This document shows, piece by piece, positions 1 to 64,000 of a stretch of DNA of 64,000 nt. The DNA is from Gordonia mangrovi (GTDB taxonomy: Bacteria > Actinomycetota > Actinomycetes > Mycobacteriales > Mycobacteriaceae). The DNA lies in assembly GCF_024734075.1 (NCBI RefSeq), contig NZ_CP102850.1, positions 1,612,001 through 1,676,000 on the forward strand. The letters are read 5' to 3'. Both the position numbers and the translations under genes were made by a program. The notes under the pieces are model-generated. The model saw only the letters and a list, made by a program, of their open reading frames with translations. It searched no databases and was not told the origin of the DNA. Numbering within the stretch: position 1 is the stretch's first letter; the number at the start of each line of letters is the position of its first letter.

Positions 1-1161
1 CGCCACGGTGATGGTCATGCCGAGACCGAACAGGACCACCGCGGGCAGCACTGCAGTCACATAGCCGGCGCCGGGCACGATCCGCGACATCATCGCCAGA
101 CCGGCCGCGGCGATGAACGGTCCGATGGTCATCGGCAGACGTGGGCCGGTGACCTGCGCCGACTTCCCGGACAGCGGTGAACCGAACAGCATGATGACGG
201 TGGCCGGCAGGGTGGCCACGCCGGCTTCCAGCGCGGAGTAGCCCATGCTCTGCTGCAACTGGAGCGCCAAGAGAAACAGCGCGCCGCCCAGCGCCGCGTA
301 CACCAGCAGGGTGGTGAGATTCGCACCGGCGAACTGACCGGCCCGGAACAGCCCCAGCGGCAGCAGCGGCGCCGACGACCGCCACTCGATCACCACGAAC
401 GCGACCAACAGTGCGACCCCACCGAGCAGCGCGGCAAGCGCGACGGGCCCCCATCCGCGGGAGGGTCCTTCGATCATCGCGTAGATGACCCCGGCCAGAC
501 CCATCGTCACCGTGGCGGCACCGGCAACATCGAGACCTCCCGTCGACTGCTCGTGGCGCGACTCCACGACGTGACGCATCGCGATCCAGATCGCGCCGAG
601 TGCCACCGGCACGCTGAGCAGAAACACCCACCGCCATGATGCCGCGTCGACCAGCCAGCCTCCGACGAACGGACCCAACGCGGTTGTGGCGCCCGACATC
701 CCGGCCCACAATCCGATCGCCCGTCCCCTGTCGTCCTCGGTGATCTCGGCCTCGATCAGCGCCAGACTTCCGGGCACCACCGCCGCCGCGCCGATCCCCT
801 GCACGATCCGCGCGACCACCAGCGCCTCCGCGGTCGGGGCCAGACCACAGGCCGCCGAGGCAAGGGCGAACACCACCAGGCCGCCGACGAAGATCCGGCG
901 GCGCCCGTAGCGGTCGCCGGCCGCCCCACCGGCGAGCAGCAACGCGCTCAGGGTGAGCAGATATCCGTCGAGGACCCATTGCTGCCCGCTGAGACCCGTG
1001 TCGAGGTCGCGAGCGATCGCGGGCAACGCCACGTTCACCACGGTGCTGTCGAGAAAGGCGACTCCCGAGCCGAGGACTGCGGCAGCGATCAGCCATCGGC
1101 CGGCCGACGACGCCGCAGCGATACCGGTCGATGATGATCCGTCCGCTCCCGGGAACGTCAT
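1..1161 (-). CDS. MFS drug exporter, DHA2-like (partial, C-terminus outside window)
   Basis: The reading frame starts at the ATG at 1161 and runs off the left edge, so about 387 residues are visible. The N-terminus reads LIAAAVLGSGVAFLDSTVVN, followed by VALPAIARDLD, the helix-1 signature of EmrB/QacA-type (DHA2) proton antiporters with 14 membrane helices. A GDRYGRRR loop between helices 2 and 3 is the MFS motif A. The family exports cationic drugs and other small molecules across the cytoplasmic membrane. No regulator is visible next to it. The substrate cannot be inferred. It is unrelated to the second DHA2 exporter at 33.8-35.4 kb apart from family membership. Confidence 0.85.
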   Translation of the reverse strand, partial: MTFPGADGSSSTGIAAASSAGRWLIAAAVLGSGVAFLDSTVVNVALPAIARDLDTGLSGQQWVLDGYLLTLSALLLAGGAAGDRYGRRRIFVGGLVVFALASAACGLAPTAEALVVARIVQGIGAAAVVPGSLALIEAEITEDDRGRAIGLWAGMSGATTALGPFVGGWLVDAASWRWVFLLSVPVALGAIWIAMRHVVESRHEQSTGGLDVAGAATVTMGLAGVIYAMIEGPSRGWGPVALAALLGGVALLVAFVVIEWRSSAPLLPLGLFRAGQFAGANLTTLLVYAALGGALFLLALQLQQSMGYSALEAGVATLPATVIMLFGSPLSGKSAQVTGPRLPMTIGPFIAAAGLAMMSRIVPGAGYVTAVLPAVVLFGLGMTITVA

Positions 1162-1260
1162 GTACTGCCCACGTCCGCGAGTCTACGGACGTCGCATGGT
1201 CTGGGCGCAGGCGAACAGAGCGTGTCTGGCAAGGCCCGCAAAGAGAACGGGAGACACCCC

Positions 1261-1629
1261 CTAGTTCTGGATCTGGACCGTCGCCGCCCAGTACTCGACG
1301 AAACGGCCATCCCGCGCCCGCAGGATGTCATTTCCCACGAAGCGCTTTCGCTGTCCGCTACGCATACCGGTAGCGTTCCAGCGAGCCGACACATAGACGC
1401 CGTCGGTCATCGGCGGCACCTCGATCGAGATCTCCATTCTCTCGAACATCTCTTTCATCTCCGCGACCATAGCGGCGAGCTCGCTCGGACCGTGCACATC
1501 GTGGCCGGGCCAGTGTCCGATGAACCCGGCAGACACCAGGTGGTTGGCGATTTCGGCGAGGGCGTCGGCATCCGACGGCCCGTTCCACAATTGGTCGATC
1601 CAGCGTCGGTAGAGATCGGGAAGGGCCAT
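1261..1629 (-). CDS. SnoaL/NTF2-fold protein
   Basis: A 122-residue protein starting MALPDLYRRWIDQLWNG. The ATG at 1629 was chosen because GGAG lies about 8 bases upstream. The frame is open further upstream, but that part overlaps the next gene and has no start signal. The pattern of an N-terminal helix, then WNATGMR and a closing RFVEYWAATVQIQ strand, fits the cone-shaped NTF2/SnoaL fold used by ester cyclases, hydratases and stress-type binding proteins. The fold alone gives no reaction. It lies downstream of a VOC protein on the same strand, 61 bases after that gene's stop. Confidence 0.7.
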   Translation of the reverse strand: MALPDLYRRWIDQLWNGPSDADALAEIANHLVSAGFIGHWPGHDVHGPSELAAMVAEMKEMFERMEISIEVPPMTDGVYVSARWNATGMRSGQRKRFVGNDILRARDGRFVEYWAATVQIQN

Positions 1630-1690
1630 GACGTGCTCCTGGACTGCTCGCTCTCCAAGGTTACGCCGGTAGGACCGGTCAACAGAAGAG

Positions 1691-2323
1691 TCAGCCCGCG
1701 ACATCCGCCGAGGCGCGCCAGACGAATCCGTCGGGGTCGGTGAAAGCGCCCGCATCGCCGCCGATCTCGATGCGATGCGATCCACTGCCGGCGGCGTTCA
1801 CGCCCGCGTCCTTTGCGGCCGCCTTGCGCCCGTAGAGGGCGAGGGTGATGTCAGTGCCGTCACCGGCGAATTCGACGTATTTGCGGCCGAAACTCTTGGC
1901 GACGGTCAGTCCGTGGTCGACGTAGAACCTCTTGCTCTCGGCGACGTCGGCGGCTCCGATGAGCAGCACGACATCATCGATCTGCCGCGCGGGTGCGCCG
2001 GCGGCCTTCTTACTCGAGGACGCGACTTTCCACAGGGCGCCATCGGGCGTCCGCACCACCCCGCCGTAACCCCAGAACGACTTCTTCGCGGGTTTGATCG
2101 CGGTGGCGCCGGCGTCGAGGGCGGGGACGATGAGGGAGTCGACGACGGCGGGGTCAGGAACCACGAGCGACAGGACGTAGCCGCGGAACCCACTCGTGGG
2201 GGCATCGGAGGCGCGGAAGTTGAGTTGGTCGCCGATGCCGAAGGCCTTGTCGTAGAAGATCTTCGCGGCGGCGGCGTCGGGAACGTGGAGGGTGATGGAG
2301 TCGATGCGAGTATGCCGATGACG
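1691..2323 (-). CDS. VOC (glyoxalase/bleomycin-resistance fold) protein, start codon missing
   Basis: The frame encodes RIDSITLHVPDAAAAKIFYD, then KAFGIGDQLNF, a central SLVVPDPAVVDSLI and a second module VVLLIGAADVAESKRFYV ending FTDPDGFVWR. These are the two beta-alpha-beta-beta-beta modules of a vicinal-oxygen-chelate protein of about 205 residues. The stop TAG at 2324-2326 limits the frame upstream, and between it and the first conserved strand there is no ATG, GTG or TTG. The first in-frame GTG is at 2164, in the middle of the fold. Restoring one G after CAT at 2312-2314 would create ATGACTCGC, giving an MTRIDS start. The gene is either damaged at its start, a sequencing error, or read from a rare codon. 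Its ligand is unknown. Confidence 0.6.
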   Translation of the reverse strand, partial: RHRHTRIDSITLHVPDAAAAKIFYDKAFGIGDQLNFRASDAPTSGFRGYVLSLVVPDPAVVDSLIVPALDAGATAIKPAKKSFWGYGGVVRTPDGALWKVASSSKKAAGAPARQIDDVVLLIGAADVAESKRFYVDHGLTVAKSFGRKYVEFAGDGTDITLALYGRKAAAKDAGVNAAGSGSHRIEIGGDAGAFTDPDGFVWRASADVAG

Positions 2324-2386
2324 CTAGGCCGCGACTCCCCACCCAGGCTTCTCGATTCCTGACCGATCCGGGAAGCGATCGGAGCG

Positions 2387-3754
2387 TCACACCCGACGCC
2401 ACCCGTCGGGCCCGGCCGAACCCGCGGGATACTCCTCGAGCGGCACCCGGTCGGCCTGCCAGGCATCGATGATCGGCCCGACGATGCGCCAGCACTGTTC
2501 GGCCGCATCGCCGCGCACGGCCAGGGTGGCGTCGCCGTCGAGGATGCCGGATAGCACTTCGGCGTAGGCGCGGATGGAGCCCTCCCCGAGGTCGGCACCG
2601 AGTTCGGTGGCTGCCAGGTCGAACGGGTCGGTTCCGTCATGGACGTTGAGCCGCAACGACATCGCGTCGGGACCGAAGGTCAGGCGCACGACGTTGGGCG
2701 CGACGTCCCCGCTGAACTGCTGCGGCAGATGACGCACCGGACGGAAATGCAGGGCGATCTCCTTCACCGCCGGTTCGAGCGCCTTGCCCGACCGCAGCGT
2801 GAACGGGACGCCCGCCCAGCGGGCGGTGTTCACCTCGAAGGTCGCTTCGGCCAACGTCTCGGTACCACGCGCCGGATCGACACCGTCCTCGTCGACATAG
2901 GACGGGAGCTGCTTGCCGCCGGCCTCCCCCGCGGTGTACCGCGCACGACGCGACGAGCGCACCGGATCGCCGTCCGCGATGCGGGTCGCGCGCAGCGCAG
3001 CTCCGGTCGCGTCGCGCAGATCGCGTTCGTTCAACGACGCCGGCGGGTCCATGGCAACCACGGCCAGCAGCTCCAGCAGGTGGCTCTGCATCATGTCGAC
3101 CAATGCGCCGGCCTTGTCGTAGTAGCCGGCTCGCCCCTCCAGCCCCAAGGTCTCGTCGTAGCGGATCACCACCGACTCGATGTGCTCAGCCGACCAGACG
3201 GGTTCGAACACCCGGTTGGCGAAGCGAATACCGAACAGATCGAGCAGGATCGACTGACCGAGGAAATGGTCGACGCGGAACACCTGGTTCTCCGGCACCA
3301 GCCGGGCCAACTTGGCATTGAAGCCCCGTGCGCTGTCCTCATCGGTGCCGAATGGCTTCTCCAGAGCCAGCAACACATCGTCGGGCAGGTCGTCGAGCTC
3401 GGCCATGGCATCGCAGGACTGCTGCGCGACCGACGGGGGCACCGCGAAGTACAGCACCGAACGGCCGTCGCCGGCCTGGTCGAGAACCGTGCGCAAGCCG
3501 TCAGCGCTGCTGACGTCCGCCTGGCGGAACGTGGTCTGGGCAGCGACCTGACGCGCCGACTCCGCCATGTCGTCGCCGAAGGCATCCGACACCCGCTCGC
3601 GCCACTCGTCGTCGGAGACATCGCGGCGACCCACGCCCACCAACCGCACCTCGCGGTCGGGTTCGAGAGCAAGGAGTTGCGCAAGCGCCGGCAGCAGCAG
3701 GCGTGAGGTCAGATCCCCCATCGCACCGAAGATGAACAACGTCGTGGTGGCCAT
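2387..3754 (-). CDS. zwf: Glucose-6-phosphate dehydrogenase
   Basis: A 455-residue enzyme for the first step of the oxidative pentose phosphate pathway, oxidising glucose 6-phosphate to 6-phosphogluconolactone with NAD(P)+. The nucleotide loop is FGAMGDLTSR (residues 9-18), a variant of GASGDL. EKPFG (132-136), RVDHFLGQ (160-167, usually RIDHYLGK) and the later GRAGYYDKAGALVDMMQSHL block carry the substrate-binding and catalytic histidines. The chain is somewhat shorter than the 480-510 residues usual for Zwf. The lysine of the DHYLGK motif is glutamine here, as seen in some divergent actinobacterial paralogues. It is not in the tkt-tal-opcA cluster, so it may be a second Zwf. It is divergent from the GH15 gene. 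Confidence 0.9.
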   Translation of the reverse strand: MATTTLFIFGAMGDLTSRLLLPALAQLLALEPDREVRLVGVGRRDVSDDEWRERVSDAFGDDMAESARQVAAQTTFRQADVSSADGLRTVLDQAGDGRSVLYFAVPPSVAQQSCDAMAELDDLPDDVLLALEKPFGTDEDSARGFNAKLARLVPENQVFRVDHFLGQSILLDLFGIRFANRVFEPVWSAEHIESVVIRYDETLGLEGRAGYYDKAGALVDMMQSHLLELLAVVAMDPPASLNERDLRDATGAALRATRIADGDPVRSSRRARYTAGEAGGKQLPSYVDEDGVDPARGTETLAEATFEVNTARWAGVPFTLRSGKALEPAVKEIALHFRPVRHLPQQFSGDVAPNVVRLTFGPDAMSLRLNVHDGTDPFDLAATELGADLGEGSIRAYAEVLSGILDGDATLAVRGDAAEQCWRIVGPIIDAWQADRVPLEEYPAGSAGPDGWRRV

Positions 3755-3823
3755 ATCCGACGGTAACCCTCGGGTGGATTCGAGCGGGCGGATCTGCCGG
3801 CCTTGCCACGCCGAAGGGCACCG

Positions 3824-5611
3824 ATGGGGACAATCGACGTCATGGGCGCACGCATCGAGGACTACGCAATGGTGGGCGACTGCCGGACTGCCGCGCTGAT
3901 CTCCGCGGACGGCAGTATCGACTGGCTGTGCGTCCCCCGGTTCGATTCGGCGTCCATATTCGCCGCGCTACTCGGCTCGGAGGAACACGGACACTGGCGG
4001 TTGGCGCCCCGCGACCCCGCCGCCCGGGCGACGCGCGGCTACGACGCCGACACGCTGATCCTGACCACACGCTGGGAAACCTCCACCGGCACCGCCGAGG
4101 TCCACGAGTTCATGCCGATCGACGGCGGCCGGGTGGATCTGGTCCGACGAGTGGTCGGCGTGTCGGGTTACGTGGACTTCGAGACCGAACTCCGGATGCG
4201 GTTCGACTACGCGAAGTCGATCCCGTGGGTGCTGCAGGTGGGCGACACGACGGGTCCGGCGCTGCGCGGCATCGCCGGGCCGGACGCCTGTGTCGTGCGC
4301 GGTCTTCCGCTGCATGCCGACGGCGACGTCCATCGCGGATACTTCACCGTGGAACCCGACGTCACCATGGATCTCACCCTGACCTGGTACCACTCGCACC
4401 GCGAGGAACCGGGGCCGTTGGCGGTCGACGACGCGCTGACCCGCACCCGCGCCTGGTGGACGGAGTTCGCGAGCCGCATCGACCACACCGGACCCCACCA
4501 CGAACAGGTCATCCGTTCGCTGATCACGTTGCGCGCGTTGAGCAACATGGACACCGGAGGCATCGTGGCCGCAGCCACCACGTCGTTGCCCGAACAGTTC
4601 GGCGGAGCCCGCAACTGGGACTACCGCTACGTCTGGTTGCGCGATGCATCGCTGACGTTGGAGGCGCTGGTGAACCACGGTTTCCTGCATGTGGCCGAAC
4701 ACTGGCGGATGTGGCTGATGCGCGCCATCGCCGGCGACACCGAGGACATCCAGATCATGTATGGCATTGCCGGGGAACGCGATCTGATCGAGCGCGAGTT
4801 GCCGCAATTGCCCGGATACGCGAACTCGGCACCGGTGCGCATCGGCAACGGCGCCGTCGATCAGTATCAGGGCGACGTGATCGGTGAGGTGATGGTGGGC
4901 CTAGACGACGCCCGTGATGCGGGGCTGGCGGAGACACGGCTGTCGTGGGCGCTGCAGAAGGCGCTGCTCGAGCAGGTGGAGGCCAAACTCGAATGGCTCG
5001 ACAACGGGATCTGGGAGATGCGTGGTGAACCCCGCATGTTCACCCAGTCGCGAGTGATGAAGTGGGCCGCGTTCGACCGTGGTGTCCGGGCGGTGGAGCG
5101 CTACGGCCTCGATGGCTCACCCGAGCACTGGCGTGACCTACGCGACCGACTGCGCTACGAGATCGACACCGAATGTGTCGATCCCGGGACCGGTCGGTTC
5201 GTGCAGTATGCGGGAACCGACGAGGTCGACGCCTCGCTGTTGTTGCTCCCGCAGGTCGGTTTCTGCGCGCCGAACGATCCGCGAATGCTGGCCACGGTCG
5301 AGCACATCGAACGCACCCTGCTGCGTGGCGGTCTCGTGTTGCGCTACCGCACCGGCACCGGCGTCGACGGCCTGCAGGGCGACGAACACCCGTTCCTCGC
5401 GTGCACCTTCTGGCTGGTCACGCAATACGCGCGCAGCGGGCGCGCCGACGATGCGGCCGCACTGATGAAGACCGCGGTCGCCACCGCCAACGACGTCGGC
5501 CTGTTCTCCGAGGAGTACAACGTCGACGAGCAACGACAGGCGGGCAACACCCCGCAGGCGCTGTCGCATCTCGCGTTTGTGCGGGCCGCGAACGCGCTCG
5601 CATCGGTGTGA
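3824..5611 (+). CDS. GH15 family glycosidase (glucoamylase/trehalase-like)
   Basis: A 595-residue soluble protein with the N-terminal block MGARIEDYAMVGDCRTAAL and GSIDWLCVPRFDS, typical of bacterial GH15 proteins. A central ARNWDYRYVWLRDASLTLEA carries the conserved (alpha/alpha)6-barrel motif, and NVDEQRQAGNTPQALSH is the C-terminal signature. GH15 members in this group hydrolyse alpha-linked glucose polymers or trehalose in the cytoplasm. No signal peptide is seen. The start at 3824 has AAGGG 5 bases upstream. The ATG at 3842 (MGARIED) is the alternative. The 69-base gap to divergent zwf is a shared promoter region, which fits joint control of glucose supply, though this is inference. Confidence 0.88.
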   Translation: MGTIDVMGARIEDYAMVGDCRTAALISADGSIDWLCVPRFDSASIFAALLGSEEHGHWRLAPRDPAARATRGYDADTLILTTRWETSTGTAEVHEFMPIDGGRVDLVRRVVGVSGYVDFETELRMRFDYAKSIPWVLQVGDTTGPALRGIAGPDACVVRGLPLHADGDVHRGYFTVEPDVTMDLTLTWYHSHREEPGPLAVDDALTRTRAWWTEFASRIDHTGPHHEQVIRSLITLRALSNMDTGGIVAAATTSLPEQFGGARNWDYRYVWLRDASLTLEALVNHGFLHVAEHWRMWLMRAIAGDTEDIQIMYGIAGERDLIERELPQLPGYANSAPVRIGNGAVDQYQGDVIGEVMVGLDDARDAGLAETRLSWALQKALLEQVEAKLEWLDNGIWEMRGEPRMFTQSRVMKWAAFDRGVRAVERYGLDGSPEHWRDLRDRLRYEIDTECVDPGTGRFVQYAGTDEVDASLLLLPQVGFCAPNDPRMLATVEHIERTLLRGGLVLRYRTGTGVDGLQGDEHPFLACTFWLVTQYARSGRADDAAALMKTAVATANDVGLFSEEYNVDEQRQAGNTPQALSHLAFVRAANALASV

Positions 5612-5674
5612 TCGCGGCCGAATAGGTCAGGCGTCGAACGTCTTTCGATTCTTCTATCTTCTCTGAGTCACCCA

Positions 5675-5700
5675 GGTGTCAAACCTGGCCATACCGGGTA
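5675..5700 (+). promoter_or_regulatory. SigF-like promoter with overlapping palindrome
   Basis: GGTGT at 5675-5679 is followed, 16 bases later, by GGGTA at 5696-5700. This differs by one base from the GGTTT-N15-17-GGGTA pattern of mycobacterial SigF promoters. An inverted repeat CCAGGT-gtcaa-ACCTGG (5672-5688) overlaps the -35 element and could be an operator. The expected start site lies about 36 bases before the ATG of the downstream gene. The -35 mismatch lowers confidence. Confidence 0.4.
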
Positions 5701-5742
5701 GCCGAAGTGCGACCACGAATCACGAGATGCGTAGGAGCTGTC

Positions 5743-7545
5743 ATGAGTGACACGGTCGCCGATGTCGTGCTGTCCCGTCTGCGCGAATGGGATGTGCACC
5801 AGGTCTTCGGATACCCCGGTGATGGGATCAACGGACTTCTCGCCGCCTGGGCCGATGCGGGCGACGATCCACAATTCGTGCAATCCCGACACGAAGAGAT
5901 GAGCGCCTTCGAAGCTGTCGGTTTCGCGAAGTTCTCGGGCCGCGTCGGAGTATGCGCGGCTACCAGCGGGCCCGGCGGAATTCACCTGCTCAACGGTCTC
6001 TACGACGCCAAACTCGACCACGTGCCGATGGTCGCGATCGTCGGGCAGACCGAGCGGTCGGCGATGGGCGGATCGTATCAGCAGGAGATCGACATGCTCG
6101 CGCTGTACAAGGATGTGTGCAGCGACTACGTGCAGATGTGCACGGTGCCCGAGCAGATCCCGAATCTCCTCGATCGCGCCTTCCGGATCGCGATGACCGA
6201 GCGGGTTCCGACCGCGCTGATCTTCCCCTCGGATGTCTTCGAACTCGATTACTCACCACCGCAACACGAGTTCAAGCAGGTGCCATCCAGTCTCGGCATC
6301 GACGAGGCGACACCGGATCCGGACCCGGCCGCGGTCTCCCGGGCGGCGACGGTGCTCAACGAGGGCGAGAAGGTCGCGATTCTCGTCGGCCAGGGCGCAC
6401 GCGGATGTGTCGACGAACTCACCCAGGTCGCCGATACGCTGGGAGCGGGGTGTGCCAAGGCCCTGCTGGGTCGTGATGTCCTGCCGGACACCCTGCCGTG
6501 GGTGACCGGCTCCATCGGACTGCTCGGCACCACCGCGAGCTACCACCTGATGCGTGACTGCGACACCCTGCTGACCGTCGGATCCAACTTTCCCTACACG
6601 CAGTTCCTCCCGGAACTCGACCAGGCGCGCGGCGTGCAGATCGACCGATCCGGCAAGTGGATCGGCATGCGCTACCCGAACGAGGTCAACCTGATCGGCG
6701 ACGCCAAACGCACACTGCAGCAACTCATCCCGAAACTGGAGTACAAGCAGGACCGCTCATGGCGCGAGTCGGTGGAAAAGCAGGTGGCCCGCTGGCAGAA
6801 AACCGCACAACGCCAGGCCATGACCGACGCGCACCCGATCAATCCGATGCGGATCTTCCACGAGTTCTCCGAACGCGCACCGTCGAACGCCATCATCGCC
6901 GCCGATTCCGGGAGTGCCGCCAACTGGTACGCCCGTCACATCACCTTCCGCGACGAGATGCGCGGATCGTTGTCCGGCACGCTCGCCACCATGGGCCCGG
7001 CCGTGCCGTATGTGATCGGCGCCAAGTGGGCACACCCCGACCGGCCGACGATCGCCTTCGAAGGTGACGGCGCGATGCAGATGAACGGCCTGGCCGAGAT
7101 GCTCACCGTCGCCCGCTACTGGCAGCAGTGGACCAATCCGCAACTGATCGTGGTCGTGTTGCACAACAACGACCTCAACCAGGTCACCTGGGAACAGCGG
7201 GCGATGTCCAGTTCTCCTAAATTCTCTGCTTCCCAGGACCTTCCGGAGATGGACTATGCCGCCTTCGCGCGCAGCATCGGACTCGGCGGCATCAACGTCG
7301 ACGAACTCGATCAGCTCGGCGACGCTTGGGACCGGGCTCTTGCCGCCGACCGACCGACGCTGCTCGACGTCCGGTGCGATCCGAGCGTTCCGCCCATCCC
7401 GCCGCACGCCACCCTAGACCAGGCGATGTCGCTGAGCGCCGCGTTGGTCAAGGGCGACGAGGACGCCTGGGACATCATCCGCGAGGGCACAAAACAGAAG
7501 GTGCAGCAGTATCTCCCGGGCACCAAGGGAGACGAGAGTAGGTGA
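5743..7545 (+). CDS. Pyruvate oxidase-like ThDP-dependent enzyme
   Basis: A 600-residue three-domain thiamine-diphosphate enzyme of the PoxB/acetolactate synthase group. The N-terminal pyrimidine-binding domain has QVFGYPGDGIN and the catalytic glutamate in SRHEEMSAFEA (Glu51). The middle domain has VAILVGQGARG. The C-terminal domain has the ThDP/Mg motif FEGDGAMQMNGLAEML (about 438-453) ending in LHNNDLNQVTWEQR. Related enzymes decarboxylate pyruvate to acetate with a quinone or O2 as acceptor. The substrate is inferred from family only. AGGAG precedes the ATG by 5 bases. The SigF-like promoter upstream suggests stationary-phase expression, as for E. coli PoxB. Confidence 0.85.
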   Translation: MSDTVADVVLSRLREWDVHQVFGYPGDGINGLLAAWADAGDDPQFVQSRHEEMSAFEAVGFAKFSGRVGVCAATSGPGGIHLLNGLYDAKLDHVPMVAIVGQTERSAMGGSYQQEIDMLALYKDVCSDYVQMCTVPEQIPNLLDRAFRIAMTERVPTALIFPSDVFELDYSPPQHEFKQVPSSLGIDEATPDPDPAAVSRAATVLNEGEKVAILVGQGARGCVDELTQVADTLGAGCAKALLGRDVLPDTLPWVTGSIGLLGTTASYHLMRDCDTLLTVGSNFPYTQFLPELDQARGVQIDRSGKWIGMRYPNEVNLIGDAKRTLQQLIPKLEYKQDRSWRESVEKQVARWQKTAQRQAMTDAHPINPMRIFHEFSERAPSNAIIAADSGSAANWYARHITFRDEMRGSLSGTLATMGPAVPYVIGAKWAHPDRPTIAFEGDGAMQMNGLAEMLTVARYWQQWTNPQLIVVVLHNNDLNQVTWEQRAMSSSPKFSASQDLPEMDYAAFARSIGLGGINVDELDQLGDAWDRALAADRPTLLDVRCDPSVPPIPPHATLDQAMSLSAALVKGDEDAWDIIREGTKQKVQQYLPGTKGDESR

Positions 7546-7647
7546 TGGGGCGCCCACGGCGACCGCACGTCCGATCGGGCGTCGGTCGCTGCTTGGATTG
7601 CGGCCGAACGGCCTGGACCGAGTCATCCCGCCGAGTACTGTGATCTC

Positions 7648-7988
7648 ATGACGGCCGACTGGCGTGACACGCGTGCCCAGCAGATTCGGACGCTCATCGT
7701 CAAGGCCGAACCCGACATCACCGAAGAGATCAAGTGGCGCAAGCCGTCGAACCCGGACGGGTCCCGACCTTCTCGTTGGACGGGCTGGTGTGCACGCTGG
7801 AAACCTACAAGGACAAGGTCAAGGTCACCTTCGCCCAGGGCGCCGCGCTACCTGATCCGGCCAACGTCTTCAATGCCAGTCTGACCGCCGGTACGCGCCG
7901 CGCCGTCGACATCAGAGAGTCGGACACCGTGAACGATGACGCTTTCGCCGACTTGATCCGTGCCGCAGTGGCATTCAACCGAAAGTAG
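7648..7988 (+). pseudogene. DUF1801 (YdhG/CyaY-like fold) gene with a frameshift
   Basis: The first frame gives MTADWRDTRAQQIRTLIVKA through EIKWRKPSNPDG. The continuation VPTFSLDGLVCTLETYKDKV and AFADLIRAAVAFNRK is in the next frame and ends at 7988. Joined, they make a normal DUF1801 protein of about 113 residues. The break falls at GACGGGTCCC (about 7757-7766). One extra G, making GGGG, restores KPSNPDGVPTFSLDG. It is either a true single-base deletion in a homopolymer or a sequencing error. DUF1801 proteins are small cytosolic proteins of unknown function. Confidence 0.75.
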
Positions 7989-8100
7989 TCGCGGGCCGTC
8001 GTCGACTGTCTACCGGTGCACGCCGCGCAGCGGTACCTGTCGGAGGCGATCGCTACCCTGCTGTCATGCGTTGCCTCAGTGTGCCGATCGTCGTCGATCT

Positions 8101-8210
8101 GTTGTTGTCGTACCCCGTCGATACTCTGAATCTGTTCGATGACGCCGCACCTGCTCCACATCCTCCGATGCTGGTCGACCGTTGTTGTCGGACCCCGCCG
8201 TTAGCCTGAC
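8101..8210 (+). repeat. Pair of 30-base direct repeats upstream of DUF222 gene
   Basis: Copies at 8101-8130 and 8181-8210 share GTTGTTGTCG-n-ACCCCG-n-CG and a following TA..CTGA, and begin exactly 80 bases apart. About 22-23 of 30 positions agree. They occupy the leader before the GTG at 8260. Similar TTGTCGGACCCC-type sequences are, from memory, common before DUF222/13E12 genes of actinomycetes, so a promoter or expression element is possible. Confidence 0.5.
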
Positions 8211-8259
8211 TGTAGTTCCTGATTCGTTGCCCGCCACCGTCTCGTAGAGAGGTCGTCTC

Positions 8260-9807
8260 GTGTTCTCGTTCACCGATCACGACGCCGACGACACCGTGTT
8301 GTCGGCGCCGCTCGATGGTGTCGCCGAGGAGATGGCCTACGCCGAGGGCGTGCGCGACACGCTGCGCTTGAGCCGCCAATCCGAAGCCCGCACCGTGCTC
8401 GGTGCCGGCATGATCGGCGACCGCGCCTACAACGACCGCATGAACGGACAAGGCCCGCACGCCAACTCCCGCTCCCACACGAAAGCCCACAAATACGCCA
8501 TCGGCGAGATCTCCCTGCAACTGGGCATCACCCGCGGCAAAGCCGGCGAATGGGCCTCACTGGCACACATGCTGGCGGACCTGCCCAAAATCCGGTTGGC
8601 CTACCTCGCCGGAGACTTCAGCACCCACCGCGTCACCGAACTGGCCACCAGTTCGCAGACCGCCCCGAAAGGCAACCTCCGACCACGCCTCAACGAGATC
8701 CTCGACGAGGCGCTCGGTCCCCGACCTGACACCCCAGTCGAGGAACCCGCCCCAGACGCAAACGCTTGCGCCGACGGTGACGGTGACGGTGACCCGGATT
8801 GCTCCGACAAGACGCCCGAGGACCCGGCCCAGGACCCGGCCGAAGCGCCCGTCGATTTCGAAGACATCGCCCTGGAACTGGCCTACCGACCCACCCCCGA
8901 CACCGTGCTACGCGACGAACTCGACAGCGCACTGATCAGCCTGGACCCTGACGCCCACGCCCAAGCCCGCGAGGACGTCGCTCAAGCCTTCCAGAACGTC
9001 ACCTTCGCCAAAGAAGCCTTCGGCCACATGGAAATGTCGGCCTGCCTGAGCGCCGAACACGCCATCCACCTACAACACCGCATCGCCGACCTCCTCGACG
9101 AACGCGTCTGCCGCCGCGACCCCCGCCGCGTCGGACACCGCCGCGCCATCGCCCTCGCCGAAATCCACGGCGTCCCCGGCGCACACCTGCAATGCGAATG
9201 CGGCTACGACACCTGCACCGCCCGCACCCGCGCAACCGCCGACGCGACCCCGTCGGCGGCGATCGACGACGACGCGACCACACCCGAGGCCACGGCCACG
9301 CCCGTCGACGAGAGCACGGACTCCGCCGACCCCGCCGAGCCCATCGAACCCGACATCACCACTGTCGAACCTTCTGCTGCACAATCGGATACCACCGACA
9401 CCGCCCCTGATCCGACATCCGACGACCCCGGCGACGGTAGCGAATCGACCCGGCCCTGGACCGCGCGCTGCGACGCTCCGAGCCCCGATGAGAGCGTGTC
9501 GTCAGACGCCTGCCCCGACAACATTGGGTCTGCACACAACCCCACCGAAGTCGATCCGCTCGCACACCATGACGTCGCCGAACGCACGGTCGACCACGAA
9601 AGCCCTGGCCACGAAAGCCCACTCGACGGAAAACAGCGCCCAGTCAACGGGAGACAGCGCCCGGTCGACGTGCGGCGAGTGCGCTGGAACCAGTCCACCC
9701 CTGCCGTCCTCGCACCGGCACCTGCAGTGCTCGAATCCCGCTGCGCGGCTACCCCACGCGTCCACCGGATCGTGCGCTACCGCGACTACCGCTGCCGACA
9801 CCCCTAA
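8260..9807 (+). CDS. DUF222 (13E12 repeat) protein lacking its HNH nuclease end
   Basis: A 515-residue protein starting at GTG 8260, with GAGAGG about 7 bases upstream. The N-terminal half has the helical DUF222 pattern (EARTVLGAGMIGDRAYND, ITRGKAGEWASLAHML, LPKIRLAYLAGDFSTHRV). A long Asp/Pro/Thr-rich linker follows, about residues 160-190 and 325-470. The C-terminus ends RIVRYRDYRCRHP and then stops. In full-length family members this position continues into GC-D...CDLDH of the HNH endonuclease. The catalytic domain is therefore missing and no continuation is seen in another frame over the next 100 bases. The family is repeated in mycolate actinomycetes and may be mobile. Confidence 0.8.
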   Translation: MFSFTDHDADDTVLSAPLDGVAEEMAYAEGVRDTLRLSRQSEARTVLGAGMIGDRAYNDRMNGQGPHANSRSHTKAHKYAIGEISLQLGITRGKAGEWASLAHMLADLPKIRLAYLAGDFSTHRVTELATSSQTAPKGNLRPRLNEILDEALGPRPDTPVEEPAPDANACADGDGDGDPDCSDKTPEDPAQDPAEAPVDFEDIALELAYRPTPDTVLRDELDSALISLDPDAHAQAREDVAQAFQNVTFAKEAFGHMEMSACLSAEHAIHLQHRIADLLDERVCRRDPRRVGHRRAIALAEIHGVPGAHLQCECGYDTCTARTRATADATPSAAIDDDATTPEATATPVDESTDSADPAEPIEPDITTVEPSAAQSDTTDTAPDPTSDDPGDGSESTRPWTARCDAPSPDESVSSDACPDNIGSAHNPTEVDPLAHHDVAERTVDHESPGHESPLDGKQRPVNGRQRPVDVRRVRWNQSTPAVLAPAPAVLESRCAATPRVHRIVRYRDYRCRHP

Positions 9808-9912
9808 CCTGCAGGGTCTCGGCGAGGCCCGCCCCACACCTGTGCATGAACTCCGCAACCGACCTTCCTGGCCGGTCGTTGAGTCATGTCTCCCGGTGAT
9901 CTGCAGCGTGAT

Positions 9913-10659
9913 TCAGTGGGCCTGATGTGCCAGGGCCGCCATCAGGTCGTCGCGGTTACCTGCCGACTCGGCGAAGCGGAGCGGCTTCACATTCTCAACC
10001 AGGATCTCGCGCGTCGCGGAAGGCAGCAGGGACATGACCTCGTCGACGAAGCCGTCGAGGGGCATCGCCCACTCGGCGTCGGCCTGACCGGGCATCAGAT
10101 CGGTTTGCACCGCCGGCGGTGCCAGTTCAAGCACCTCCACACCGGTGCCGGCGAGTTGCAGACGCAGGCTGTCAGTGAAGGAGTGGATGGCCGCCTTGCT
10201 GGCACTGTAGGTGGGCGTGGTGGCCATCGGCGTGAACGCCAGCCCCGACGACACCGTGATGATGGTCGCCTGTGGTTGTGCCACAATATGTTCCACGAAG
10301 GCGGAAACCAGGCGCAGCGGACCGAGGATGTTGGTGTGCACCTCGGTGACCGCTGTCGGCAGAAAGCCGCGGTCGCGGAGGTTCTCGGCGCGCATCAGAC
10401 CCGCCATGGTGATCAGCACGTTCACACCGCCGAACCGTTCGAGCACCTCGGCAGCGGCACGGTCCACGTCCGCGGCATCCGCGACGTCGATCCGAACGGT
10501 GTCGATACCGGGATACTGCCGTGCGATCTGCGCGAGCAGTTCGGTGCGTCGGCCACCGACGATCACATGGTTGCCCTCGCTGTGCAGCCGAACCGCCAGT
10601 GCCAGGCCGATACCGGAGGTAGCGCCCGGGATGAAGATGGTGTTGTCGTGGATGCGCAT
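9913..10659 (-). CDS. SDR oxidoreductase, DltE-like
   Basis: A 248-residue classical short-chain dehydrogenase. Visible are the cofactor loop GATSGIG (residues 12-18), TVSSGLAF with the catalytic serine, and YSASKAA with catalytic Tyr and Lys. The ATG at 10659 (MRIHDNTIFIPG) has GGAG 8 bases upstream and is preferred to longer in-frame extensions. The second residue arginine-type GGRR after strand 2 suggests NADP(H). It is divergent from the MmyB-type regulator at 10855, separated by 195 bases, an arrangement often seen where that regulator controls an adjacent SDR. The substrate is unknown. Confidence 0.85.
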   Translation of the reverse strand: MRIHDNTIFIPGATSGIGLALAVRLHSEGNHVIVGGRRTELLAQIARQYPGIDTVRIDVADAADVDRAAAEVLERFGGVNVLITMAGLMRAENLRDRGFLPTAVTEVHTNILGPLRLVSAFVEHIVAQPQATIITVSSGLAFTPMATTPTYSASKAAIHSFTDSLRLQLAGTGVEVLELAPPAVQTDLMPGQADAEWAMPLDGFVDEVMSLLPSATREILVENVKPLRFAESAGNRDDLMAALAHQAH

Positions 10660-10854
10660 ATCTCGTCTCCTGCGTTGTCGGTTCCCGATCGATGCCAGTG
10701 CATCGATCGATGGGGTCCAGTCCAATCCGGATCGCCGGTGACAACAAGGACGCACCGATCGGGGGATCGCCGATCCCTGGATGCCGGGCTGCCGATGAGC
10801 CACAGTGGACGTCGACGATGCGATCAACGAATGACCGCAGGAGAGGAGCCACCG

Positions 10855-11688
10855 ATGGCGATGGATCGGGCGGGGCTCGCCGGGTTTCTCCGCCGCAGGC
10901 GCGAGGCCCTGCAACCGGCCGACGTCGGTCTGCCCGTAGGCGCGCGGCGCCGCACCCGCGGACTACGCCGCGAAGAAGTGGCGATGCTGGTCGGAATGTC
11001 GACCGACTACTACACCCGCCTCGAACAGCAGCGTGGACCGCATCCGTCCGAACAGATGCTGGCCGCGCTGGCTCGCGCCCTGCATCTCTCGCTGGACGAA
11101 CGCGATCATCTGTTCGAGCTCGCGGGCCAGCACAGCCCCGTCCGGCGCGCACGGATCGACCACATCGGGCCGGGCATGATGCGGATCGTCGACCGCCTCG
11201 CCGACACCCCGGCAATGGTGGTCAACAGCGCCGGGGAGACGCTGTTCCAGACCGGCCCGGCGGCCGCACTCGTCGGCGACGACATGGCGTTCCAGGGACT
11301 CGATCGCAGCATCACATATCGGTGGTTCACCGATCCGGCGACCCGAGAACGTTTCCCGGCCGAGGACCACGATCATCACGCTCGCGCGCACACCGGTCGT
11401 CTGCGCGTGGCGGCGACCCGCGAGGGACCGGACTCACGCGCCGCCGAGATCGCCGAGGCACTGCTGCCGATCAGTCCGTCCTTCGCCGAGTTGTGGCATC
11501 GCCACGATGTCGGTGCCCGACTCACCGATGAGCGCAAACGGCTACTCCACCCGGAGCTCGGTGTGATCGAGGTGTTCTGCCAGACCTTGCTCGACCCGGA
11601 TACGGCGCAGGTGCTGCTCGTGTACACGGCGACCCCGGGAAGCGACGACCATGAGAAGCTGGCGATGCTCAGCGCCGTGGGCGTCTGA
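10855..11688 (+). CDS. XRE-family regulator with MmyB-like ligand domain
   Basis: A 277-residue regulator. The N-terminal helix-turn-helix reads RRRTRGLRREEVAMLVGMS, then TDYYTRLEQQRG-PHPSEQML, the classical MmyB family signature (residues about 25-80). The C-terminal two thirds (about 105-270) match the PAS-like MmyB ligand-binding domain thought to bind fatty acids. The start at 10855 has AGGAG 7 bases upstream. An in-frame ATG at 10831 is possible. Its likely target is the divergent SDR. Its TGA stop directly abuts the stop of the next, convergent gene (TGATCA at 11686-11691), with no room for a terminator between them. Confidence 0.87.
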   Translation: MAMDRAGLAGFLRRRREALQPADVGLPVGARRRTRGLRREEVAMLVGMSTDYYTRLEQQRGPHPSEQMLAALARALHLSLDERDHLFELAGQHSPVRRARIDHIGPGMMRIVDRLADTPAMVVNSAGETLFQTGPAAALVGDDMAFQGLDRSITYRWFTDPATRERFPAEDHDHHARAHTGRLRVAATREGPDSRAAEIAEALLPISPSFAELWHRHDVGARLTDERKRLLHPELGVIEVFCQTLLDPDTAQVLLVYTATPGSDDHEKLAMLSAVGV

Positions 11689-12624
11689 TCAGAAGGGGTA
11701 GCGCACACCGGTCAGCGCTTCGGCGACCTCCCACAGGCGTTTGCCCAGAGCGGGGTCCCGCACCCGCGGGCTCGGCCGCACCGGCACCGGTGGCCCGCTG
11801 AACTCCATCGGGCCCGACGGACCGAAATACTGACCGCCGGTGACCTCCGGATCCGTGGCCGCCCGCACCGACGGCAGCGCGCCGTCGGGTGCCTCCATGA
11901 TGAACGTTCTGCGCACCCGATGCAGCGACGGCGTGGTGAACAGCCACCTGAGCACGCGACCGGAGTCGCGCATGACGCCACTGTGGGTGGCACCGGGATG
12001 GGCCGCCACCGAAATCGGGGTGCGATGACCCGTCGCCGTCAAGCGGCGCTGTAGATGCATCGCGAACACCAGCTGCGCGAACTTCGCCCGCTGATAGGCG
12101 CGGGACGTACTGAACGACCGGGCCAGTGTCAGATCGTCGAAGTCCACGACACCGCCGCGGTGCGCATTGCTGCCCACCGTCACCACCCGACCCGCATCCG
12201 CGACCAGCAGACGCTCGAGCAGCAAGCCCGTCAGCGCGAAGTGGCCCAGGAAGTTGGTGCCGAAATCCATCTCGAACCCGTCGGCGGTCAGATCCCGCCG
12301 CCCGGCCATCACGCCGGCGTTGTTGATCACCACATCCACGACAGAATGCTCGAGGGCGATCTGATTCGCCGCCTTGCGCACCGAACCGAGATCACTGAGG
12401 TCGGTCTGCACCACCTGGACGTCTGCGTCAGGCACCGTTCCCAACACGTCGGCCCGCGCTGCCTCGGCGCTGTCGAGGTTGCGGCAGGCCATCACGACAC
12501 GAGCACCCAGGCCGGCCAGATGTCGCACCGTCTCGAGACCGATTCCGGAATTGGCGCCGGTCACCACCACGACACGACCGTCGATGCGCGGCGCCTGCGA
12601 CGGCCCCCACCCACTCCTGGACAT
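11689..12624 (-). CDS. SDR oxidoreductase, retinol-dehydrogenase-like
   Basis: A 311-residue short-chain dehydrogenase with GANSGIG (residues 23-29), DVVINNAGVMAG, a serine in VTVGSNAH and an active-site YQRAK in SRAYQRAKFAQLVF. The long C-terminus PEVTGGQYFGPSG is typical of the WW-oxidoreductase/retinol dehydrogenase-like group found in many copies in mycobacteria, which act on lipophilic carbonyls or alcohols. The exact substrate cannot be seen. It is transcribed towards the MmyB regulator, with abutting stop codons. The next gene upstream on the same strand ends 60 bases away. Confidence 0.85.
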   Translation of the reverse strand: MSRSGWGPSQAPRIDGRVVVVTGANSGIGLETVRHLAGLGARVVMACRNLDSAEAARADVLGTVPDADVQVVQTDLSDLGSVRKAANQIALEHSVVDVVINNAGVMAGRRDLTADGFEMDFGTNFLGHFALTGLLLERLLVADAGRVVTVGSNAHRGGVVDFDDLTLARSFSTSRAYQRAKFAQLVFAMHLQRRLTATGHRTPISVAAHPGATHSGVMRDSGRVLRWLFTTPSLHRVRRTFIMEAPDGALPSVRAATDPEVTGGQYFGPSGPMEFSGPPVPVRPSPRVRDPALGKRLWEVAEALTGVRYPF

Positions 12625-12684
12625 CCACCACCCCTGGTCTCGACGGATGGTTCACGATACCCAGCGGCGTACCGCTTCTGGTCG

Positions 12685-13074
12685 TCAATCCGCGGAGCGA
12701 TGCGCCTTGTGCCCCGACAGCTGCACGGAGCCGTCATCGTGGCTCGCCACGGTAAGGCCATCCACGGCGCTGTCGAGCAGGCGCCACGCATATCCTCGAC
12801 GCCGCAGTTCGACATCGCCGACCAAGTGGCCGGTCACCCGCAATCGCGCATGGGTGTCACCCACCGTGCACTGGCACGTCAACGGGCGGGACTCGTCCGA
12901 GCACTGGATGATCACACTGCACATCGCATCCAGCGCGAGAAGCAGATCAACAGCGCTCGTCTCGGGAACGGCCGTGTCGTCGAGCACGTCGCCGATGGCA
13001 TGCCGGACCAGGGACACCCGCTCGGCCACCGCCGGCACCGTGACCTCGACCGAGACATCGCAAGTGATCTTCAT
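12685..13074 (-). CDS. RsbW-like anti-sigma fold protein, degenerate
   Basis: A 129-residue protein (MKITCDVSVEVTVPAVAERV...) not recognisable from one motif, but it aligns over its whole length with the RsbW-like protein at 16078-16518. LLLALDAMCSVII matches LGVDEICSQLI, and RRRGYAWRLLDSAVDGLTV matches TAGFGWRVVETVTDAQTV. The first of these is the N-box of GHKL ATPases. Here the glutamate is replaced by alanine (Ala50), so kinase activity is unlikely. A SigF-type promoter lies 58 bases upstream. Best guess is a non-catalytic member or decoy in the local sigma-factor switch. The start at 13074 is the first methionine of the conserved part. Confidence 0.6.
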   Translation of the reverse strand: MKITCDVSVEVTVPAVAERVSLVRHAIGDVLDDTAVPETSAVDLLLALDAMCSVIIQCSDESRPLTCQCTVGDTHARLRVTGHLVGDVELRRRGYAWRLLDSAVDGLTVASHDDGSVQLSGHKAHRSAD

Positions 13075-13131
13075 GGCTCCGATCTGTCTGACACGTGGGC
13101 TTCTCACAGGATCGTCATGACGATGATGCGG

Positions 13132-13156
13132 TACCCGCGCGAAGCCGGTGGTAAAC
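13132..13156 (-). promoter_or_regulatory. SigF-type promoter
   Basis: On the minus strand GTTT (13156-13153) is separated by exactly 16 bases from GGGTA (13136-13132). This matches the mycobacterial SigF consensus, with the gene start at 13074 about 58 bases downstream. It is one of three exact copies with identical spacing in this cluster. Confidence 0.7.
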
Positions 13157-13239
13157 AACCCACTCGACGCCGCTCCCCAACGCGGGCGTCCCGGATTACC
13201 TCATCCGCGCCGTCGACCGCGACACCCGGCCGTCTTCGC

Positions 13240-13264
13240 GTTTGCCTCGCGAACCGGCGGGGCA
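13240..13264 (+). promoter_or_regulatory. Possible SigF-type promoter of the dehydrogenase gene
   Basis: GTTT at 13240-13243, a 16-base spacer and GGGCA at 13260-13264 (GGGTA expected). It lies 63 bases before the ATG at 13327. One mismatch in the -10 element makes this a weaker candidate than its neighbours. Confidence 0.35.
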
Positions 13265-13326
13265 CTCTGCCGACAGATCGTCGTCGACCGGAATCCGCGC
13301 CGCGGAACGGAGATTAGGAGTGCTCG

Positions 13327-14505
13327 ATGCGCGCAGTCACGTGGCAGGGCAAGCGAAATGTCAGCGTGGACACTGTTCCCGACCCCAAGATCGAGGAGCC
13401 GTCCGACGCCATCATCAAGGTGACCTCGACCAACATCTGCGGTTCCGATCTGCACCTGTACGAAGTACTCGGAGCCTTCATGAATCCCGGGGACATCCTC
13501 GGCCACGAGCCCATGGGGGTCGTGGAGGAGGTCGGCAGTGACGTCGGGGATCTGCACGTCGGCGACCGCGTGGTGATCCCGTTCCAGATCTCCTGCGGCA
13601 GTTGCTATATGTGTTCGCATGATCTCTTCACCCAGTGTGAGACGACGCAGGTGCGCGAGCAGGGCACCGGGGCCGCGCTCTTCGGGTACTCCGAACTCTA
13701 CGGGTCGGTGCCGGGTGGTCAGGCCGAGTATCTGCGGGTTCCGCAGGCCCAGTTCACCCGCATCAAGGTGCCCACAGACGCGCCCGACTCACGCTATGTC
13801 TATCTCTCGGACGTGCTGCCGACCGCGTGGCAGGCCGTCGAGTATGCCGACATCCCACCCGCCGGGTCGGTTACCGTGCTCGGACTCGGGCCGATCGGGG
13901 ATATGGCGGCGCGGATCGCCCACCATCGCGGAGCTCAGGTCATCGGTGTCGATCGCGTTCCGGAACGGCTGGCACGCCTGGAATCTCGCGGGATAGCCAC
14001 CATCGATCTCGAACGGGTCGACGATGTCGCCGGGGAGATCCGGGAGCGCACGCAAGGCCGCGGCACCGATGCCGTCATCGACGCGGTCGGCATGGAGGCG
14101 CACGGTTCCCCGGTGAACAAGATGATGCAGCGGATCGTCGGCGCCATACCCGACGCCGTCGCCGAACCACTGATGAAGAATGCGGGTCTCGACCGGCTCT
14201 CCGCACTGTATTCGGCGATCGACATCGTCCGCCGCGGCGGAACACTGTCGCTGATCGGGGTCTATGGCGGAACCGCCGACCCGCTCCCACTGATGACGTT
14301 GTTCGACAAACAGATTCAGATTCGGATGGGCCAGGCGAATGTGAAGAGGTGGGTCCCGTCCATCATGCCGCTGCTCGGCGACGACGATCCGCTCGGCGTG
14401 GATTCGTTTGCCTCACATGAACTCCCGCTGGATGATGCGCCGCATGCCTACGACATCTTCCAGCGCAAGGCCGACGGAGCAGTCAAGATGGTCCTCAAGC
14501 CCTGA
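13327..14505 (+). CDS. Zinc-dependent dehydrogenase, formaldehyde-dehydrogenase-like
   Basis: A 392-residue medium-chain dehydrogenase. The catalytic zinc site is built by ICGSDLHLYE and GDILGHEPMGVVEEVG. The structural-zinc loop is CGSCYMCSHDLFTQC, and the NAD(P) loop is VLGLGPIGDMAARIA (about 183-197). The insert KMMQRIVGAIPDAVAEPLM and the 392-residue length fit the glutathione-independent formaldehyde/alcohol dehydrogenase branch. It probably oxidises an aldehyde or small alcohol with NAD+. AGGAG lies 8 bases before the ATG. It sits beside the sigma-factor genes and has a possible SigF promoter, so a role in stress detoxification is plausible. It converges with sigF, 5 bases apart. Confidence 0.85.
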   Translation: MRAVTWQGKRNVSVDTVPDPKIEEPSDAIIKVTSTNICGSDLHLYEVLGAFMNPGDILGHEPMGVVEEVGSDVGDLHVGDRVVIPFQISCGSCYMCSHDLFTQCETTQVREQGTGAALFGYSELYGSVPGGQAEYLRVPQAQFTRIKVPTDAPDSRYVYLSDVLPTAWQAVEYADIPPAGSVTVLGLGPIGDMAARIAHHRGAQVIGVDRVPERLARLESRGIATIDLERVDDVAGEIRERTQGRGTDAVIDAVGMEAHGSPVNKMMQRIVGAIPDAVAEPLMKNAGLDRLSALYSAIDIVRRGGTLSLIGVYGGTADPLPLMTLFDKQIQIRMGQANVKRWVPSIMPLLGDDDPLGVDSFASHELPLDDAPHAYDIFQRKADGAVKMVLKP

Positions 14506-14510
14506 CCGGG

Positions 14511-15449
14511 TCACGCCGAGTCGCCAGCGGCCGCGGCGTCATCCCCGTCTCCGGGATCCGCTGCGGCCCGCTTCGGCGCCATCTCCGCACGCAGCTGAGT
14601 CAACGTGCGCGACAGCAGCCGTGACACATGCATCTGCGAGATACCCACCTTGGTGGCGATCTCGCTCTGCGACATGGAGTGAAAGAATCTGAGCGACAAT
14701 ATCTCCCGCTCACGTTCCGGGAGCTTCTCGAGCGCCGGACGGAGCATGACGAACTCCTCCACCTGCGCGAATCGCTCGTCGTCCTCTCCCAGGGTGTCCC
14801 GGATGGAACGGCTGTCGTCGTCGCCGTCGGGCTCGGCGTCGATGGACATGGCGTTGTACGCCGACCGGGCCATCAGCCCGTCGATGACCTCGTCGACCGG
14901 CATGTCCAGGTGAGCGGCAAGTTCGGTGGGTCGCGGCGAGCGACCCAGCTCCTGGACGAGTTCATCGCTGGCCCGACCGATCCGCAGCGACGTCTCCTTG
15001 GCGCGGCGCGGAACTCGCATCGACCACATGGTGTCGCGGAAATGTCTACGCACTTCGCCCATCACGGTGGGCACGGCGAAGGACAGGAAGTTGTTGCCGC
15101 GGTCGGCGTCGAACCGGTCGACGGCGTTGACCACACCCACGCGCGCCACCTGGAGCAGGTCCTCGAAGGCCTCTCCACGGTCGCTGAACCGTCGTGCGAC
15201 GTGCTCGGCCAGCGGAAGACACCGTTCGACGATCTCGGCGCGCAGTGCGGTTCGACGATCACTGTCGCCCTGTTCGTGCATGCGCCGCAACGACTCGGGC
15301 ACATCGGCGTAGTCGTCACTCCCCGAAGTTTGGCGCCCAGAGCGCGACCCGGCCTGGACGGTCTTGTCGTCCGTCTCGGAGGTGGGAACCGAATCCGAAT
15401 CCGAGTTCACGGCCGACCCCGGCTCGACCGATGGTGACGACGGCAACAC
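14511..15449 (-). CDS. sigF: Stress sigma factor, SigF/SigB family
   Basis: An alternative RNA polymerase sigma factor of group 3. It has region 2 (GEAFEDLLQVARVGVVNAVD, then NFLSFAVPTVMGEVRRHFRD), region 3 (PTELAAHLDMPVDEVIDGL) and region 4 (REREILSLRFFHSMSQSEIA, then ISQMHVSRLLSRTL helix-turn-helix). The length is 312 residues if read from the GTG at 15449, which has GGAGG 3 bases before it. The TTG at 15446, 6 bases after, may be the true start. A disordered Ser/Asp-rich tail of about 45 residues precedes region 1.2/2. The gene lies between two RsbW-like genes and opposite a STAS gene, so partner switching should control it. The site at 15500-15524 suggests that it activates its own promoter. 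Confidence 0.9.
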   Translation of the reverse strand: MLPSSPSVEPGSAVNSDSDSVPTSETDDKTVQAGSRSGRQTSGSDDYADVPESLRRMHEQGDSDRRTALRAEIVERCLPLAEHVARRFSDRGEAFEDLLQVARVGVVNAVDRFDADRGNNFLSFAVPTVMGEVRRHFRDTMWSMRVPRRAKETSLRIGRASDELVQELGRSPRPTELAAHLDMPVDEVIDGLMARSAYNAMSIDAEPDGDDDSRSIRDTLGEDDERFAQVEEFVMLRPALEKLPEREREILSLRFFHSMSQSEIATKVGISQMHVSRLLSRTLTQLRAEMAPKRAAADPGDGDDAAAAGDSA

Positions 15450-15499
15450 AGCCCTCCGATCTGCTTGGCGCGGGTATCGACGATTGAGACAGTATCGAC

Positions 15500-15524
15500 T
15501 ACCCGCGTTGCACGGATCGGAAAC
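15500..15524 (-). promoter_or_regulatory. SigF-type autoregulatory promoter
   Basis: On the minus strand GTTT (15524-15521), 16 bases, then GGGTA (15504-15500), 51 bases before the GTG start of the sigma factor gene. It matches the SigF consensus exactly, so the sigma factor probably transcribes its own gene. Confidence 0.75.
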
Positions 15525-15650
15525 ACGGCTTGCTGGTGTGTGCTGGGCACCGTACGGTGGAGGAAGCGGTTCAGTGAAAAGCTGCATGCGGGCGGCCGTG
15601 GTCTCACGTGTTCCGTCCGCGCTCGATCCCGATTTGAACGGGCGTGCTCG

Positions 15651-16061
15651 ATGAACCTCAATACGCAAACGACTTTCCAACCGTCGCGGACCGTTGAGAA
15701 GTCCACGGACAATGGCTCCACCAGGGGCCTTACCGCCGAGAATTCCTTTTGTGTACAGCGCTTTTCCGGCGAAATCGACATGGCCAGTGCAGCTGATTTC
15801 GCTGCTGCGCTGGACCGCGTGCTGAGCGGTAAACCCGAGTGCGTGGTGCTGGATCTGTCCCGCATCTCGTTCTTCGGTACCTCCGGGCTGCCGATTCTCG
15901 CGCGGTTCGCCTCGGACGCGGCCGACGTGCACATTCCGATTGCCATGGTGTGCCCTCGAGTTGTCGCTCGCCCTCTGGCGGCGTGCGGACTGACCGACTT
16001 CATCGCCGTGTACGAGACCGTGGAGGACGCGGGGACTGCGCTCAACACCCCGCCTCGGTGA
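15651..16061 (+). CDS. STAS-domain anti-anti-sigma factor
   Basis: A 136-residue protein. After a 35-residue disordered start, a STAS domain follows: FSGEIDMASAADFAAALDRV, CVVLDLSRISFFGTSGLPIL, then IAMVCPRVVARPLAACGLTD. The serine in GTSGL (Ser78) occupies the position that anti-sigma kinases phosphorylate in SpoIIAA/RsbV. When unphosphorylated, such proteins bind the RsbW-type partner and free the sigma factor. It is divergent from sigF and convergent with the RsbW-like gene, ending 16 bases from that gene's stop. No convincing ribosome site is visible. The ATG at 15651 is the first start that leaves the domain intact. Confidence 0.82.
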   Translation: MNLNTQTTFQPSRTVEKSTDNGSTRGLTAENSFCVQRFSGEIDMASAADFAAALDRVLSGKPECVVLDLSRISFFGTSGLPILARFASDAADVHIPIAMVCPRVVARPLAACGLTDFIAVYETVEDAGTALNTPPR

Positions 16062-16077
16062 GGTTCGATGCGGTTGG

Positions 16078-16518
16078 TCAGGGCGTACGACTCTTGGCCA
16101 CCCGCACCACGACCTGCCGTCCACCTCCGGTCTCGACATAGGCAACGGTCTGCGCGTCGGTCACCGTTTCCACCACACGCCAACCGAATCCGGCTGTGTC
16201 GAACGCGAAGGCGCTGTCCGGCCAACCGTCGATCTGCACGGTCACGCCCGCCGGTCCGGCCGCGATGGACACTGCGATACTGCTGCCCGGTTCGGCGGCC
16301 GCGATCAGTTGCGAACAGATCTCGTCCACACCGAGTTTCACATCGGCCACATCGTCGACGCTCCAGTCGTCGATGAACAATGTGCGTTCCACCACCGACC
16401 GTACGATCGGCAGACGATCCGCGCCGGCGATCACCGATAGTTTCACCGGAGCCGCAGCGGCCTCGGTGATCACATCCATCACCTCTTGCTCGTCGGTGAT
16501 CCCTCCGAAGTCAGCCAC
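16078..16518 (-). CDS. RsbW-like anti-sigma factor (GHKL ATPase fold)
   Basis: A 146-residue protein starting at GTG 16518, with AGGAG 6 bases upstream. After a 25-residue leader, the domain begins KLSVIAGADRLPIVRSVVER, followed by the N-box helix VADVKLGVDEICSQLI, in which Glu66 is kept but the metal-binding asparagine is not obvious, and the late TAGFGWRVVETVTD block. The fold and neighbourhood indicate an anti-sigma factor that sequesters SigF and may phosphorylate the adjacent STAS protein. Its own SigF promoter upstream would give negative feedback. It is a paralogue of the protein at 12685-13074. Confidence 0.75.
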   Translation of the reverse strand: MADFGGITDEQEVMDVITEAAAAPVKLSVIAGADRLPIVRSVVERTLFIDDWSVDDVADVKLGVDEICSQLIAAAEPGSSIAVSIAAGPAGVTVQIDGWPDSAFAFDTAGFGWRVVETVTDAQTVAYVETGGGRQVVVRVAKSRTP

Positions 16519-16562
16519 TGGAAACTCCTCAAACGACGGTTTCGGTGCAATCCAACCATTCT

Positions 16563-16587
16563 TACCCGGCATCGGCCGGCCCGAAAC
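16563..16587 (-). promoter_or_regulatory. SigF-type promoter of the anti-sigma gene
   Basis: On the minus strand GTTT (16587-16584), 16 bases, then GGGTA (16567-16563), 45 bases before the GTG at 16518. Element sequences and spacing equal those of the two other strong sites. Confidence 0.7.
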
Positions 16588-16624
16588 CTCCGCGCACGGA
16601 TCGATGAACACGCGTTCGATGCCC

Positions 16625-17674
16625 TCAGGACTCCTCTCGCCGGCGCTCACGTTCATCCGCGCGCCGGCGGCGGATACGCTCCCGATGCCCGTAGGTGGCG
16701 CGCAGGACGTCGTCGTAGCTGTCCGCGCTGGAGCCCAGGCCTCCGGCGACCATACCCATCGAGGTCGCCAGCCACGCCAGAACGACATACTCGCGAATGC
16801 CGACCGCCTGCCCCAGAGTCTGGGACATGAACTTCGATTCGATCACCACCACCGCGGCGATGAGCGTCGCGACGAACAATCCGACGTAGAGCACCACTGC
16901 ACTGAAACCGACGGTCCCGATGGTGGCGGTGTTGTACAGCGTCCGCCGCCATCTCGGCATCAGATCGGAGGTCTCCCAGAGTCGATTGTTGACGATCAGC
17001 CACAGCGAGCCCAATGTGACCGACAACACGCTGATCAGAGTCAGCCGCCAAGGGCTCAGCGCATTGGCCATCGACCAGATCGACGAGAAGAAGACGCCGA
17101 ATGATGCGGTTGCCGCGGCTGCCGCGGTCATGCCGGTCAGCGTGGGGATCATCCGCCATGGACGGTTGCCCCGGATCATGCCGGCGACCAATCGCAACCG
17201 ACTCGACATACCCCGCGCGATCAGCAGCTCGGTGCTGCCGTCGTCCCCGCCACGCCAGCGTCCGCCCACCGGACCGGTTGCGGTGCGCTCGCCGCCGGAC
17301 AGTCGAGAAAGGATCGCCTCGATACACGCGACGAAAGCGCGCGTCGGCAACAGTCCCAGGGCCGGGGTGCAGATCACCGCGGCCGACCGAGCGTGGTCGA
17401 GCTCGATGACCACCACATCTCGGTGCTGCGCGCGAGGAAGTTCGGTCACGAAGATCACCGCATCGGTTTCTCCCTCGGCATCTCCGGACCACCCCGAGTC
17501 GAGGTCTCCTTGCGGGGACATGTGCAGCGAGGTCTCCTGGGTGACCGCGAACTCGCGGTACTTGATGGCGCTGTCCTCGAGGAGCCGATGTATCCGCAGG
17601 TCGGCGTGGTCGACGAGCGCGGCGGGTAGTCCGGGTTCGGTGACGAGACGCAGACCCTGGGGGCGTGGGGGCAT
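16625..17674 (-). CDS. Membrane protein of unknown function
   Basis: A 349-residue protein from the ATG at 17674 (MPPRPQGLRLVTEPG), which has GGAG 9 bases upstream. In-frame starts at 17689, 17710 and GTG 17734 give up to 369 residues. The first half is soluble and may be enzymatic or binding (ALVDHADLRIHRLL, VIFVTELPRAQHRDVVVIEL). The second half has four membrane helices (around SFGVFFSSIW, LISVLSVTLGSLWLIV, FSAVVLYVGLFVATLIAAVV and YVVLAWLATSMGMVAGG) and a very basic end. I do not recognise the family. A GGTGT-N16-GGGTA site just upstream would place it in the local SigF regulon and favours the 17674 start. Confidence 0.7.
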   Translation of the reverse strand: MPPRPQGLRLVTEPGLPAALVDHADLRIHRLLEDSAIKYREFAVTQETSLHMSPQGDLDSGWSGDAEGETDAVIFVTELPRAQHRDVVVIELDHARSAAVICTPALGLLPTRAFVACIEAILSRLSGGERTATGPVGGRWRGGDDGSTELLIARGMSSRLRLVAGMIRGNRPWRMIPTLTGMTAAAAATASFGVFFSSIWSMANALSPWRLTLISVLSVTLGSLWLIVNNRLWETSDLMPRWRRTLYNTATIGTVGFSAVVLYVGLFVATLIAAVVVIESKFMSQTLGQAVGIREYVVLAWLATSMGMVAGGLGSSADSYDDVLRATYGHRERIRRRRADERERRREES

Positions 17675-17703
17675 TGGCGGCTTCTCCATATCGCGGGCGA
17701 GCG

Positions 17704-17728
17704 TACCCATCTTGTGGACATTCGACAC
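17704..17728 (-). promoter_or_regulatory. Possible SigF-type promoter, GTGT variant
   Basis: On the minus strand GTGT (17728-17725), 16 bases, then GGGTA (17708-17704), 30 bases before the ATG at 17674. The same -35 variant occurs before the ThDP enzyme gene. If real, translation must begin at 17689 or 17674, not at the upstream GTG. Confidence 0.4.
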
Positions 17729-17767
17729 CCGCACCGGACCGTCGCCATCGCCCTGGGCGTCGGCAGA

Positions 17768-17840
17768 GACAGTTACCCCACTTCGCCAACATCACCTTGG
17801 GTCCGTCACACGGTGATGTCGGCGAAGCGGGGTAACTGTC
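17768..17840. repeat. Long intergenic hairpin element, copy 1
   Basis: Arms 17768-17796 and 17812-17840 are inverted repeats of 29 bases with 27 matches, around a 15-base loop. On the minus-strand transcript the two mismatches become G-U pairs. It lies just downstream of the small gene ending at 17869 and before the membrane-protein gene. The core TTCGCCAACATCACCTTGG recurs, with two changes, in the hairpin at 28472-28532. It could be a terminator or a dispersed palindromic element. Confidence 0.65.
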
Positions 17841-17868
17841 TTCGTCGTCCCCTGCGTCCCTCGACCGG

Positions 17869-18084
17869 TTAGTCCGGTGGCTCGGCGTCGCCCGCCTCAG
17901 GGCTGTCCGGGTCGCCGGTCTCGACATCGGTCGCAGACGTGGGATCGACGGCGGGCTCGTCGTCGGGCGGGTTCACCACCTTCTTCTCGAGGTCATCCAC
18001 GGTCTCGCGCGCAGTGCGTGGGTCCGGTTGCTCCTCGTGACCGTGCGGGATGCCTCCGCCGTTCGTCGATTCCGGGTCGGTCAT
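17869..18084 (-). CDS. Small acidic protein, unknown
   Basis: A 71-residue hydrophilic, acidic and proline-rich protein (MTDPESTNGGGIPHGHEEQP...). The middle part DPRTARETVDDLEKKVVNPP is the only predicted helix and the rest looks disordered. There is no cysteine, signal peptide or membrane segment. GTG/ATG context is good and the gene fills the gap between a hairpin element and the divergent acyltransferase. I do not recognise a family. Similar short acidic proteins are common in mycolate actinomycetes. Confidence 0.55.
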   Translation of the reverse strand: MTDPESTNGGGIPHGHEEQPDPRTARETVDDLEKKVVNPPDDEPAVDPTSATDVETGDPDSPEAGDAEPPD

Positions 18085-18220
18085 CTGGCCCCCTTGCTGT
18101 CGGAATCACTTGCGACCAGGTTCCCCAGCGCCGCAGCCGATGAAACGTCGGACACAACGGCCCGTGAGTGTCGCGCTCAAATGCGGGTTCTGGCTGCCGC
18201 GCCACGTAACATCCCTGCCT

Positions 18221-20356
18221 GTGAGCACGGCCGTCACCTCCACCAGGACCCCGAATGAGGATGCCGCGACCGGCAACACCTCGGGGTACCGGCTGGATCT
18301 CGACGGGTTGCGCGGTGTCGCGATCGCACTCGTCGCCATCTTCCACGTGTGGTTCGGCCGGGTGTCCGGTGGCGTCGACGTCTTCTTGACCCTGTCGGGC
18401 TACTTTTTCGTGGCGTCGCTGCTCAAGCATGTGCTGGCGACCCAGCCGGCGTCGGTGTCGTGGCGACGTGCCGTCGATCCGTGGCCGCGGTTGTGGCGGC
18501 TGGTGCGGCGACTTCTGCCCGCACTGCTGGTGGTCCTGGTGTTCGTCACCGCGATGATCGCGCTGATCATGCCGAAGACCCGCTGGGGTCCGCTGGGCGC
18601 GGAGATCCAGGCCAGCGCGCTGTACTACCAGAACTGGCATCTGGCGTTCGATTCGCAGGACTACCAGGCCGCTGACTCGGCGATCAGCCCGATGCAACAT
18701 CTGTGGTCGATGTCGATGCAGGGGCAGTTCTTTGTCCTCACCCTGCTCTGCGCGTTGGCCCTCGGCGGAGTGCTGCGGGCACTGGCTCGGCGGTTCGCCG
18801 TCTTCGCCAACCCGATGGCCGTCCGCGCTGTGGTGGGCGTGTCGCTGGCGGCCGTCGCGCTGGTGTCGTTCGCGTGGGCCAACTACCGGCATGGGATCAA
18901 TCAGCCGTTCAACTACTACGACACCGTCGCACGCCTCTGGGAGCCGCTGGCCGGCGGTCTGCTGGCCGTCTGGCTGCCCCGGATACCCATGCGGGCCTGG
19001 CTACGCAATGCGCTGGGTCTCATCGCCCTCGCGCTGATCGTCTCCTGCGGGTGGTGGATCTCGGGCGTACAGCAGTATCCGGGTGTGATGGCCCTGGTGC
19101 CCGTTGGGGCGACCCTGTTGCTCATCTGGATCGGCTCGGCGGCCACGCTGCCCGATGCGACCGCGGCGCCCGCCGCGGTCAGCCGGACACTGGCCCATCC
19201 GCGGCTGGTGTGGCTCGGTTCGGTCGCGTACGCGCTCTACCTGTGGCACTGGCCGCTACTGATCTTCTACCTGGCGTGGCGCTACCAGGACGACGTCAAC
19301 TGGCTCGAGGGCACCGGCATCCTCGCGGTGTCGTTGCTGTTGGCGTGGCTGACCACCCGGTTCATCGAGACCCCGCTGCGCGCCGGGCGGGCGAGCGGCG
19401 TCTCGCGCGGCCTCCGTCGCGGCCTGGTCGCGCTCATCGTGATCTCCACAGTCGTCGCCGGCACCACCGCCGTCGTCTGGCAGCGCAACGCCGCCACCGC
19501 GACGGTCAACACCGCCAACCTCGATCCGCGTCTGTATCCCGGCGCCCGCGCCTTCCTCGACGGTGCAGCCGTGCCGAAGGTCGATCCGCAACCGAGCCCC
19601 GAGGTCGTCGACAAGGATTGGCCGATCACCTCCTACGACTCGGTGATCTCCGGGTGGAAGGACCCGTCGATCCACGTCGGTATGTACGGCGACCCGGATG
19701 CGACGCGGACCGTCGCACTGGTCGGCGGCTCACACGCCGAGTATTGGATCACCGCGCTCGACGCCATCGGCAAACAGCGCGGCTTCAAGGTGACGACGTA
19801 TCTCAAGGTCGGGTGCGCCCTGACCACCAGCCACGTCTTCATCTGGTTCGGGCAGAAGTACTACCAGTGCAACGACTGGTCACGCCGCGTGATGGATCGG
19901 CTCGCCACCGACAAACCCGACGTCGTGTTCACCAATTCCACCCGCCCGGTAGAGGGCAAGGGCGCTCGCGGCGACTTCGTCCCCCAGGACTACAAGGACA
20001 TCTTCGCCGAATTCCGCGACCGCGGTCAGCGCGTGGTGGCCGTGCGCGACAACCCCTGGGCACACGGCAAACTCACTCCGCCGGAATGCCTGGCCGAGGG
20101 CAAGAAGCCGGAGGTGTGCGGCGTCGACCGCGATCGGGCGCTGGCCCCCACCGACCCCGCGTCGGCGATCGCGGCCGACTACCCCAACATGAACTTCCTC
20201 GACTACACCGACGCCATGTGCGACCCCACCTACTGCCCGGCGGTGGTCGGCAACATCCTGCTCTGGCACGACTACCACCATCTGTCGGCGACCTTCGTCC
20301 GCAGCCTCATCCCGGCCGTCGATGCCGACCTCGGCCCGGCGCTGCAGTGGTGGTGA
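18221..20356 (+). CDS. Acyltransferase 3 with extracytoplasmic SGNH domain
   Basis: A 711-residue membrane protein from GTG 18221. LDLDGLRGVAIALVAIFHVW is the acyltransferase-3 (OafA/YrhL) start with its conserved Arg and His, followed by about ten membrane helices to residue 410 (YALYLWHWPLLIFYLAWRY is typical). The C-terminal third is an SGNH hydrolase-like domain outside the membrane. It has the GGSHAEYW block with the nucleophile serine and a late LLWHDYHHLSATF with the Asp/His pair. Such proteins O-acetylate or O-succinylate cell-wall polysaccharide or glycolipid. It is followed after 148 bases by a second acyltransferase on the same strand, so the two may modify one surface glycan. Confidence 0.85.
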   Translation: MSTAVTSTRTPNEDAATGNTSGYRLDLDGLRGVAIALVAIFHVWFGRVSGGVDVFLTLSGYFFVASLLKHVLATQPASVSWRRAVDPWPRLWRLVRRLLPALLVVLVFVTAMIALIMPKTRWGPLGAEIQASALYYQNWHLAFDSQDYQAADSAISPMQHLWSMSMQGQFFVLTLLCALALGGVLRALARRFAVFANPMAVRAVVGVSLAAVALVSFAWANYRHGINQPFNYYDTVARLWEPLAGGLLAVWLPRIPMRAWLRNALGLIALALIVSCGWWISGVQQYPGVMALVPVGATLLLIWIGSAATLPDATAAPAAVSRTLAHPRLVWLGSVAYALYLWHWPLLIFYLAWRYQDDVNWLEGTGILAVSLLLAWLTTRFIETPLRAGRASGVSRGLRRGLVALIVISTVVAGTTAVVWQRNAATATVNTANLDPRLYPGARAFLDGAAVPKVDPQPSPEVVDKDWPITSYDSVISGWKDPSIHVGMYGDPDATRTVALVGGSHAEYWITALDAIGKQRGFKVTTYLKVGCALTTSHVFIWFGQKYYQCNDWSRRVMDRLATDKPDVVFTNSTRPVEGKGARGDFVPQDYKDIFAEFRDRGQRVVAVRDNPWAHGKLTPPECLAEGKKPEVCGVDRDRALAPTDPASAIAADYPNMNFLDYTDAMCDPTYCPAVVGNILLWHDYHHLSATFVRSLIPAVDADLGPALQWW

Positions 20357-20504
20357 AGCCCGTCACCGGCCACAATGGGAGCCGGCCCACCTGCGCGGTC
20401 AGCGCCGACCACTCAGTCTTTGCCCAGGTAGGGTTACTACTCTGAGCGCGCGATCCGCGCATCGGCGGACCAGCCATCGAGCAGTTTGAGGCCCTGGCAC
20501 ACGA

Positions 20505-21734
20505 ATGACGACTTCCGTATCGACGCACGACGACGGATCGACGATGCCGACCGCCCCCGTGGGGTCGGCGGAAACGATCCGCCGGGTCGGCAAGCGCGCC
20601 TACCTCCATCACCTCGACCTCATCCGGGCGACGACGTTCTCGCTGGTCATCTTCGTCCACTGCCTCACCCAGACGACCGACGAATTCAACAACCTCCCGG
20701 TCAACACGACGTCACTGCTGCTGCACTTCACCCGCAACACGTTCTTCGCCCTGACGGGGTTCGTGCTGATGTACCAGAACTACGACAAGGCCGACTTCTC
20801 GAGCACGGCATTCTGGCGTCGACGCATCAAGCTCGTGGTCTTCCCGTACCTGATCTGGTCGGCCATCTACTGGCTGGTGCAGCAGGTGTGGGCGCGCGGC
20901 CGCGTCGGCGAGCTGATCTCGGACCCGATCGGCGGGCTGCGCGAGTACGGGAAGCTCGTCGCCTGGGGGTTGTCGGGTTTCCAGATGTACTTCCTGTTCG
21001 TGATGCTGCAGGTCTACCTGCTGTTCCCGTTGATCCTGTGGCTGGTTCGCCGCACGACGGGACGTCACGGACTGCTGCTGGGTGCCAGTCTCGCCGTCCA
21101 GGTCGCGGTCACCGTGATCATCACCTACTGGACTCCCACGCCATCGGTGGCGGAGTACTGGTGGCATCACTACGCGACATTCGTGCCCTACCAGTTCTTC
21201 ATCCTCTATGGCGCGGTGGCCGCGGTCCATCGTGATGCCATCGGCCGATGGTTGCAGGGGAAGGGCTGGTGGCTGTGCGGCGCCCTGGTGGCCACCGCAG
21301 CGCTCGCCGTGGGTGTGTACCTCGGCGGCGTCTGGTTCGGCGGGCAACCGGTGCACGACCACGACTCCGCGTTCTTCCCCTGGCTGCTGCCGTTCCTCGT
21401 CGTCGCGGTCACCTGCCTGTATGCCGCGGCGGCGCACTGGGGCACCACGTGGCGGGAGTTCACCCCACGATTCGCGCGGGTCGTGGCGTTTGCGTCGAAC
21501 CGGTCGTTCGGGGTCTTCCTGGCGCATGTGCTGGTGCTCTACTTTGTGCTCAAACCCCAATCGGGTGATCGACCCTGGATTCTGGCCACACTCGGACAGC
21601 CGTTGGGCACCATCGCCACCTACCTCCTCACCATCGCCGGTTCCCTGCTACTGATGGAAGTGCTACGGCGTCTGCCCGGTTCGGTGTATCTCACCGGGCG
21701 TCCACGACTACCGATCCATCGCGCGACTCGCTGA
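20505..21734 (+). CDS. Acyltransferase 3 family membrane protein
   Basis: A 409-residue integral membrane protein with about ten helices and no SGNH domain. The opening YLHHLDLIRATTFSLVIFVH corresponds to the D-x-x-R...H motif of the acyltransferase-3 family, and NTFFALTGFVLMYQNY is helix 2-3. Members move acyl groups from the cytoplasmic side to surface sugars. The N-terminal 30 residues are polar and cytosolic. It follows the OafA-like gene on the same strand. The ATG at 20505 was kept although no strong ribosome site is seen. Confidence 0.82.
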   Translation: MTTSVSTHDDGSTMPTAPVGSAETIRRVGKRAYLHHLDLIRATTFSLVIFVHCLTQTTDEFNNLPVNTTSLLLHFTRNTFFALTGFVLMYQNYDKADFSSTAFWRRRIKLVVFPYLIWSAIYWLVQQVWARGRVGELISDPIGGLREYGKLVAWGLSGFQMYFLFVMLQVYLLFPLILWLVRRTTGRHGLLLGASLAVQVAVTVIITYWTPTPSVAEYWWHHYATFVPYQFFILYGAVAAVHRDAIGRWLQGKGWWLCGALVATAALAVGVYLGGVWFGGQPVHDHDSAFFPWLLPFLVVAVTCLYAAAAHWGTTWREFTPRFARVVAFASNRSFGVFLAHVLVLYFVLKPQSGDRPWILATLGQPLGTIATYLLTIAGSLLLMEVLRRLPGSVYLTGRPRLPIHRATR

Positions 21735-21835
21735 GGCCACCCGGACCGTCTTCGACTGTCGACGGTGAATCGCTGCTTTGGGACAATGGCCGAGTTGCGG
21801 TTGTCACAACCTTGTTGCGTTCGGAGGAGGCAGCA

Positions 21836-22603
21836 ATGACCAACCCGAGAGCCGGGTCCGCGGCGGACCCTACCGCCGTCCATGCACAGATCGCGCGATT
21901 GGCTCGCTCGGTCCACGGCGCATCGCCCGGGGCCGTCGAACCCGACGAACTGCTGGAAACGGTCACCCGGACAGCTGTGCAGCTGCTCCCGCGGGTGGAC
22001 CACGCGGGCGCCACGGTCGTTCGCAAACACCGACAGAACAAGCCGCCCGAATTGTCGTCGGTCGCCGCGACCGGAGATGTCCCCCGGCTGTTCGACAAGC
22101 TCCAGGACGAACAGGGTGACGGTCCGTGCTTCGAGGCGGTCTGGACCCAGCAGACCGTCCTGATCTGCGACACCACCGACGAGCCGCGCTGGCCCGCCCT
22201 GATGCGGGAGGTCGCCGAACAGACACCGGTCCGCTCGATCCTGTCGATCCAACTCTTCGTCACCGACCTCGAACTCGGTGCGCTCAACCTTTTCTCGGAG
22301 AACGTTGACGGCTTCGACGACAACACCGAGGACATCGCCACCACCCTGGCCGCACACGCCGCCATCGCGCTGAGCAGCGCACGACGGGGCCAGCAGTTCC
22401 GCAGTGCGGTGGCCAGTCGCGACATCATCGGTCAGGCGAAGGGCATGCTGATGGAGCGCTACCGCATCGATGCGGTCCACGCCTTCGACATCCTGCGGCA
22501 GCTGTCCCAGGAGTCCAACACCCCGCTCGCCGCGGTGGCGGCTCAGGTGGTCAACGCCGAACCGTGGAGTTCTGCCGAGCCCGCGGACGATTCGACGTCC
22601 TGA
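21836..22603 (+). CDS. GAF-ANTAR transcription antitermination regulator
   Basis: A 255-residue protein starting at ATG 21836 behind GGAGGAGG. A GAF sensor domain spans about residues 37-180 (FDKLQDEQGDGPCFEAVWTQ, SILSIQLFVTDLELGALNLF). An ANTAR RNA-binding domain spans about 187-242 (ASRDIIGQAKGMLMERYRID, then AFDILRQLSQESNTPLAAVA). ANTAR proteins bind paired hairpins in nascent RNA and prevent termination. Actinobacteria carry many with GAF domains of unknown ligand. Its last 61 bases overlap the convergent DUF218 gene. Its RNA targets cannot be identified here. Confidence 0.88.
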   Translation: MTNPRAGSAADPTAVHAQIARLARSVHGASPGAVEPDELLETVTRTAVQLLPRVDHAGATVVRKHRQNKPPELSSVAATGDVPRLFDKLQDEQGDGPCFEAVWTQQTVLICDTTDEPRWPALMREVAEQTPVRSILSIQLFVTDLELGALNLFSENVDGFDDNTEDIATTLAAHAAIALSSARRGQQFRSAVASRDIIGQAKGMLMERYRIDAVHAFDILRQLSQESNTPLAAVAAQVVNAEPWSSAEPADDSTS

Positions 22604-23193
22604 ACCGGCAGACCCACCAAGGCCCGAGGCCTCGCCAGCAACAGTTCGCGCAGATGGTTGCGCAGGACCGTCCAGGTGGCGCACTCACACCGGGCCGCGA
22701 CCCCGGTCGCGTCGATCCCCCACGAACGACACAGCGCGATGGCCCGGGAGACGTGAAAATCCTGGGTCACGATCACCGCGCGTCGCACACCAAAGACGTC
22801 GTGAGCTCGCCGGCAGCTGGCATCGGTATCCATTCCGAGCGGGTCGTCGACGATGTCGTCGGCCGGGACGCCGCGCTCCTCGAGGTAGCTGCGCATCACC
22901 GCGGGTTCGTCGCCGGCTGCGGCACTCCCGTTGCCCGAGTTGATGATCCGGACGACCCCACCGTTCTCATACAGGTCCAGCGCGGTGTCGAGCCGGCCCC
23001 GCACGTAGCTGCCGGGTAGCCCGTCGTCGACGAGGGAGCCCAACACCAGCGCAGTCGACCCCGGCGGCACCTCGTCGGCGTCGAGAACCCTTCCGGCCGA
23101 GGAGAAGTAGATCCAGGTTCCGGCGACGGTGATCACAAGTTCGGCTGCCACCAACCCGATGATCACCACCCAGCGCGCCACCGTCGACAGCAT
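22543..23193 (-). CDS. DUF218/SanA-YdcF family membrane protein
   Basis: A 216-residue protein from ATG 23193. One N-terminal membrane helix (VARWVVIIGLVAAELVITVA) is followed by a DUF218 domain: ALVLGSLVDDGLPGSYVRGR, then LDTALDLYENG, VRIINSGNGSAAAGDEPAVM and VIVTQDFHVSRAIALCRSWG. SanA/YdcF relatives are envelope proteins linked to vancomycin tolerance and peptidoglycan or lipid-carrier metabolism. The biochemical activity is not settled. The frame is open 63 codons further upstream, but that part is polar and basic and the helix start is preferred. It overlaps the antitermination gene tail to tail by 61 bases and is divergent from the WS/DGAT gene. Confidence 0.8.
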   Translation of the reverse strand: MLSTVARWVVIIGLVAAELVITVAGTWIYFSSAGRVLDADEVPPGSTALVLGSLVDDGLPGSYVRGRLDTALDLYENGGVVRIINSGNGSAAAGDEPAVMRSYLEERGVPADDIVDDPLGMDTDASCRRAHDVFGVRRAVIVTQDFHVSRAIALCRSWGIDATGVAARCECATWTVLRNHLRELLLARPRALVGLPVQDVESSAGSAELHGSALTT

Positions 23194-23426
23194 CAGCCGC
23201 GGGGACCTTCGCCCGAGTGTGGCGTCCGAGGCGCAGCGGGGCGTTGCGCGCGGTCCCGACGATGCGCTCCACCCACCATTTGGCAGGAGTCTACCCGCGC
23301 CCGAACCGACCCGACGTCGCCGAAATCGCTCGACGAAAACCGCATGTCCGACCGGCTCCACACCGATACTGGAACGACGCACAGCCGCGCCGTTGCACTG
23401 CCCGAGAACCCCCGGAGGTTGTCTCG

Positions 23427-24815
23427 ATGCCCTATATGCCGGTCACCGAATCGATGTTTCTCATCGCCGAGACCCGCGAGCAACCCATGCACGCGGGTGG
23501 CCTGCAATTGTTCATCCCCCGCGCCGGACAGTCGGCAACCGAGCTCGCCGAGGAGATCTTCGAGACGTTCCACTCCTGCCCCGAGATCCGGCCCCTCTTC
23601 CGTAAGCGGCCGGCGTCACCGGCATCACTGGTCGGCACGCTGGCCTGGTCGTTCGACGACGACATCGACGTCGACTATCACGTACGGCGAGCCGTGTTGC
23701 CGCCCCCGGGCCGCATCCGCGAACTCCTGCGCTACGTCTCCCTGAACCACAGCGCCCTGCTCGACCGAACCCGGCCGATGTGGGAGCTGCACATCATCGA
23801 GGGCCTCGACGACGGGCGCGTCGCCGTCTACACCAAGATTCACCACTCGCTGATCGACGGCGTGTCGGCGCTGCGACTTCTCGAGAACTCACTGTCCCCG
23901 GATCCCGAGGCCCGCCACGGGACGGCGTGGTGGGACCCGGCGCTGATCCGCCGCCGAGGGCCCCGTCCGCCCAGGTCACTGCTCTCGCGGATCACCGCGC
24001 CGATCGGTCAGGCCATCGACGTCGTCGGCCAGGTGGTTGGCGCCGCCCCCGCCGCGGCGAAGATCGCCTGGACCGCGGTCACCGACGACCACTTCGCCTC
24101 GCCGTTCGTACCGGCCCCGAAGACCATCCTCGATGTGCCGATCGGCAGCGCACGCCGGTTCGCCGCCCAGCAGTGGCCACGCCACCGCCTCGACGCGATC
24201 GGTCGCGCGCTCGGCATCACCTTCAACGACGTCGTCGTCGGGATGTGCTCGGGCGCGCTGCGTGCCTACCTCATCGACCAGGACGCACTACCGGACGAGC
24301 CGTTGATCGCCGCGATGCCGGTGTCCATGCGCGACGACTCGAGCAGCGAAGGCAACGCGGTCACCGCCATCATGGCGAACCTCGCCACCGACCAACCCGA
24401 CCCCGAACGCCGACTGTCGGCGGTGGTCGCCTCCACCCGCAAGGCCAAGCAGGTGATCCGCGGGCTGACGCCGCTGCAGGCCCTGACCTTCGGGGCCGCG
24501 ACATTCGCGCCGCTGGCACTGGCCCCCATTCCGGGTTTCCTGCGGTCCACGCCACCGCAGTTCAACGTGCTGATCAGCAACGTGCCGGGACCCGCTCAGC
24601 CCATGTACTGGAACGGCGCCCAACTCGACGGCTGCTACCCGGTGTCGATCGTCATGCACGGACAGGCACTCAACATCACCGTCACCACCACGGGCGACCA
24701 GGTGAACTTCGGACTCATCGGTGCGCGCAAGGAATTGCCGAGCCTGCAGCGCATCCTGACCCACCTCGACACTGCGCTCGGCGATCTGGAGAAGGTTGCG
24801 GGCGTGGCCCCGTGA
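23427..24815 (+). CDS. Wax ester synthase/diacylglycerol acyltransferase (WS/DGAT)
   Basis: A 462-residue acyltransferase. The active site HHSLIDG (residues 139-145) matches HHxxxDG, and further signatures are MPYMPVTESMFLIAETREQP, PLFRKRP, FNDVVVGMCSGALR, PVSMR and FNVLISNVPGP. These enzymes use acyl-CoA to make triacylglycerol or wax ester at the inner face of the membrane, the main carbon store of mycolate actinomycetes. GGAGG lies 8 bases before the ATG. It is divergent from the DUF218 gene (233-base gap). EtfD, needed for beta-oxidation of such stores, follows on the same strand. Confidence 0.92.
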   Translation: MPYMPVTESMFLIAETREQPMHAGGLQLFIPRAGQSATELAEEIFETFHSCPEIRPLFRKRPASPASLVGTLAWSFDDDIDVDYHVRRAVLPPPGRIRELLRYVSLNHSALLDRTRPMWELHIIEGLDDGRVAVYTKIHHSLIDGVSALRLLENSLSPDPEARHGTAWWDPALIRRRGPRPPRSLLSRITAPIGQAIDVVGQVVGAAPAAAKIAWTAVTDDHFASPFVPAPKTILDVPIGSARRFAAQQWPRHRLDAIGRALGITFNDVVVGMCSGALRAYLIDQDALPDEPLIAAMPVSMRDDSSSEGNAVTAIMANLATDQPDPERRLSAVVASTRKAKQVIRGLTPLQALTFGAATFAPLALAPIPGFLRSTPPQFNVLISNVPGPAQPMYWNGAQLDGCYPVSIVMHGQALNITVTTTGDQVNFGLIGARKELPSLQRILTHLDTALGDLEKVAGVAP

Positions 24816-24865
24816 GGCGTGCCACACGATTCGCGGGGCGACCCCAAGCTGACTCGACAGTAAGT

Positions 24866-24877
24866 TACTCGTGAGTA
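24866..24877. promoter_or_regulatory. Palindrome upstream of etfD
   Basis: TACTC-gt-GAGTA, set in TTACTCGTGAGTATTA, lies about 170 bases before the GTG of the Fe-S oxidoreductase. The symmetry suits a TetR-family dimer, a type that often controls fatty-acid catabolism. No regulator gene is adjacent, so the binding protein is unknown. Confidence 0.35.
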
Positions 24878-25045
24878 TTATCCTGGTGCACACAGCGGTG
24901 GACACCGAGCGTTAGTTAGGTCAGCCTTGGCAGCGCAGGTCCACCCTCAGGAACTACGGTTACCTGTAGTACACGTCGGCCCACGTGCGCCAAAGCCCTG
25001 CGCAACCGGGCCGATGCCGACCCAAAGAAAGGCCGGGACGCGCCC

Positions 25046-28000
25046 GTGACTTCCACGACGATCGCCATCGGTACCACCGCAGCAGTCTTGAGTCTGTTCT
25101 GTTGGGCCATCTTCTTCCGCGGCATCTGGCGAATCCTGCGGTCGATGGCTCAGGGCCAGAGCGTCGAGCGCGCGCGGTTCTTCCCCATCGGCCCCCGGTT
25201 GATGACGATGCTCAAGGAGTTCATCGCGCACACGCGGATGGTCAAGTTCCGCACGGTTGGGTGGGCTCACTGGTTGGTGATGGTCGGCTTCCTCGGCGGA
25301 TTCCTGCTGTGGTTCGAGGCCTACGGCCAGTCGATCGACCCGGAGTTCCACTGGCCGGTGTTCGGCAATTGGTTCATCTGGCATCTCTGGGATGAGCTGC
25401 TCGGGATCGCCACCGTGGTGGGCATCCTCGTGCTGATGGCGATCCGCCAGATGAACCACCCTCGATTGCCCGAGCGGCTGTCCCGCTTCTCCGGATCGAA
25501 CTTCCGCGCTGCATACTTCGTCGAGCTGGTGGTCCTGCTCGAGGGGCTGGGAATGATCTTCGTGAAGGCCGGCAAGATCGCCACCTACGGCCACGCGAAC
25601 GCCAGTTCGGACTTCTTCACCATGCAGGTCGCGAAGCTGCTGCCGGCGAGCCCGACGTTGGTGTCCATCTTCGCGGTGATCAAGCTGATGAGCGGCATGG
25701 TCTGGCTCGCGGTGGTGGGCTACTACATCAACTGGGGCGTCGCATGGCACCGGTTCTCTGCCTTCTTCAACATCTACCTCAAGCGTGAGGCCGACGGCGG
25801 GGTCGCGCTGGGTGCGGCCAAGCCGATGTTGAGCCAGGGCAAGGTCCTGGACATGGAGACCGCCGACCCGGATGTGGACGCGTTCGGCGCCGGCAAGATC
25901 GAGGACTTCTCCTGGAAGGGCTGGCTCGACTTCACCACGTGTACCGAGTGCGGCCGCTGCCAGAGCCAGTGCCCCGCCTGGAACACCGGCAAGCCACTGT
26001 CGCCCAAGCTGCTGATCATGTCGCTGCGCGACCACGGCTACGGCAAGGCGCCCTATCTGATGGCCGGCGGCCGCAAGGACATGGCCGGCGACGAGGTCGG
26101 CCTGGTCGATGCCGACGGCAACGTCGACGAGGCCAAGCTCAACGCGATTCCCGAGTCCGCGCGCGCCGAGGCGTCGCGCAAGCTGGTCGGCGAGAGCAAG
26201 GGTGCGCTCGGCGGCGGCGACGGCATCGAGGCCGCCGACGGCGAGTTCGACCCCGAGGCGCTGGGTGCGGTCATCGACACCGAGACCCTGTGGAGCTGCA
26301 CCACGTGCGGTGCCTGCGTCGAGCAGTGCCCGGTGGACATCGAGCACGTCGACCACATCCTGGACATGCGCCGCTACCAGGTGCTGATCGAGTCGGACTT
26401 CCCGACCGAGCTGGCCGGCATGTTCAAGAACCTGGAGAACAAGGGCAACCCGTGGGGCCAGAACGCCTCGGCCCGCACCGCCTGGATCGACGAGATGGAC
26501 ATCGAGATCCCGGTGTTCGGCCAGGACGTCGAGACCTTCGAGGGCTTCGAGTATCTGTTCTGGGTCGGCTGCGCCGGCGCCTACGAGGACCGCGCGAAGA
26601 AGACCACCAAGGCCGTCGCCGAACTGCTGGACGTGGCCGCGGTGAACTTCCTGGTGCTGGGACAGGGCGAGACCTGTACCGGCGACTCGGCACGCCGCGC
26701 GGGCAACGAGTTCCTGTTCCAGATGCTGGCCCAGCAGAATATCGAGATGTTCGGCGAGGTCTTCGCCACGGCACCGCAACAGCGCAAGAAGATCGTGGTG
26801 ACCTGCGCCCATTGCTTCAACGCGATCGGCAACGAGTACCCGCAACTGGGCGGCAAGTACGAGGTGGTGCACCACACGCAGCTGCTCAACCGTCTGGTCC
26901 GCGAGAAGCGACTGGTCCCGGTCGCCCCGCTCGGCGAGGGCGTCACCTACCACGACCCGTGCTACCTGGGTCGCCACAACAAGGTCTACGACGCCCCGCG
27001 TGAGCTGATGGCCGCGTCCGGCTCCAACCTCACCGAGATGCCGCGTCACGGCGAACGGTCCATGTGCTGCGGCGCCGGTGGCGCGCGGATGTGGATGGAA
27101 GAGCAGATCGGCAAGCGGATCAACATCGACCGGGTCGACGAGGCGCTGGATACGTTGGGTACCCCCAACGGCGATGCTCCGCAGAAGGTCGCGACCGGCT
27201 GCCCGTTCTGCCGCGTGATGCTCACCGACGGGGTCACCGCCCGTACGTCGAACACCGAGCAAGAGGGCAAGATCGAGGTCGTCGACGTCGCCCAGTTGCT
27301 GCTCGAGTCGGTCAAGCGCGGTGCGCCGGAGGTGGAGCGCGGCGGCCGCTACCTCGGCCCGGCGTCGGTGCCGAGCGCCGAACCGGAGCCCGCTGCCGAA
27401 CCGGAGAAGGAACCGGAGCCGGCCGTCGCGGCTGCTGCGACCGCTACGGCGACCGAGGCGAAGCCGAAGCCGAAGGTCGGCCTGGGCATGAAGGGCGGCA
27501 AGAAGCCCGGTGCGGCGGCCAAGACCGCGGCGCCTGCGGAGGCCGCGCCTGCCGAGACGAAGCCCGCCGAGACGAAGCCTGCGGAGAAGAAGCCTGCCGC
27601 CAAGGGCTTCGGCATGGGCGCCAAGGCCAAGAAGCCGGGTGCGGCCAAGGCCGACGCCGGTTCCGCGGCACCCGCACCGGCGCAGGCCGAGTCGTCGGCG
27701 GCCGTGGAGTCGGCCGCCGCGACCACGTCGGCCGACAACCCACCGGTGGAGAAGAAGCCGGCCGCCAAGGGCTTCGGCATGGGCAAGGCCAAGCGTCCGG
27801 GCGCGGCATCGAACGCCGCTGCTCCCGCGGCCGGCGTGACCGCCCCGGCCGAGAACAAGGTCGCCGAAGCCGAGTCGGCGCCCGAGGCCGCACCGACCGC
27901 CGACACCGAAGCCGCAGCCGCCGATACCGGCGGCGCCGCGACGGAGGCCAAGGCGGGTAAGGCCAAGGGCTTCGGCATGGCGGCGGGCAAGAAGCGGCCG

Positions 28001-28459
28001 GGCGGGATCGGGAAGGCCGCGGCACCTGCCGCAGCTGCGCCGTCGGCACCGGCCGCGCCGGAGGCTCCCGCCGAGTCGGCCGAGGCCCCGGCCGCCGGCA
28101 CGGCCGAGGCCGACGAAGCGCCGTCCACGACAGCTGCCGCCACGGAAGCCAAGCCCGGCAAGGCCAAGGGCTTCGGCATGGCCGCCGGCAAGAAACGGCC
28201 GGGCGGAATCGGCAAGGCATCGGCGGCACCGGCCGCGACGCCGGAGCCGGCTGCGCGCGAACCCGAACCGGCCGAGCCCGCGGCAGAGCCGGAGACGGCG
28301 CAAGCACCTGTCGAGGACTCGACCGAAACCGATTCCCCTGCCGAGGAATCGGCACCGTCGCCCAACGGGTCTCCGGACAAGACGATCGCCGAGGCCGGCG
28401 CCTCCAAGGCCAAGGGCTTCGGGATCGCCGCGGGCAAGAAGCGGCCCGGCCACTCGTAG
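25046..28459 (+). CDS. etfD: Membrane Fe-S oxidoreductase (ETF:menaquinone oxidoreductase type) with long repeat tail
   Basis: A 1137-residue homologue of M. tuberculosis Rv0338c (EtfD), which with EtfBA passes electrons from acyl-CoA dehydrogenases to menaquinone. About five membrane helices fill residues 5-235 (heme-b/NarI-like). CTECGRCQSQCP (about 299) and CTTCGACVEQCP (about 418) are 4Fe-4S sites. Cys-rich CCG modules follow: WVGCAGAYED, TCAHCFNAIGNEYP, YHDPCYLGRHNKVYD, MCCGAGGARMW and GCPFCRVML. From about residue 770 the tail is Ala/Glu/Pro-rich with six basic KGFGM-type repeats. The start is GTG 25046. The aminotransferase downstream keeps the Rv0338c-Rv0337c pairing. Family and role are well supported. 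The tail's function is unknown. Confidence 0.9.
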   Translation: MTSTTIAIGTTAAVLSLFCWAIFFRGIWRILRSMAQGQSVERARFFPIGPRLMTMLKEFIAHTRMVKFRTVGWAHWLVMVGFLGGFLLWFEAYGQSIDPEFHWPVFGNWFIWHLWDELLGIATVVGILVLMAIRQMNHPRLPERLSRFSGSNFRAAYFVELVVLLEGLGMIFVKAGKIATYGHANASSDFFTMQVAKLLPASPTLVSIFAVIKLMSGMVWLAVVGYYINWGVAWHRFSAFFNIYLKREADGGVALGAAKPMLSQGKVLDMETADPDVDAFGAGKIEDFSWKGWLDFTTCTECGRCQSQCPAWNTGKPLSPKLLIMSLRDHGYGKAPYLMAGGRKDMAGDEVGLVDADGNVDEAKLNAIPESARAEASRKLVGESKGALGGGDGIEAADGEFDPEALGAVIDTETLWSCTTCGACVEQCPVDIEHVDHILDMRRYQVLIESDFPTELAGMFKNLENKGNPWGQNASARTAWIDEMDIEIPVFGQDVETFEGFEYLFWVGCAGAYEDRAKKTTKAVAELLDVAAVNFLVLGQGETCTGDSARRAGNEFLFQMLAQQNIEMFGEVFATAPQQRKKIVVTCAHCFNAIGNEYPQLGGKYEVVHHTQLLNRLVREKRLVPVAPLGEGVTYHDPCYLGRHNKVYDAPRELMAASGSNLTEMPRHGERSMCCGAGGARMWMEEQIGKRINIDRVDEALDTLGTPNGDAPQKVATGCPFCRVMLTDGVTARTSNTEQEGKIEVVDVAQLLLESVKRGAPEVERGGRYLGPASVPSAEPEPAAEPEKEPEPAVAAAATATATEAKPKPKVGLGMKGGKKPGAAAKTAAPAEAAPAETKPAETKPAEKKPAAKGFGMGAKAKKPGAAKADAGSAAPAPAQAESSAAVESAAATTSADNPPVEKKPAAKGFGMGKAKRPGAASNAAAPAAGVTAPAENKVAEAESAPEAAPTADTEAAAADTGGAATEAKAGKAKGFGMAAGKKRPGGIGKAAAPAAAAPSAPAAPEAPAESAEAPAAGTAEADEAPSTTAAATEAKPGKAKGFGMAAGKKRPGGIGKASAAPAATPEPAAREPEPAEPAAEPETAQAPVEDSTETDSPAEESAPSPNGSPDKTIAEAGASKAKGFGIAAGKKRPGHS

Positions 28460-28471
28460 TCAGCAGGCCGT

Positions 28472-28532
28472 CACCTCATTTCGGCAACACCACCTTGGAA
28501 TGCAACCAAGGTGGTGTTGTCGTTTCGAGGTG
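28472..28532. repeat. Intergenic hairpin element, copy 2
   Basis: Arms 28472-28498 and 28506-28532 enclose a 7-base loop. The inner 14 pairs (CAACACCACCTTGG and its complement) are perfect, and 22 of 27 positions pair overall. It begins 13 bases after the etfD stop and could terminate transcription. The arm resembles the one at 17768-17796 (17 of 19 core bases). Confidence 0.65.
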
Positions 28533-28606
28533 TGTGCCACACCACCGCTGCCACGGACACCGGTGCCCAGAAAACCCGTTTGCGCTGGACTGTCACAATT
28601 GAACTC

Positions 28607-29860
28607 GTGAGTAGACCGCATGTATCGCATCTGAACCAGAACCTCAAGCCACTCGAGCAGTCCCAGAAGCTGCAGAACGTGTGCTACGAGATCAGGGGTC
28701 CGGTACACGCGCACGCGGCCCGGCTCGAGTCCGAGGGACATCGGATTCTGAAGCTGAACATCGGCAATCCGGCACTGTTCGGGTTCGAGGCGCCCGACGT
28801 GATCATGCGCGACATGATCCACGCACTCCCCTATTCGCAAGGCTATTCGGAGTCGGCCGGCGTGCTGTCGGCGCGCCGCGCGGTGGTCACCCGATATGAG
28901 CTGATCCCGGACTTCCCCTACTTCGACGTCGATGACGTGATCCTGGGCAACGGCGTGTCCGAGCTGATCACCATGACGATGCAGGCACTGCTCAACGACG
29001 GCGACGAGGTGCTGATCCCGGCACCGGACTATCCGCTGTGGACGGCGATGACCTCGCTGTCGGGTGGCCGCCCGGTGCATTACCGGTGCGACGAGGAGAA
29101 CGGCTGGAACCCCGACGTCGCCGACATCGCATCCAAGATCACCGACCGCACCAAGGCGATCGTCATCATCAACCCGAACAACCCGACCGGCGCGGTCTAC
29201 TCCCGTGAGGTGCTCGAGCAGCTGGTCGAACTCGCCCGGCAGCATTCGCTGTTGATCATGGCCGACGAGATCTACGACAAGATCCTCTACGACGACGCCG
29301 AGCACATCAATGTCGCCTCGCTCGCGCCGGATCTGCTGTGCCTGACCTTCAACGGACTGTCCAAGGCCTACCGGGTGTGCGGATACCGGGCCGGCTGGCT
29401 GGTACTGACCGGCCCCAAGGAGCATGCGCGCGGCTTCATCGAGGGACTCGGCATCCTCGCATCGACCCGGCTGTGTTCCAACGTGCCCGGCCAGCACGCC
29501 ATTCAGGTGGCCCTCGGCGGGTATCAGAGCATCGACGCGCTCGTCGCACCGGGCGGGCGCCTCTTCGAGCAGCGCAACGTGACCTGGGACAAGCTCAACG
29601 CCATCCCCGGTGTCAGCTGCGTGAAACCGATGGGCGCGCTGTACGCCTTTCCGAGGCTGGACCCCAACGTGCACGAGATCCACAACGACGAGCTGTTCGT
29701 CCAGGATCTGCTGCTGCAGGAGAAGATCCTGGTGGTGCAGGGCACCGGCTTCAATCTGACCGACCACAACCACTTCCGGATCGTCACCCTGCCCTGGGCC
29801 CGCGACCTCGACGAGGCGATCGACCGGATCGGCAACTTCCTGTCGTCCTACCGACAGTGA
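28607..29860 (+). CDS. Alanine/aspartate-type aminotransferase (AlaA/AspC-like)
   Basis: A 417-residue class I PLP aminotransferase starting at GTG 28607. The core contains GNGVSELITMTMQALLNDGD, APDYPLWTA, NPNNPTGAVY, ADEIYDKILYDD and the PLP lysine in FNGLSKAYRVCGYRAGW (Lys253). It is the counterpart of M. tuberculosis Rv0337c (annotated aspC), and its sequence resembles the E. coli alanine-synthesising transaminase AlaA, which uses glutamate and pyruvate. It follows etfD as in mycobacteria, with a hairpin between them, so it may have its own promoter. A strong terminator follows. Confidence 0.92.
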   Translation: MSRPHVSHLNQNLKPLEQSQKLQNVCYEIRGPVHAHAARLESEGHRILKLNIGNPALFGFEAPDVIMRDMIHALPYSQGYSESAGVLSARRAVVTRYELIPDFPYFDVDDVILGNGVSELITMTMQALLNDGDEVLIPAPDYPLWTAMTSLSGGRPVHYRCDEENGWNPDVADIASKITDRTKAIVIINPNNPTGAVYSREVLEQLVELARQHSLLIMADEIYDKILYDDAEHINVASLAPDLLCLTFNGLSKAYRVCGYRAGWLVLTGPKEHARGFIEGLGILASTRLCSNVPGQHAIQVALGGYQSIDALVAPGGRLFEQRNVTWDKLNAIPGVSCVKPMGALYAFPRLDPNVHEIHNDELFVQDLLLQEKILVVQGTGFNLTDHNHFRIVTLPWARDLDEAIDRIGNFLSSYRQ

Positions 29861-29886
29861 CCTCCTGAAATCCGCTTCCTGACGTC

Positions 29887-29912
29887 GACCCGAGGGGATA
29901 TCCCCTCGGGTC
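29887..29912. terminator. Transcription terminator hairpin
   Basis: A perfect 26-base palindrome GACCCGAGGGGAT/ATCCCCTCGGGTC lies 26 bases after the aminotransferase stop, followed by the T-containing GTTCTGTTGG. Stem and position fit a factor-independent terminator, though the T-tract is imperfect. Confidence 0.75.
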
Positions 29913-30047
29913 GTTCTGTTGGTGCGGTTTCCAGTCACGTCACACGGCCGCCCCTTCCCGTGACTCTTCGTCACACACAACCCTGGACCCATTGGTGTGA
30001 CGCTTGGTAACGTCTACAACCATTCGATCGTCTCGAAGGGGAGTCGC

Positions 30048-31835
30048 ATGGTCGATTGGCGTAAGCAATGGGTCCGCAACGGCGGCGTGTCGCTGGCCGT
30101 CTTCGAAGTGGCCGGGTCGGCCGCCGACGACAGCGGCGAGCACCGCCCCACGGTCCTGCTGGTGCACGGCTGGCCCGACACGCACCATCTGTGGACCCAT
30201 GTCGCGCCGGCGCTGGCCCGCGACTTCCATGTCGTCGCCTATGACTGCCGCGGTTTCGGTGAGAGCGACCGTCCCGAGGGCGACGCCGCCTACCGGCTCG
30301 ATGCACTCGCCGACGACCTGTTCGCGGTCGGCGAGGCGGTGAGCCCGGAACGACCGATCCATGTGGTCGGGCACGATTGGGGGTCGGTGCAGGCGTGGGA
30401 AGCGGTGACACAGCCCGGGGCTGAGAGTCGGATCGCCTCATTCGTGTCGGTGTCGGGCCCCAACCTGGATCAGCTGGGCGCGTGGGCACGCAAGAGTCTG
30501 TCGCGCCCCACCCCGCGGCACGTGAAGGACGTGCTGGCACAGGCTGGTTCCTCGGCGTATACGGTGTTCTTCCAGCTGCCGGTAGTACCGCGGCTGTTCT
30601 TCGGCGTCGCCGGGTCACCGACGTTGTGGCGCGAATTCCTGCATCTGATCGAGGGCACGCCGCGGGCGAATGTCATCGTCGGCGACACCCTGCGCGCCGA
30701 CATGATCTCCGGGCTCCGGCTGTACCGCGCGAATATCCGTGCCAAGCTGGCCGACCCGCGCACCCGGCCGACCTCGGTACCGACACTCGAGTTGGTCAAC
30801 GAGCGCGACATCGCGCTGCGCCCGGCGATCTTCGACGACACCCACCGCTATACCCAGCGGTTGTGGCGGCGCAGCACCCCGACCGGTCACTGGCTGCCCT
30901 ACACCAACCCGGATCACTTGGTGCGCAGCGCATCCGACTTCATCGCGACCCATGCGTCGCGTTCGACGCCGGCCATCGCCGCGCGGGTGGACCGCACCCG
31001 CGTCTTCGGCACGCCACACCCGTTGTCGGGGAAACTGGCTGTGATCACCGGCGCCGGCAGCGGCATCGGCCGCGAGACCGCCTTCGCCCTGGCCGAACAG
31101 GGATGTGAACTGATCCTCGCCGACATCGATCTCGCCGGCGCGGACGAGACGGCCCGGCAGAGCAAGGCATTGGGCACGCAGGCCTCGCCCTACGAGCTCG
31201 ACGTCGCCGACGTCGGTGCGCTGGCCGCCTTCGCCGAGTCCGTGCGTGATCGACACGGCACCCCCGACATCGTGATCAACAACGCCGGAATCGGTCTGGC
31301 CGGAAGCGTCCTGGCCGCCACCGACGAGCAGGTCGACCGGTTGCTCGGCGTGAACCTGCGCGGGGTCATCTCCGGCAGCCGCGTATTCGGTCGGCTGATG
31401 GCGGAACGCGGGATCGGCGGGCACATCGTGAACGTGTCGTCGGCGGCGGCGTTCACACCCCAGCGGTCACTCGGGCTCTACTCCGCCTCGAAGGCGGGCG
31501 TGCTGTTGTTCTCGGAGTCGTTGCGCGCCGAGCTCGGCGAGCATCGGATCGGGGTCTCGGCGATCTGTCCCGGCATCGTCGACACGCACATCGTCAGTGC
31601 CACGCCGATCGCGGGCCTGCCCGCCGCCGAGGAGGAAACCGAACGCCGACGACTCGACGGCCTGTACCGGCGCCGCGGATTCACACCCGACCGGGTGGCG
31701 CGCGAGATCGTCGATGCCATCATCGGCAACAAGGCGGTCGTCCCGGTCACCCCTGAGGCCAAGATCGGCTACCGCATCTATCGATTCACACCATGGCTGT
31801 CGCGGCTCGGCGCGCGTCAGAAGGTGGTGGGGTAA
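30048..31835 (+). CDS. Alpha/beta hydrolase fused to a short-chain dehydrogenase (EphD-like)
   Basis: A 595-residue two-domain fusion like M. tuberculosis EphD (Rv2214c). Residues 1-310 are an epoxide-hydrolase-type alpha/beta hydrolase with HGWPDTHHLW, nucleophile Asp in VVGHDWGSVQAW and a late GHWLPYTNPD histidine. Residues about 325-595 are an SDR with GAGSGIGRE, VINNAGIGLAG, VNVSSAAAF and YSASKAG. EphD has been linked to mycolic-acid and lipid processing. Here an epoxide opening coupled to alcohol oxidation is plausible. GGGGAG lies upstream of the ATG. The next gene starts 2 bases after its stop and the third 4 bases later, so the three form an operon. Confidence 0.87.
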   Translation: MVDWRKQWVRNGGVSLAVFEVAGSAADDSGEHRPTVLLVHGWPDTHHLWTHVAPALARDFHVVAYDCRGFGESDRPEGDAAYRLDALADDLFAVGEAVSPERPIHVVGHDWGSVQAWEAVTQPGAESRIASFVSVSGPNLDQLGAWARKSLSRPTPRHVKDVLAQAGSSAYTVFFQLPVVPRLFFGVAGSPTLWREFLHLIEGTPRANVIVGDTLRADMISGLRLYRANIRAKLADPRTRPTSVPTLELVNERDIALRPAIFDDTHRYTQRLWRRSTPTGHWLPYTNPDHLVRSASDFIATHASRSTPAIAARVDRTRVFGTPHPLSGKLAVITGAGSGIGRETAFALAEQGCELILADIDLAGADETARQSKALGTQASPYELDVADVGALAAFAESVRDRHGTPDIVINNAGIGLAGSVLAATDEQVDRLLGVNLRGVISGSRVFGRLMAERGIGGHIVNVSSAAAFTPQRSLGLYSASKAGVLLFSESLRAELGEHRIGVSAICPGIVDTHIVSATPIAGLPAAEEETERRRLDGLYRRRGFTPDRVAREIVDAIIGNKAVVPVTPEAKIGYRIYRFTPWLSRLGARQKVVG

Positions 31836-31837
31836 CC

Positions 31838-32731
31838 ATGAGCGGCCAACCTCTCGACGTCGACGGCTCCGATCCGGGTCCGGTCGAATTGCACGCGCGC
31901 AACGTCACGTTCGACTGGTCCGAGACCCCGCTGCACTGGATTCCCGACCATCCGGTGGCATCCAATTTCATCAGCGTGCTCAATCTGCTGCTGCCGGAGG
32001 GAGAACGGTGGTTCGTACAGACCTACAACGAGGCACTGCCCCTGGTCGCCGATGACGAACTCGCCGCGACGATGCGCGGTTTCATCGGACAAGAGGCCAT
32101 GCACGCCGAAGCCCACGACCATGTCCTCTGGGCGTTCCTCGACACCCGCGGGATCGATCCCCGCCCCTATCAGCGGCAGATGGAGTGGATTTTCCGCAAG
32201 GTGCTGGGCCCCAGGGACTCCGGGACCCCCGTCGCCCGGCAGAAGCACCTCGTGGAGCGGCTGTGGTTGATCGCGGCTCTCGAGCACTACACCGCCATCC
32301 TCGGCGATTTCGCACTCAACAACTCCTGGGTGGAATCCGGCGCAGATCCCGGCATGACCGATCTGTTCACCTGGCATGGCGCCGAGGAGGTCGAGCACCG
32401 CGCGGTGGCACACGAGGTGGCCGTCTACTTCGGCGACAGCTACCTGCGACGCGGCCGCGCCATGCTGGTGGTGCTACCGATCCTGCTACTGCTGATCAAT
32501 CGGGGCTTCCGCTACATCATGCGCCAGGACCCGACGGTGCGGTACAACTTCTTTCAGCGTCAGTACCACTACCATCGCGGGGTGCGCGCCGGGGTGCTAC
32601 CCAAGATGCGCAAGATCGTGCTGGCCACTTTCAGCTACTTCCGACCGGGCTTCCATCCCAACGAGATCGGTAGTACCGCGCAAGCGGTCGCCTACCTCGC
32701 GGCCTCACCGGCTGCGCGCAACGCGGGCTGA
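31838..32731 (+). CDS. PF10118-type metal-dependent protein, probable diiron four-helix fold
   Basis: A 297-residue helical protein of the family annotated 'metal-dependent hydrolase' (Metal_hydrol). The ligand pattern looks like a diiron carboxylate site: Glu54/Glu56 in LLPEGERWF, ExxH at 86-89 (GQEAMHAEAHDH), Glu139 in ALEHYTAI and ExxH at 174-177 (GAEEVEHRAVAHE). A hydrophobic helix VVLPILLLLINRGF follows near residue 215. That pattern is more typical of oxygen-activating ferritin-like enzymes than of hydrolases, and the next gene supplies a reductase. This is inference from residues. Members of the family have no firmly known reaction as far as I recall. Confidence 0.75.
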   Translation: MSGQPLDVDGSDPGPVELHARNVTFDWSETPLHWIPDHPVASNFISVLNLLLPEGERWFVQTYNEALPLVADDELAATMRGFIGQEAMHAEAHDHVLWAFLDTRGIDPRPYQRQMEWIFRKVLGPRDSGTPVARQKHLVERLWLIAALEHYTAILGDFALNNSWVESGADPGMTDLFTWHGAEEVEHRAVAHEVAVYFGDSYLRRGRAMLVVLPILLLLINRGFRYIMRQDPTVRYNFFQRQYHYHRGVRAGVLPKMRKIVLATFSYFRPGFHPNEIGSTAQAVAYLAASPAARNAG

Positions 32732-32735
32732 ACCG

Positions 32736-33875
32736 ATGAATCAGCGCGCACACCCGCACAGCACGGAGATGACCTCTCCCCCACCGCACCTCTACGGCCG
32801 GTGGCGTCACGATCCGCTGCTGCGCGTCGGCACCCTGATCGCGAAGATGTGGTGGCCGTTCTGGCGTCCGCTGGCGCCGCTACACGTACCGGCCACCGAC
32901 GACGGGGTCACCGTCCTTCGGGTCGTGGACCGAACGATGGTGGCCGAGGACGAGAATGTGGTCGCGCTGACCTTCGGCGCGCCCGACGGCGGTCCGCTGG
33001 CGCGCTGGCATCCCGGCGCCCATCTCGATCTGCTGTTGCCGTCCGGCCGCATGCGCGAGTACTCGCTGTGCGGCGACCCGGCCGACCGGCTTCACTACCG
33101 CATCGCGGTCCGCCGCATCCCGGACGGCGGCGGCGGGTCGATCGAGGTCCACGACACGCTGACCGTGGGCACCGAGGTGTCGATCAAGGGTCCGCGCAAC
33201 GCTTTTCCACTGTCCATACCGGGCCACGGATCGCCGGCCCGATCGGTCCGCTTCATCGCCGCCGGCATCGGCATCACCCCGATCCTGCCGATGATGGCTG
33301 CCGCCGACCGGTTCGGACTCGACTGGTCGATGATATACACCGGCCGGAGCCGGGAGTCGATCCCGTTCATCGACGAACTCGCGCGCTTCGGCGATCGAGT
33401 CCAGATCCGGACCGACGATGAACACGGACTGCCGACCATGGACGCCCTGCTGGGATCGGTGGACCCCGAAACCGGCTGCACGCCTTCCGGACTGGCGGTG
33501 TACTGCTGCGGTCCGGTGCCGATACTGGAGGCGCTCTGGGCCCATCTCGCCGATCGACGCGACATCGAGCTGCACTACGAGCGATTCAGCCCACCGCCGG
33601 TGGACAACGGCGAGCCGTTCACGATCACCCTCGCGTCGACCGGCCGCCGGATTCCGGTGGCCGCCGACGAGACGGCGCTGGCGGCACTGCGCCGGGAGAT
33701 TCCGTCGGTGCCGTACTCCTGCCGGCAAGGATTCTGCGGCACCTGCAAGGTGAGGATGCTGGCCGGCGACGCCGATCACCGCGACAACATCCTCACCGAG
33801 CCCGAGCGCGCAGCGGGCGCTTTCCTGACGTGTGTCTCACGCAGTTCCGGCGGTGACCTCACGCTCGACCTGTAG
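32736..33875 (+). CDS. Flavin reductase with C-terminal 2Fe-2S ferredoxin domain
   Basis: A 379-residue oxidoreductase of the phthalate-dioxygenase-reductase type. An FNR-like flavin domain has REYSLCGDP (FMN/FAD) and an NAD(P)H domain has AAGIGITPILPM with late YCCGPVPILEA. The plant-type 2Fe-2S domain near residues 295-379 has CRQGFCGTCKV with the fourth cysteine in FLTCVSRS. A 60-residue leader with WWPFWRPLAPLHVP precedes the core. It would pass electrons from NAD(P)H to an oxygenase. The best local candidate is the diiron-like protein encoded 4 bases upstream. Its 3' end overlaps the convergent exporter gene by 39 bases. Confidence 0.88.
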   Translation: MNQRAHPHSTEMTSPPPHLYGRWRHDPLLRVGTLIAKMWWPFWRPLAPLHVPATDDGVTVLRVVDRTMVAEDENVVALTFGAPDGGPLARWHPGAHLDLLLPSGRMREYSLCGDPADRLHYRIAVRRIPDGGGGSIEVHDTLTVGTEVSIKGPRNAFPLSIPGHGSPARSVRFIAAGIGITPILPMMAAADRFGLDWSMIYTGRSRESIPFIDELARFGDRVQIRTDDEHGLPTMDALLGSVDPETGCTPSGLAVYCCGPVPILEALWAHLADRRDIELHYERFSPPPVDNGEPFTITLASTGRRIPVAADETALAALRREIPSVPYSCRQGFCGTCKVRMLAGDADHRDNILTEPERAAGAFLTCVSRSSGGDLTLDL

Positions 33876-35426
33876 GCCGGCGGCGCCCGCGGGTTCGGCC
33901 GATGACCGACCCTCGCCCGGCGCCGGGGGAGCGACAGGCGCACCGCGCAGCAGATAGGCCGCCGCGAGGGCTGCGGCCGCGGTGATCGCGACAGCGACCC
34001 ACACCGCGCTGTGCAGTCCGTCGACAAAGACCTCCTGCACCGCGATCTGCAGTTGTGCACCGACGGCCGCCGGCGCCTGACGCGCCACCTCGACACCGGC
34101 CATCACCGACTCCTCGGCGACCCCGGTCACCGCCTGTGGAAGCCCGAGCGCGGCGAGTCGCTCGCCCACCCCGGAGGTGTAGACCGAGGTCAACACCGAC
34201 CCCAGCACCGCGACGCCGAGGGTGCCGCCGATCTCGCGGGTCGTGTCGTTGACCGCCGAGCCGGCGCCGGCCTGCGCCGGGGTCAACGCATCCATGATGA
34301 CCTGGGTGCACGGCCCGGAGATGAACGCCAGCCCCATCGCCATCAGCGACATCGACCAGATGATCAGTTCCCAGTATCCCGACGTCCGCGACGAGATCTC
34401 CACCAGCGCAAACCCACCGGACATCAGCACCGCACCGCCGACAGCGACCGGGCGCGGACCGAAACGGTGCGACAGCGCCATCGCGACCGGCGAGAACACC
34501 GCCATCACCACCGCGAACGGGAGGGTCCGCAGGCCCGCCTCCAGTGGGCCGTAGCCCTGCACCGCCTGGAAGAACTGGGTGATCAGGAAGATGAATCCGA
34601 ACAGCGCGAAGAACGCGACGCTGATCATGCCCGCGGCGGTGGCGAAATGCCGGTTGGCGAACAACCGGACGTCGAGGATCGGGTGATCGATGGTCAGTTC
34701 CCGCCGGCCGAACAGGCCGAGCGCACCGACGGCGATGGCGAGGCCACCGATCGTGCGCGGATCGGTCCATCCGAGGTGCGGTCCCTCGATCACCGAATAC
34801 GTCAGCAGCCCGAGACCGATCACCGACAGCCCGAGCCCGACGAAGTCGAACCGCGAGACACGCTCGGGCCGGGTACCGGGAACCACTGCCACGATGGCAA
34901 CCACCGCGATCGCGGCCACCGGGAGATTCACCCAGAACACCGACGACCAGGCATAGTGCTCGAGCAACCAACCGCCCAGCACCGGACCGACAGCCACCGC
35001 CACACCGGACGTCGCCGCCCAGATACCCACGGCTGCAGCACGTTCACGCGACTCGACGAAGATCGACACGATGATCGCCAGCGTCGCCGGGAACACCAGC
35101 GCGGCGAACAGACCCAGCCCGGCCCGCGCCGCGATCAACTGCCCGAGCGTCTGCGACGACGCCGCCAGCGCAGACACACCGGCGAATCCGACGATGCCGC
35201 TCAGCAACATCCGCCGATGCCCGAACCGGTCACCGAGGTAGCCGCCGGTCAGCAGCAGACCGGCGAACACCAGGGTGTAGGCGTCGACGATCCACTGCAA
35301 CCCGGAGATCCCGGCATCGAGGTCACGCGCCATGGTCGGCAGCGCGACGTTGACGATCGTGTTGTCGACCATCACCAACAACTCGGCAAAGCACAGGGCC
35401 GCCAGGGCCCACCAGCGAGTACGCAT
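33837..35426 (-). CDS. DHA2 family multidrug exporter (14 TMS)
   Basis: A 529-residue EmrB/QacA-type MFS transporter. FAELLVMVDNTIVNVALPTM is the helix-1 signature, GYLGDRFGHRRML is motif A, and GPVLGGWLLEHYAWSSVFWV is motif C plus the QacA-family helix-5 block. The chain is compatible with 14 helices and a short cytosolic tail. Its divergent TetR neighbour and the palindrome between them indicate a ligand-induced efflux system. Likely substrates are lipophilic cations or antibiotics. The exact compound is unknown. The last 39 bases overlap the reductase gene tail to tail. Confidence 0.9.
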   Translation of the reverse strand: MRTRWWALAALCFAELLVMVDNTIVNVALPTMARDLDAGISGLQWIVDAYTLVFAGLLLTGGYLGDRFGHRRMLLSGIVGFAGVSALAASSQTLGQLIAARAGLGLFAALVFPATLAIIVSIFVESRERAAAVGIWAATSGVAVAVGPVLGGWLLEHYAWSSVFWVNLPVAAIAVVAIVAVVPGTRPERVSRFDFVGLGLSVIGLGLLTYSVIEGPHLGWTDPRTIGGLAIAVGALGLFGRRELTIDHPILDVRLFANRHFATAAGMISVAFFALFGFIFLITQFFQAVQGYGPLEAGLRTLPFAVVMAVFSPVAMALSHRFGPRPVAVGGAVLMSGGFALVEISSRTSGYWELIIWSMSLMAMGLAFISGPCTQVIMDALTPAQAGAGSAVNDTTREIGGTLGVAVLGSVLTSVYTSGVGERLAALGLPQAVTGVAEESVMAGVEVARQAPAAVGAQLQIAVQEVFVDGLHSAVWVAVAITAAAALAAAYLLRGAPVAPPAPGEGRSSAEPAGAAGLQVEREVTAGTA

Positions 35427-35481
35427 GAGGCTTCTCCTTCACGAGGATTATTAGGACATCGTCATACTGTTGTGGCACGTT

Positions 35482-35499
35482 GTTCTACTCAAGTAGAAC
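35482..35499. promoter_or_regulatory. TetR operator between exporter and regulator
   Basis: A perfect inverted repeat GTTCTACT-ca-AGTAGAAC in the 96-base divergent region, 23 bases before the TetR ATG and 55 before the exporter ATG. A partial copy, GCTAGTAGAG, follows. Its position suits repression of both genes. Confidence 0.75.
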
Positions 35500-35522
35500 G
35501 CTGTGCTAGTAGAGTTGTCAAC

Positions 35523-36098
35523 ATGTCTCCGACGAAGAACTCCCGGACCCCGGCGACCGAGGTCCGCGCCAACCTCATTGCCGCGGGTCGCCGACTCCTC
35601 GAGCGCGACGGGGCCGCCGCGCTGACAGTGCGCGCGGTGGCCACCGAGGCCGGTGTCGCACCGATGGGGGTGTACAACCACTTCGACGGCAAAGACGGAC
35701 TGCTCGACGCGGTGGTCACCGACGGCTTCGGGGAGTTCGGCTCCCAGATCGCGGCCACCGAGGCCGACCCCGCCGCGCGTCTGCTGGCCAGCGGACGCCG
35801 CTACCGTGAGTTCGCGCTCGCCAATCCCCGCCTCTACGAGTTGATGTTCTCCACCGAATGCCACCCCGACGACGACGTGGCGGCCGAGGCGTTCGAGGTG
35901 CTCGCCGACATCATCCGCTACGGTCAGGCGGCCGCGATCATCATGGCCGGCGATCCGTACGTACTCGCCGGACAGGTGTGGGCGTGCGTGCACGGTGCGG
36001 TGAGCCTCGAATTGGCCGCCTCGCATCCCCCATTCCTCGATCCGTCGGTCAACTACGCCCAGCTGCTCGATCTGATCGCACGAGGAATCCGAGCCTGA
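35523..36098 (+). CDS. TetR family repressor of the exporter
   Basis: A 191-residue TetR regulator. The DNA-binding part is RRLLERDGAAALTVRAVATE, then AGVAPMGVYNHFDGKDGLLD (residues about 22-65). The C-terminal domain (ANPRLYELMFSTECHP, YGQAAAIIMAGDPYVLAGQV) is a TetR_C_33-like ligand pocket. Its gene is divergent from the DHA2 exporter, with a perfect palindrome between, so it most likely represses both itself and the pump until a substrate binds. The ATG at 35523 is the start of the conserved region. Confidence 0.88.
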   Translation: MSPTKNSRTPATEVRANLIAAGRRLLERDGAAALTVRAVATEAGVAPMGVYNHFDGKDGLLDAVVTDGFGEFGSQIAATEADPAARLLASGRRYREFALANPRLYELMFSTECHPDDDVAAEAFEVLADIIRYGQAAAIIMAGDPYVLAGQVWACVHGAVSLELAASHPPFLDPSVNYAQLLDLIARGIRA

Positions 36099-36145
36099 CC
36101 AGTGTCCCGCGTCGGAAATGGCGCACCATCTGGGAGAATGTCGCG

Positions 36146-36934
36146 ATGACCGAATACCGGATCGACGATCTCGCGCGCGCCGCCGGCACCACCACCCGCA
36201 ATGTCCGCGGCTATCAGGACCGCGGCCTACTGCCGCGGCCCCTGCGTCGCGGCCGCATCGCGATCTACACCGACGCCCACCTGGCGCGCCTCAAGGTGAT
36301 CAACGATCTACTCAAACGCGGCTTCACCATCCGTCACATCGGTGAGTTCCTCTCCGGACTGCAACGCGGCGAGAACCTGGCGAAGGTCCTCGGACTCGAG
36401 GAACTGGTCTCCGAGCCCTGGTCCACGGCCACCTCGACCACGGTGTCCGCCGACGACCTGCGGAACCTGCTCAACTCGGGCAACCCCGCCCACTACGAGC
36501 GGCTCGCCGAGTACGGGCTGGTCGAACCCGATGGCCCGGGCGATCCGCCCGACCGCTACGTCGTCCTCGATCAGGAAACCGTCTCCGCCTACGGCCGGCT
36601 GGTGAAACTCGGACTCCCCCTCAGCGGCATCCTGGATGTGCACGGCCATCTCGACCACCAGATGTCGGCCGTCGCCACCATCGTCATCTCCGCGGGTCGG
36701 CGTGCGGTCACCGAAGGGCACGAAGACGGTTGGCTGCCGCAAACGACTGCCGAATCTGATTGGGCGACAGAACTTCTGGGCGAACTACGACGCGCCGGCT
36801 CGGTGTCGGCGCACAACGCCCTCGACCGCGCGTTGGATCGCGACCTCGCCCGACAACTCAGTGAATACCTGAACCGGGCACGCGCATCCGCCGGCGATTC
36901 CTCGGACACCCCCGCGGTGACCTCGGAACCCTGA
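36146..36934 (+). CDS. MerR family regulator
   Basis: A 262-residue regulator with an N-terminal winged helix: YRIDDLARAAGTTTRNVRGY, QDRGLLPRPLRRGRIAIYTD, then HLARLKVINDLLKRGFTIRH. A coiled dimerisation helix follows, with an unusually long C-terminal region (residues about 110-262) of unknown ligand. No cysteine cluster for metal binding is visible. It lies 47 bases after the TetR gene on the same strand, so it may be cotranscribed or stand alone. The target is unknown because the adjacent downstream genes are on the other strand. Confidence 0.85.
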   Translation: MTEYRIDDLARAAGTTTRNVRGYQDRGLLPRPLRRGRIAIYTDAHLARLKVINDLLKRGFTIRHIGEFLSGLQRGENLAKVLGLEELVSEPWSTATSTTVSADDLRNLLNSGNPAHYERLAEYGLVEPDGPGDPPDRYVVLDQETVSAYGRLVKLGLPLSGILDVHGHLDHQMSAVATIVISAGRRAVTEGHEDGWLPQTTAESDWATELLGELRRAGSVSAHNALDRALDRDLARQLSEYLNRARASAGDSSDTPAVTSEP

Positions 36935-36951
36935 GGAGCCGGCCTCCCGCG

Positions 36952-37641
36952 TCAGAACGGTATGACGATCGGCGGCAGCCCGGGAATCGGATTGGGGATG
37001 GTCCGCTGCTGAGGTGGCGGCGGAACCGGGATCGGGGGTGGGGCCGGTGGCGGCGGCGGAGTCGCCTGCCGGTCCTGCGGACGACGCTGTGCCGGTGGCC
37101 CACCCGGCGTCGAATCCGGGGTTGAATACGTCTGCTGCGGTGGTGGCGGTGGGACATACCGTGCCGCCGGCTGCCGGGCATCGGCCAGTTGTGTCGGGTC
37201 GAGGCGATCGGCAGCGCCGGTCGCCGGACCGGCGGGTTGTGCCGGAGCCGAGCGCTGTGCGCCGTCGATGAATGCGGACAGTCCGTCCGGATTGTCCGCG
37301 TTGTCGCCGGCGAAGAACGCGATGACCCCCGCGACGACGAGCGCAGCTCCGATCCCGATGATCGCGCAGACCGTGACGATTCCGAGCGCCACCAGGGGTT
37401 TCGCCATCTTCTTCCGCGAACGACCCCGACGTTCCGGCGGCAGGGTCGCGATCCGCTCGGGCAGCGGGTGATCACTCGGGATCGGACCATCGTCCGGCCA
37501 CTCCGGCGACAGCTCCGCACGCGCGATCGTCGTATCGTCTCGATGCCGGCCTACGCGACGGCCGGGTTCGAGCGGGCGTCGCGGGGGATCGTCGGTCGTC
37601 GTGGCGGTGTCACGACCGAGGGTTGCTGGGAGATCTCTCAT
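36952..37641 (-). CDS. Single-pass membrane protein with proline-rich shared tail
   Basis: A 229-residue protein from ATG 37641. Residues 1-78 are polar and cytosolic and end in basic RRGRSRKKMA. Residues 81-112 form a long membrane helix (PLVALGIVTVCAIIGIGAAL...). The exported remainder is proline-rich and contains AARYVPPPPP and the end RTIPNPIPGLPPIVIPF. The next gene upstream encodes a protein with the same two tail motifs, so the C-terminal regions are paralogous. No enzyme motif is present. An envelope scaffold or partner-recognition role is a guess. It lies downstream on the same strand as that gene, 204 bases apart. Confidence 0.7.
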   Translation of the reverse strand: MRDLPATLGRDTATTTDDPPRRPLEPGRRVGRHRDDTTIARAELSPEWPDDGPIPSDHPLPERIATLPPERRGRSRKKMAKPLVALGIVTVCAIIGIGAALVVAGVIAFFAGDNADNPDGLSAFIDGAQRSAPAQPAGPATGAADRLDPTQLADARQPAARYVPPPPPQQTYSTPDSTPGGPPAQRRPQDRQATPPPPPAPPPIPVPPPPQQRTIPNPIPGLPPIVIPF

Positions 37642-37845
37642 CGGACCTGATGCCCTGCGGTATCGAGCATGTCCGGAACGCATGCCGGCTGGTTGCCGGT
37701 TCTCCAAATGTCAGGACACCCTGATCATCGATCAACCGGCCCGGCAGCTCGGGTGTCCGAACCTGCCGGAAACCCGACGGTAACACGCAACTCGACAGCA
37801 CACAGTCCGAACAAACCCGCAGCACACGCCCGACGGTGCACTCGG

Positions 37846-39312
37846 TCAGCCGGGCAGGATGATCGGCGGCAGACCAGGAATCGGATTGGGGATGACCCGC
37901 TGACGCGGCCGCGGCCTCGGACGCGGCTGATTCTGCTGCTGCTGTGTGGGCTCGCTGGTGGTGGTCGGTGGCGGCGGCGGAGGCGGCGTGTAGCGTGCCG
38001 CTGCGACCCCGGCATCCACCACGTCGGCCGGGTCGGCGTAGTCCGGCGGTGGCCCATCGACGACGGTCTGTGTGGCGGCCGGCGATGCGGCCGATCGATC
38101 CTGGGGCTCTGCACCGGTGACGGCGACGGCGACCGTCACGGCGATCACGGCGACCACACCGGCGGCGCCCACGCCCGCGAACAAGCGTTTCGGTATGCGC
38201 GGCCGGGCTTGTCGAACGGATACGGGTCGCTCGGCGCCGGTCGGCTCGAACGCCCACTCACGCGGATCGTAGCCGCTCGGGGGCGGGGGCGGCCCCGCGT
38301 CCACGACCGTTCGCGGTGCCGGATCTACGGGCGTGACGGGCGCGTCGAGCAGATACGGGTCGTCGACGGCAGCGGTCGCCGCTTCGACATTCGCGGAATG
38401 TGGGTGAACAACCGGCGCACCGGGGTCGTCCGCCGGCGCGCCGGCCCGATCCTGCGCTGCCGTCACCACGGCGATCGGCTCGGTGATCGGCGTCGTCACA
38501 TCGTCGATCCAGGCGGCCGGGAAGTCGCCCGACTGCGAGGGCTGCGCGACGGGTACCACCGCAACGGGTTCGGCGTCGCGCCCGGTGTCGCGGAACGCTG
38601 ATGTCATCGAGTTCGCCCGCGGCGTCTCGGTGACCGCCGGGGGTACCGAGCCGCCGACCTCGGGGCCGGCAGGCGCCGTGGGCAGGGCGTCGTGAGGCGT
38701 GTCGTCGTCGGAGCCGATCCCGAGGACGGGCATCGAGACGCGGGCGGCGAGCGCCGTGGGCAGCCCCGGCCACAACTGGTGTCCCGCCACGAGCACCACC
38801 GACGTCACCGGTTCGGTAGCGGTTCGGGCGACCTCGTCGCAGAGCCCGGCGACTTGATCGGTCAGGGACTCGGCAGCTTCGTCCAGGTCGCGTCGAGCTA
38901 CCCGAACAAACCGGACATGCTCGCGACCCATGATGAAGGTGGCGTCGGAGGTGGACAGGCGAACGCGGGCTCGCTCGGCGAGGTCGAGTACCTCCGCGGT
39001 CCACTCATCGCTGGTCGGCTCGGCGATGCGACCGGTGCGCACGAGATGATCGGCGAGCAGTTGGTCGAGCACCGCCGGGCGGATACCCGGGGCGACGCGG
39101 TCGCCGGTCACCGATTCGAGTCGCGGGTCGGCGAGCCCCACCCGCAGGCCACCGGGGCGTACATCGAGCACGAGGAACGGCCGATCGGCCGGGATACCGC
39201 GCGCCGCGTGCCGGGCCGCGATGGCCCCGAGTAGAGATGGGGCGAGTGGACGTTCGTCGAAGTCGGTGGTCGCGTCGACCGACCGATCGCCATCCGTCGA
39301 GTCGTCTGTCAT
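37846..39312 (-). CDS. Hsp70-like fragment fused to membrane helix and proline-rich tail
   Basis: A 488-residue protein. Residues about 45-200 resemble part of an Hsp70/actin ATPase: FLVLDVRPGGLRVGLADPRL, AERARVRLSTSDATFIMGRE, SVVLVAGHQLWPGLPTAL. The full nucleotide-binding motifs (DLGTT, complete GGxxR) are absent. A disordered 170-residue linker leads to a membrane helix at about 378-399 (FAGVGAAGVVAVIAVTVAVA). The outside tail has AARYTPPPPPPP and ends RVIPNPIPGLPPIILPG, shared with the next gene downstream. Hsp70 similarity is inferred by eye and is moderate. The protein may be a non-ATPase scaffold. Confidence 0.65.
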   Translation of the reverse strand: MTDDSTDGDRSVDATTDFDERPLAPSLLGAIAARHAARGIPADRPFLVLDVRPGGLRVGLADPRLESVTGDRVAPGIRPAVLDQLLADHLVRTGRIAEPTSDEWTAEVLDLAERARVRLSTSDATFIMGREHVRFVRVARRDLDEAAESLTDQVAGLCDEVARTATEPVTSVVLVAGHQLWPGLPTALAARVSMPVLGIGSDDDTPHDALPTAPAGPEVGGSVPPAVTETPRANSMTSAFRDTGRDAEPVAVVPVAQPSQSGDFPAAWIDDVTTPITEPIAVVTAAQDRAGAPADDPGAPVVHPHSANVEAATAAVDDPYLLDAPVTPVDPAPRTVVDAGPPPPPSGYDPREWAFEPTGAERPVSVRQARPRIPKRLFAGVGAAGVVAVIAVTVAVAVTGAEPQDRSAASPAATQTVVDGPPPDYADPADVVDAGVAAARYTPPPPPPPTTTSEPTQQQQNQPRPRPRPRQRVIPNPIPGLPPIILPG

Positions 39313-39407
39313 CCGATCCGATGCCCTGCGTCCGTAGATTCCCCCGCGTGCCCGCCTCGGCGATGTCGCTCGAGATGACGTGCGGTCACGACACTAACAT
39401 GACGGCC

Positions 39408-40817
39408 TCAGGCGCGCGGTCGGGCGATCTCCGGGGCGACGGGATCGGCGCCCGGGGTCGGGTCGGTCGGAAAGTGCGAGACCGTTGGCCGCATCGGCCC
39501 GCCCAGGGCATGCAGCTGCCATCCGGCCGCCTGCCACGCTGCCGCGTCGAGGCAACGCCGACCGTCCACGATGACCCGGGCCCGCACGACGTCGGACAGT
39601 TCCTCGGGCAGCATGTGCACGAACTCGGCCCATTCGGTCGCCACCACGACCGCGTCGGCCTGATCGCAGGCGTGCACCGCGGAGTCTGCGTACTCCAGCG
39701 TCGGGTAGAGACGACGCGAGTTGGCGGTCGCCTTCGGGTCGAAAACGGTCACCGTCGCCCCGCGCAGCGACAGCTGGCCGGCGACATTGAGTGCGGGCGA
39801 GTCGCGGACGTCGTCGCTCTCCGGTTTGAAGGCCGCGCCCAGGATGGCGATGTTGGCGCCCAGCACGTCCCCGCCGACCGCCTCGGCCACCAGGTCGACG
39901 AGCGCCGCGCGGCGACGGGTGTTGATGGCGTCGACCTCGCGCAGGAATCGCAGTGCCCGACCGGCGCCGACCTCGTCCGCGCGGGCCAGGAAACCGCGGA
40001 TGTCCTTGGGGAGGCAGCCACCACCGAAACCCAGTCCGGCGTTGAGGAATCGGCGACCGATGCGGTTGTCGTAGCCGATCGCGTCGGCCAGTGTGGAGAC
40101 GTCGGCGCCGACGTTCTCACAGATCTCGCTGACCGCGTTGATGAACGAGATCTTGGTGGCCAGGAAGGCATTCGCCGATACCTTGACCAATTCCGCTGTT
40201 GCCCAGTCGGTCTGGATGAACGGGACACCGGAAGCGAGGATCTCGCGGTAGATCTCGCCGAGCACCTGTGCGGCCGGGCCGTCGGCGCGGTTGGGATCGG
40301 TGCCCAGCACCAGGCGGTCCGGGTCGAGGGTGTCCTCGACGGCGAACCCCTCCCGCAGGAACTCCGGGCTCCACACGAGCTCGATGTGTGCATCGGGCGC
40401 GGCGAGCACCGCGATCCGCTGCGCGAGCGCCGCCGCGGTACCCACCGGCACCGTCGACTTGCCGATGATGAGGTGTTCGCCGCGGACCAGCGGCGTCAAC
40501 GCGTCGACGGCCGCTTCGACATGCGAGAGGTCGACGCCGTATCCGCGACGCAGCTGCGGGGTGCCGACGCCGAGGAAGTGCACGGACGCGAAGTCGGCGG
40601 CCTCGCGGTGGTCGGTGGTGAAACGCAGCCGTCCCGCGGCCAGGTTGCGACGCAGCACGTCGGACAGGCCGGGTTCGAAGAACGGCACCTCGCCGGCCTG
40701 CAGACGGGCCACCTTTTCCGCGTCGACGTCCACACCCAGCACGTCGTGTCCCAACTCGGCCATGCAGGCCGCGTGGGTGGCTCCGAGGTAGCCGCACCCG
40801 ATCACAGTCAGCTTCAT
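39408..40817 (-). CDS. udgA: UDP-glucose 6-dehydrogenase
   Basis: A 469-residue enzyme oxidising UDP-glucose to UDP-glucuronate with two NAD+, a precursor of acidic sugars and some cell-wall glycans. The Rossmann loop is MKLTVIGCGYLGATHA (residues 1-16). KSTVPVGT, the catalytic-cysteine block AGLGFGGGCLPKDIRGF and the LGAAFKPESDDVRDSP hinge are all present. ATG 40817 starts the nucleotide-binding strand. Extensions upstream lack similarity. It neighbours dcd, as udgA (Rv0322) does in M. tuberculosis, with the same strand relationship reversed relative to the window. Confidence 0.93.
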   Translation of the reverse strand: MKLTVIGCGYLGATHAACMAELGHDVLGVDVDAEKVARLQAGEVPFFEPGLSDVLRRNLAAGRLRFTTDHREAADFASVHFLGVGTPQLRRGYGVDLSHVEAAVDALTPLVRGEHLIIGKSTVPVGTAAALAQRIAVLAAPDAHIELVWSPEFLREGFAVEDTLDPDRLVLGTDPNRADGPAAQVLGEIYREILASGVPFIQTDWATAELVKVSANAFLATKISFINAVSEICENVGADVSTLADAIGYDNRIGRRFLNAGLGFGGGCLPKDIRGFLARADEVGAGRALRFLREVDAINTRRRAALVDLVAEAVGGDVLGANIAILGAAFKPESDDVRDSPALNVAGQLSLRGATVTVFDPKATANSRRLYPTLEYADSAVHACDQADAVVVATEWAEFVHMLPEELSDVVRARVIVDGRRCLDAAAWQAAGWQLHALGGPMRPTVSHFPTDPTPGADPVAPEIARPRA

Positions 40818-40935
40818 GACTCTTTGGGTACGCGGGGTTTCCGTCCTTGACGCTACGGCGACGTGACCCGCCCCGATCGAGCGGGTGAACACGGAAAGTC
40901 GAAGGTGAATGCGATCAGAATCGGACGCTGCGCCG

Positions 40936-41511
40936 TCAGTCGGCGGGTCGCGTGAAGTTCAGATAGGCGCGTGACGGCGTCGGTCCGCGCTGCCCCTGGT
41001 ATTTCGAGCCGACCGACGAGCTGCCGTAGGGGTGTTCGGCCGGGCTCGACAGTCTGATGAGACAGAGCTGGCCGATCTTCATCCCGGGCCAGAGGGTGAT
41101 CGGGAGGTTGGCGACGTTCGACAACTCCAGGGTGATGTGGCCGGAGAAGCCCGGGTCGATGAAGCCCGCCGTCGAGTGGGTGAGCAGTCCCAGCCGACCC
41201 AGCGATGACTTGCCCTCCAGCCGCCCGGCGAGGTCGTCGGGCAGGCTGCAGACCTCCAGGGTGGAGCCGAGCACGAACTCTCCCGGATGCAGCACGAACG
41301 GCTCACCCTCGGCGGGTTCGACGAGAGAGGTCAGTTCGTCCTGACGCTGCGCCGGATCGATGTGGGTGTACTTCGTGTTGTTGAAGACCCGGAAGAGCCG
41401 ATCCAGCCGCACATCCACGCTGGACGGCTGCACCAAGGCGGGATCGAACGGCTCGAGCGCCAACCGTCCGTCGGCGATCTCGGCGCGGATGTCGCGGTCG
41501 GAGAGGAGCAC
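40936..41511 (-). CDS. dcd: dCTP deaminase
   Basis: A 191-residue trimeric enzyme that deaminates dCTP to dUTP (mycobacterial forms also go on to dUMP). Signatures are [54 protein letters not shown], the catalytic glutamate in GHITLELSN, and the end [20 protein letters not shown]. The start is GTG 41511, where the family's MLLSD begins. Length and ends match known Dcd proteins fully. It precedes udgA on the same strand with a 118-base gap. Confidence 0.95.
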
Positions 41512-41683
41512 GCTGTGAGGTTAGCCGACGCGGGTTGGTGAACGACCGATGACCGCCGGCTGTCGAACCAGATGCGAATCTGCCCGAAGCATGGCCAACC
41601 GCCCGAATCCTCTTTTACAGTGACCCGCGTGACTGTCACGTGATCAGCGCGTGATGTGTGCGAGACACAGGTGGCAGAGGTAG

Positions 41684-43156
41684 ATGCGCGGGCGTGGGGG
41701 TTTCGGTTTGGTGGTCGATGGTCGTGCGCGCCGACGCGCGCTGGTGGTCGCGGTTGTCATGCTGGTGGTGACCGCGGTCACGGTGTCCTTCGGTGCCGAA
41801 CGCGGTGTCGGCGCAGTGGCGTCGGCCGCCCCGGTCTCGCCGTCCACGGCGAGTCCGCGGCCTGCGGACGCCAGGGACGAGCCCGAGGAGTGCGTCGGCT
41901 CACGGTTCGCGACGTTCGGGGCCGTCTACGACGCGATCTTTGATTCTCTGCTACCGACGATGCCACCCGAGATGCAGAAACGGGCCCCGTCGATCAAAGC
42001 GCGGGCCCATCGGGACATGCAGGGACTGCGGATCTCGAAGCTCGCGGTCTCCAATCACCCCTATGACATGGGCGCCGACGACGAGAGCCCGATCATGACC
42101 TATCGGGATCCGATCTCGCAGTGGATCGTGACCCAGTTGCTCAACGTGCGCGAGGGTGATGCGACCGAGGCGATCCCAGTGGAGAACCTGACCGTCGCGC
42201 AGGCCGTGGAGACGGTGTGGCTGTACCTATATGTGACAGTGATGGTGCCCTTGACGATCGCCCGTCGGACCGTGCCGTCGATCGCGACCGTGGCCGGGCC
42301 GATCAGCGTCGGCACCCTGATCACCCTGCCGATCCTGCTCGGGGTATTCGCCGCGACGCAGGTGTACCAGGCCGTCAGTGCGCGTCTGATCGATGCGTGC
42401 ATCGTCTCGGTGTCCCGCTCGGAGAAGGAGAACGCGGGCAAGGCTGTCAAGGATCTCCGTTTCACCGGGTCGGTGCCCGCGCTGCTGCGCGACATCGCCG
42501 ATCAGGTGGACCTCGCCGACCCGGAGACGTGCCCCGCGATCGGCACCTTGCCGCTGTCGCGGATCGTCGAGCGGACCTCGACGTACCTCCAGTCGATTAC
42601 CTCCGACGCGGCGACCGATCGCCGGATCGCTGCGATGGGCGACGATGTGCGGCAGTGGATGCAGCAGACCCGAGTACATCAGAACCTCATCCCGGCCGAT
42701 CCCGCCGACTACAACACCGCCGAATACGTCATCTCTCAGATCGGCGTGCTGATCCCGTACGTCGGTGGCGCGCCCCTCGACGTGGTGATCGGATTGAGCC
42801 ACAACCGCAATCAGGGTGACGACTTCGCCGCGACGGTACCGATCGCCGACCTGTCGGTGACCAAGACGCTGACCGCGGCGTACTACGCCTACGCGTTGGC
42901 CGCGCACATGGTCGAGTTGGCCTGGTCCCAGGGCGGGGTGGACCCTGCCGCGGCTCTGCTCAACGATTTGTTCCCCGACGCCGGCATCACCGCCGACATG
43001 ATCCCGAAGTCCACCGGTCTCCTCGGCGCACCCAACCTGTACGGACTCGTCGTGTACCACAACGTGTTGCGTTCGATGTGTCTCGCCGAGGACACGCGCC
43101 CGGCCGCACCGAAGGCGTCGACAAATCGGGTGCCGGTGTCGGCTGCGCGGTGGTGA
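41684..43156 (+). CDS. Exported or membrane protein of unknown function
   Basis: A 490-residue protein with an N-terminal hydrophobic segment after several arginines (RARRRALVVAVVMLVVTAVT), either a signal peptide or an anchor. A second hydrophobic region lies around residues 180-225 (VWLYLYVTVMVPLTIARR, then LITLPILLGVFAATQVYQAV), and a long helical C-terminal domain has only scattered cysteines. No catalytic motif is recognised. AGAGG precedes the ATG. It is on the opposite strand from dcd, in the place where M. tuberculosis has the exported protein Rv0320, but it is more than twice as long and not clearly related. It converges with an SDR gene. Confidence 0.7.
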   Translation: MRGRGGFGLVVDGRARRRALVVAVVMLVVTAVTVSFGAERGVGAVASAAPVSPSTASPRPADARDEPEECVGSRFATFGAVYDAIFDSLLPTMPPEMQKRAPSIKARAHRDMQGLRISKLAVSNHPYDMGADDESPIMTYRDPISQWIVTQLLNVREGDATEAIPVENLTVAQAVETVWLYLYVTVMVPLTIARRTVPSIATVAGPISVGTLITLPILLGVFAATQVYQAVSARLIDACIVSVSRSEKENAGKAVKDLRFTGSVPALLRDIADQVDLADPETCPAIGTLPLSRIVERTSTYLQSITSDAATDRRIAAMGDDVRQWMQQTRVHQNLIPADPADYNTAEYVISQIGVLIPYVGGAPLDVVIGLSHNRNQGDDFAATVPIADLSVTKTLTAAYYAYALAAHMVELAWSQGGVDPAAALLNDLFPDAGITADMIPKSTGLLGAPNLYGLVVYHNVLRSMCLAEDTRPAAPKASTNRVPVSAARW

Positions 43157-43165
43157 TGCGCGCAA

Positions 43166-43954
43166 TCAGGCGCGGCGGCGCGGCCGCACCGCCCGCTCGG
43201 TGATCGCCAGCACCAGTCGGCGCGGCGCAAAGCGGTTCGACGCGGCCATGATCCGGTTCGGCACCCCGTCGACCACGCTAGGTTTGCCGCCGTCCAGCGC
43301 ACGCAGCGCGGTGTCGACCACCTGCCGCGTCGTGCGCCGCGCGCCGACGGCCGCATCCGCGGAGCCGGCCACGTCGAAGAAATCGGTATCGGTCGCCCCC
43401 GGGCACAGTGCGAGAACCTTCACGCCGAGCTGTCGGCCCTCCCACCACAGCGCCTCACTCAACGACAGGACGTAGGCCTTCGTGGCGCCGTAGACGGCCA
43501 TGTGTGGGATCGGTTGGAACCCAGCGGTACTGGCCACATTGACGATGGCACCGACGCCACGGTGGGCCATCCGCTGGAAGTAGACCGTGGTGAGGTCGGT
43601 CAGGGTGGCGACGTTGAGCGCCACCTCGTCGCTGATGCGACCGGGGTCGGCGTCGACGAGGTCGCCGTGTGTGCCGAAACCGGCGTTGTTGATCAGCATG
43701 TCGACGGTCAGGTCTCGCTTGTCCACCTCGGTGATCAGGGTTTCGGCCGCGCCTGGCAGGGACAGGTCGGCTGGGATGACCTCGACACGAATGCCGTGCC
43801 GAGCGGCCAGTTCGTCGGCGAGTGCGGCGAGCTTGTCCTCGCTGCGGGCCACGAGGATCAGGTGAGATCCTTCGGCCGCCAACGTGTGTGCGAACTCGGC
43901 GCCGATGCCGCCGCTGGCGCCGGTGATCAATGCGGTCTTGTCCCGATAGTCCAT
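43166..43954 (-). CDS. SDR oxidoreductase, paralogue A
   Basis: A 262-residue short-chain dehydrogenase: MDYRDKTALITGASGGIGAE (cofactor loop), DMLINNAGFG, VNVASTAGFQP with the catalytic serine and YGATKAYVLSLSEALWW with Tyr/Lys. The end PRRLVLAITERAVR is shared with the SDR at 44681-45469, which has the same 262-residue length and similar sequence throughout. Members of this DltE-like group reduce keto groups of lipids. It begins 17 bases after the TetR gene on the same strand, so tetR and this gene should be cotranscribed and controlled by the doubled operator. Confidence 0.85.
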   Translation of the reverse strand: MDYRDKTALITGASGGIGAEFAHTLAAEGSHLILVARSEDKLAALADELAARHGIRVEVIPADLSLPGAAETLITEVDKRDLTVDMLINNAGFGTHGDLVDADPGRISDEVALNVATLTDLTTVYFQRMAHRGVGAIVNVASTAGFQPIPHMAVYGATKAYVLSLSEALWWEGRQLGVKVLALCPGATDTDFFDVAGSADAAVGARRTTRQVVDTALRALDGGKPSVVDGVPNRIMAASNRFAPRRLVLAITERAVRPRRRA

Positions 43955-43971
43955 CGGGTCGCTCCTGTCGG

Positions 43972-44601
43972 TCAGGGTGTCGGATGGTGGAGGATGCCGA
44001 GGCCGGCGAACGCCAGGTCGGCGAGGATGTCGGCGTGCCGGGCCAGCTGCGGGCCACGGTCGGCGGGTGTGCCGACGTCGACGAGGCCCTTGATGCCATG
44101 GAAGGCGCCCACCAGGACCGTCGCCAGCCCCTCGGCGTCGAGTTCGGCACGGAATTCTCGCGTCTGCTGGCCGGCGCGAATGATGCCGGTGAGCAACTCC
44201 ACCCACGCCTCGGTCGGTTGGGTCACGTCCTCCAGCACGTCGTCGGCCCCGAGCTCGTTGGCCAACCGCACCACACTCCAGGCGCCGGGTTCGCGCTCGA
44301 GCAGATCGAGCATCGCCGGCAGCAGGTCGGCCAGTTGCTCGGTCGGCGTCGGGTGTGCCAACACCCGACACTCCACCTGCTCGACCCATCGGCGTTCCTG
44401 GTCGGCGATCACGGCCGCGGCCAACGCCGCCTTGGATGGGAAGTAGAAGTAGAACGCCCCCTTGGTGAGGCCGGAGGCAGTGATGAGTTCACTGAATTTC
44501 GTTGCCGAATAGCCTTTTTCGGCGAATCCGACGGCAGCCACCTCGAGCAATCGGGCCCGGGTCGCGACACCCTTCGCCGTGGATGGTTGCGCAGGACTCA
44601 C
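43972..44601 (-). CDS. TetR family regulator
   Basis: A 209-residue regulator with DNA-binding helices ARLLEVAAVGFAEKGYSATK, then FSELITASGLTKGAFYFYFPSK (residues about 15-62). The C-terminal ligand domain (ERRWVEQVECRVLAHP, ELLTGIIRAGQQTREFRAEL) resembles those of gamma-butyrolactone receptor-like (CprB/ArpA) and related TetR proteins, although I would not claim a butyrolactone ligand. Two 18-base palindromic operators lie 12-52 bases before its ATG, so it is almost certainly autoregulated. It sits between two SDR paralogues and is cotranscribed with the downstream one. Confidence 0.88.
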   Translation of the reverse strand: MSPAQPSTAKGVATRARLLEVAAVGFAEKGYSATKFSELITASGLTKGAFYFYFPSKAALAAAVIADQERRWVEQVECRVLAHPTPTEQLADLLPAMLDLLEREPGAWSVVRLANELGADDVLEDVTQPTEAWVELLTGIIRAGQQTREFRAELDAEGLATVLVGAFHGIKGLVDVGTPADRGPQLARHADILADLAFAGLGILHHPTP

Positions 44602-44613
44602 GATCCCAATAAT

Positions 44614-44653
44614 AAACCTGCCGGTCGGTTTTTACAAACCTTCCGGTAGGTTT
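44614..44653. promoter_or_regulatory. Tandem TetR operators
   Basis: Two 18-base sites, AAACCTGCCGGTCGGTTT (44614-44631) and AAACCTTCCGGTAGGTTT (44636-44653), each with symmetry AAACC-nn-CCGG-nn-GGTTT. They start 22 bases apart, about two helical turns. They lie between the TetR ATG and the end of SDR paralogue B and should control the tetR operon. Confidence 0.85.
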
Positions 44654-44680
44654 ACCCATTGTTTCGGCGGTTTCTCCTGC

Positions 44681-45469
44681 TCAGCCCTGGCCGCTGGCCC
44701 GGACCGCCAGTTCGGCAACGGCAAGCGCGAGTCGACGCGGTACGACCTGGCTGATGGCGACGGCCACCGCGTTGTAGAGCCCGTCCACAACGCTGGGCTT
44801 GCCCGCCTCGAGCGCCCGCAGCGCGGTGTTGACCACCTGACTCGTGGACCGTCGCGGTCCGACGGAGTCGGCGTTGGCGCCGGCCGCCTCGAAGAACCCG
44901 GTGTCGGTCGCGCCCGGACACACGGCGAGCACCTTGACCCCGTGCTGTTTCCCCTCCCACCACAGTGCCTCACTGAGCGACAGGACATACGCCTTGCTGG
45001 CCGCGTAGACGGCCAAGTGTGGGACCGGTTGGAAGGCAGCGACACTCGCCACGTTGATGATCGCGCCGGTGCCCTGCTGTGTCATCCGCGACATGTAGAC
45101 GGCGGCGAGGTCGGTGAGCACCCCGACATTGAGTGCGACCTCCCGACGAATCCGCGCCGGATCCGAGTCCGCGAAATCGGAGTGCATGCCGACCCCGGCA
45201 TTGTTGATCAGGATGTCCACACTGAGTCCCCGCCGGTCGATCTCCTCGACGACGTCGTCGGAAGCGCAGGGCTCCGACAGATCCGCCGCCAGGTATTCCG
45301 CACGTATGCCGTGGCTGTCGTGCAGGTCGGTGGCGAGCTCTTTGAGCTTGGCCTCATTGCGCGCGACCAGGATGACGTGCGATCCGCGGGCGGCGAGCGC
45401 CCTCGCAAATGCGGCGCCGATACCTCCACTGGCGCCGGTGATCAGGACGGTCTTGTCGCGGTAATCCAC
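44681..45469 (-). CDS. SDR oxidoreductase, paralogue B
   Basis: A 262-residue short-chain dehydrogenase starting at GTG 45469 behind AGGAG (6-base gap). VDYRDKTVLITGASGGIGAA, DILINNAGVGMH, INVASVAAFQP and YAASKAYVLSLSEALWWEGK run in parallel with the SDR at 43166-43954. The two are tandem duplicates separated by the TetR gene. It ends 27 bases upstream of the nearer operator, so it is transcribed into the operator region. The lipid or steroid substrate is not known. Confidence 0.85.
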   Translation of the reverse strand: MDYRDKTVLITGASGGIGAAFARALAARGSHVILVARNEAKLKELATDLHDSHGIRAEYLAADLSEPCASDDVVEEIDRRGLSVDILINNAGVGMHSDFADSDPARIRREVALNVGVLTDLAAVYMSRMTQQGTGAIINVASVAAFQPVPHLAVYAASKAYVLSLSEALWWEGKQHGVKVLAVCPGATDTGFFEAAGANADSVGPRRSTSQVVNTALRALEAGKPSVVDGLYNAVAVAISQVVPRRLALAVAELAVRASGQG

Positions 45470-45645
45470 GCGTGACTCCTTTGTCGGGCAGGTGCGGTCA
45501 GTTGAGTATGGAACCGACCCGCACCCCACGTCTGCCGAACGGCCGCTCCGCCACCGAGCGATCCGTCACACCATCCATCGGGGCGCCGACATCACCGCAC
45601 TTCGACCCGTTTGCTACGCTGTCGATCGCGAGTCTCGGCTCGCAC

Positions 45646-45716
45646 GCCGATGTAGTTCAATGGCAGAACATCAGCTTCCCAAGCTGAATACGCGGGTTCG
45701 ATTCCCGTCATCGGCT
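45646..45716 (+). tRNA. tRNA-Gly (anticodon CCC)
   Basis: The acceptor stem GCCGATG/CATCGGC closes a 71-base cloverleaf. The D arm is GTTC...GAAC, the anticodon arm TCAGC-TTCCCAA-GCTGA gives anticodon CCC, and the T arm GCGGG-TTCGATT-CCCGT has one G-U pair. CCA is not encoded (TCC follows the acceptor stem). It reads GGG glycine codons. It stands alone between divergent protein genes. The 216 bases after it, before pflA, hold no integrase, repeated 3' end or other feature I can support. Confidence 0.95.
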
Positions 45717-45932
45717 CCGAGAAAGCCCAGGTCAGAGCTATTTGACTGTGGCTTCCGCGGTACCTGGGGCGATTCGGGGCCGCAGGCGAAGTCGGGGACG
45801 GAATATCAGACCCGCGTGAACACTCATCGCGTGGGCAAATCGGGGCATCGGATCGTCGTCGAAGATGAAGGTGACGTCTTGCGCGCCGTATGGAAGTCAC
45901 AGCCGACCGACAGAACGGCGGCGGGCCGCGCC

Positions 45933-46739
45933 TCAGACGACGGTGATGCCGCGAGCGGCGAACTGCTCGTGGACACGCGCGAGCAGGTCCACGCTCGGCG
46001 CCCGGGTGTCCTCCAACAAGTAGGGCTCACCGGTGGCAACCCACTTCTCGCGCCCCAGCTGATGAAAAGGCAGCACCTCAAGACGTTCGACACCGTCGAG
46101 ACCGGCCACCAGATCTGCGATCGCCTCGACGTTGTCCACGTCATCGGTGAGCCCCGGGACCAGCACGAAGCGAATCCACATCGGCCGCCCCCGGTCGGAC
46201 AGCCGGCGCGCGAAGTCGAGGGTGGGCTGCAGCTGCCGGCCGGTCACCCGCCGATACGTCTCCGGCAGGCCCGACTTGATGTCGAGCAGAACCAGATCCA
46301 CCAGGTCGAGATCCACGTCGTGCAGACGGGCACCGAACAGACCGGAGGTGTCCAGTGCGGTGTGGATATCGAGCTCGTGGCAGCGCCGGATGACGTTCAT
46401 CACGAACCGCGTCTGCAGGAGCGGTTCTCCCCCGGAGATCGTCAGTCCGCCGCCGGTGACCTGCATGACGGTCCGATAGCGGAGCACCCGTTCCATCACC
46501 TCGTCCACGGTGTGCCGGACACCGTCGGCCATCCGCCACGAGTCGGGATTCTGACAGTACTGGCAACGCATTCCGCAGCCGGCCATGAACAACGTCATCC
46601 TGGTGCCGGGGCCGTCGACGGCGGTGGACAGATCCCACGAATGAATCGATCCCACCTGGTGATCGGAGATCTGTGCGCTCGCGGCGACCTCCCGGTCCGC
46701 GACCTGCATCGGGGGTGAGTCCGGCCGTGTCACCGGCAT
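45933..46739 (-). CDS. pflA: Pyruvate formate-lyase activating enzyme (radical SAM)
   Basis: A 268-residue radical-SAM activase. The 4Fe-4S cysteines are Cys55, Cys59 and Cys62 in GCGMRCQYCQNPD. GGGLTISGGEPLLQ and DTSGLFG are the SAM-binding strands, and LEVLPFHQLGREKW is the typical PflA C-terminal motif. It abstracts a hydrogen from Gly734 of PflB to create the glycyl radical under anoxic conditions. A 25-residue N-terminal extension precedes the usual start, so a start at Met11 is possible. It lies 2 bases after pflB on the same strand. Confidence 0.93.
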   Translation of the reverse strand: MPVTRPDSPPMQVADREVAASAQISDHQVGSIHSWDLSTAVDGPGTRMTLFMAGCGMRCQYCQNPDSWRMADGVRHTVDEVMERVLRYRTVMQVTGGGLTISGGEPLLQTRFVMNVIRRCHELDIHTALDTSGLFGARLHDVDLDLVDLVLLDIKSGLPETYRRVTGRQLQPTLDFARRLSDRGRPMWIRFVLVPGLTDDVDNVEAIADLVAGLDGVERLEVLPFHQLGREKWVATGEPYLLEDTRAPSVDLLARVHEQFAARGITVV

Positions 46740-46741
46740 CC

Positions 46742-49021
46742 CTACAGCCCGGCGTGGAAGGTGCGGGAGAGGACGTCGAGCTGCTGCTCACGGGTCAGGC
46801 GGACGAAGTTCACGGCATATCCGGATACCCGGATCGTCAACTGCGGGTATTTCTCCGGATGCTCCATCGCGTCCGTCAACACCTCCCGGCTGAGCACGTT
46901 GATGTTCACGTGGAATCCCCGCGACACCATGTACGCATCGAGAATGCCCACCAGATTCGTCACCTGCTCGGTCGCAGTGCGCCCGAGCCCCTCCGGCACG
47001 ATCGAGGTGGTCAGTGAGATTCCGTCCTGTGCCTGGGAGTAGGGCAGCTTGGCCACCGACAGCGCGGAGGCCATCACACCGTGCACGTCGCGACCGTTCA
47101 TCGGGTTGGCCCCGGGCGCGAACGGCTCACCCATACGCCGCCCATCCGGGGTGTTGCCGGTGTGCTTGCCGTAGACCACGTTCGAGGTGATCGTCAGCAC
47201 CGACTGGGTGTGGGTCGCGTTGCGGTAGGTCGGCTGGCGCCGCACCTTGTCCATGAATCGGCCTACGAGATCCACCGCGATCTCGTCGGCGCGGTCGTCA
47301 TCGTTTCCGTAACAAGGAAACTCGCCACTCACCCGATAGTCGACGACGAGACCCGAGTCGTCCCGGACAGGAGTCACGGTGGCGTACTTGATCGCCGAGA
47401 GGGAGTCGGCGGCCACCGACAGCCCGGCGACGCCGCATGCCATCGTGCGGAGGATGTCACGGTCGTGCAGCGCCATCTCCAGCCGCTCATAGGCGTACTT
47501 GTCGTGCATGTAGTGGATGCAGTTGAGGGCATCCACATAGGTTTCGGCCAGCCAGTCCAGCAGCCTGTCATAGGCCGCCATCACCGTGGCGTAGTCGAGA
47601 ACATCGCCCTCCACCGGCGCCGACGCAAGGGCGACCTGCTTGCCGGACAACTCGTCACGGCCACCGTTGATCGCATAGAGCAGAGCTTTCGCCAGATTCA
47701 CCCGGGCACCGAAGAACTGCATCTGCTTGCCGACCTCCATGGCCGACACACAGCAGGCGATCGCGGAGTCGTCACCCCAGCAGTCACGGATGAGGTCGTC
47801 GGACTCGTACTGGATGGCCGAGGTGTCGATCGAGACCCGGGCGCAGAACTCCTTGAACCCCTGCGGAAGCCGATCCGACCAGAACACGGTCATGTTCGGC
47901 TCGGGCGCCGGTCCCAGGTTGTAGAGCGTCTGCAGATATCGAAACGATGTCCGGGTCACGAGCGCGCGGCCGTCCTCGCCCATCCCGCCGATTGTCTCGG
48001 TCACCCAGGTCGGGTCACCGGAGAACAGGGCATCGTATTCCGGGGTCCGCAGGAACCGCACGATGCGCAATTTGATGACGAAATCGTCGATGATCTCCTG
48101 CGCCTCGGTTTCCGACAACGTGTTCTCCGCGAGATCACGCTCGATGAACACATCGACGAACGTCGAGGTGCGGCCGAGCGACATCGCGGCGCCATTCTGC
48201 TCCTTGACCGCAGCGAGATAGCCGAAGTACATCCACTGCACTGCTTCTCGCGCATTGGTCGCGGGACCGGAGATGTCGAAGCCGTAGGCCGACGCCATCT
48301 GCTTGAGCTCCCCGAGTGCGGCGATCTGCTCGGAGTTCTCCTCACGGTCGCGGATGACCTCGGAGGTCGAGCGCTCCATGTCCAGTTCGAGGCGATCGAT
48401 CTTCTTGCCTTCGATCAGGGCATCGACGCCGTAGAGGGCGACGCGCCGGTAGTCGCCGATGATCCGCCCACGCCCGTAGGCGTCGGGAAGTCCGGTGACG
48501 ATGTGGTTCGCGCGTGCGGCGCGCACCGCTGGTGGGTAGACGTCGAAGACGCCGTCGTTGTGGGTCTTGCGGTATGCGGTGAAGACCTTCTCGAGATTCG
48601 GATCGACCGGATAGCCATATGTCTCAAGTGCATTGACCACCATGCGCCAGCCGCCGAAGGGCATGATCGCCCGTTTCAGCGGTGCGTCGGTCTGCAACCC
48701 GACGATGACCTCTCGGTGCCGGTCGATGTAGCCGGGGCCGTGCGCAGTGATGGCAGCGGGCGTCTGGAAATCTATGTCGTAGACGCCTTTCCGGCGTTCC
48801 TCCGGGAACATCGCGGATAGCTTCTCCCACAGTTCGACGGTGCGTGCGGTGGGTCCGCGCAGGAACGAGTCATCCCCCTCGTAGGGCGTGTGGTTGCGTT
48901 GGATGAAGTCCCGGACATCGATCGCATCGCACCAGTCACCGGGAGTGAAACCGCGCCATGCGATACCGCGCGGGTCATCTGTGCCAGGTGGGGTGCGACG
49001 GTCGGCTGCATGAGCGGTCAT
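46742..49021 (-). CDS. pflB: Formate C-acetyltransferase (pyruvate formate-lyase)
   Basis: A 759-residue glycyl-radical enzyme that converts pyruvate and CoA to acetyl-CoA and formate without oxygen. The catalytic cysteine pair is Cys423-Cys424 in [15 protein letters not shown]. The radical glycine is Gly734 in RVSGYAVNF, the same number as in E. coli. FGGWRMV and the N-terminal [19 protein letters not shown] are also typical. AGGAG lies 8 bases before the ATG. pflA follows at once. The enzyme is unusual in a mainly aerobic mycolate actinomycete and suggests fermentation or survival at low oxygen. A formate channel gene lies 10 kb away. Confidence 0.95.
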
Positions 49022-49121
49022 GAGCTGTGCTCCTTGTCAGATGGATTCTCCCCGGATGACCGGCCGACGACGCTGGCGGCAGTGGACTACTACACCAACG
49101 ATATGACTGGGGCGGGTACGC

Positions 49122-49147
49122 GCACAGGGGTACAAGGACCCCTGTGC
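49122..49147. promoter_or_regulatory. Perfect inverted repeat upstream of pflB
   Basis: GCACAGGGGT-acaagg-ACCCCTGTGC, 10-base arms and a 6-base spacer, about 100 bases before the pflB ATG. It may be an operator or an RNA hairpin in the pflB leader. No matching regulator is known. Confidence 0.55.
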
Positions 49148-49199
49148 CGCGACCTCCGCCATCATGGTCGGTCCGGGTGGCAACGGCCCCGATCTGGAT

Positions 49200-49217
49200 C
49201 GGTGACGCGGATCACCG
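49200..49217. promoter_or_regulatory. CRP/FNR-like binding site
   Basis: CGGTGA-cgcgga-TCACCG has the GTGA-N6-TCAC symmetry of CRP/FNR-family sites (TGTGA-N6-TCACA). It lies about 180 bases before pflB, a gene commonly controlled by this family in response to oxygen or cAMP. The distance is longer than usual for direct activation. Confidence 0.5.
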
Positions 49218-49507
49218 TCGATTCGCCGGGAGTCCGGGCTGGGGAACGCGCCGAGTTCTGTGATCGCGGGTTCAGGGAGGACGGCCCCCGACGTCATCAT
49301 CTGCTTGATCGTCAACGGGGTCGAGCCCGACCGCGCCGGCGCGTCGAGAGCAGATGCTCAACGAACAGACTTGTCGCCAAAGACGCGACTGTCCGCAGCC
49401 ATGAGTAAGACAAACGGCGCGTTTCGGTCTTGGGAACGTAGTGAATGGCCTAGCGTAATTCGCAGAACCTGACGGCGACGGCGTTCTGGCGAACGGAAGT
49501 TTCGATT

Positions 49508-51085
49508 ATGACTTCGACCAAGGCCAAGCATCGAGAAGCGGGACCTGTTCGGCGGCTGGGCTATGCCCTCCCGGCCCTCACCGCGGGAGTGGCCGGCGCG
49601 TCGATAGTCGGTGCCGCTGTCCTGCAGGTGACCGTACCCGCCGACGGCGCGACGACACCCGCGGTGCAGCCGGCCTCGCTCGGCGTGCCGCTGGCAGCGC
49701 CGGGTGCCTTCTGTTCGTGGTGGAATGCGAACTGCTCGGCAACGCCACACAGATCGACAGCGGCGTGGGCCTCGGCGGTTCTCCCGTTCAACGGCAGTGC
49801 GACGATCGATGCGCCGATGATCGGACCCGGTGGCTGGCTGATCGGCGATGGAATCGATGCCGCCGCAGACTGCACCGGCACCGACTGCAACGGCGGCGAC
49901 GCCGGATTCCTGTATGGCAAGGGCGGTAACGGAGCCAATGGCGGGTCCGGCGGCCGGGCCGGTCTGGTCGGCGACGGCGGCGACGGCGGCGATGCCACCG
50001 CTGTGGGCCAGGACGGCGGTGCCGGCGGGACCGGCGGGGCCTTCTTCGGCGACGGCGGCGACGGCGGCGACGGATATCTCGGCAGCAACGGTGGAAACGG
50101 CGGGGACGCCGGGCGGTGGGCGCTGTTCGGTAACGGCGGCAACGGCGGTAATGGTGGCGACGGCGCTATGGCGGCGTTGATGATCCTCGATATGGTCGCC
50201 GGTGGTGACGGCGGTCAGGGCGGCAACGCCGCACTCCTGTTCGGCATCGGGGGTGCGGGCGGCTCCGGCGGAGACGGGGCGGAGGCCGCTGATGCCGTGG
50301 CCGCGACGCCGACGCAGGCCGCCGACGGTGATCCGACGTACGCGCTGCCGGGCGGAACCCCATATTCGGACGAGGAGACCGGAACCAACGGTGGCGATGG
50401 CGACCCGGGCACCGTCGCGGGCGAGGCCGGCGGTGACGGTGGCAACGGTCAGGGTTCGGCCACCGGCTCATACGCCACCGGCGGAGATGGCGGCGCCGGG
50501 GGCAACGGCGGAACCGGCGCAGACGGTGGCGACGGCGGTAGCGGCGGCGACGGTGGTTTCGGCGTCGCGTACGCCACTGGCGGCGACGGCGGCACCGGCG
50601 GCAACGGCGGCACCGGGATCGCGGGCAATACCGGCGCTGCGGGCGGCGCGGGCGGCCAAGGTGGCCGCGGCGGGCTGATCAGTGGCGACGGCGGCGAGGG
50701 CGGCGAGGGCGGCAACGGCGGCGACGGCAGTGCCGGACTTCCGGGTGGAGATGGCGGCAACGGCGGCGACGGCGGGGACGCCGACGCGAACTTTGGCGGC
50801 CTCGGCGGCGATGGCGGTGACGGCGGCAATGGTGGCCAAGGTGGCCAAGGTGGTGATGGCGGCCCCGGCGGTGCGGGCGGCGCGGGCGGTGACGCAGGGG
50901 TGTTCGGCGGCGACGGCACCAGCGGCACCGGCGGCGAGGGCGGCAGCGCCGCGGCCGGTGGTCAGGGTGGCGGCGCGGGCGCCGGCGGCGGCGCCGGTGC
51001 CGGCACCTTCGCCAACGGTGCTACGGGTAGCGCGGGGAGTTCAGGCGCCTCCGGTGACGACGGCTCCGACGGTGCGAGTGGCTGA
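49508..51085 (+). CDS. Secreted PGRS-type glycine-rich repeat protein without PE domain
   Basis: A 525-residue protein. A basic start (MTSTKAKHREAGPVRRLGY) and hydrophobic ALTAGVAGASIVGAAVLQV form a signal peptide or anchor. A short mature region has two Cys pairs (FCSWWNANCSA, DCTGTDCNG). From about residue 100 onward the chain is built of GGxGGx units (GGDGG, GGNGG), opened by PMIGPGGWLIGDG and broken by hydrophobic turns such as AGFLYGKGGNG and RWALFGNGGNG. These match the PGRS domains of mycobacterial PE_PGRS proteins, which form glycine-helix sandwiches and bind calcium. The PE domain that normally precedes them is replaced by a Sec-type signal. Surface location is likely. Function is unknown. 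Confidence 0.82.
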   Translation: MTSTKAKHREAGPVRRLGYALPALTAGVAGASIVGAAVLQVTVPADGATTPAVQPASLGVPLAAPGAFCSWWNANCSATPHRSTAAWASAVLPFNGSATIDAPMIGPGGWLIGDGIDAAADCTGTDCNGGDAGFLYGKGGNGANGGSGGRAGLVGDGGDGGDATAVGQDGGAGGTGGAFFGDGGDGGDGYLGSNGGNGGDAGRWALFGNGGNGGNGGDGAMAALMILDMVAGGDGGQGGNAALLFGIGGAGGSGGDGAEAADAVAATPTQAADGDPTYALPGGTPYSDEETGTNGGDGDPGTVAGEAGGDGGNGQGSATGSYATGGDGGAGGNGGTGADGGDGGSGGDGGFGVAYATGGDGGTGGNGGTGIAGNTGAAGGAGGQGGRGGLISGDGGEGGEGGNGGDGSAGLPGGDGGNGGDGGDADANFGGLGGDGGDGGNGGQGGQGGDGGPGGAGGAGGDAGVFGGDGTSGTGGEGGSAAAGGQGGGAGAGGGAGAGTFANGATGSAGSSGASGDDGSDGASG

Positions 51086-51134
51086 CCGTTGGTCGAGAGA
51101 GCCATTGAGTACATCTCGTTAGGAGAACATCACG

Positions 51135-51656
51135 GTGCGGATGAATGACGCGCGAGTCGCGTTCGCGGACTTCGCCACCCGCCTCGAAGACAACACCGAT
51201 CTCCTCGAACACACAGTGATCGACCTCGCATCAAGCACGGCAGCCGCCGCACGCTACGAGCGATCCGACGCGGACAACGGCCGCCGAACGGTCTGGGCGG
51301 GGACGTGCTCACACACGCAGGACGACCGGCCCTTCGACTTCGTATCGGCGGGCTTGGGCGGCATCGAGTTCGACTCCGCTGATAATGGATTCGAATTCCG
51401 AGATCTCGGCGAACCGGCAGAAGTTGCTCTCCCCGAACTTCGAATGCGCAGCCACCAGGACCGACCGGCGGGCCACTTCGATCGCCGTGCTCTTCACCGC
51501 GGCGACCGCCGGGTCCGACGTCGTCAGGCCGTGTTCCAGCGAGATCGCGTTGGTCCCGAGGAAAGCCACGTCGATCACCAGGCCACGCAACATCTGCGTG
51601 GCCCAGTGATCGACGACCGCCATGGTCCGGCCACGCATTCGGCCGCCGAGCAGTAG
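51135..51656 (+). CDS. Possible truncated small gene, partly antisense to the DeoR gene
   Basis: A GTG at 51135 has AGGAG 8 bases before it, and the first 55 codons (MRMNDARVAFADFATRLEDN, then TDLLEHTVIDLASSTAAAAR) have strong third-position GC and a helical, amphipathic look. From 51309 on the frame lies antisense to the DeoR-type gene and its protein looks like a shadow (HQDRPAGHFDRRALHRG). The simplest reading is the surviving 5' part of a gene whose remainder is gone. I do not recognise a family. It begins 49 bases after the PGRS gene, so it may once have been cotranscribed. Confidence 0.3.
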   Translation: MRMNDARVAFADFATRLEDNTDLLEHTVIDLASSTAAAARYERSDADNGRRTVWAGTCSHTQDDRPFDFVSAGLGGIEFDSADNGFEFRDLGEPAEVALPELRMRSHQDRPAGHFDRRALHRGDRRVRRRQAVFQRDRVGPEESHVDHQATQHLRGPVIDDRHGPATHSAAEQ

Positions 51657-52073
51657 CACGGTGACGGTGGTCGAGTGCGACAGCGCCTGCGCGGCCAGTA
51701 GCGACGACGTGACCACGGTCAGGTGGCGGTCGGCAAGCCGCTCGGCGATCAGACGTGGCGTGAAACCCTCGTCGAGGTAGACGGTTTCCGCGCCGTCGAG
51801 CAACCCCACGGTCGCCTTGGCGATGCGCTGCTTCTGGGCGAGATCGACCTGACTGCGGTACTCGACTCCGGATTCGAATCCGGCCGTCTCCACCGGGACC
51901 GCCCCGCCATGGACGCGCTTGAGGAGTCGACGGCCGGCCAGCGCTTTGAGGTCGCGCCGAATGGTCTCGCTGGCCACGTCGAGTTCGTCGGCGAGGCTGT
52001 TGACCTCCACCCGTCCGTTGGCGCGGGCGAGCTCCACGATGTGACTCTGCCGAGTGACGGAATCCACGAGCAT
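51309..52073 (-). CDS. DeoR/GlpR family sugar-operon regulator
   Basis: A 254-residue DeoR regulator from ATG 52073. The winged helix reads RQSHIVELARANGRVEVNSL, then VASETIRRDLKALAGRRLLKRVHGGAV (residues about 8-60). The effector domain has VYLDEGFTPRLIAERL, VVTSSLLAAQAL and AFLGTNAISLEHGLTTSDPAV, typical of sensors of phosphorylated sugars. It starts 4 bases after the PTS stop on the same strand, so it is part of that operon and probably controls it through the repeats at 54239-54298. The likely signal is a polyol or hexitol phosphate. Confidence 0.9.
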   Translation of the reverse strand: MLVDSVTRQSHIVELARANGRVEVNSLADELDVASETIRRDLKALAGRRLLKRVHGGAVPVETAGFESGVEYRSQVDLAQKQRIAKATVGLLDGAETVYLDEGFTPRLIAERLADRHLTVVTSSLLAAQALSHSTTVTVLLLGGRMRGRTMAVVDHWATQMLRGLVIDVAFLGTNAISLEHGLTTSDPAVAAVKSTAIEVARRSVLVAAHSKFGESNFCRFAEISEFESIISGVELDAAQARRYEVEGPVVLRV

Positions 52074-52077
52074 CAAA

Positions 52078-54174
52078 CTACCGGTCCACCACTAACAGGG
52101 TGTGGGAGACCTCCTCGGGGCTGTCGGCGGCCCGCAGCCGGGCGACCTGGTCGGCGTCGAGGAAGACCTGCGCGATCTGGTTGAGCAGGGCGAGGTGGTC
52201 CTTGCCGGCTCCGGCGATGCCGACGACGAACTCCGCCTGCTTGCCGTTCCAGTCGACCGGCTGGTCGTAGCGCACAAATGAAATTCCGGTCCGGCGGATA
52301 GAGACCTTCGCGTCGTTGGTGCCGTGCGGGATGGCCAGACCGTTGCCCATGAAGGTCGACACACTCTTTTCCCGGTCGTGCATCGCGTCGACGTAGGAGG
52401 GGTCGACGGCTCCGGCGGTGACCAGCAGTTGCCCGGCCTCGGTGATCGCCTCGGCCGCGGTAGTCGCCGACCCGTGCAGCACGATCGACTCCAAGGCGAG
52501 CACGTTGCCGCCGGTATCGGCATCTGCCTGCGACACCTCGGACGCCGACTGCTGCACCGCGGTGCCCGCGGCGGCTGCGACAGCGGCGCCGGCGGTCGCG
52601 GTCCCGGCTGCGTGGCGGGGTCCGTGCCCAGTGTCGGCGTCCGGTTGGTCCGAGGCCTCGACGTTGGTCCGCCCCAGCATCTCGACGATCTCGTCGTAGC
52701 GCGGGCTGCTCATGAAGTCGTCCACTGAGACGTGGATCGCCGACGGTGTGGATTGCCGCGCCCGGTCAGTCAGGTCCTCGTGGGTGACCACGAGGTCGTG
52801 AGTATCGGTGAGGTTGGAGATCGCCTGATTGACCACCGTCACGTCCTGGTGGCCGGCCTGCTTGATCTTCTTGCGCAGCACCGAGGCTCCCATCGCCGAG
52901 GACCCCATGCCCGCATCACAGGCGAAGACGATGTCGTGAATCGCGCCTTGGTGTTCCGGGCCGGCGAGAGCCGACGCGACGCTTGACTTCTTGCCCTTCA
53001 TCGATTCCATCGACGCGGTTGCCGCAGCCAGGTCGGTGTCGTCCTTGTTGCGGTCGGCCTTGAGCAGCACCGCCGACACCAGGAACGAGACCGTTGTCGC
53101 ACCGAGGACCGCCAACGTGACTCCGAGGAAACTGTCGCCCGGGGTTTGGGCATAGATCGCGATGATCGAACCGGGGGCGGCCGGCGCGCGCAACCCGGTG
53201 GCGAAGATGACGTTGATGAAAACGCCGGTCATGCCGCCGAGGATGGCCGCCAGGATCAGCTTCGGCTTGGCCAGCACGTAGGGGAAGTAGATCTCGTGGA
53301 TACCGCCGAAGACCTGGATGATGGCCGCACCCGGCGCGGTCGCCTTCGCGAAGCCTTTGCCGAAGAACGAGAACGCCAGCAGGATGCCCAGTCCGGGGCC
53401 GGGGTTGGTCTCCAGCAGGAACAGGATCGACTTGCCGGTCTCGACGGCTTCGGCGGTGCCAAGCGGGGTCAACACACCGTGGTTGATGGCGTTGTTGAGG
53501 AACAGCACCTTGGCCGGCTCGATGAAGATCGACGTGAACGGCAACAAGTTGGCCTCCACCAGAAAATCCACCGCGTTGCCCGCGGCGCGGGTGAACGCCT
53601 CGACGATCGGCCCGACCCCGAAGAACCCGAGGATCGCGAGCAGCAACCCGAGGATGCCGGCGGAGAAGTTGTCCACCAGCATCTCGAAGCCGGGGCGGAT
53701 CTTGCCTTCCCACAGCCCATCGAGATGCTTCATCAGCCAGCCGCCCAACGGACCCATGATCATCGCGCCCAGGAACATCGGCACGTCGGCGCCGGCGATC
53801 ACGCCCATGGTGGCGATCGCGCCAACCACCGCGCCGCGGTTACCGTGCACCATACGGCCGCCGGTGTAGGCGATGATGATCGGTAGCAGGTAGGTGATCA
53901 TCGGGGCGACGACCCCACCGTCCTCATAGGCGCCCCAGCCGCCGATCTCGGCGACCCAGCCGTCCGGGTCCTTGAGCGAGTCGAAGATCCCGGTCAGCCA
54001 CCCGGCCTCGATGAACAGAGCAGTGAGCAGCCCCCAGGCGATGAATGCGCCGATATTGGGCATGACCATGTTGGACAACCCGGTGCCCAGTTTCTGCACA
54101 CGGACACGCAACCCCGACTTCTTCTCCGGTGGTGACGCGGCCGACATTTCGGGGGTGGTCGCAGCTTCTGACAT
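52078..54174 (-). CDS. mtlA: PTS mannitol-type transporter EIICBA
   Basis: A 698-residue fused permease of the phosphotransferase system. The EIIC domain (to about residue 345) has MVMPNIGAFIAWGLLTALFI and GGIHEIYFPYVL, the conserved GIHE signature. EIIB has the phosphocysteine in VFACDAGMGSSAMG. EIIA near the C-terminus has the phosphohistidine in GNGLAIPHGTNDAK. It takes up and phosphorylates a hexitol, most likely mannitol, using HPr-phosphate. GGAGG precedes the ATG at 54174. It heads an operon with the DeoR gene and is divergent from a polyol-type dehydrogenase, so the cluster is for sugar alcohol use. Confidence 0.9.
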   Translation of the reverse strand: MSEAATTPEMSAASPPEKKSGLRVRVQKLGTGLSNMVMPNIGAFIAWGLLTALFIEAGWLTGIFDSLKDPDGWVAEIGGWGAYEDGGVVAPMITYLLPIIIAYTGGRMVHGNRGAVVGAIATMGVIAGADVPMFLGAMIMGPLGGWLMKHLDGLWEGKIRPGFEMLVDNFSAGILGLLLAILGFFGVGPIVEAFTRAAGNAVDFLVEANLLPFTSIFIEPAKVLFLNNAINHGVLTPLGTAEAVETGKSILFLLETNPGPGLGILLAFSFFGKGFAKATAPGAAIIQVFGGIHEIYFPYVLAKPKLILAAILGGMTGVFINVIFATGLRAPAAPGSIIAIYAQTPGDSFLGVTLAVLGATTVSFLVSAVLLKADRNKDDTDLAAATASMESMKGKKSSVASALAGPEHQGAIHDIVFACDAGMGSSAMGASVLRKKIKQAGHQDVTVVNQAISNLTDTHDLVVTHEDLTDRARQSTPSAIHVSVDDFMSSPRYDEIVEMLGRTNVEASDQPDADTGHGPRHAAGTATAGAAVAAAAGTAVQQSASEVSQADADTGGNVLALESIVLHGSATTAAEAITEAGQLLVTAGAVDPSYVDAMHDREKSVSTFMGNGLAIPHGTNDAKVSIRRTGISFVRYDQPVDWNGKQAEFVVGIAGAGKDHLALLNQIAQVFLDADQVARLRAADSPEEVSHTLLVVDR

Positions 54175-54238
54175 GGGATTTCCTCCACTTTCGACAAGTC
54201 CAGTGACCTCAGTCACAAGGCTCAGTAAACCTCATACT

Positions 54239-54298
54239 CGGGCATATGTGCAAGTATTCGGGCTAACTTGGGCAGAAAAATGAGTGGATTTATGCCCG
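54239..54298. promoter_or_regulatory. Helically phased repeats, probable DeoR operator
   Basis: CGGGCATA (54239-54246), CGGGCTAA (54259-54266) and TTGGGCAG (54268-54275) repeat at 20- and roughly 10-base spacing, and an inverted TATGCCCG lies at 54291-54298. All lie between the divergent PTS and dehydrogenase genes. A separate CAGCAC-acc-GTGCTG (54320-54334) follows. Direct repeats of this sort are usual for DeoR-family regulators. Confidence 0.6.
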
Positions 54299-54365
54299 TT
54301 TAGGGTCTAGAGTGCTCTACAGCACACCGTGCTGCCTGCCCTGAAAAATTCGAGAGGACCACCCC

Positions 54366-55451
54366 ATGAAGGCACTACGCTTCTACGCACCCGAGGACGT
54401 CCGGCTGGAGGATGTTCCCGAGCCGACATGCGCGCCCGATGAGGTCAAACTGCGGGTGCACAACTGCTCGACGTGCGGCACCGACGTCAAGATCTTCCAC
54501 AATGGCCATCAGAACCTGACCCCGCCGCGCACCATCGGCCATGAGGTCGCCGGTGAGGTGGTCGAGGTCGGGGCCGAGGTGAACGCCACCTACGGCAGCA
54601 ACTGGCAGGTCGGCGACCGGGTGCAGGTGATCGCGGCCGTGCCCTGCGGCGACTGCCACGAATGCCGCAGGGGCTGGATGGCCGTGTGCGCCAACCAGAC
54701 CTCGGTGGGCTACCAGTACGACGGCGGCTTCGCCGAGTACATGGTCGTCCCGCGCCAGGTGCTCAAAGTCGACGGACTCAACCGCATTCCCGAGAACGTG
54801 GGCTACGACGAGGCGTCGGCCGCCGAACCGTTCGCCTGCGCCATCAATGCCCAAGAGCTGCTGGGAATCGAAGAGGGCGACACCGTCGTCGTATTCGGTG
54901 CGGGCCCGATCGGGTGCATGCACATTCGCATCGCCCGCGGCGTGCACCGCTGCGGCCCGGTCTACCTCATCGACGTCAACGAGGGCCGACTGGAGATGTC
55001 GGCGGATGCGGTCGCCCCGGACGAGATCATCAACGGCGCCGAGGTCGACGTCGTCGAGCGGGTGATGGAACTGACCGGCGGCCGCGGCGCCGACATCATC
55101 ATCACCGCGACCGCCGCCAACGTCGCCCAGGAGCAGGCACTCGCGATGGCCGCCCGCAACGGCCGGATCTCCTTCTTCGGCGGACTACCCAAGACCGATC
55201 CCACCATCACCTGTGACTCCAACGTGGTGCACTACCGGCAGTTGCACATCCACGGTGCGAACGGCTCGGCCCCGGAACACAACCGGCGCGCGCTCGAGTA
55301 CATCTCCACCGGTCAGGTACCCGTCAAGGACCTCATCACCCGGCACATCCCGCTGGAGAACGTGCTCGACGCATTCCAGATCGTCAAGAGTGGTGAGGCG
55401 ATCAAGGTGACCGTCGAGCCGGCGGCGGCGGAGATGACGGTCGGAGTCTGA
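54366..55451 (+). CDS. Zinc-dependent polyol/sugar-phosphate dehydrogenase
   Basis: A 361-residue medium-chain dehydrogenase of the sorbitol dehydrogenase group. Zinc ligands are in STCGTDVKIFHNGH and TIGHEVAGEVVEVG, and structural cysteines in CGDCHECRRGWMAVC. NAD binding is by VVFGAGPIGCMHIRIA with the following aspartate in YLIDVNEGR, which favours NAD+. Being divergent from the PTS-DeoR operon, it probably oxidises the imported hexitol phosphate to a ketose phosphate, as polyol-phosphate dehydrogenases of this type do, although free-polyol oxidation is also possible. GAGAGGA precedes the ATG. Confidence 0.85.
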   Translation: MKALRFYAPEDVRLEDVPEPTCAPDEVKLRVHNCSTCGTDVKIFHNGHQNLTPPRTIGHEVAGEVVEVGAEVNATYGSNWQVGDRVQVIAAVPCGDCHECRRGWMAVCANQTSVGYQYDGGFAEYMVVPRQVLKVDGLNRIPENVGYDEASAAEPFACAINAQELLGIEEGDTVVVFGAGPIGCMHIRIARGVHRCGPVYLIDVNEGRLEMSADAVAPDEIINGAEVDVVERVMELTGGRGADIIITATAANVAQEQALAMAARNGRISFFGGLPKTDPTITCDSNVVHYRQLHIHGANGSAPEHNRRALEYISTGQVPVKDLITRHIPLENVLDAFQIVKSGEAIKVTVEPAAAEMTVGV

Positions 55452-55632
55452 GGATTCCCCGGGCCGGGGCGAGTTGCCCGCGCCGGCCTGGGCCCGATCA
55501 ACACATTGTGCCGCAGACGCTTTTTTGACGTTGGTGAGGCACGCCGGTCGGCAACTGCACTGATAGGCTCCGCGGAGTACTCGTCGACGAGCACATGCGC
55601 ACCTCGCATGTCGGATGTGGATATCGCGGCAG

Positions 55633-56901
55633 ATGACCGAGCGGACAGCCACCACCCCGGGGCCACGTGCCTGGAACATCACCGACACCGAGCACTGGGG
55701 CGGAATCGACGCGGCGATACGTGAATCCGGACTCGACAGCCCGGTCCTGGCACTCGATCTCGCCGCCCTCGAACACAACACCCGCGACCTGACGCGACGG
55801 GCAGGCGGGGTTCCGCTACGCCTGGCCACCAAGTCGCTGCGCGTGCGGTCGGTCATCGACGACGTGCTCAGACGCCCCGGGTTCAGCAGTGCACTCGCCT
55901 ATGACCTCGCTGAAGCACACTGGCTGGCAACACAATCCGACGTATCCGAGGTCCTGGTCGGATACCCGTCGACACGTCGGCAGGCCATCACGGAGTTCGT
56001 CCACGACGAAACCGCCGTGCACCGCGTGACGGTGCTCGTCGATTCCGTCGCCCACCTCGACCTCATCGACGCGGCGGTTCCGCCGGCACGACGCCCGACG
56101 ATCCGTACCGCGATCGACGTCGACGCCTCCTACCGTCTCGCCCGCGGCCGAATCCACCTCGGGGTCCGCCGGTCGCCAATCCACAGCCGGGTCGAGGCCG
56201 TCGAACTCGCACGTGCGATCGTGCGCCGCCCCGGCTACGCGCTCGTCGGGGCGATGTCCTATGAGGCCCAGATCGCCGGGGTCGCCGACGCGTTGCCCGG
56301 CCGGCGATTCACCAATCTGGGTGTCGGCCTTATGCAACGCCGCTCGATGGCCGAGTTGCGTCGCCGACGCGGCCGGATCATCGCCGCACTCGGCGAGGTG
56401 GCCGATCTCGAATTCGTCAACGCGGGCGGCACGGGATCGCTGGAGCAGACCTCGACGGACCCCTCGGTCACCGATATCGCCGCCGGTAGCGGACTGTTCG
56501 GCGGCCACCTGTTCGATGGCTACTCCCGGTTCCGACCCGCTCCGGCGCTGGGATTCGGGCTCGACGTGACGCGCCGCCCCGCGGCCGGCATCATCACCTG
56601 CGCCGGCGGCGGGTGGATCGCGTCGGGTCCACCGGGCCCCGACCGGCTCCCGAAACCGGTGTGGCCCGACGGCCTGGCGTACGTGCACACCGAAGCCGCC
56701 GGGGAGGTCCAGACGCCCTTGCGTGGGACCGCTGCGGACTCGCTCGCCATCGGCGACCGGGTCTGGTTCCGGCACACCAAGTCCGGGGAGATCTGCGAGA
56801 GGGCCACGGCGGTCGCGCTCATCGAACGCGATGGGTCCGGCCGGGCCCGGGTTCGGGATGTGGTGCCCACCTACCGGGGCGAGGGGAAGTGCTTCCTGTG
56901 A
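55633..56901 (+). CDS. Alanine-racemase-fold PLP enzyme (amino acid deaminase/aldolase type)
   Basis: A 422-residue protein from ATG 55633 (an ATG 18 bases upstream gives 428). The alanine racemase N-terminal barrel is recognised by SPVLALDLAALEHNTRDLTR and the PLP-lysine strand PLRLATKSLRVRSV. AMSYEAQIAG and FVNAGGTGSLEQT follow, and the C-terminal D-threonine-aldolase-like domain ends VWFRHTKSGEICER with metal-binding His/Cys. It resembles M. tuberculosis Rv1769, also next to a sugar-lactone dehydrogenase gene (Rv1771). Its natural substrate is unknown. The last 4 bases overlap the next gene (GTGA), indicating translational coupling. Confidence 0.82.
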   Translation: MTERTATTPGPRAWNITDTEHWGGIDAAIRESGLDSPVLALDLAALEHNTRDLTRRAGGVPLRLATKSLRVRSVIDDVLRRPGFSSALAYDLAEAHWLATQSDVSEVLVGYPSTRRQAITEFVHDETAVHRVTVLVDSVAHLDLIDAAVPPARRPTIRTAIDVDASYRLARGRIHLGVRRSPIHSRVEAVELARAIVRRPGYALVGAMSYEAQIAGVADALPGRRFTNLGVGLMQRRSMAELRRRRGRIIAALGEVADLEFVNAGGTGSLEQTSTDPSVTDIAAGSGLFGGHLFDGYSRFRPAPALGFGLDVTRRPAAGIITCAGGGWIASGPPGPDRLPKPVWPDGLAYVHTEAAGEVQTPLRGTAADSLAIGDRVWFRHTKSGEICERATAVALIERDGSGRARVRDVVPTYRGEGKCFL

Positions 56902-58208
56902 CACCGGACGCGCCGACCTGGCGGAACTGGGGAGGTACCCAATCCGCCACTCCCACTCGAGTTGTCCACCCCACCGACGTGCCGCAGATCATCGACCTCG
57001 TCCGTGACACCGCCGAGCGGGGTGGCGTTCTCAAGCCGGTGGGCGCCGGCCACAGCTTCTCCGCGATCGCCGTCGCCGACGACGTGCAGGTCGACCTGTC
57101 GGCGATGCGCGGACTCGTCCGGGTCGATGGCGCCGCCGTCACCGTGCGGGCCGGCACCTATCTCCATGAGATGCCCGCCATTCTGGCGCCGTACAGGCTC
57201 GCGATGCCCAATCTCGGCGACGTCGACCGCCAGAGCGTGGCGGGGGCCACCGCCACCGGGACACACGGCACCGGACTCCGCTTCGGCGGCGTCAGCACCC
57301 AGATCAGTGCCGTGACCCTGGTCTCCGGCACCGGGGACATCGTGACCGTCGGGCCCGACGACCCGGACCTGGCCGCGGCCGCGCTCGGACTCGGGGCGCT
57401 GGGCGTGCTCGTGGAGATCACGCTGGCCTGCGTGCCCGAGTTCGGCCTGCGTGCGGTCGAGGCCCCGGCCACCTTCGATGACGCTGTCGGCGGGTTCGTG
57501 GACCGGGTCGCCGAGACCGACCACCACGAGTTCTTCTGGTTCCCACACACCGCCTGCGCGCTGACCAGATCGAACACCCGGATCGGCGCCGACACCCGCC
57601 GTTCCGGGCCGGGCCGGGTCCGCCGCTACGTCGACGACGAGTTGTTGAGCAACAAGCTGTTCGGAATGCTGTGCGCGGTCGGCGCCCGCGTCCCGGCGGT
57701 GGTCCCCGCCGTCGCGCAACTGTCCGGCCGGGCGCTGGGCGCTCGCACTTACACCGACCGGTCCGACGAGGTCTTCGTCTCCTCACGCGGGGTGCGCTTC
57801 CGCGAAATGGAGTACGCCGTCGCGCTGCACGAGGTGCCGGACGTGCTTCGCGAGGTCCGCGCGATGATCGACCGCCGGCGCTACCTGGTGAGCTTCCCGG
57901 TCGAGGTGCGTGCCGCTGCTGCCGACGACCTGATGCTCTCCACCGCGACCGGCCGCCCCACCGGCTACATCGCCGTCCACCGCTATCACGGCGACGACCC
58001 GGCCGACGCCGACGCCTACTTCGCCGACGTGGAACGGATCATGAGCGCACACGATGGCCGGCCGCACTGGGGCAAGATGCACGGACTGGACGCAGCCGGT
58101 CTGCGCCGCCGCTACCCGCGATTCGACGAGTTCCTCGAGGTTCGCAACCGTTTCGACCCGGCACGGGTGTTCGCCAACCGCTACCTGCGCCGCGTCCTCG
58201 GCGACTGA
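56898..58208 (+). CDS. Sugar-1,4-lactone oxidoreductase (L-gulonolactone/D-arabinonolactone type)
   Basis: A 436-residue flavoenzyme of the vanillyl-alcohol-oxidase family, starting at the GTG overlapping the previous stop. The FAD-binding part is KPVGAGHSFSAIAVADDVQV and GATATGTHGTGLRFGGVSTQ. The C-terminal ALO domain ends RPHWGKMHGLDAAGLR, with HWGK as the family signature, then NRFDPARVFANRYLR. The M. tuberculosis relative Rv1771 is an L-gulono-1,4-lactone dehydrogenase that makes ascorbate from the lactone. The same chemistry is likely here. No His is present at the usual covalent-flavin site, as in Rv1771-like proteins. Confidence 0.9.
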   Translation: MTPDAPTWRNWGGTQSATPTRVVHPTDVPQIIDLVRDTAERGGVLKPVGAGHSFSAIAVADDVQVDLSAMRGLVRVDGAAVTVRAGTYLHEMPAILAPYRLAMPNLGDVDRQSVAGATATGTHGTGLRFGGVSTQISAVTLVSGTGDIVTVGPDDPDLAAAALGLGALGVLVEITLACVPEFGLRAVEAPATFDDAVGGFVDRVAETDHHEFFWFPHTACALTRSNTRIGADTRRSGPGRVRRYVDDELLSNKLFGMLCAVGARVPAVVPAVAQLSGRALGARTYTDRSDEVFVSSRGVRFREMEYAVALHEVPDVLREVRAMIDRRRYLVSFPVEVRAAAADDLMLSTATGRPTGYIAVHRYHGDDPADADAYFADVERIMSAHDGRPHWGKMHGLDAAGLRRRYPRFDEFLEVRNRFDPARVFANRYLRRVLGD

Positions 58209-58229
58209 CGGCGACGTCGCGGAGAACCA

Positions 58230-58303
58230 AAGTTCTTTCCCCTGGTGTCGTTTCCTCCCCCGCCTGCTCGCGGAGGGCGAAGCGATACCCGGGGGAAGAA
58301 CTT
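58230..58303. repeat. Long intergenic inverted repeat
   Basis: Arms 58230-58254 and 58279-58303 (25 bases each, 20 matching; several mismatches are G-U capable) flank a loop that itself folds (CTCC...GGAG). It starts 22 bases after the lactone oxidoreductase stop. It may act as a terminator. It shares no clear sequence with the hairpins at 17.8 and 28.5 kb. Confidence 0.55.
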
Positions 58304-58377
58304 CCTGTGCCGATGCGCCCAACGGGCGGCGGCGTGCGTGCTACAACCGTCGGGGGTAGCCAGGCGAGGAGACCGAC

Positions 58378-59151
58378 ATGGCACAGGGCATCGACGTTTC
58401 GCACGAGGCCGGCATCGGGGTGATCACCCTGACCGACGCACGGCGCCGCAATCCGTTGTCGACCGAGACGATGTCGGCGGTGACGACTGCGCTGCACGAG
58501 TTCGGCTCCATGGCCGACGTCCGGGTGATCGTGATCCGTGCCCTGGGCCCGGCCTTCTCCGCGGGCCACGACCTGTCCGAACTCGTCGACCGCACCCTCG
58601 ACGACGAACGCGCGGTGTTCGCCGCGTGCACCGACATGATGTCGGCGGTGCACTCCGCGCGGCAGCCGGTGATCGCCGAGGTCGCCGGTTTCGCCTTCGC
58701 CGCCGGTTGTCAGCTGGTTGCGACGTGCGACCTCGCGGTCGCCGCCCGGTCGGCCCGGTTCAGCACACCCGGCGTCAAGATCGGGCTGTTCTGCTCCACC
58801 CCGATGGTCGCCCTGAGCCGGGCCATCGGACGCAAGCGAGCGATGAAGATGCTGCTGACCGGTGACGCAATCGATGCGGCCACTGCCGCCGACTGGGGTC
58901 TGGTCAACGATGTCGTCGACGACGACGCACTGCGCTCTGCTGTCACAGACCTGGCGCAGAAGGTGGCGGCCTCGAGCGCGATGACGGTGGCTATCGGAAA
59001 GCAGGCCTTCTACCAACAGATCGACGAAAGCGAAACGGACGCATACGCGCTCATGCAGGAGACGATGGCCACGAATGCCCTGACCTGTGACGCCCAGGAG
59101 GGGATCTCGGCGTTCCTCGACAAGCGCGATCCGGTGTGGACGGATTCGTGA
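58378..59151 (+). CDS. Enoyl-CoA hydratase/isomerase family protein
   Basis: A 257-residue crotonase-fold protein. AFSAGHDLSELV is the first oxyanion segment, VAGFAFAAGCQLVATCDLAV the second, followed by FSTPGVKIGLFCSTPMVALS. The usual second catalytic glutamate (family ...E in GxxPE) is replaced by the cysteine-serine stretch, as in ECHDC3-like members, so hydratase activity is not assured. GAGGAG lies 6 bases before the ATG. It may act in fatty-acid metabolism or on another acyl-CoA. It stands alone between a hairpin element and the formate channel gene. Confidence 0.85.
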   Translation: MAQGIDVSHEAGIGVITLTDARRRNPLSTETMSAVTTALHEFGSMADVRVIVIRALGPAFSAGHDLSELVDRTLDDERAVFAACTDMMSAVHSARQPVIAEVAGFAFAAGCQLVATCDLAVAARSARFSTPGVKIGLFCSTPMVALSRAIGRKRAMKMLLTGDAIDAATAADWGLVNDVVDDDALRSAVTDLAQKVAASSAMTVAIGKQAFYQQIDESETDAYALMQETMATNALTCDAQEGISAFLDKRDPVWTDS

Positions 59152-59256
59152 CCGTGCGAAGGGCCGCTTTCGACGTCGACATGACATCTGCTCGCCGGAT
59201 CGGGAAATTCACCTCACGCCCCTGACGACCGCGCCGATCTGTGCAACAGTTTCATC

Positions 59257-60129
59257 GTGAGCTCATCCGAGTTCGACACCACCAAACTGTTCCCGGGCAA
59301 GTTCTTCATCAGCACCGTCCTCGACGTGCTCGAATCGAAGGAAAAGATGTCCGGGCATATGCGCCGCCGCTATCTTCAGCGTGCGGCGATGGCCGGCATC
59401 ATCATCGCGATCTTCTACGTGATCAACTACACGATGATCGGTGCGTTCGATCAGATCGGTGACGATGCCCCGCTGCACGTGGTCGGCAAGCTGTTGGGTG
59501 CGCTGTCGTTCAGCTGGGCGCTGGTCTTCATCTACTACACCAAATCCGAGTTGCTGACCTCGAACATGATGATGGTCGCGATCGGCACCTACTATCGCCG
59601 CATCTCGTTGCTGATGACTTCGCGCATCCTGGTGCTCTGCTATCTCGGGAACATCGTCGGCGGTCTGCTCCTCGCGGCTCTCCTGCGCGGTACGACACTG
59701 CTCGACGGTGCGGTACTCGAGGCGATGAACCACTCGGTGGACGTCAAGACCGGCTACCTCACCGAAGGATTCAGCGGCTGGCTCGACCTGTTCATCCGAG
59801 CGATCCTGTGTAACTTCATGATCAACCTGGCGATGCTGCTGGTCTACAACGGCTACCTCCACGAGGACATCGCCAAGATCAGCGCGATGATCGTGGCGGT
59901 GTTCGTGTTCGCCTTCCTGGACTTCGAACACTCCGTCGCCAATACCGTGCTGTTCATGATCGTCGGGCTCCAGGACGGGATTCCGGTGGGGCTCGCCCTG
60001 GGAAATCTCGGCATCGTCCTGCTGGGTAACTTCATCGGCGGCGGCATCCTCATCGGCTTCTACTACGCGTGGGTCAATGACGAACGCGACAGCCACGTCC
60101 CACACCTGCGGCGTCCGCACCACCGGTGA
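59257..60129 (+). CDS. Formate/nitrite transporter (FNT) channel
   Basis: A 290-residue membrane protein with six helices. Signatures are FFISTVLDVLESKEK, the helix-2 break KSELLTSNMMMVAIGTYYRR, AILCNFMINLAMLLVYN (the conserved C/N region) and FLDFEHSVANTVLFMIVGLQ, with the histidine in FEHSVAN that gates proton-coupled anion passage. FocA/NirC members move formate or nitrite. Given pflBA in the same window, formate export or uptake is the natural role, though 10 kb separates them and nitrite is possible. The start at GTG 59257 lacks a clear ribosome site. Confidence 0.88.
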   Translation: MSSSEFDTTKLFPGKFFISTVLDVLESKEKMSGHMRRRYLQRAAMAGIIIAIFYVINYTMIGAFDQIGDDAPLHVVGKLLGALSFSWALVFIYYTKSELLTSNMMMVAIGTYYRRISLLMTSRILVLCYLGNIVGGLLLAALLRGTTLLDGAVLEAMNHSVDVKTGYLTEGFSGWLDLFIRAILCNFMINLAMLLVYNGYLHEDIAKISAMIVAVFVFAFLDFEHSVANTVLFMIVGLQDGIPVGLALGNLGIVLLGNFIGGGILIGFYYAWVNDERDSHVPHLRRPHHR

Positions 60130-60165
60130 CCCACCCGCTCCCGGCCCCGATCTCTACTCGACACA

Positions 60166-60690
60166 TCAGTGCGCCCACGCCTTCTGGAGGAATCCGGTGA
60201 CCGCGATGATGTCCTCACCCGGCAGCGTGCCGCCGTCGGAGGCGTCGAGTTCACGAATGAAGTAGCACGGGCTGCTCACCTGAATCCGCACCGCGGCCGA
60301 GGTCTCGACCGAGACCCGGAAGATGCCGGCGCTGCCGATACAGGAATCATCCTCATGCCAGCCGATCTCTACCGGCGCGAATTTCGTACGCACGGTGTCG
60401 GCGTCCACGGCGGTTTCCGGTTCGAAAACGATGTCGGTCGCATAGAGCACCCCGTTGTAGTGCGAACCGTGGCTCAGCGCATCGGCGACGGCGCAGCACC
60501 CGGCCCATTCCTCGGTCGATCCACTGCCAGGGACCAGTTCGGTGCCCTCGGTCAGCCGGTCGATCATCGCTTGCGTCACAGCCCGCCCATGGGCGCGCAC
60601 CTGCGCAGCCTGCACGGCGGTGAGGGGTGACCCATCGTCCACGGTCGCCGCCGAATCCGGAAGTGGTGCATGCACCTTGACTCTCATCAT
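60166..60690 (-). CDS. Unknown protein coupled to the DUF1023 hydrolase
   Basis: A 174-residue soluble protein: MMRVKVHAPLPDSAATVDDG, a helical middle VRAHGRAVTQAMIDRLTEGT, then a beta-rich part with FRVSVETSAAVRIQV and CYFIRELDAS. Three or four cysteines are spread along it. There is no signal peptide or membrane helix. The ATG overlaps the TGA of the hydrolase gene by 4 bases (60687-60690), so the two are translationally coupled and probably act together. I do not recognise a family. Possible roles are a regulatory partner or neutraliser of the hydrolase. Confidence 0.6.
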   Translation of the reverse strand: MMRVKVHAPLPDSAATVDDGSPLTAVQAAQVRAHGRAVTQAMIDRLTEGTELVPGSGSTEEWAGCCAVADALSHGSHYNGVLYATDIVFEPETAVDADTVRTKFAPVEIGWHEDDSCIGSAGIFRVSVETSAAVRIQVSSPCYFIRELDASDGGTLPGEDIIAVTGFLQKAWAH

Positions 60691-61919
60691 CCCGCCTTCC
60701 GCGAGTCGACGGCCGGATCCCGCCGTCCGCCGGAGAGTTGTCCGGCGATGACGTCGGCGGTGCTGCGGCGGTTCTCGTGCGTGATGTCGCCGCCCCGTCC
60801 CGCAACGATCCGCCCGAGGTTCTCCAGCGACTCCGAACCGATCTGGAAGTAGCTGCTGTGGTTGCCGAGGATCGGTGCGACGTCGCCGCCTTCGGCGCGA
60901 AAGCGTTCCGCACCGAAGGCGGTGGTCGCCGGATCGATCCCCAGCCCGCTGATCCCGGTGTTCGCCGTCGCCCCACCGAGATGAGCGACGGCATCGTCGG
61001 AGGCCGCACCGACGTAGACGTTTGTCGCGCCGATCCCGAACTCGTCGGCTGTCGCGATACCGCCGGCACCCGGTGACCCGAGCAGCGTGACGGTGTCGAG
61101 ATCGTCGGACATGCGCTCGTTGTCGCCGGCCCAGCCCACCGTCGTCGAACCGTAACTGTGGCCGATGAGACCGAGGTTGAGCCGGTCGTCGACCCCGCTC
61201 CCCTGCCCGACCCCGAGTTGATCGCGCGCGGTGACGAATCCGGCGATGTCGTCGGCGAGCATCCGACCACCGTCGCGGGCCGCACCAGACCCGGTGAGCG
61301 CGCCCAAATCGGCACCGCTGGGTGCGTCGTAGCCGATCCAGATCGCCGTTGCGACGTCACCCCGGTCCCCGCCCGCCTGCTTGTAGAGGTCGGCCGCGTT
61401 CTGCACATCGCCGGCGGTCCTGGAGATGTCGGCGCCCACACCCGGCACCAGCCACGCCACGTTGCGCGCGGTGTCGAGGTCGCCGACGGCGACCACCACC
61501 TTTCCGTCGCCACCGAACGCGTGTGGATCGTAGGCGTAGAGCTGGATCACCGCCCCCGGCGCCGTCTGTTGCGCCTTGGCAAGTCCCGTACGCACCGACT
61601 GCGCGTTGCGCAGCGTCTTCTGGGTGTCGTCACTGCGATCGCCGAGATCGACGACGGCCCGCATCTGATCGAGGTCGCGGTCGAGGGCGATTCGATTGGC
61701 CCGGTCGCGCACCGACGCCGGCAATCCCTGTCCGGCACCGATGATCTCCGGAAGCTCCTGCACGACGGCCGTACGCTCCCCGGTGGTGAGACCGGCCCAC
61801 CAGCGGGCACGCTCGGCCGCCGTCATCTGCTCCAGGTTCGGCGATGACGCCCCGGGACGTACCTTGTCCAGCGCCGAGCGGACACGCTGAGCCCGGTCCT
61901 GGTCCGTCGCCGTCGTCAT
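60687..61919 (-). CDS. DUF1023 alpha/beta hydrolase
   Basis: A 410-residue protein from ATG 61919 (MTTATDQDRAQRVRSALDKV). A helical N-terminal region of about 80 residues contains MTAAERARWWAGLTTGERTA, and the rest is the DUF1023 hydrolase domain. The nucleophile serine is in LGLIGHSYGSTTVG, and AIWIGYDAPSGADLGAL and VTLLGSPGAGG are family signatures. A late ILGNHSSYFQIGSESL carries the catalytic histidine. In actinomycetes this domain is often fused or linked to WXG100-type, ESX-like proteins and is thought to be an esterase or lipase. Here the N-terminal helices lack a clear WXG. The partner gene follows with a 4-base overlap. Confidence 0.8.
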   Translation of the reverse strand: MTTATDQDRAQRVRSALDKVRPGASSPNLEQMTAAERARWWAGLTTGERTAVVQELPEIIGAGQGLPASVRDRANRIALDRDLDQMRAVVDLGDRSDDTQKTLRNAQSVRTGLAKAQQTAPGAVIQLYAYDPHAFGGDGKVVVAVGDLDTARNVAWLVPGVGADISRTAGDVQNAADLYKQAGGDRGDVATAIWIGYDAPSGADLGALTGSGAARDGGRMLADDIAGFVTARDQLGVGQGSGVDDRLNLGLIGHSYGSTTVGWAGDNERMSDDLDTVTLLGSPGAGGIATADEFGIGATNVYVGAASDDAVAHLGGATANTGISGLGIDPATTAFGAERFRAEGGDVAPILGNHSSYFQIGSESLENLGRIVAGRGGDITHENRRSTADVIAGQLSGGRRDPAVDSRKAG

Positions 61920-62084
61920 CGATCCCCTCACCTCGTGCCACCAGTCTGTCATGGCAATCGACCCTGGATCGGCGTATCCGCCCGCGGTGTCAGGGATGCA
62001 CCACGACGACTATTGACGCCGCGGCACGCTGACACCGCGGCCGTATCGCACCCGGAAGCCCACACCCACCACGCGGAGCAACTA

Positions 62085-62102
62085 TATACCCCTAGGGGTA
62101 TA
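62085..62102. promoter_or_regulatory. Copper-type (CsoR/RicR-like) palindromic operator
   Basis: A perfect 18-base palindrome TATACCCCTAGGGGTATA lies 30 bases before the DUF2202 start, within likely promoter sequence. It contains the TACCC...GGGTA symmetry of copper-sensing CsoR/RicR operators. No csoR gene lies in the window, so the regulator would act from elsewhere. Confidence 0.6.
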
Positions 62103-62132
62103 GTAGTAGGTGGTTGTCCGAGGGAGGACGGA

Positions 62133-62720
62133 ATGATGAACAGCTATCTCCGACATGGAATCGTGGTCGCGTCCGGAGCGGCGATTGCCGCGGTGGTCGC
62201 GCTGGCCGGATGCACAACCGACGTGGTTTCTGCTCCGGAGACATCCACCGGCACAACGACTGTTGCCGCGCCGGTGAGCACCACAGTCGCCACCGATGCG
62301 GTGCTTGCCGATCAGCTGCGGTATCTGATCGAGGAGGAGAAGCTGGCCCACGACGTGTACGTGACGCTCGGTGAGCAGTGGGGTGGGCGCATCTTCACCA
62401 ACATCGCCGCGGCCGAGGTCACCCACCAGGATGCGGTCGCGCGTCTACTGCCCGCCTACGGGATCGCCGACCCACGCCTCGCCGCCGTGGGTGCGTTCAC
62501 CGATCCCGCATTGCAGGAACTCCACGACCGTTTGGTCGCCGAGGGATCGGCCTCGCCGACCGCCGCCTACCGCGTCGGTGTCACCATCGAGGAGAAGGAC
62601 ATCGCCGACCTGTCGGCATATCTGGCGACCGACCCGCCGACCGATGTCGCCGCCGTGATGACAAGCCTGCGGGACGGATCGAGCAACCACCTCGCGGCGT
62701 TCCAGCGTCAACTGGCCTGA
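62133..62720 (+). CDS. DUF2202 ferritin-like lipoprotein
   Basis: A 195-residue protein with two possible ATG starts (62133 and 62136) behind GGAGGA. The signal ends in the lipobox VALAGC, so it is anchored outside the membrane. After a Thr-rich linker, the DUF2202 domain has LRYLIEEEKLAHDVYVTLGE, IAAAEVTHQDAVARLL, YRVGVTIEEKDIADL and SSNHLAAFQRQL. The repeated E...ExxH-like pattern (EEEKLAHD, EVTHQD, EEKD, NHLAAF) suggests a ferritin-like metal site. The copper-type operator upstream suggests a metal-stress role. This is inference. Confidence 0.82.
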   Translation: MMNSYLRHGIVVASGAAIAAVVALAGCTTDVVSAPETSTGTTTVAAPVSTTVATDAVLADQLRYLIEEEKLAHDVYVTLGEQWGGRIFTNIAAAEVTHQDAVARLLPAYGIADPRLAAVGAFTDPALQELHDRLVAEGSASPTAAYRVGVTIEEKDIADLSAYLATDPPTDVAAVMTSLRDGSSNHLAAFQRQLA

Positions 62721-62735
62721 CGCCGGATGGTGCGG

Positions 62736-64000
62736 TCAGGTTGTGGCGGGTGCCGAACGCATCCGCCGCAACTGGATGACCTTGTCGACGCCGACGAAGG
62801 CCGGGGCGATCAGCGACAGACCCAGGACCACCAGCCACTGGCCACCGGACAGTGACACGGTGTCCAGCAGCCGCTGGAACATGCCCAGCTCGACCGCCGC
62901 CCACGCCAGCGACCATCCGCCGATGAGCCACCCGAAGTACGGGAACACCGGCGACGACCACGGGGCCTCGCGCTCGCGGCGCATCACCACGCCGAGGTTC
63001 ACACCGCTGAATGCCACCACCGCGAACGCCATCGTCATCGCCACCGACCCGGCATCGGCCGAGGGCTCGTCGGGCCCCCACTGGAGGACGGCCAGGGCGG
63101 TGCCCGCGATCAGGAAGCCGCTGATGACCCAGCGGGCGATCTGCGGACCGTTGACGATCCGGGTTCCCGGCGTGCGGGGCGGACGTTGCATGACACCGGG
63201 ATCGGAGGCGTCGACGATGAAACCGACCACCACGGTGACGATGACGAAGAACTTGCAGAACAGCAGTTGCATCGGCAGCAGCGCGACGCCGCCGTTGATG
63301 TTGAGGATCGTCGCCAGCACCATCATCTGCAGCACCGCCGACAGCACGGTCAGCTGCAGCCGGATGTAGGACGAGATGCGGCGATAGATGTCGCGGCCGA
63401 GTTCCACCGCACGCACCAGCGTGGCGAAGTTGTCGTCGGTGAGCACGATCTTGGCGGCCTGCTTGGTCACCTCCGAACCGCTGCCCATCGCCACACCGAT
63501 GTCGGACTGCTTGAGTGCGGCGGCGTCGTTGACGGCGTCGCCGGTCATCGCGACGACGTCGCCGTCTTCCTGCATGAGCCGGGCGAGTCGCAGTTTGTCC
63601 TCGGGTGCCACCCGCCCGAACACGTGCAGTTGCGGCAACTGTTCGAGCACCTGGTCGTCGCTGAGATGTTGCAGCTCGGTGCCGGTGATGACCCCGGGCC
63701 CCAGCCCCAGCTGATCGGCAATGGCGCGGGCGGTGATCGTGTGGTCGCCGGTGATCATCCGGACGTCGATGCCCGCCCCGAGTGCGGTGTGCACGGCTGC
63801 GGTCGCCTCGGCACGTAGGGGGTCGATGATGCCGACCAGGCCGATGAGGACGAGATCGCCGACAGCGCCCATGGGGTCGGCGACTGCCGCGTCCATCGCG
63901 GTGTCGTCGAGGCCTTTGGCGGCGAACGCCAACACCCGTAGCCCCTTTACGGACAGCTCGCGGTTGGCGTCGACGATGTTCTGGCGCATCTGCTCCACCG
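62736..64000 (-). CDS. Cation-transporting P-type ATPase (C-terminal part, continues beyond window)
   Basis: About 420 residues of a P2-type ATPase are visible, running in from beyond the right edge. The hinge and P-domain are clear: GIIDPLRAEATAAVHTALGA, VRMITGDHTITARAIADQ, then MTGDAVNDAAALKQSDIGVA. Six C-terminal membrane helices follow, including VLSAVLQMMVLATILNINGG and LLPMQLLFCKFFVI. The phosphorylated DKTGT and ATP-binding parts lie outside. The layout resembles SERCA/PMCA-like pumps such as mycobacterial CtpF, so calcium or another divalent ion is more likely than copper. It converges with the DUF2202 gene, stop to stop, 15 bases apart. Confidence 0.88.
   Translation of the reverse strand, partial: VEQMRQNIVDANRELSVKGLRVLAFAAKGLDDTAMDAAVADPMGAVGDLVLIGLVGIIDPLRAEATAAVHTALGAGIDVRMITGDHTITARAIADQLGLGPGVITGTELQHLSDDQVLEQLPQLHVFGRVAPEDKLRLARLMQEDGDVVAMTGDAVNDAAALKQSDIGVAMGSGSEVTKQAAKIVLTDDNFATLVRAVELGRDIYRRISSYIRLQLTVLSAVLQMMVLATILNINGGVALLPMQLLFCKFFVIVTVVVGFIVDASDPGVMQRPPRTPGTRIVNGPQIARWVISGFLIAGTALAVLQWGPDEPSADAGSVAMTMAFAVVAFSGVNLGVVMRREREAPWSSPVFPYFGWLIGGWSLAWAAVELGMFQRLLDTVSLSGGQWLVVLGLSLIAPAFVGVDKVIQLRRMRSAPATT

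What the first reader, a model, noticed from the sequence alone, without database searches (positions are those of the whole stretch)
12685..17728. SigF partner-switching cluster with local promoters that share a 16-base spacer
Within 5 kb lie a SigF/SigB-type sigma factor, a STAS anti-anti-sigma factor and two RsbW-like proteins. Three exact GTTT-N16-GGGTA sites precede sigF, the anti-sigma gene and the second RsbW-like gene (15500-15524, 16563-16587, 13132-13156). Weaker variants precede the dehydrogenase (13240-13264) and the membrane protein (17704-17728). The cluster appears to hold both positive and negative feedback. The gene order differs from the mycobacterial usfX-sigF operon, in that each component has its own promoter.
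Basis: partly seen in the sequence, partly recalled or inferred. Interest (0 to 1): 0.75.

Follow-up and report, generated by a model that had tools for sequence, protein, structure and literature searches.

The report
SigF stress switch with split operon
In this Gordonia genome the genes for a stress sigma factor (SigF), its predicted inhibitor and a second inhibitor-like protein each lie behind their own copy of the DNA motif that SigF is predicted to recognise, a layout that likely replaced the single shared operon of mycobacteria and would let the accelerator and the brake of the stress response be tuned separately.

Summary
Across 33 Gordonia genomes that carry SigF and its UsfX-type anti-sigma factor (RsbW1), a GTTT-N16-GGGTA or GGGCA site precedes rsbW1 in 32; sigF's own site is found only where rsbW1 and sigF are split by a divergent STAS gene (13 of 16), in none of 5 operon genomes and none of 12 of a third layout. 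Corrections: the STAS gene has no SigF site (0 of 28) but a conserved housekeeping-type motif back to back with sigF's; the second RsbW-like protein lacks the ATPase glutamate in 6 of 6 copies and resembles the M. smegmatis booster RsbW3, so positive feedback is likelier than negative; and no RsbW-type kinase or RsbU/SpoIIE-type phosphatase was found in this genome, so the switch may work without phosphorylation. Best reading: a mycobacterial-type SigF partner switch whose operon was split and rewired by promoters. Transcription is predicted, not measured. New variant of a known kind.

The parts
14511..15449 (-). sigF, SigF-type sigma factor; start GTG 15449 or TTG 15446
15500..15524 (-). SigF-type site GTTT-N16-GGGTA before sigF
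   Evidence: kept in 13 of 16 split-layout genomes
15651..16061 (+). STAS gene, predicted anti-anti-sigma factor (RsfB-like); no SigF site upstream
15530..15558 (+). Predicted housekeeping-type STAS promoter TTGCTG-N17-TACGGT, its -35 5 nt from the -35 of sigF
   Evidence: not flagged by the generic sigma-70 scan
15566..15585 (+). Conserved element GCGGTTCAG-N5-AGCTGC just downstream of the STAS -10, role unknown
   Evidence: seen in the unselected alignment; [AG]CGGTTCAG at this place in 27 of 28 genomes; once in window, 0 expected
16078..16518 (-). rsbW1, UsfX/RsbW-type predicted anti-SigF factor (GTG start)
16563..16587 (-). SigF-type site GTTT-N16-GGGTA before rsbW1
   Evidence: 16 of 16 split-layout genomes
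12685..13074 (-). rsbW2, RsbW-like paralogue without the N-box glutamate
13132..13156 (-). SigF-type site GTTT-N16-GGGTA before rsbW2
   Evidence: exact N15-17 site in 5 of the 6 copies found (this one included), one mismatch in the sixth
11689..12624 (-). SDR oxidoreductase 61 nt downstream of rsbW2, possibly co-transcribed
13327..14505 (+). adh, zinc-dependent (formaldehyde-dehydrogenase-like) alcohol dehydrogenase, convergent with sigF
13240..13264 (+). SigF-type site GTTT-N16-GGGCA before adh
   Evidence: 14 of 14 split-layout genomes with adh in the fetched stretch
16625..17689 (-). Membrane protein of unknown family upstream of rsbW1
   Evidence: no Pfam hit
17704..17728 (-). GTGT-N16-GGGTA, 14 nt before the membrane protein's ATG, predicted to give a leaderless or nearly leaderless mRNA
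   Evidence: one-mismatch N16 site 10-14 nt before the start in 7 of 7 genomes where this gene was found

Best explanation
This is, by homology, a mycobacterial-type SigF partner-switching locus whose ancestral rsbW-sigF operon was likely split by a divergent STAS gene, so that sigF, the predicted anti-sigma gene rsbW1 and the paralogue rsbW2 each stand behind their own GTTT-N16-GGGTA site and are predicted to be transcribed by SigF, while the STAS gene has no SigF site but a conserved motif that is predicted to be a housekeeping promoter. Predicted working (inferred): RsbW1 binds SigF; STAS protein made from the housekeeping promoter binds RsbW1 and frees SigF; free SigF raises sigF (accelerator), rsbW1 (brake) and rsbW2. 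RsbW2, which lacks the ATPase glutamate, would pair with RsbW1 and weaken the brake, as reported for M. smegmatis RsbW3. The STAS and sigF promoters stand back to back with their -35 boxes 5 nt apart, so the two polymerases would probably exclude each other. With no RsbW-type kinase or RsbU/SpoIIE phosphatase found here, the set point would be fixed by amounts of protein rather than by phosphorylation.
For: Sites exact and far above chance. Conservation with diverged spacers in 33 Gordonia genomes: rsbW1 GGGTA 16/16 (layout B), 4/5 (A, operon), GGGCA 12/12 (C); sigF GGGTA 13/16 (B), 0/5 (A), 0/12 (C); adh GGGCA 14/14 (B), 0/12 (C); expectation from first-order Markov resampling 0.02 or less for each of these sets. 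The same 33 of 59 genomes carry both RsbW1 and a SigF match of 303 bits or more. SigF+RsbW1 tree: 4 of 5 operon genomes branch first, layout C is one clade at 100/100; 6 of 8 outgroup loci have adjacent rsbW1 and sigF. STAS motif TTG-N20-TASGGT in 13/16 B and 12/12 C, pattern chosen after seeing the alignment; STAS SigF site 0/28. RsbW2: N-box Glu to Ala 6/6, FGW Gly to Ala 6/6. Own-genome kinase search: 13 hits = 12 long proteins read by eye as histidine kinases + RsbW1; the single SpoIIE hit is a PstP-like general phosphatase by eye. M. smegmatis RsbW3 is SigF-dependent, binds RsbW1 and raises SigF activity when overexpressed (PMC7693655); its SigF site lies 56 nt before the gene (PMC4694148), here 57.
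Against: No transcript, protein or interaction was measured. The motif's genome-wide enrichment is modest: 25 against 15 reversed in this genome; 5.11 against 3.20 sites per Mb in genomes with and without RsbW1-SigF while the reversed control also differs, 2.94 against 2.10. Three of 16 split genomes (G162, G201, G221) lack sigF's own site. G204, an operon genome, sits on a long branch inside the split group, and the fork that joins the split genomes has only 80/61 support, so a single split is not proven. RsbW2 was found at this locus in only 6 of 33 genomes. The generic sigma-70 scan found no promoter for STAS. STAS Thr77 or Ser78 could still be phosphorylated by a eukaryote-type kinase, which was not searched for.
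Confidence: 0.72

Rival explanations
1. Same locus and SigF promoters, but an ordinary phosphorylation-driven partner switch: STAS Thr77/Ser78 is phosphorylated by an unlinked kinase (eukaryote-type Pkn or a kinase too divergent to be found) and dephosphorylated by PstP, and the promoters only add mild feedback.
For: This genome has Thr at the acceptor position and Ser next to it and a PstP-like phosphatase. M. smegmatis RsfB is controlled by phosphorylation of Ser63 (PMC7693655).
Against: Acceptor is Ala or Val in 11 of 16 layout-B genomes; an S63A RsfB still binds RsbW1 (PMC7693655), so these would be always active. No RsbW-type kinase was found here, although such a protein from a layout-C Gordonia scores 57.6 bits with the same model. 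Full-length SpoIIE: 0 of 16 in B, 9 of 12 in C, 1 of 5 in A.
Confidence: 0.3
2. rsbW2 is a second brake (negative feedback): it binds SigF directly.
For: It is RsbW-like and has a SigF-type site.
Against: It is far from RsbW1 (25% identity) and lacks N-box Glu and the FGW Gly in 6 of 6; in M. smegmatis neither of the two extra RsbW homologues bound SigF (PMC7693655).
Confidence: 0.15
3. The sites are GC-rich chance matches and the genes are expressed from other promoters.
For: Modest genome-wide enrichment; 9 of 19 exact sites elsewhere in the genome were not assigned a gene start.
Against: Position-specific conservation in 33 genomes at resampled expectations of 0.02 or less per gene set, and downstream genes of the general-stress type (CsbD, Sod, DJ-1/PfpI, Transgly_assoc).
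Confidence: 0.03

Closest known systems
usfX/rsbW1-sigF operon of M. tuberculosis and M. smegmatis
   Same: Homologous sigma and anti-sigma proteins; same promoter consensus GTTT-N15-17-GGGTA; in M. smegmatis a SigF-dependent promoter before chaB plus a SigF-independent promoter before rsbW (PMC7390352, passages)
   Different: There rsbW/usfX and sigF share an operon (PMC10950880, passages). Here rsbW1 and sigF are separated by a divergent STAS gene and each has its own SigF-type site
M. smegmatis RsbW3 (MSMEG_1787)
   Same: Extra RsbW homologue closer to the anti-sigma type than to the kinase type, with a SigF site 56 nt before its start (PMC4694148 passages; PMC7693655)
   Different: RsbW3 has 194 residues with an N-terminal extension; this protein has 129. 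Orthology not tested; binding to RsbW1 unknown
RsfB of mycobacteria
   Same: STAS-only protein, closest solved relative (8ih8_A, E 2.9e-10)
   Different: The controlled Ser is replaced by Thr here and by Ala or Val in 11 of 16 genomes of this layout; no linked RsbW2-type kinase
B. subtilis SigB / SpoIIAB partner switching (recalled)
   Same: Sigma, anti-sigma and antagonist logic
   Different: There one protein is both anti-sigma and kinase; here the N-box Asn position is Gln in RsbW1, and RsbW2 has lost the Glu too (the motif positions are recalled)

Membership tests
Mycobacterial-type SigF partner switch | SigF-type sigma factor with its own UsfX/RsbW1 homologue | tested here: met
   both genes in the same 33 of 59 Gordonia genomes
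Mycobacterial-type SigF partner switch | rsbW1 and sigF in one operon | tested here: not met
   STAS gene on the other strand lies between them; rsbW1 followed by sigF on one strand in 5 of 33 Gordonia genomes
Mycobacterial-type SigF partner switch | Anti-sigma gene behind a SigF consensus site | tested here: met
Mycobacterial-type SigF partner switch | RsbW1 binds SigF and STAS binds RsbW1 | not testable with these tools
   homology only
Phosphorylation-driven partner switching (RsbW2-RsfB type) | Phosphorylatable Ser at the RsfB Ser61/63 position | tested here: not met
   Thr77 in this genome; layout B: Ala 8, Thr 4, Val 3, Ser 1 of 16. Thr could still accept phosphate
Phosphorylation-driven partner switching (RsbW2-RsfB type) | RsbW-type kinase encoded in the genome | tested here: not met
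   PF13581: 12 long proteins read by eye as histidine kinases plus RsbW1; sensitivity control 57.6 bits. A very divergent kinase could be missed, as RsbW2 itself was
Phosphorylation-driven partner switching (RsbW2-RsfB type) | RsbU/SpoIIE-type phosphatase in the genome | tested here: not met
   one partial hit, PstP-like by eye
RsbW3-type SigF booster | Extra RsbW homologue with a SigF-type site | tested here: met
RsbW3-type SigF booster | Forms a heterodimer with RsbW1 and raises SigF activity | not testable with these tools
   needs interaction and reporter assays
RsbW3-type SigF booster | Sequence orthology to MSMEG_1787 | not tested
   that sequence was not fetched

The most novel reading that the evidence does not exclude
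A partner switch that has given up phosphorylation: the antagonist is a permanently active STAS protein, the kinase and phosphatase are gone, and the decision is made by promoter wiring alone. A housekeeping STAS promoter stands back to back with the SigF-driven sigF promoter (mutual exclusion), with SigF-driven brake (rsbW1) and SigF-driven anti-brake decoy (rsbW2). Gordonia then offers a natural series within one genus: coupled operon (A), split with self-driven sigF (B), split with brake-only feedback (C).
Probability: 0.35. Interest if true: 0.68.

Novelty: new variant of a known kind. Interest (0 to 1): 0.5.

Why it matters
How the operon coupling of a sigma factor to its anti-sigma factor shapes a stress switch is hard to study without engineering. 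If the promoters work as predicted, Gordonia has done the experiment: the same two proteins occur in three wirings with three sets of feedback, so the value of fixed ratio, self-activation and delayed braking can be compared directly. A switch without kinase or phosphatase would also show that antagonist dosage is enough to run partner switching.

Tried and rejected
An RNA hairpin in the STAS leader: six leaders were folded; the four of layout B gave z from -1.50 to +0.97 and the two of layout C -1.16 and -2.21, so the conserved element is left unexplained. Rfam gave only two matches below their gathering scores, both to microRNA families.

Counting motifs in genomes with and without RsbW1-SigF: a weak test, because 9 of the 26 'without' genomes carry a more distant SigF-like match, rRNA copies are included and relatedness is ignored.

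A SigF-only tree did not resolve layout B and lost one row (G236); SigF+RsbW1 was used instead. Literature (listings): no paper in the held library holds sigF, anti-sigma and Gordonia together, nor SigF, Rhodococcus, rsbW and 'anti-sigma factor antagonist'; the two with Gordonia, sigma factor and SigF are on Streptomyces by title; five with SigF, Rhodococcus, stress, sigma factor, promoter and anti-sigma are on other subjects by title. Subscription papers are not covered.
Full report
THE OBSERVATION. The window lies at 1612001-1676000 of a 5.39 Mb single-contig genome of the genus Gordonia: fetched relatives match named Gordonia contigs by length, e.g. G090 contig 699369 bases = G. tangerina. 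All five reported sites are present. Three are exact, each with a 16-base spacer, against 0.32 expected for spacers of 14-18 in the whole window. Their distances to the chosen start codons are 57 (rsbW2), 50 (sigF), 44 (rsbW1), 62 (adh) and 14 nt (membrane protein).

THE GENES. sigF scores 291 bits with the SigB/SigF/SigG model, above cut-off. rsbW1 matches M. tuberculosis RsbW in entries 8ih8 and 8jzt (E about 1e-8); the STAS protein matches RsfB, 8ih8_A (E 2.9e-10). rsbW2 matches only other RsbW-like proteins; a word-based search of 5.8 billion proteins, which reaches close relatives only, found itself and one 84% relative. The order is sdr(-) rsbW2(-) adh(+) sigF(-) STAS(+) rsbW1(-) membrane protein(-). 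STAS and rsbW1 converge about 17 nt apart; sigF and adh converge about 6 nt apart.

COMPARISON INSIDE THE GENUS. Of 59 Gordonia genomes, 33 carry RsbW1, and the same 33 carry a SigF match of 303 bits or more; 9 others have weaker sigma matches. All 33 loci were looked at (the window plus 32 stretches) and fall into three layouts: A, rsbW1 followed by sigF on one strand (5; in G204 about 0.35 kb apart); B, rsbW1 - divergent STAS - sigF, as here (16; in G038 about 5 kb separates STAS from sigF); C, STAS - sigF - adh - rsbW1 (12). Exact GTTT-N16 sites upstream: rsbW1 GGGTA in A 4/5, B 16/16, C 0/12, with GGGCA in C 12/12; G204 (A) has only GTTT-N15-GGGCA, 123 nt away. sigF GGGTA in A 0/5, B 13/16, C 0/12. 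adh GGGCA in B 14/14, C 0/12. STAS: none in 28. sdr: none in 10. Expectations from first-order Markov resampling were 0.02 or less in each set. Spacer sequences differ between genomes while the boxes stay, which is what selection on a promoter leaves. In one search, which allows only N16 and a fixed start estimate, rsbW2 counts 1 of 6; with N15-17 and chosen starts it is 5 of 6 exact and 1 with one mismatch (in G239 the start is unsure and the site 136 nt away). The membrane protein has no exact site (0 of 7) but a one-mismatch one in 7 of 7.

HISTORY. In a SigF+RsbW1 tree four of five A genomes branch first (100/100) and C is one clade (100/100); the fork joining B, C and G204 has only 80/61 support, and G204 sits there on a long branch. 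Of 8 outgroup loci, 6 (G145, G036, G171, G195, G188, G175) have adjacent rsbW1 and sigF; G040 and G094 do not. So the operon is likely ancestral, a split followed, sigF gained its own SigF site in B, and in C the brake alone kept one. What drives sigF in C is unknown.

THE STAS PROMOTER. TTG-N20-TASGGT stands upstream of STAS in 13/16 B and 12/12 C, at resampled expectations of 0.00 and 0.01; the pattern was chosen after seeing the alignment. With TANNNT followed by [AG]CGGTTCAG it is 27 of 28 (G218 departs in the element, alignment). Where both promoters were located, the gap between the -35 box of STAS and that of sigF is 5 nt in 9 of 11 genomes, 7 in one and 27 in one. In the 27 sequences, which were picked by that pattern, the second half AGC[TC]G is kept as well although the pattern does not ask for it. 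The generic sigma-70 scan, built on the E. coli consensus, does not report this promoter. Mutual exclusion of the two promoters is inferred from geometry only.

THE VARIANTS. GTTT-N16-GGGCA is the listed SigF site of chaB (63 nt) and of sigF in M. smegmatis, and GTGT-N16-GGGTA 9-10 nt before the start is listed for MSMEG_1131 and MSMEG_6515 (PMC4694148, Table 1 passages; sites assigned by eye in that paper). Both variant sites here therefore belong to known forms.

SECOND RsbW. In M. smegmatis RsbW1 is the anti-sigma factor, RsbW2 the RsfB kinase, and RsbW3 a SigF-dependent protein that binds RsbW1 and boosts SigF (PMC7693655: abstract, passages, sections 18 and 22). The Gordonia rsbW2 gene (its name here is only a label) lacks N-box Glu in 6/6 and the Gly of FGW in 6/6, while RsbW1 keeps both in 33/33; it was found at this locus in 6 of 33 genomes, and the other genomes were not all searched for it elsewhere. 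A decoy role like RsbW3 is inferred.

PHOSPHORYLATION. RsfB is controlled at Ser61 in M. tuberculosis and Ser63 in M. smegmatis (PMC10950880, passages). The residue aligned with the Ser of FLGSVGL in 8ih8_A (taken to be Ser61, two lower than the position in that chain) is Thr77 here; in layout B Ala 8, Thr 4, Val 3, Ser 1 (n=16), in C Thr 11, Ala 1 (n=12). The next residue is Ser in 15/16 B, so phosphorylation there is not excluded. S63A RsfB still binds RsbW1 (PMC7693655). In this genome PF13581 gives 13 hits: RsbW1 and 12 in long proteins that were read by eye as histidine kinases; a dedicated RsbW from a layout-C genome scores 57.6 bits, so one of that kind should have been seen, though RsbW2 itself was not. 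STAS hits: this gene, two sulfate-transporter-like proteins and a glutaminase-like one (by eye), and one further small STAS protein without Ser or Thr at the position (by eye). SpoIIE: one partial hit, PstP-like by eye. In the genus, full-length SpoIIE hits (over 100 bits) occur in C 9/12, A 1/5, B 0/16; this is largely one clade and so few events. Of the ten, five loci were fetched: in L271 the phosphatase is next to a cellulose-synthase-like protein and a STAS protein, L272 has an RsbW nearby, so it may serve another pathway.

REGULON. Of 25 exact sites in the genome, 3 are in this cluster and 3 are one identical rRNA-type sequence; of the other 19, 10 were assigned a plausible gene start 7-192 nt downstream: Transgly_assoc, NmrA, Fe/Mn-Sod, CsbD, GAF-ANTAR, DJ-1/PfpI, metal-sensing repressor, phosphoribosyltransferase, aldehyde dehydrogenase and one without a Pfam hit. 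Some of these ten sites also overlap another open frame. Of the remaining 9, one (L136) has a possible start at 127 nt that was not followed, and the others have weak frames or none. GGGCA sites: 44 against 20 reversed; not followed one by one.

VERDICT. A real, conserved regulatory layout; membership in the mycobacterial SigF family is met for proteins and promoter sites and not met for operon structure and phosphorylation parts. Shown: sites, gene order, conservation, residue losses, absence of hits. Inferred: transcription by SigF, binding, feedback signs, dosage control.

Noticed in passing
window 17756-17852: Inverted repeat, arms of 44 nt at 82% with a 9-nt loop, upstream of the membrane protein; its core occurs at no other place in the window, and among the 281 loci only in L039 and L254, which cover this place.
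   Followed up: partly
window 15566-15585: Element GCGGTTCAG-N5-AGCTGC just inside the predicted STAS transcript, its first half at the same place in 27 of 28 Gordonia STAS genes; regulator site or start-proximal promoter element.
   Followed up: partly
window 17704-17728; L126, L127, L138; L082, L083, L085-L087: A class of SigF-type sites whose -10 box ends about 7-14 nt before the likely start codon (start choice unsure in some), so leaderless or nearly leaderless transcripts are predicted.
   Followed up: partly
L082-L087: In six relatives an SDR-like protein with its own SigF-type site lies beside adh (about 0.9 kb off in L084; Pfam run on L082 only); it is absent from the roughly 250 nt between rsbW2 and adh in the window.
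   Followed up: partly
L275; by eye L276, L278: Gordonia genomes without RsbW1 carry a more distant SigF-like sigma gene next to a ChaB gene (Pfam on L275 only).
   Followed up: partly
L271, L272: Layout-C genomes hold a SpoIIE phosphatase + cellulose-synthase-like glycosyltransferase + STAS (L271), with an RsbW in L272: a partner switch possibly aimed at a polysaccharide synthase.
   Followed up: partly
L273 4068-6023: G207 (operon layout) encodes one protein with SpoIIE, ATPase and STAS domains, like the M. tuberculosis Rv1364c described in PMC7693655.
   Followed up: no
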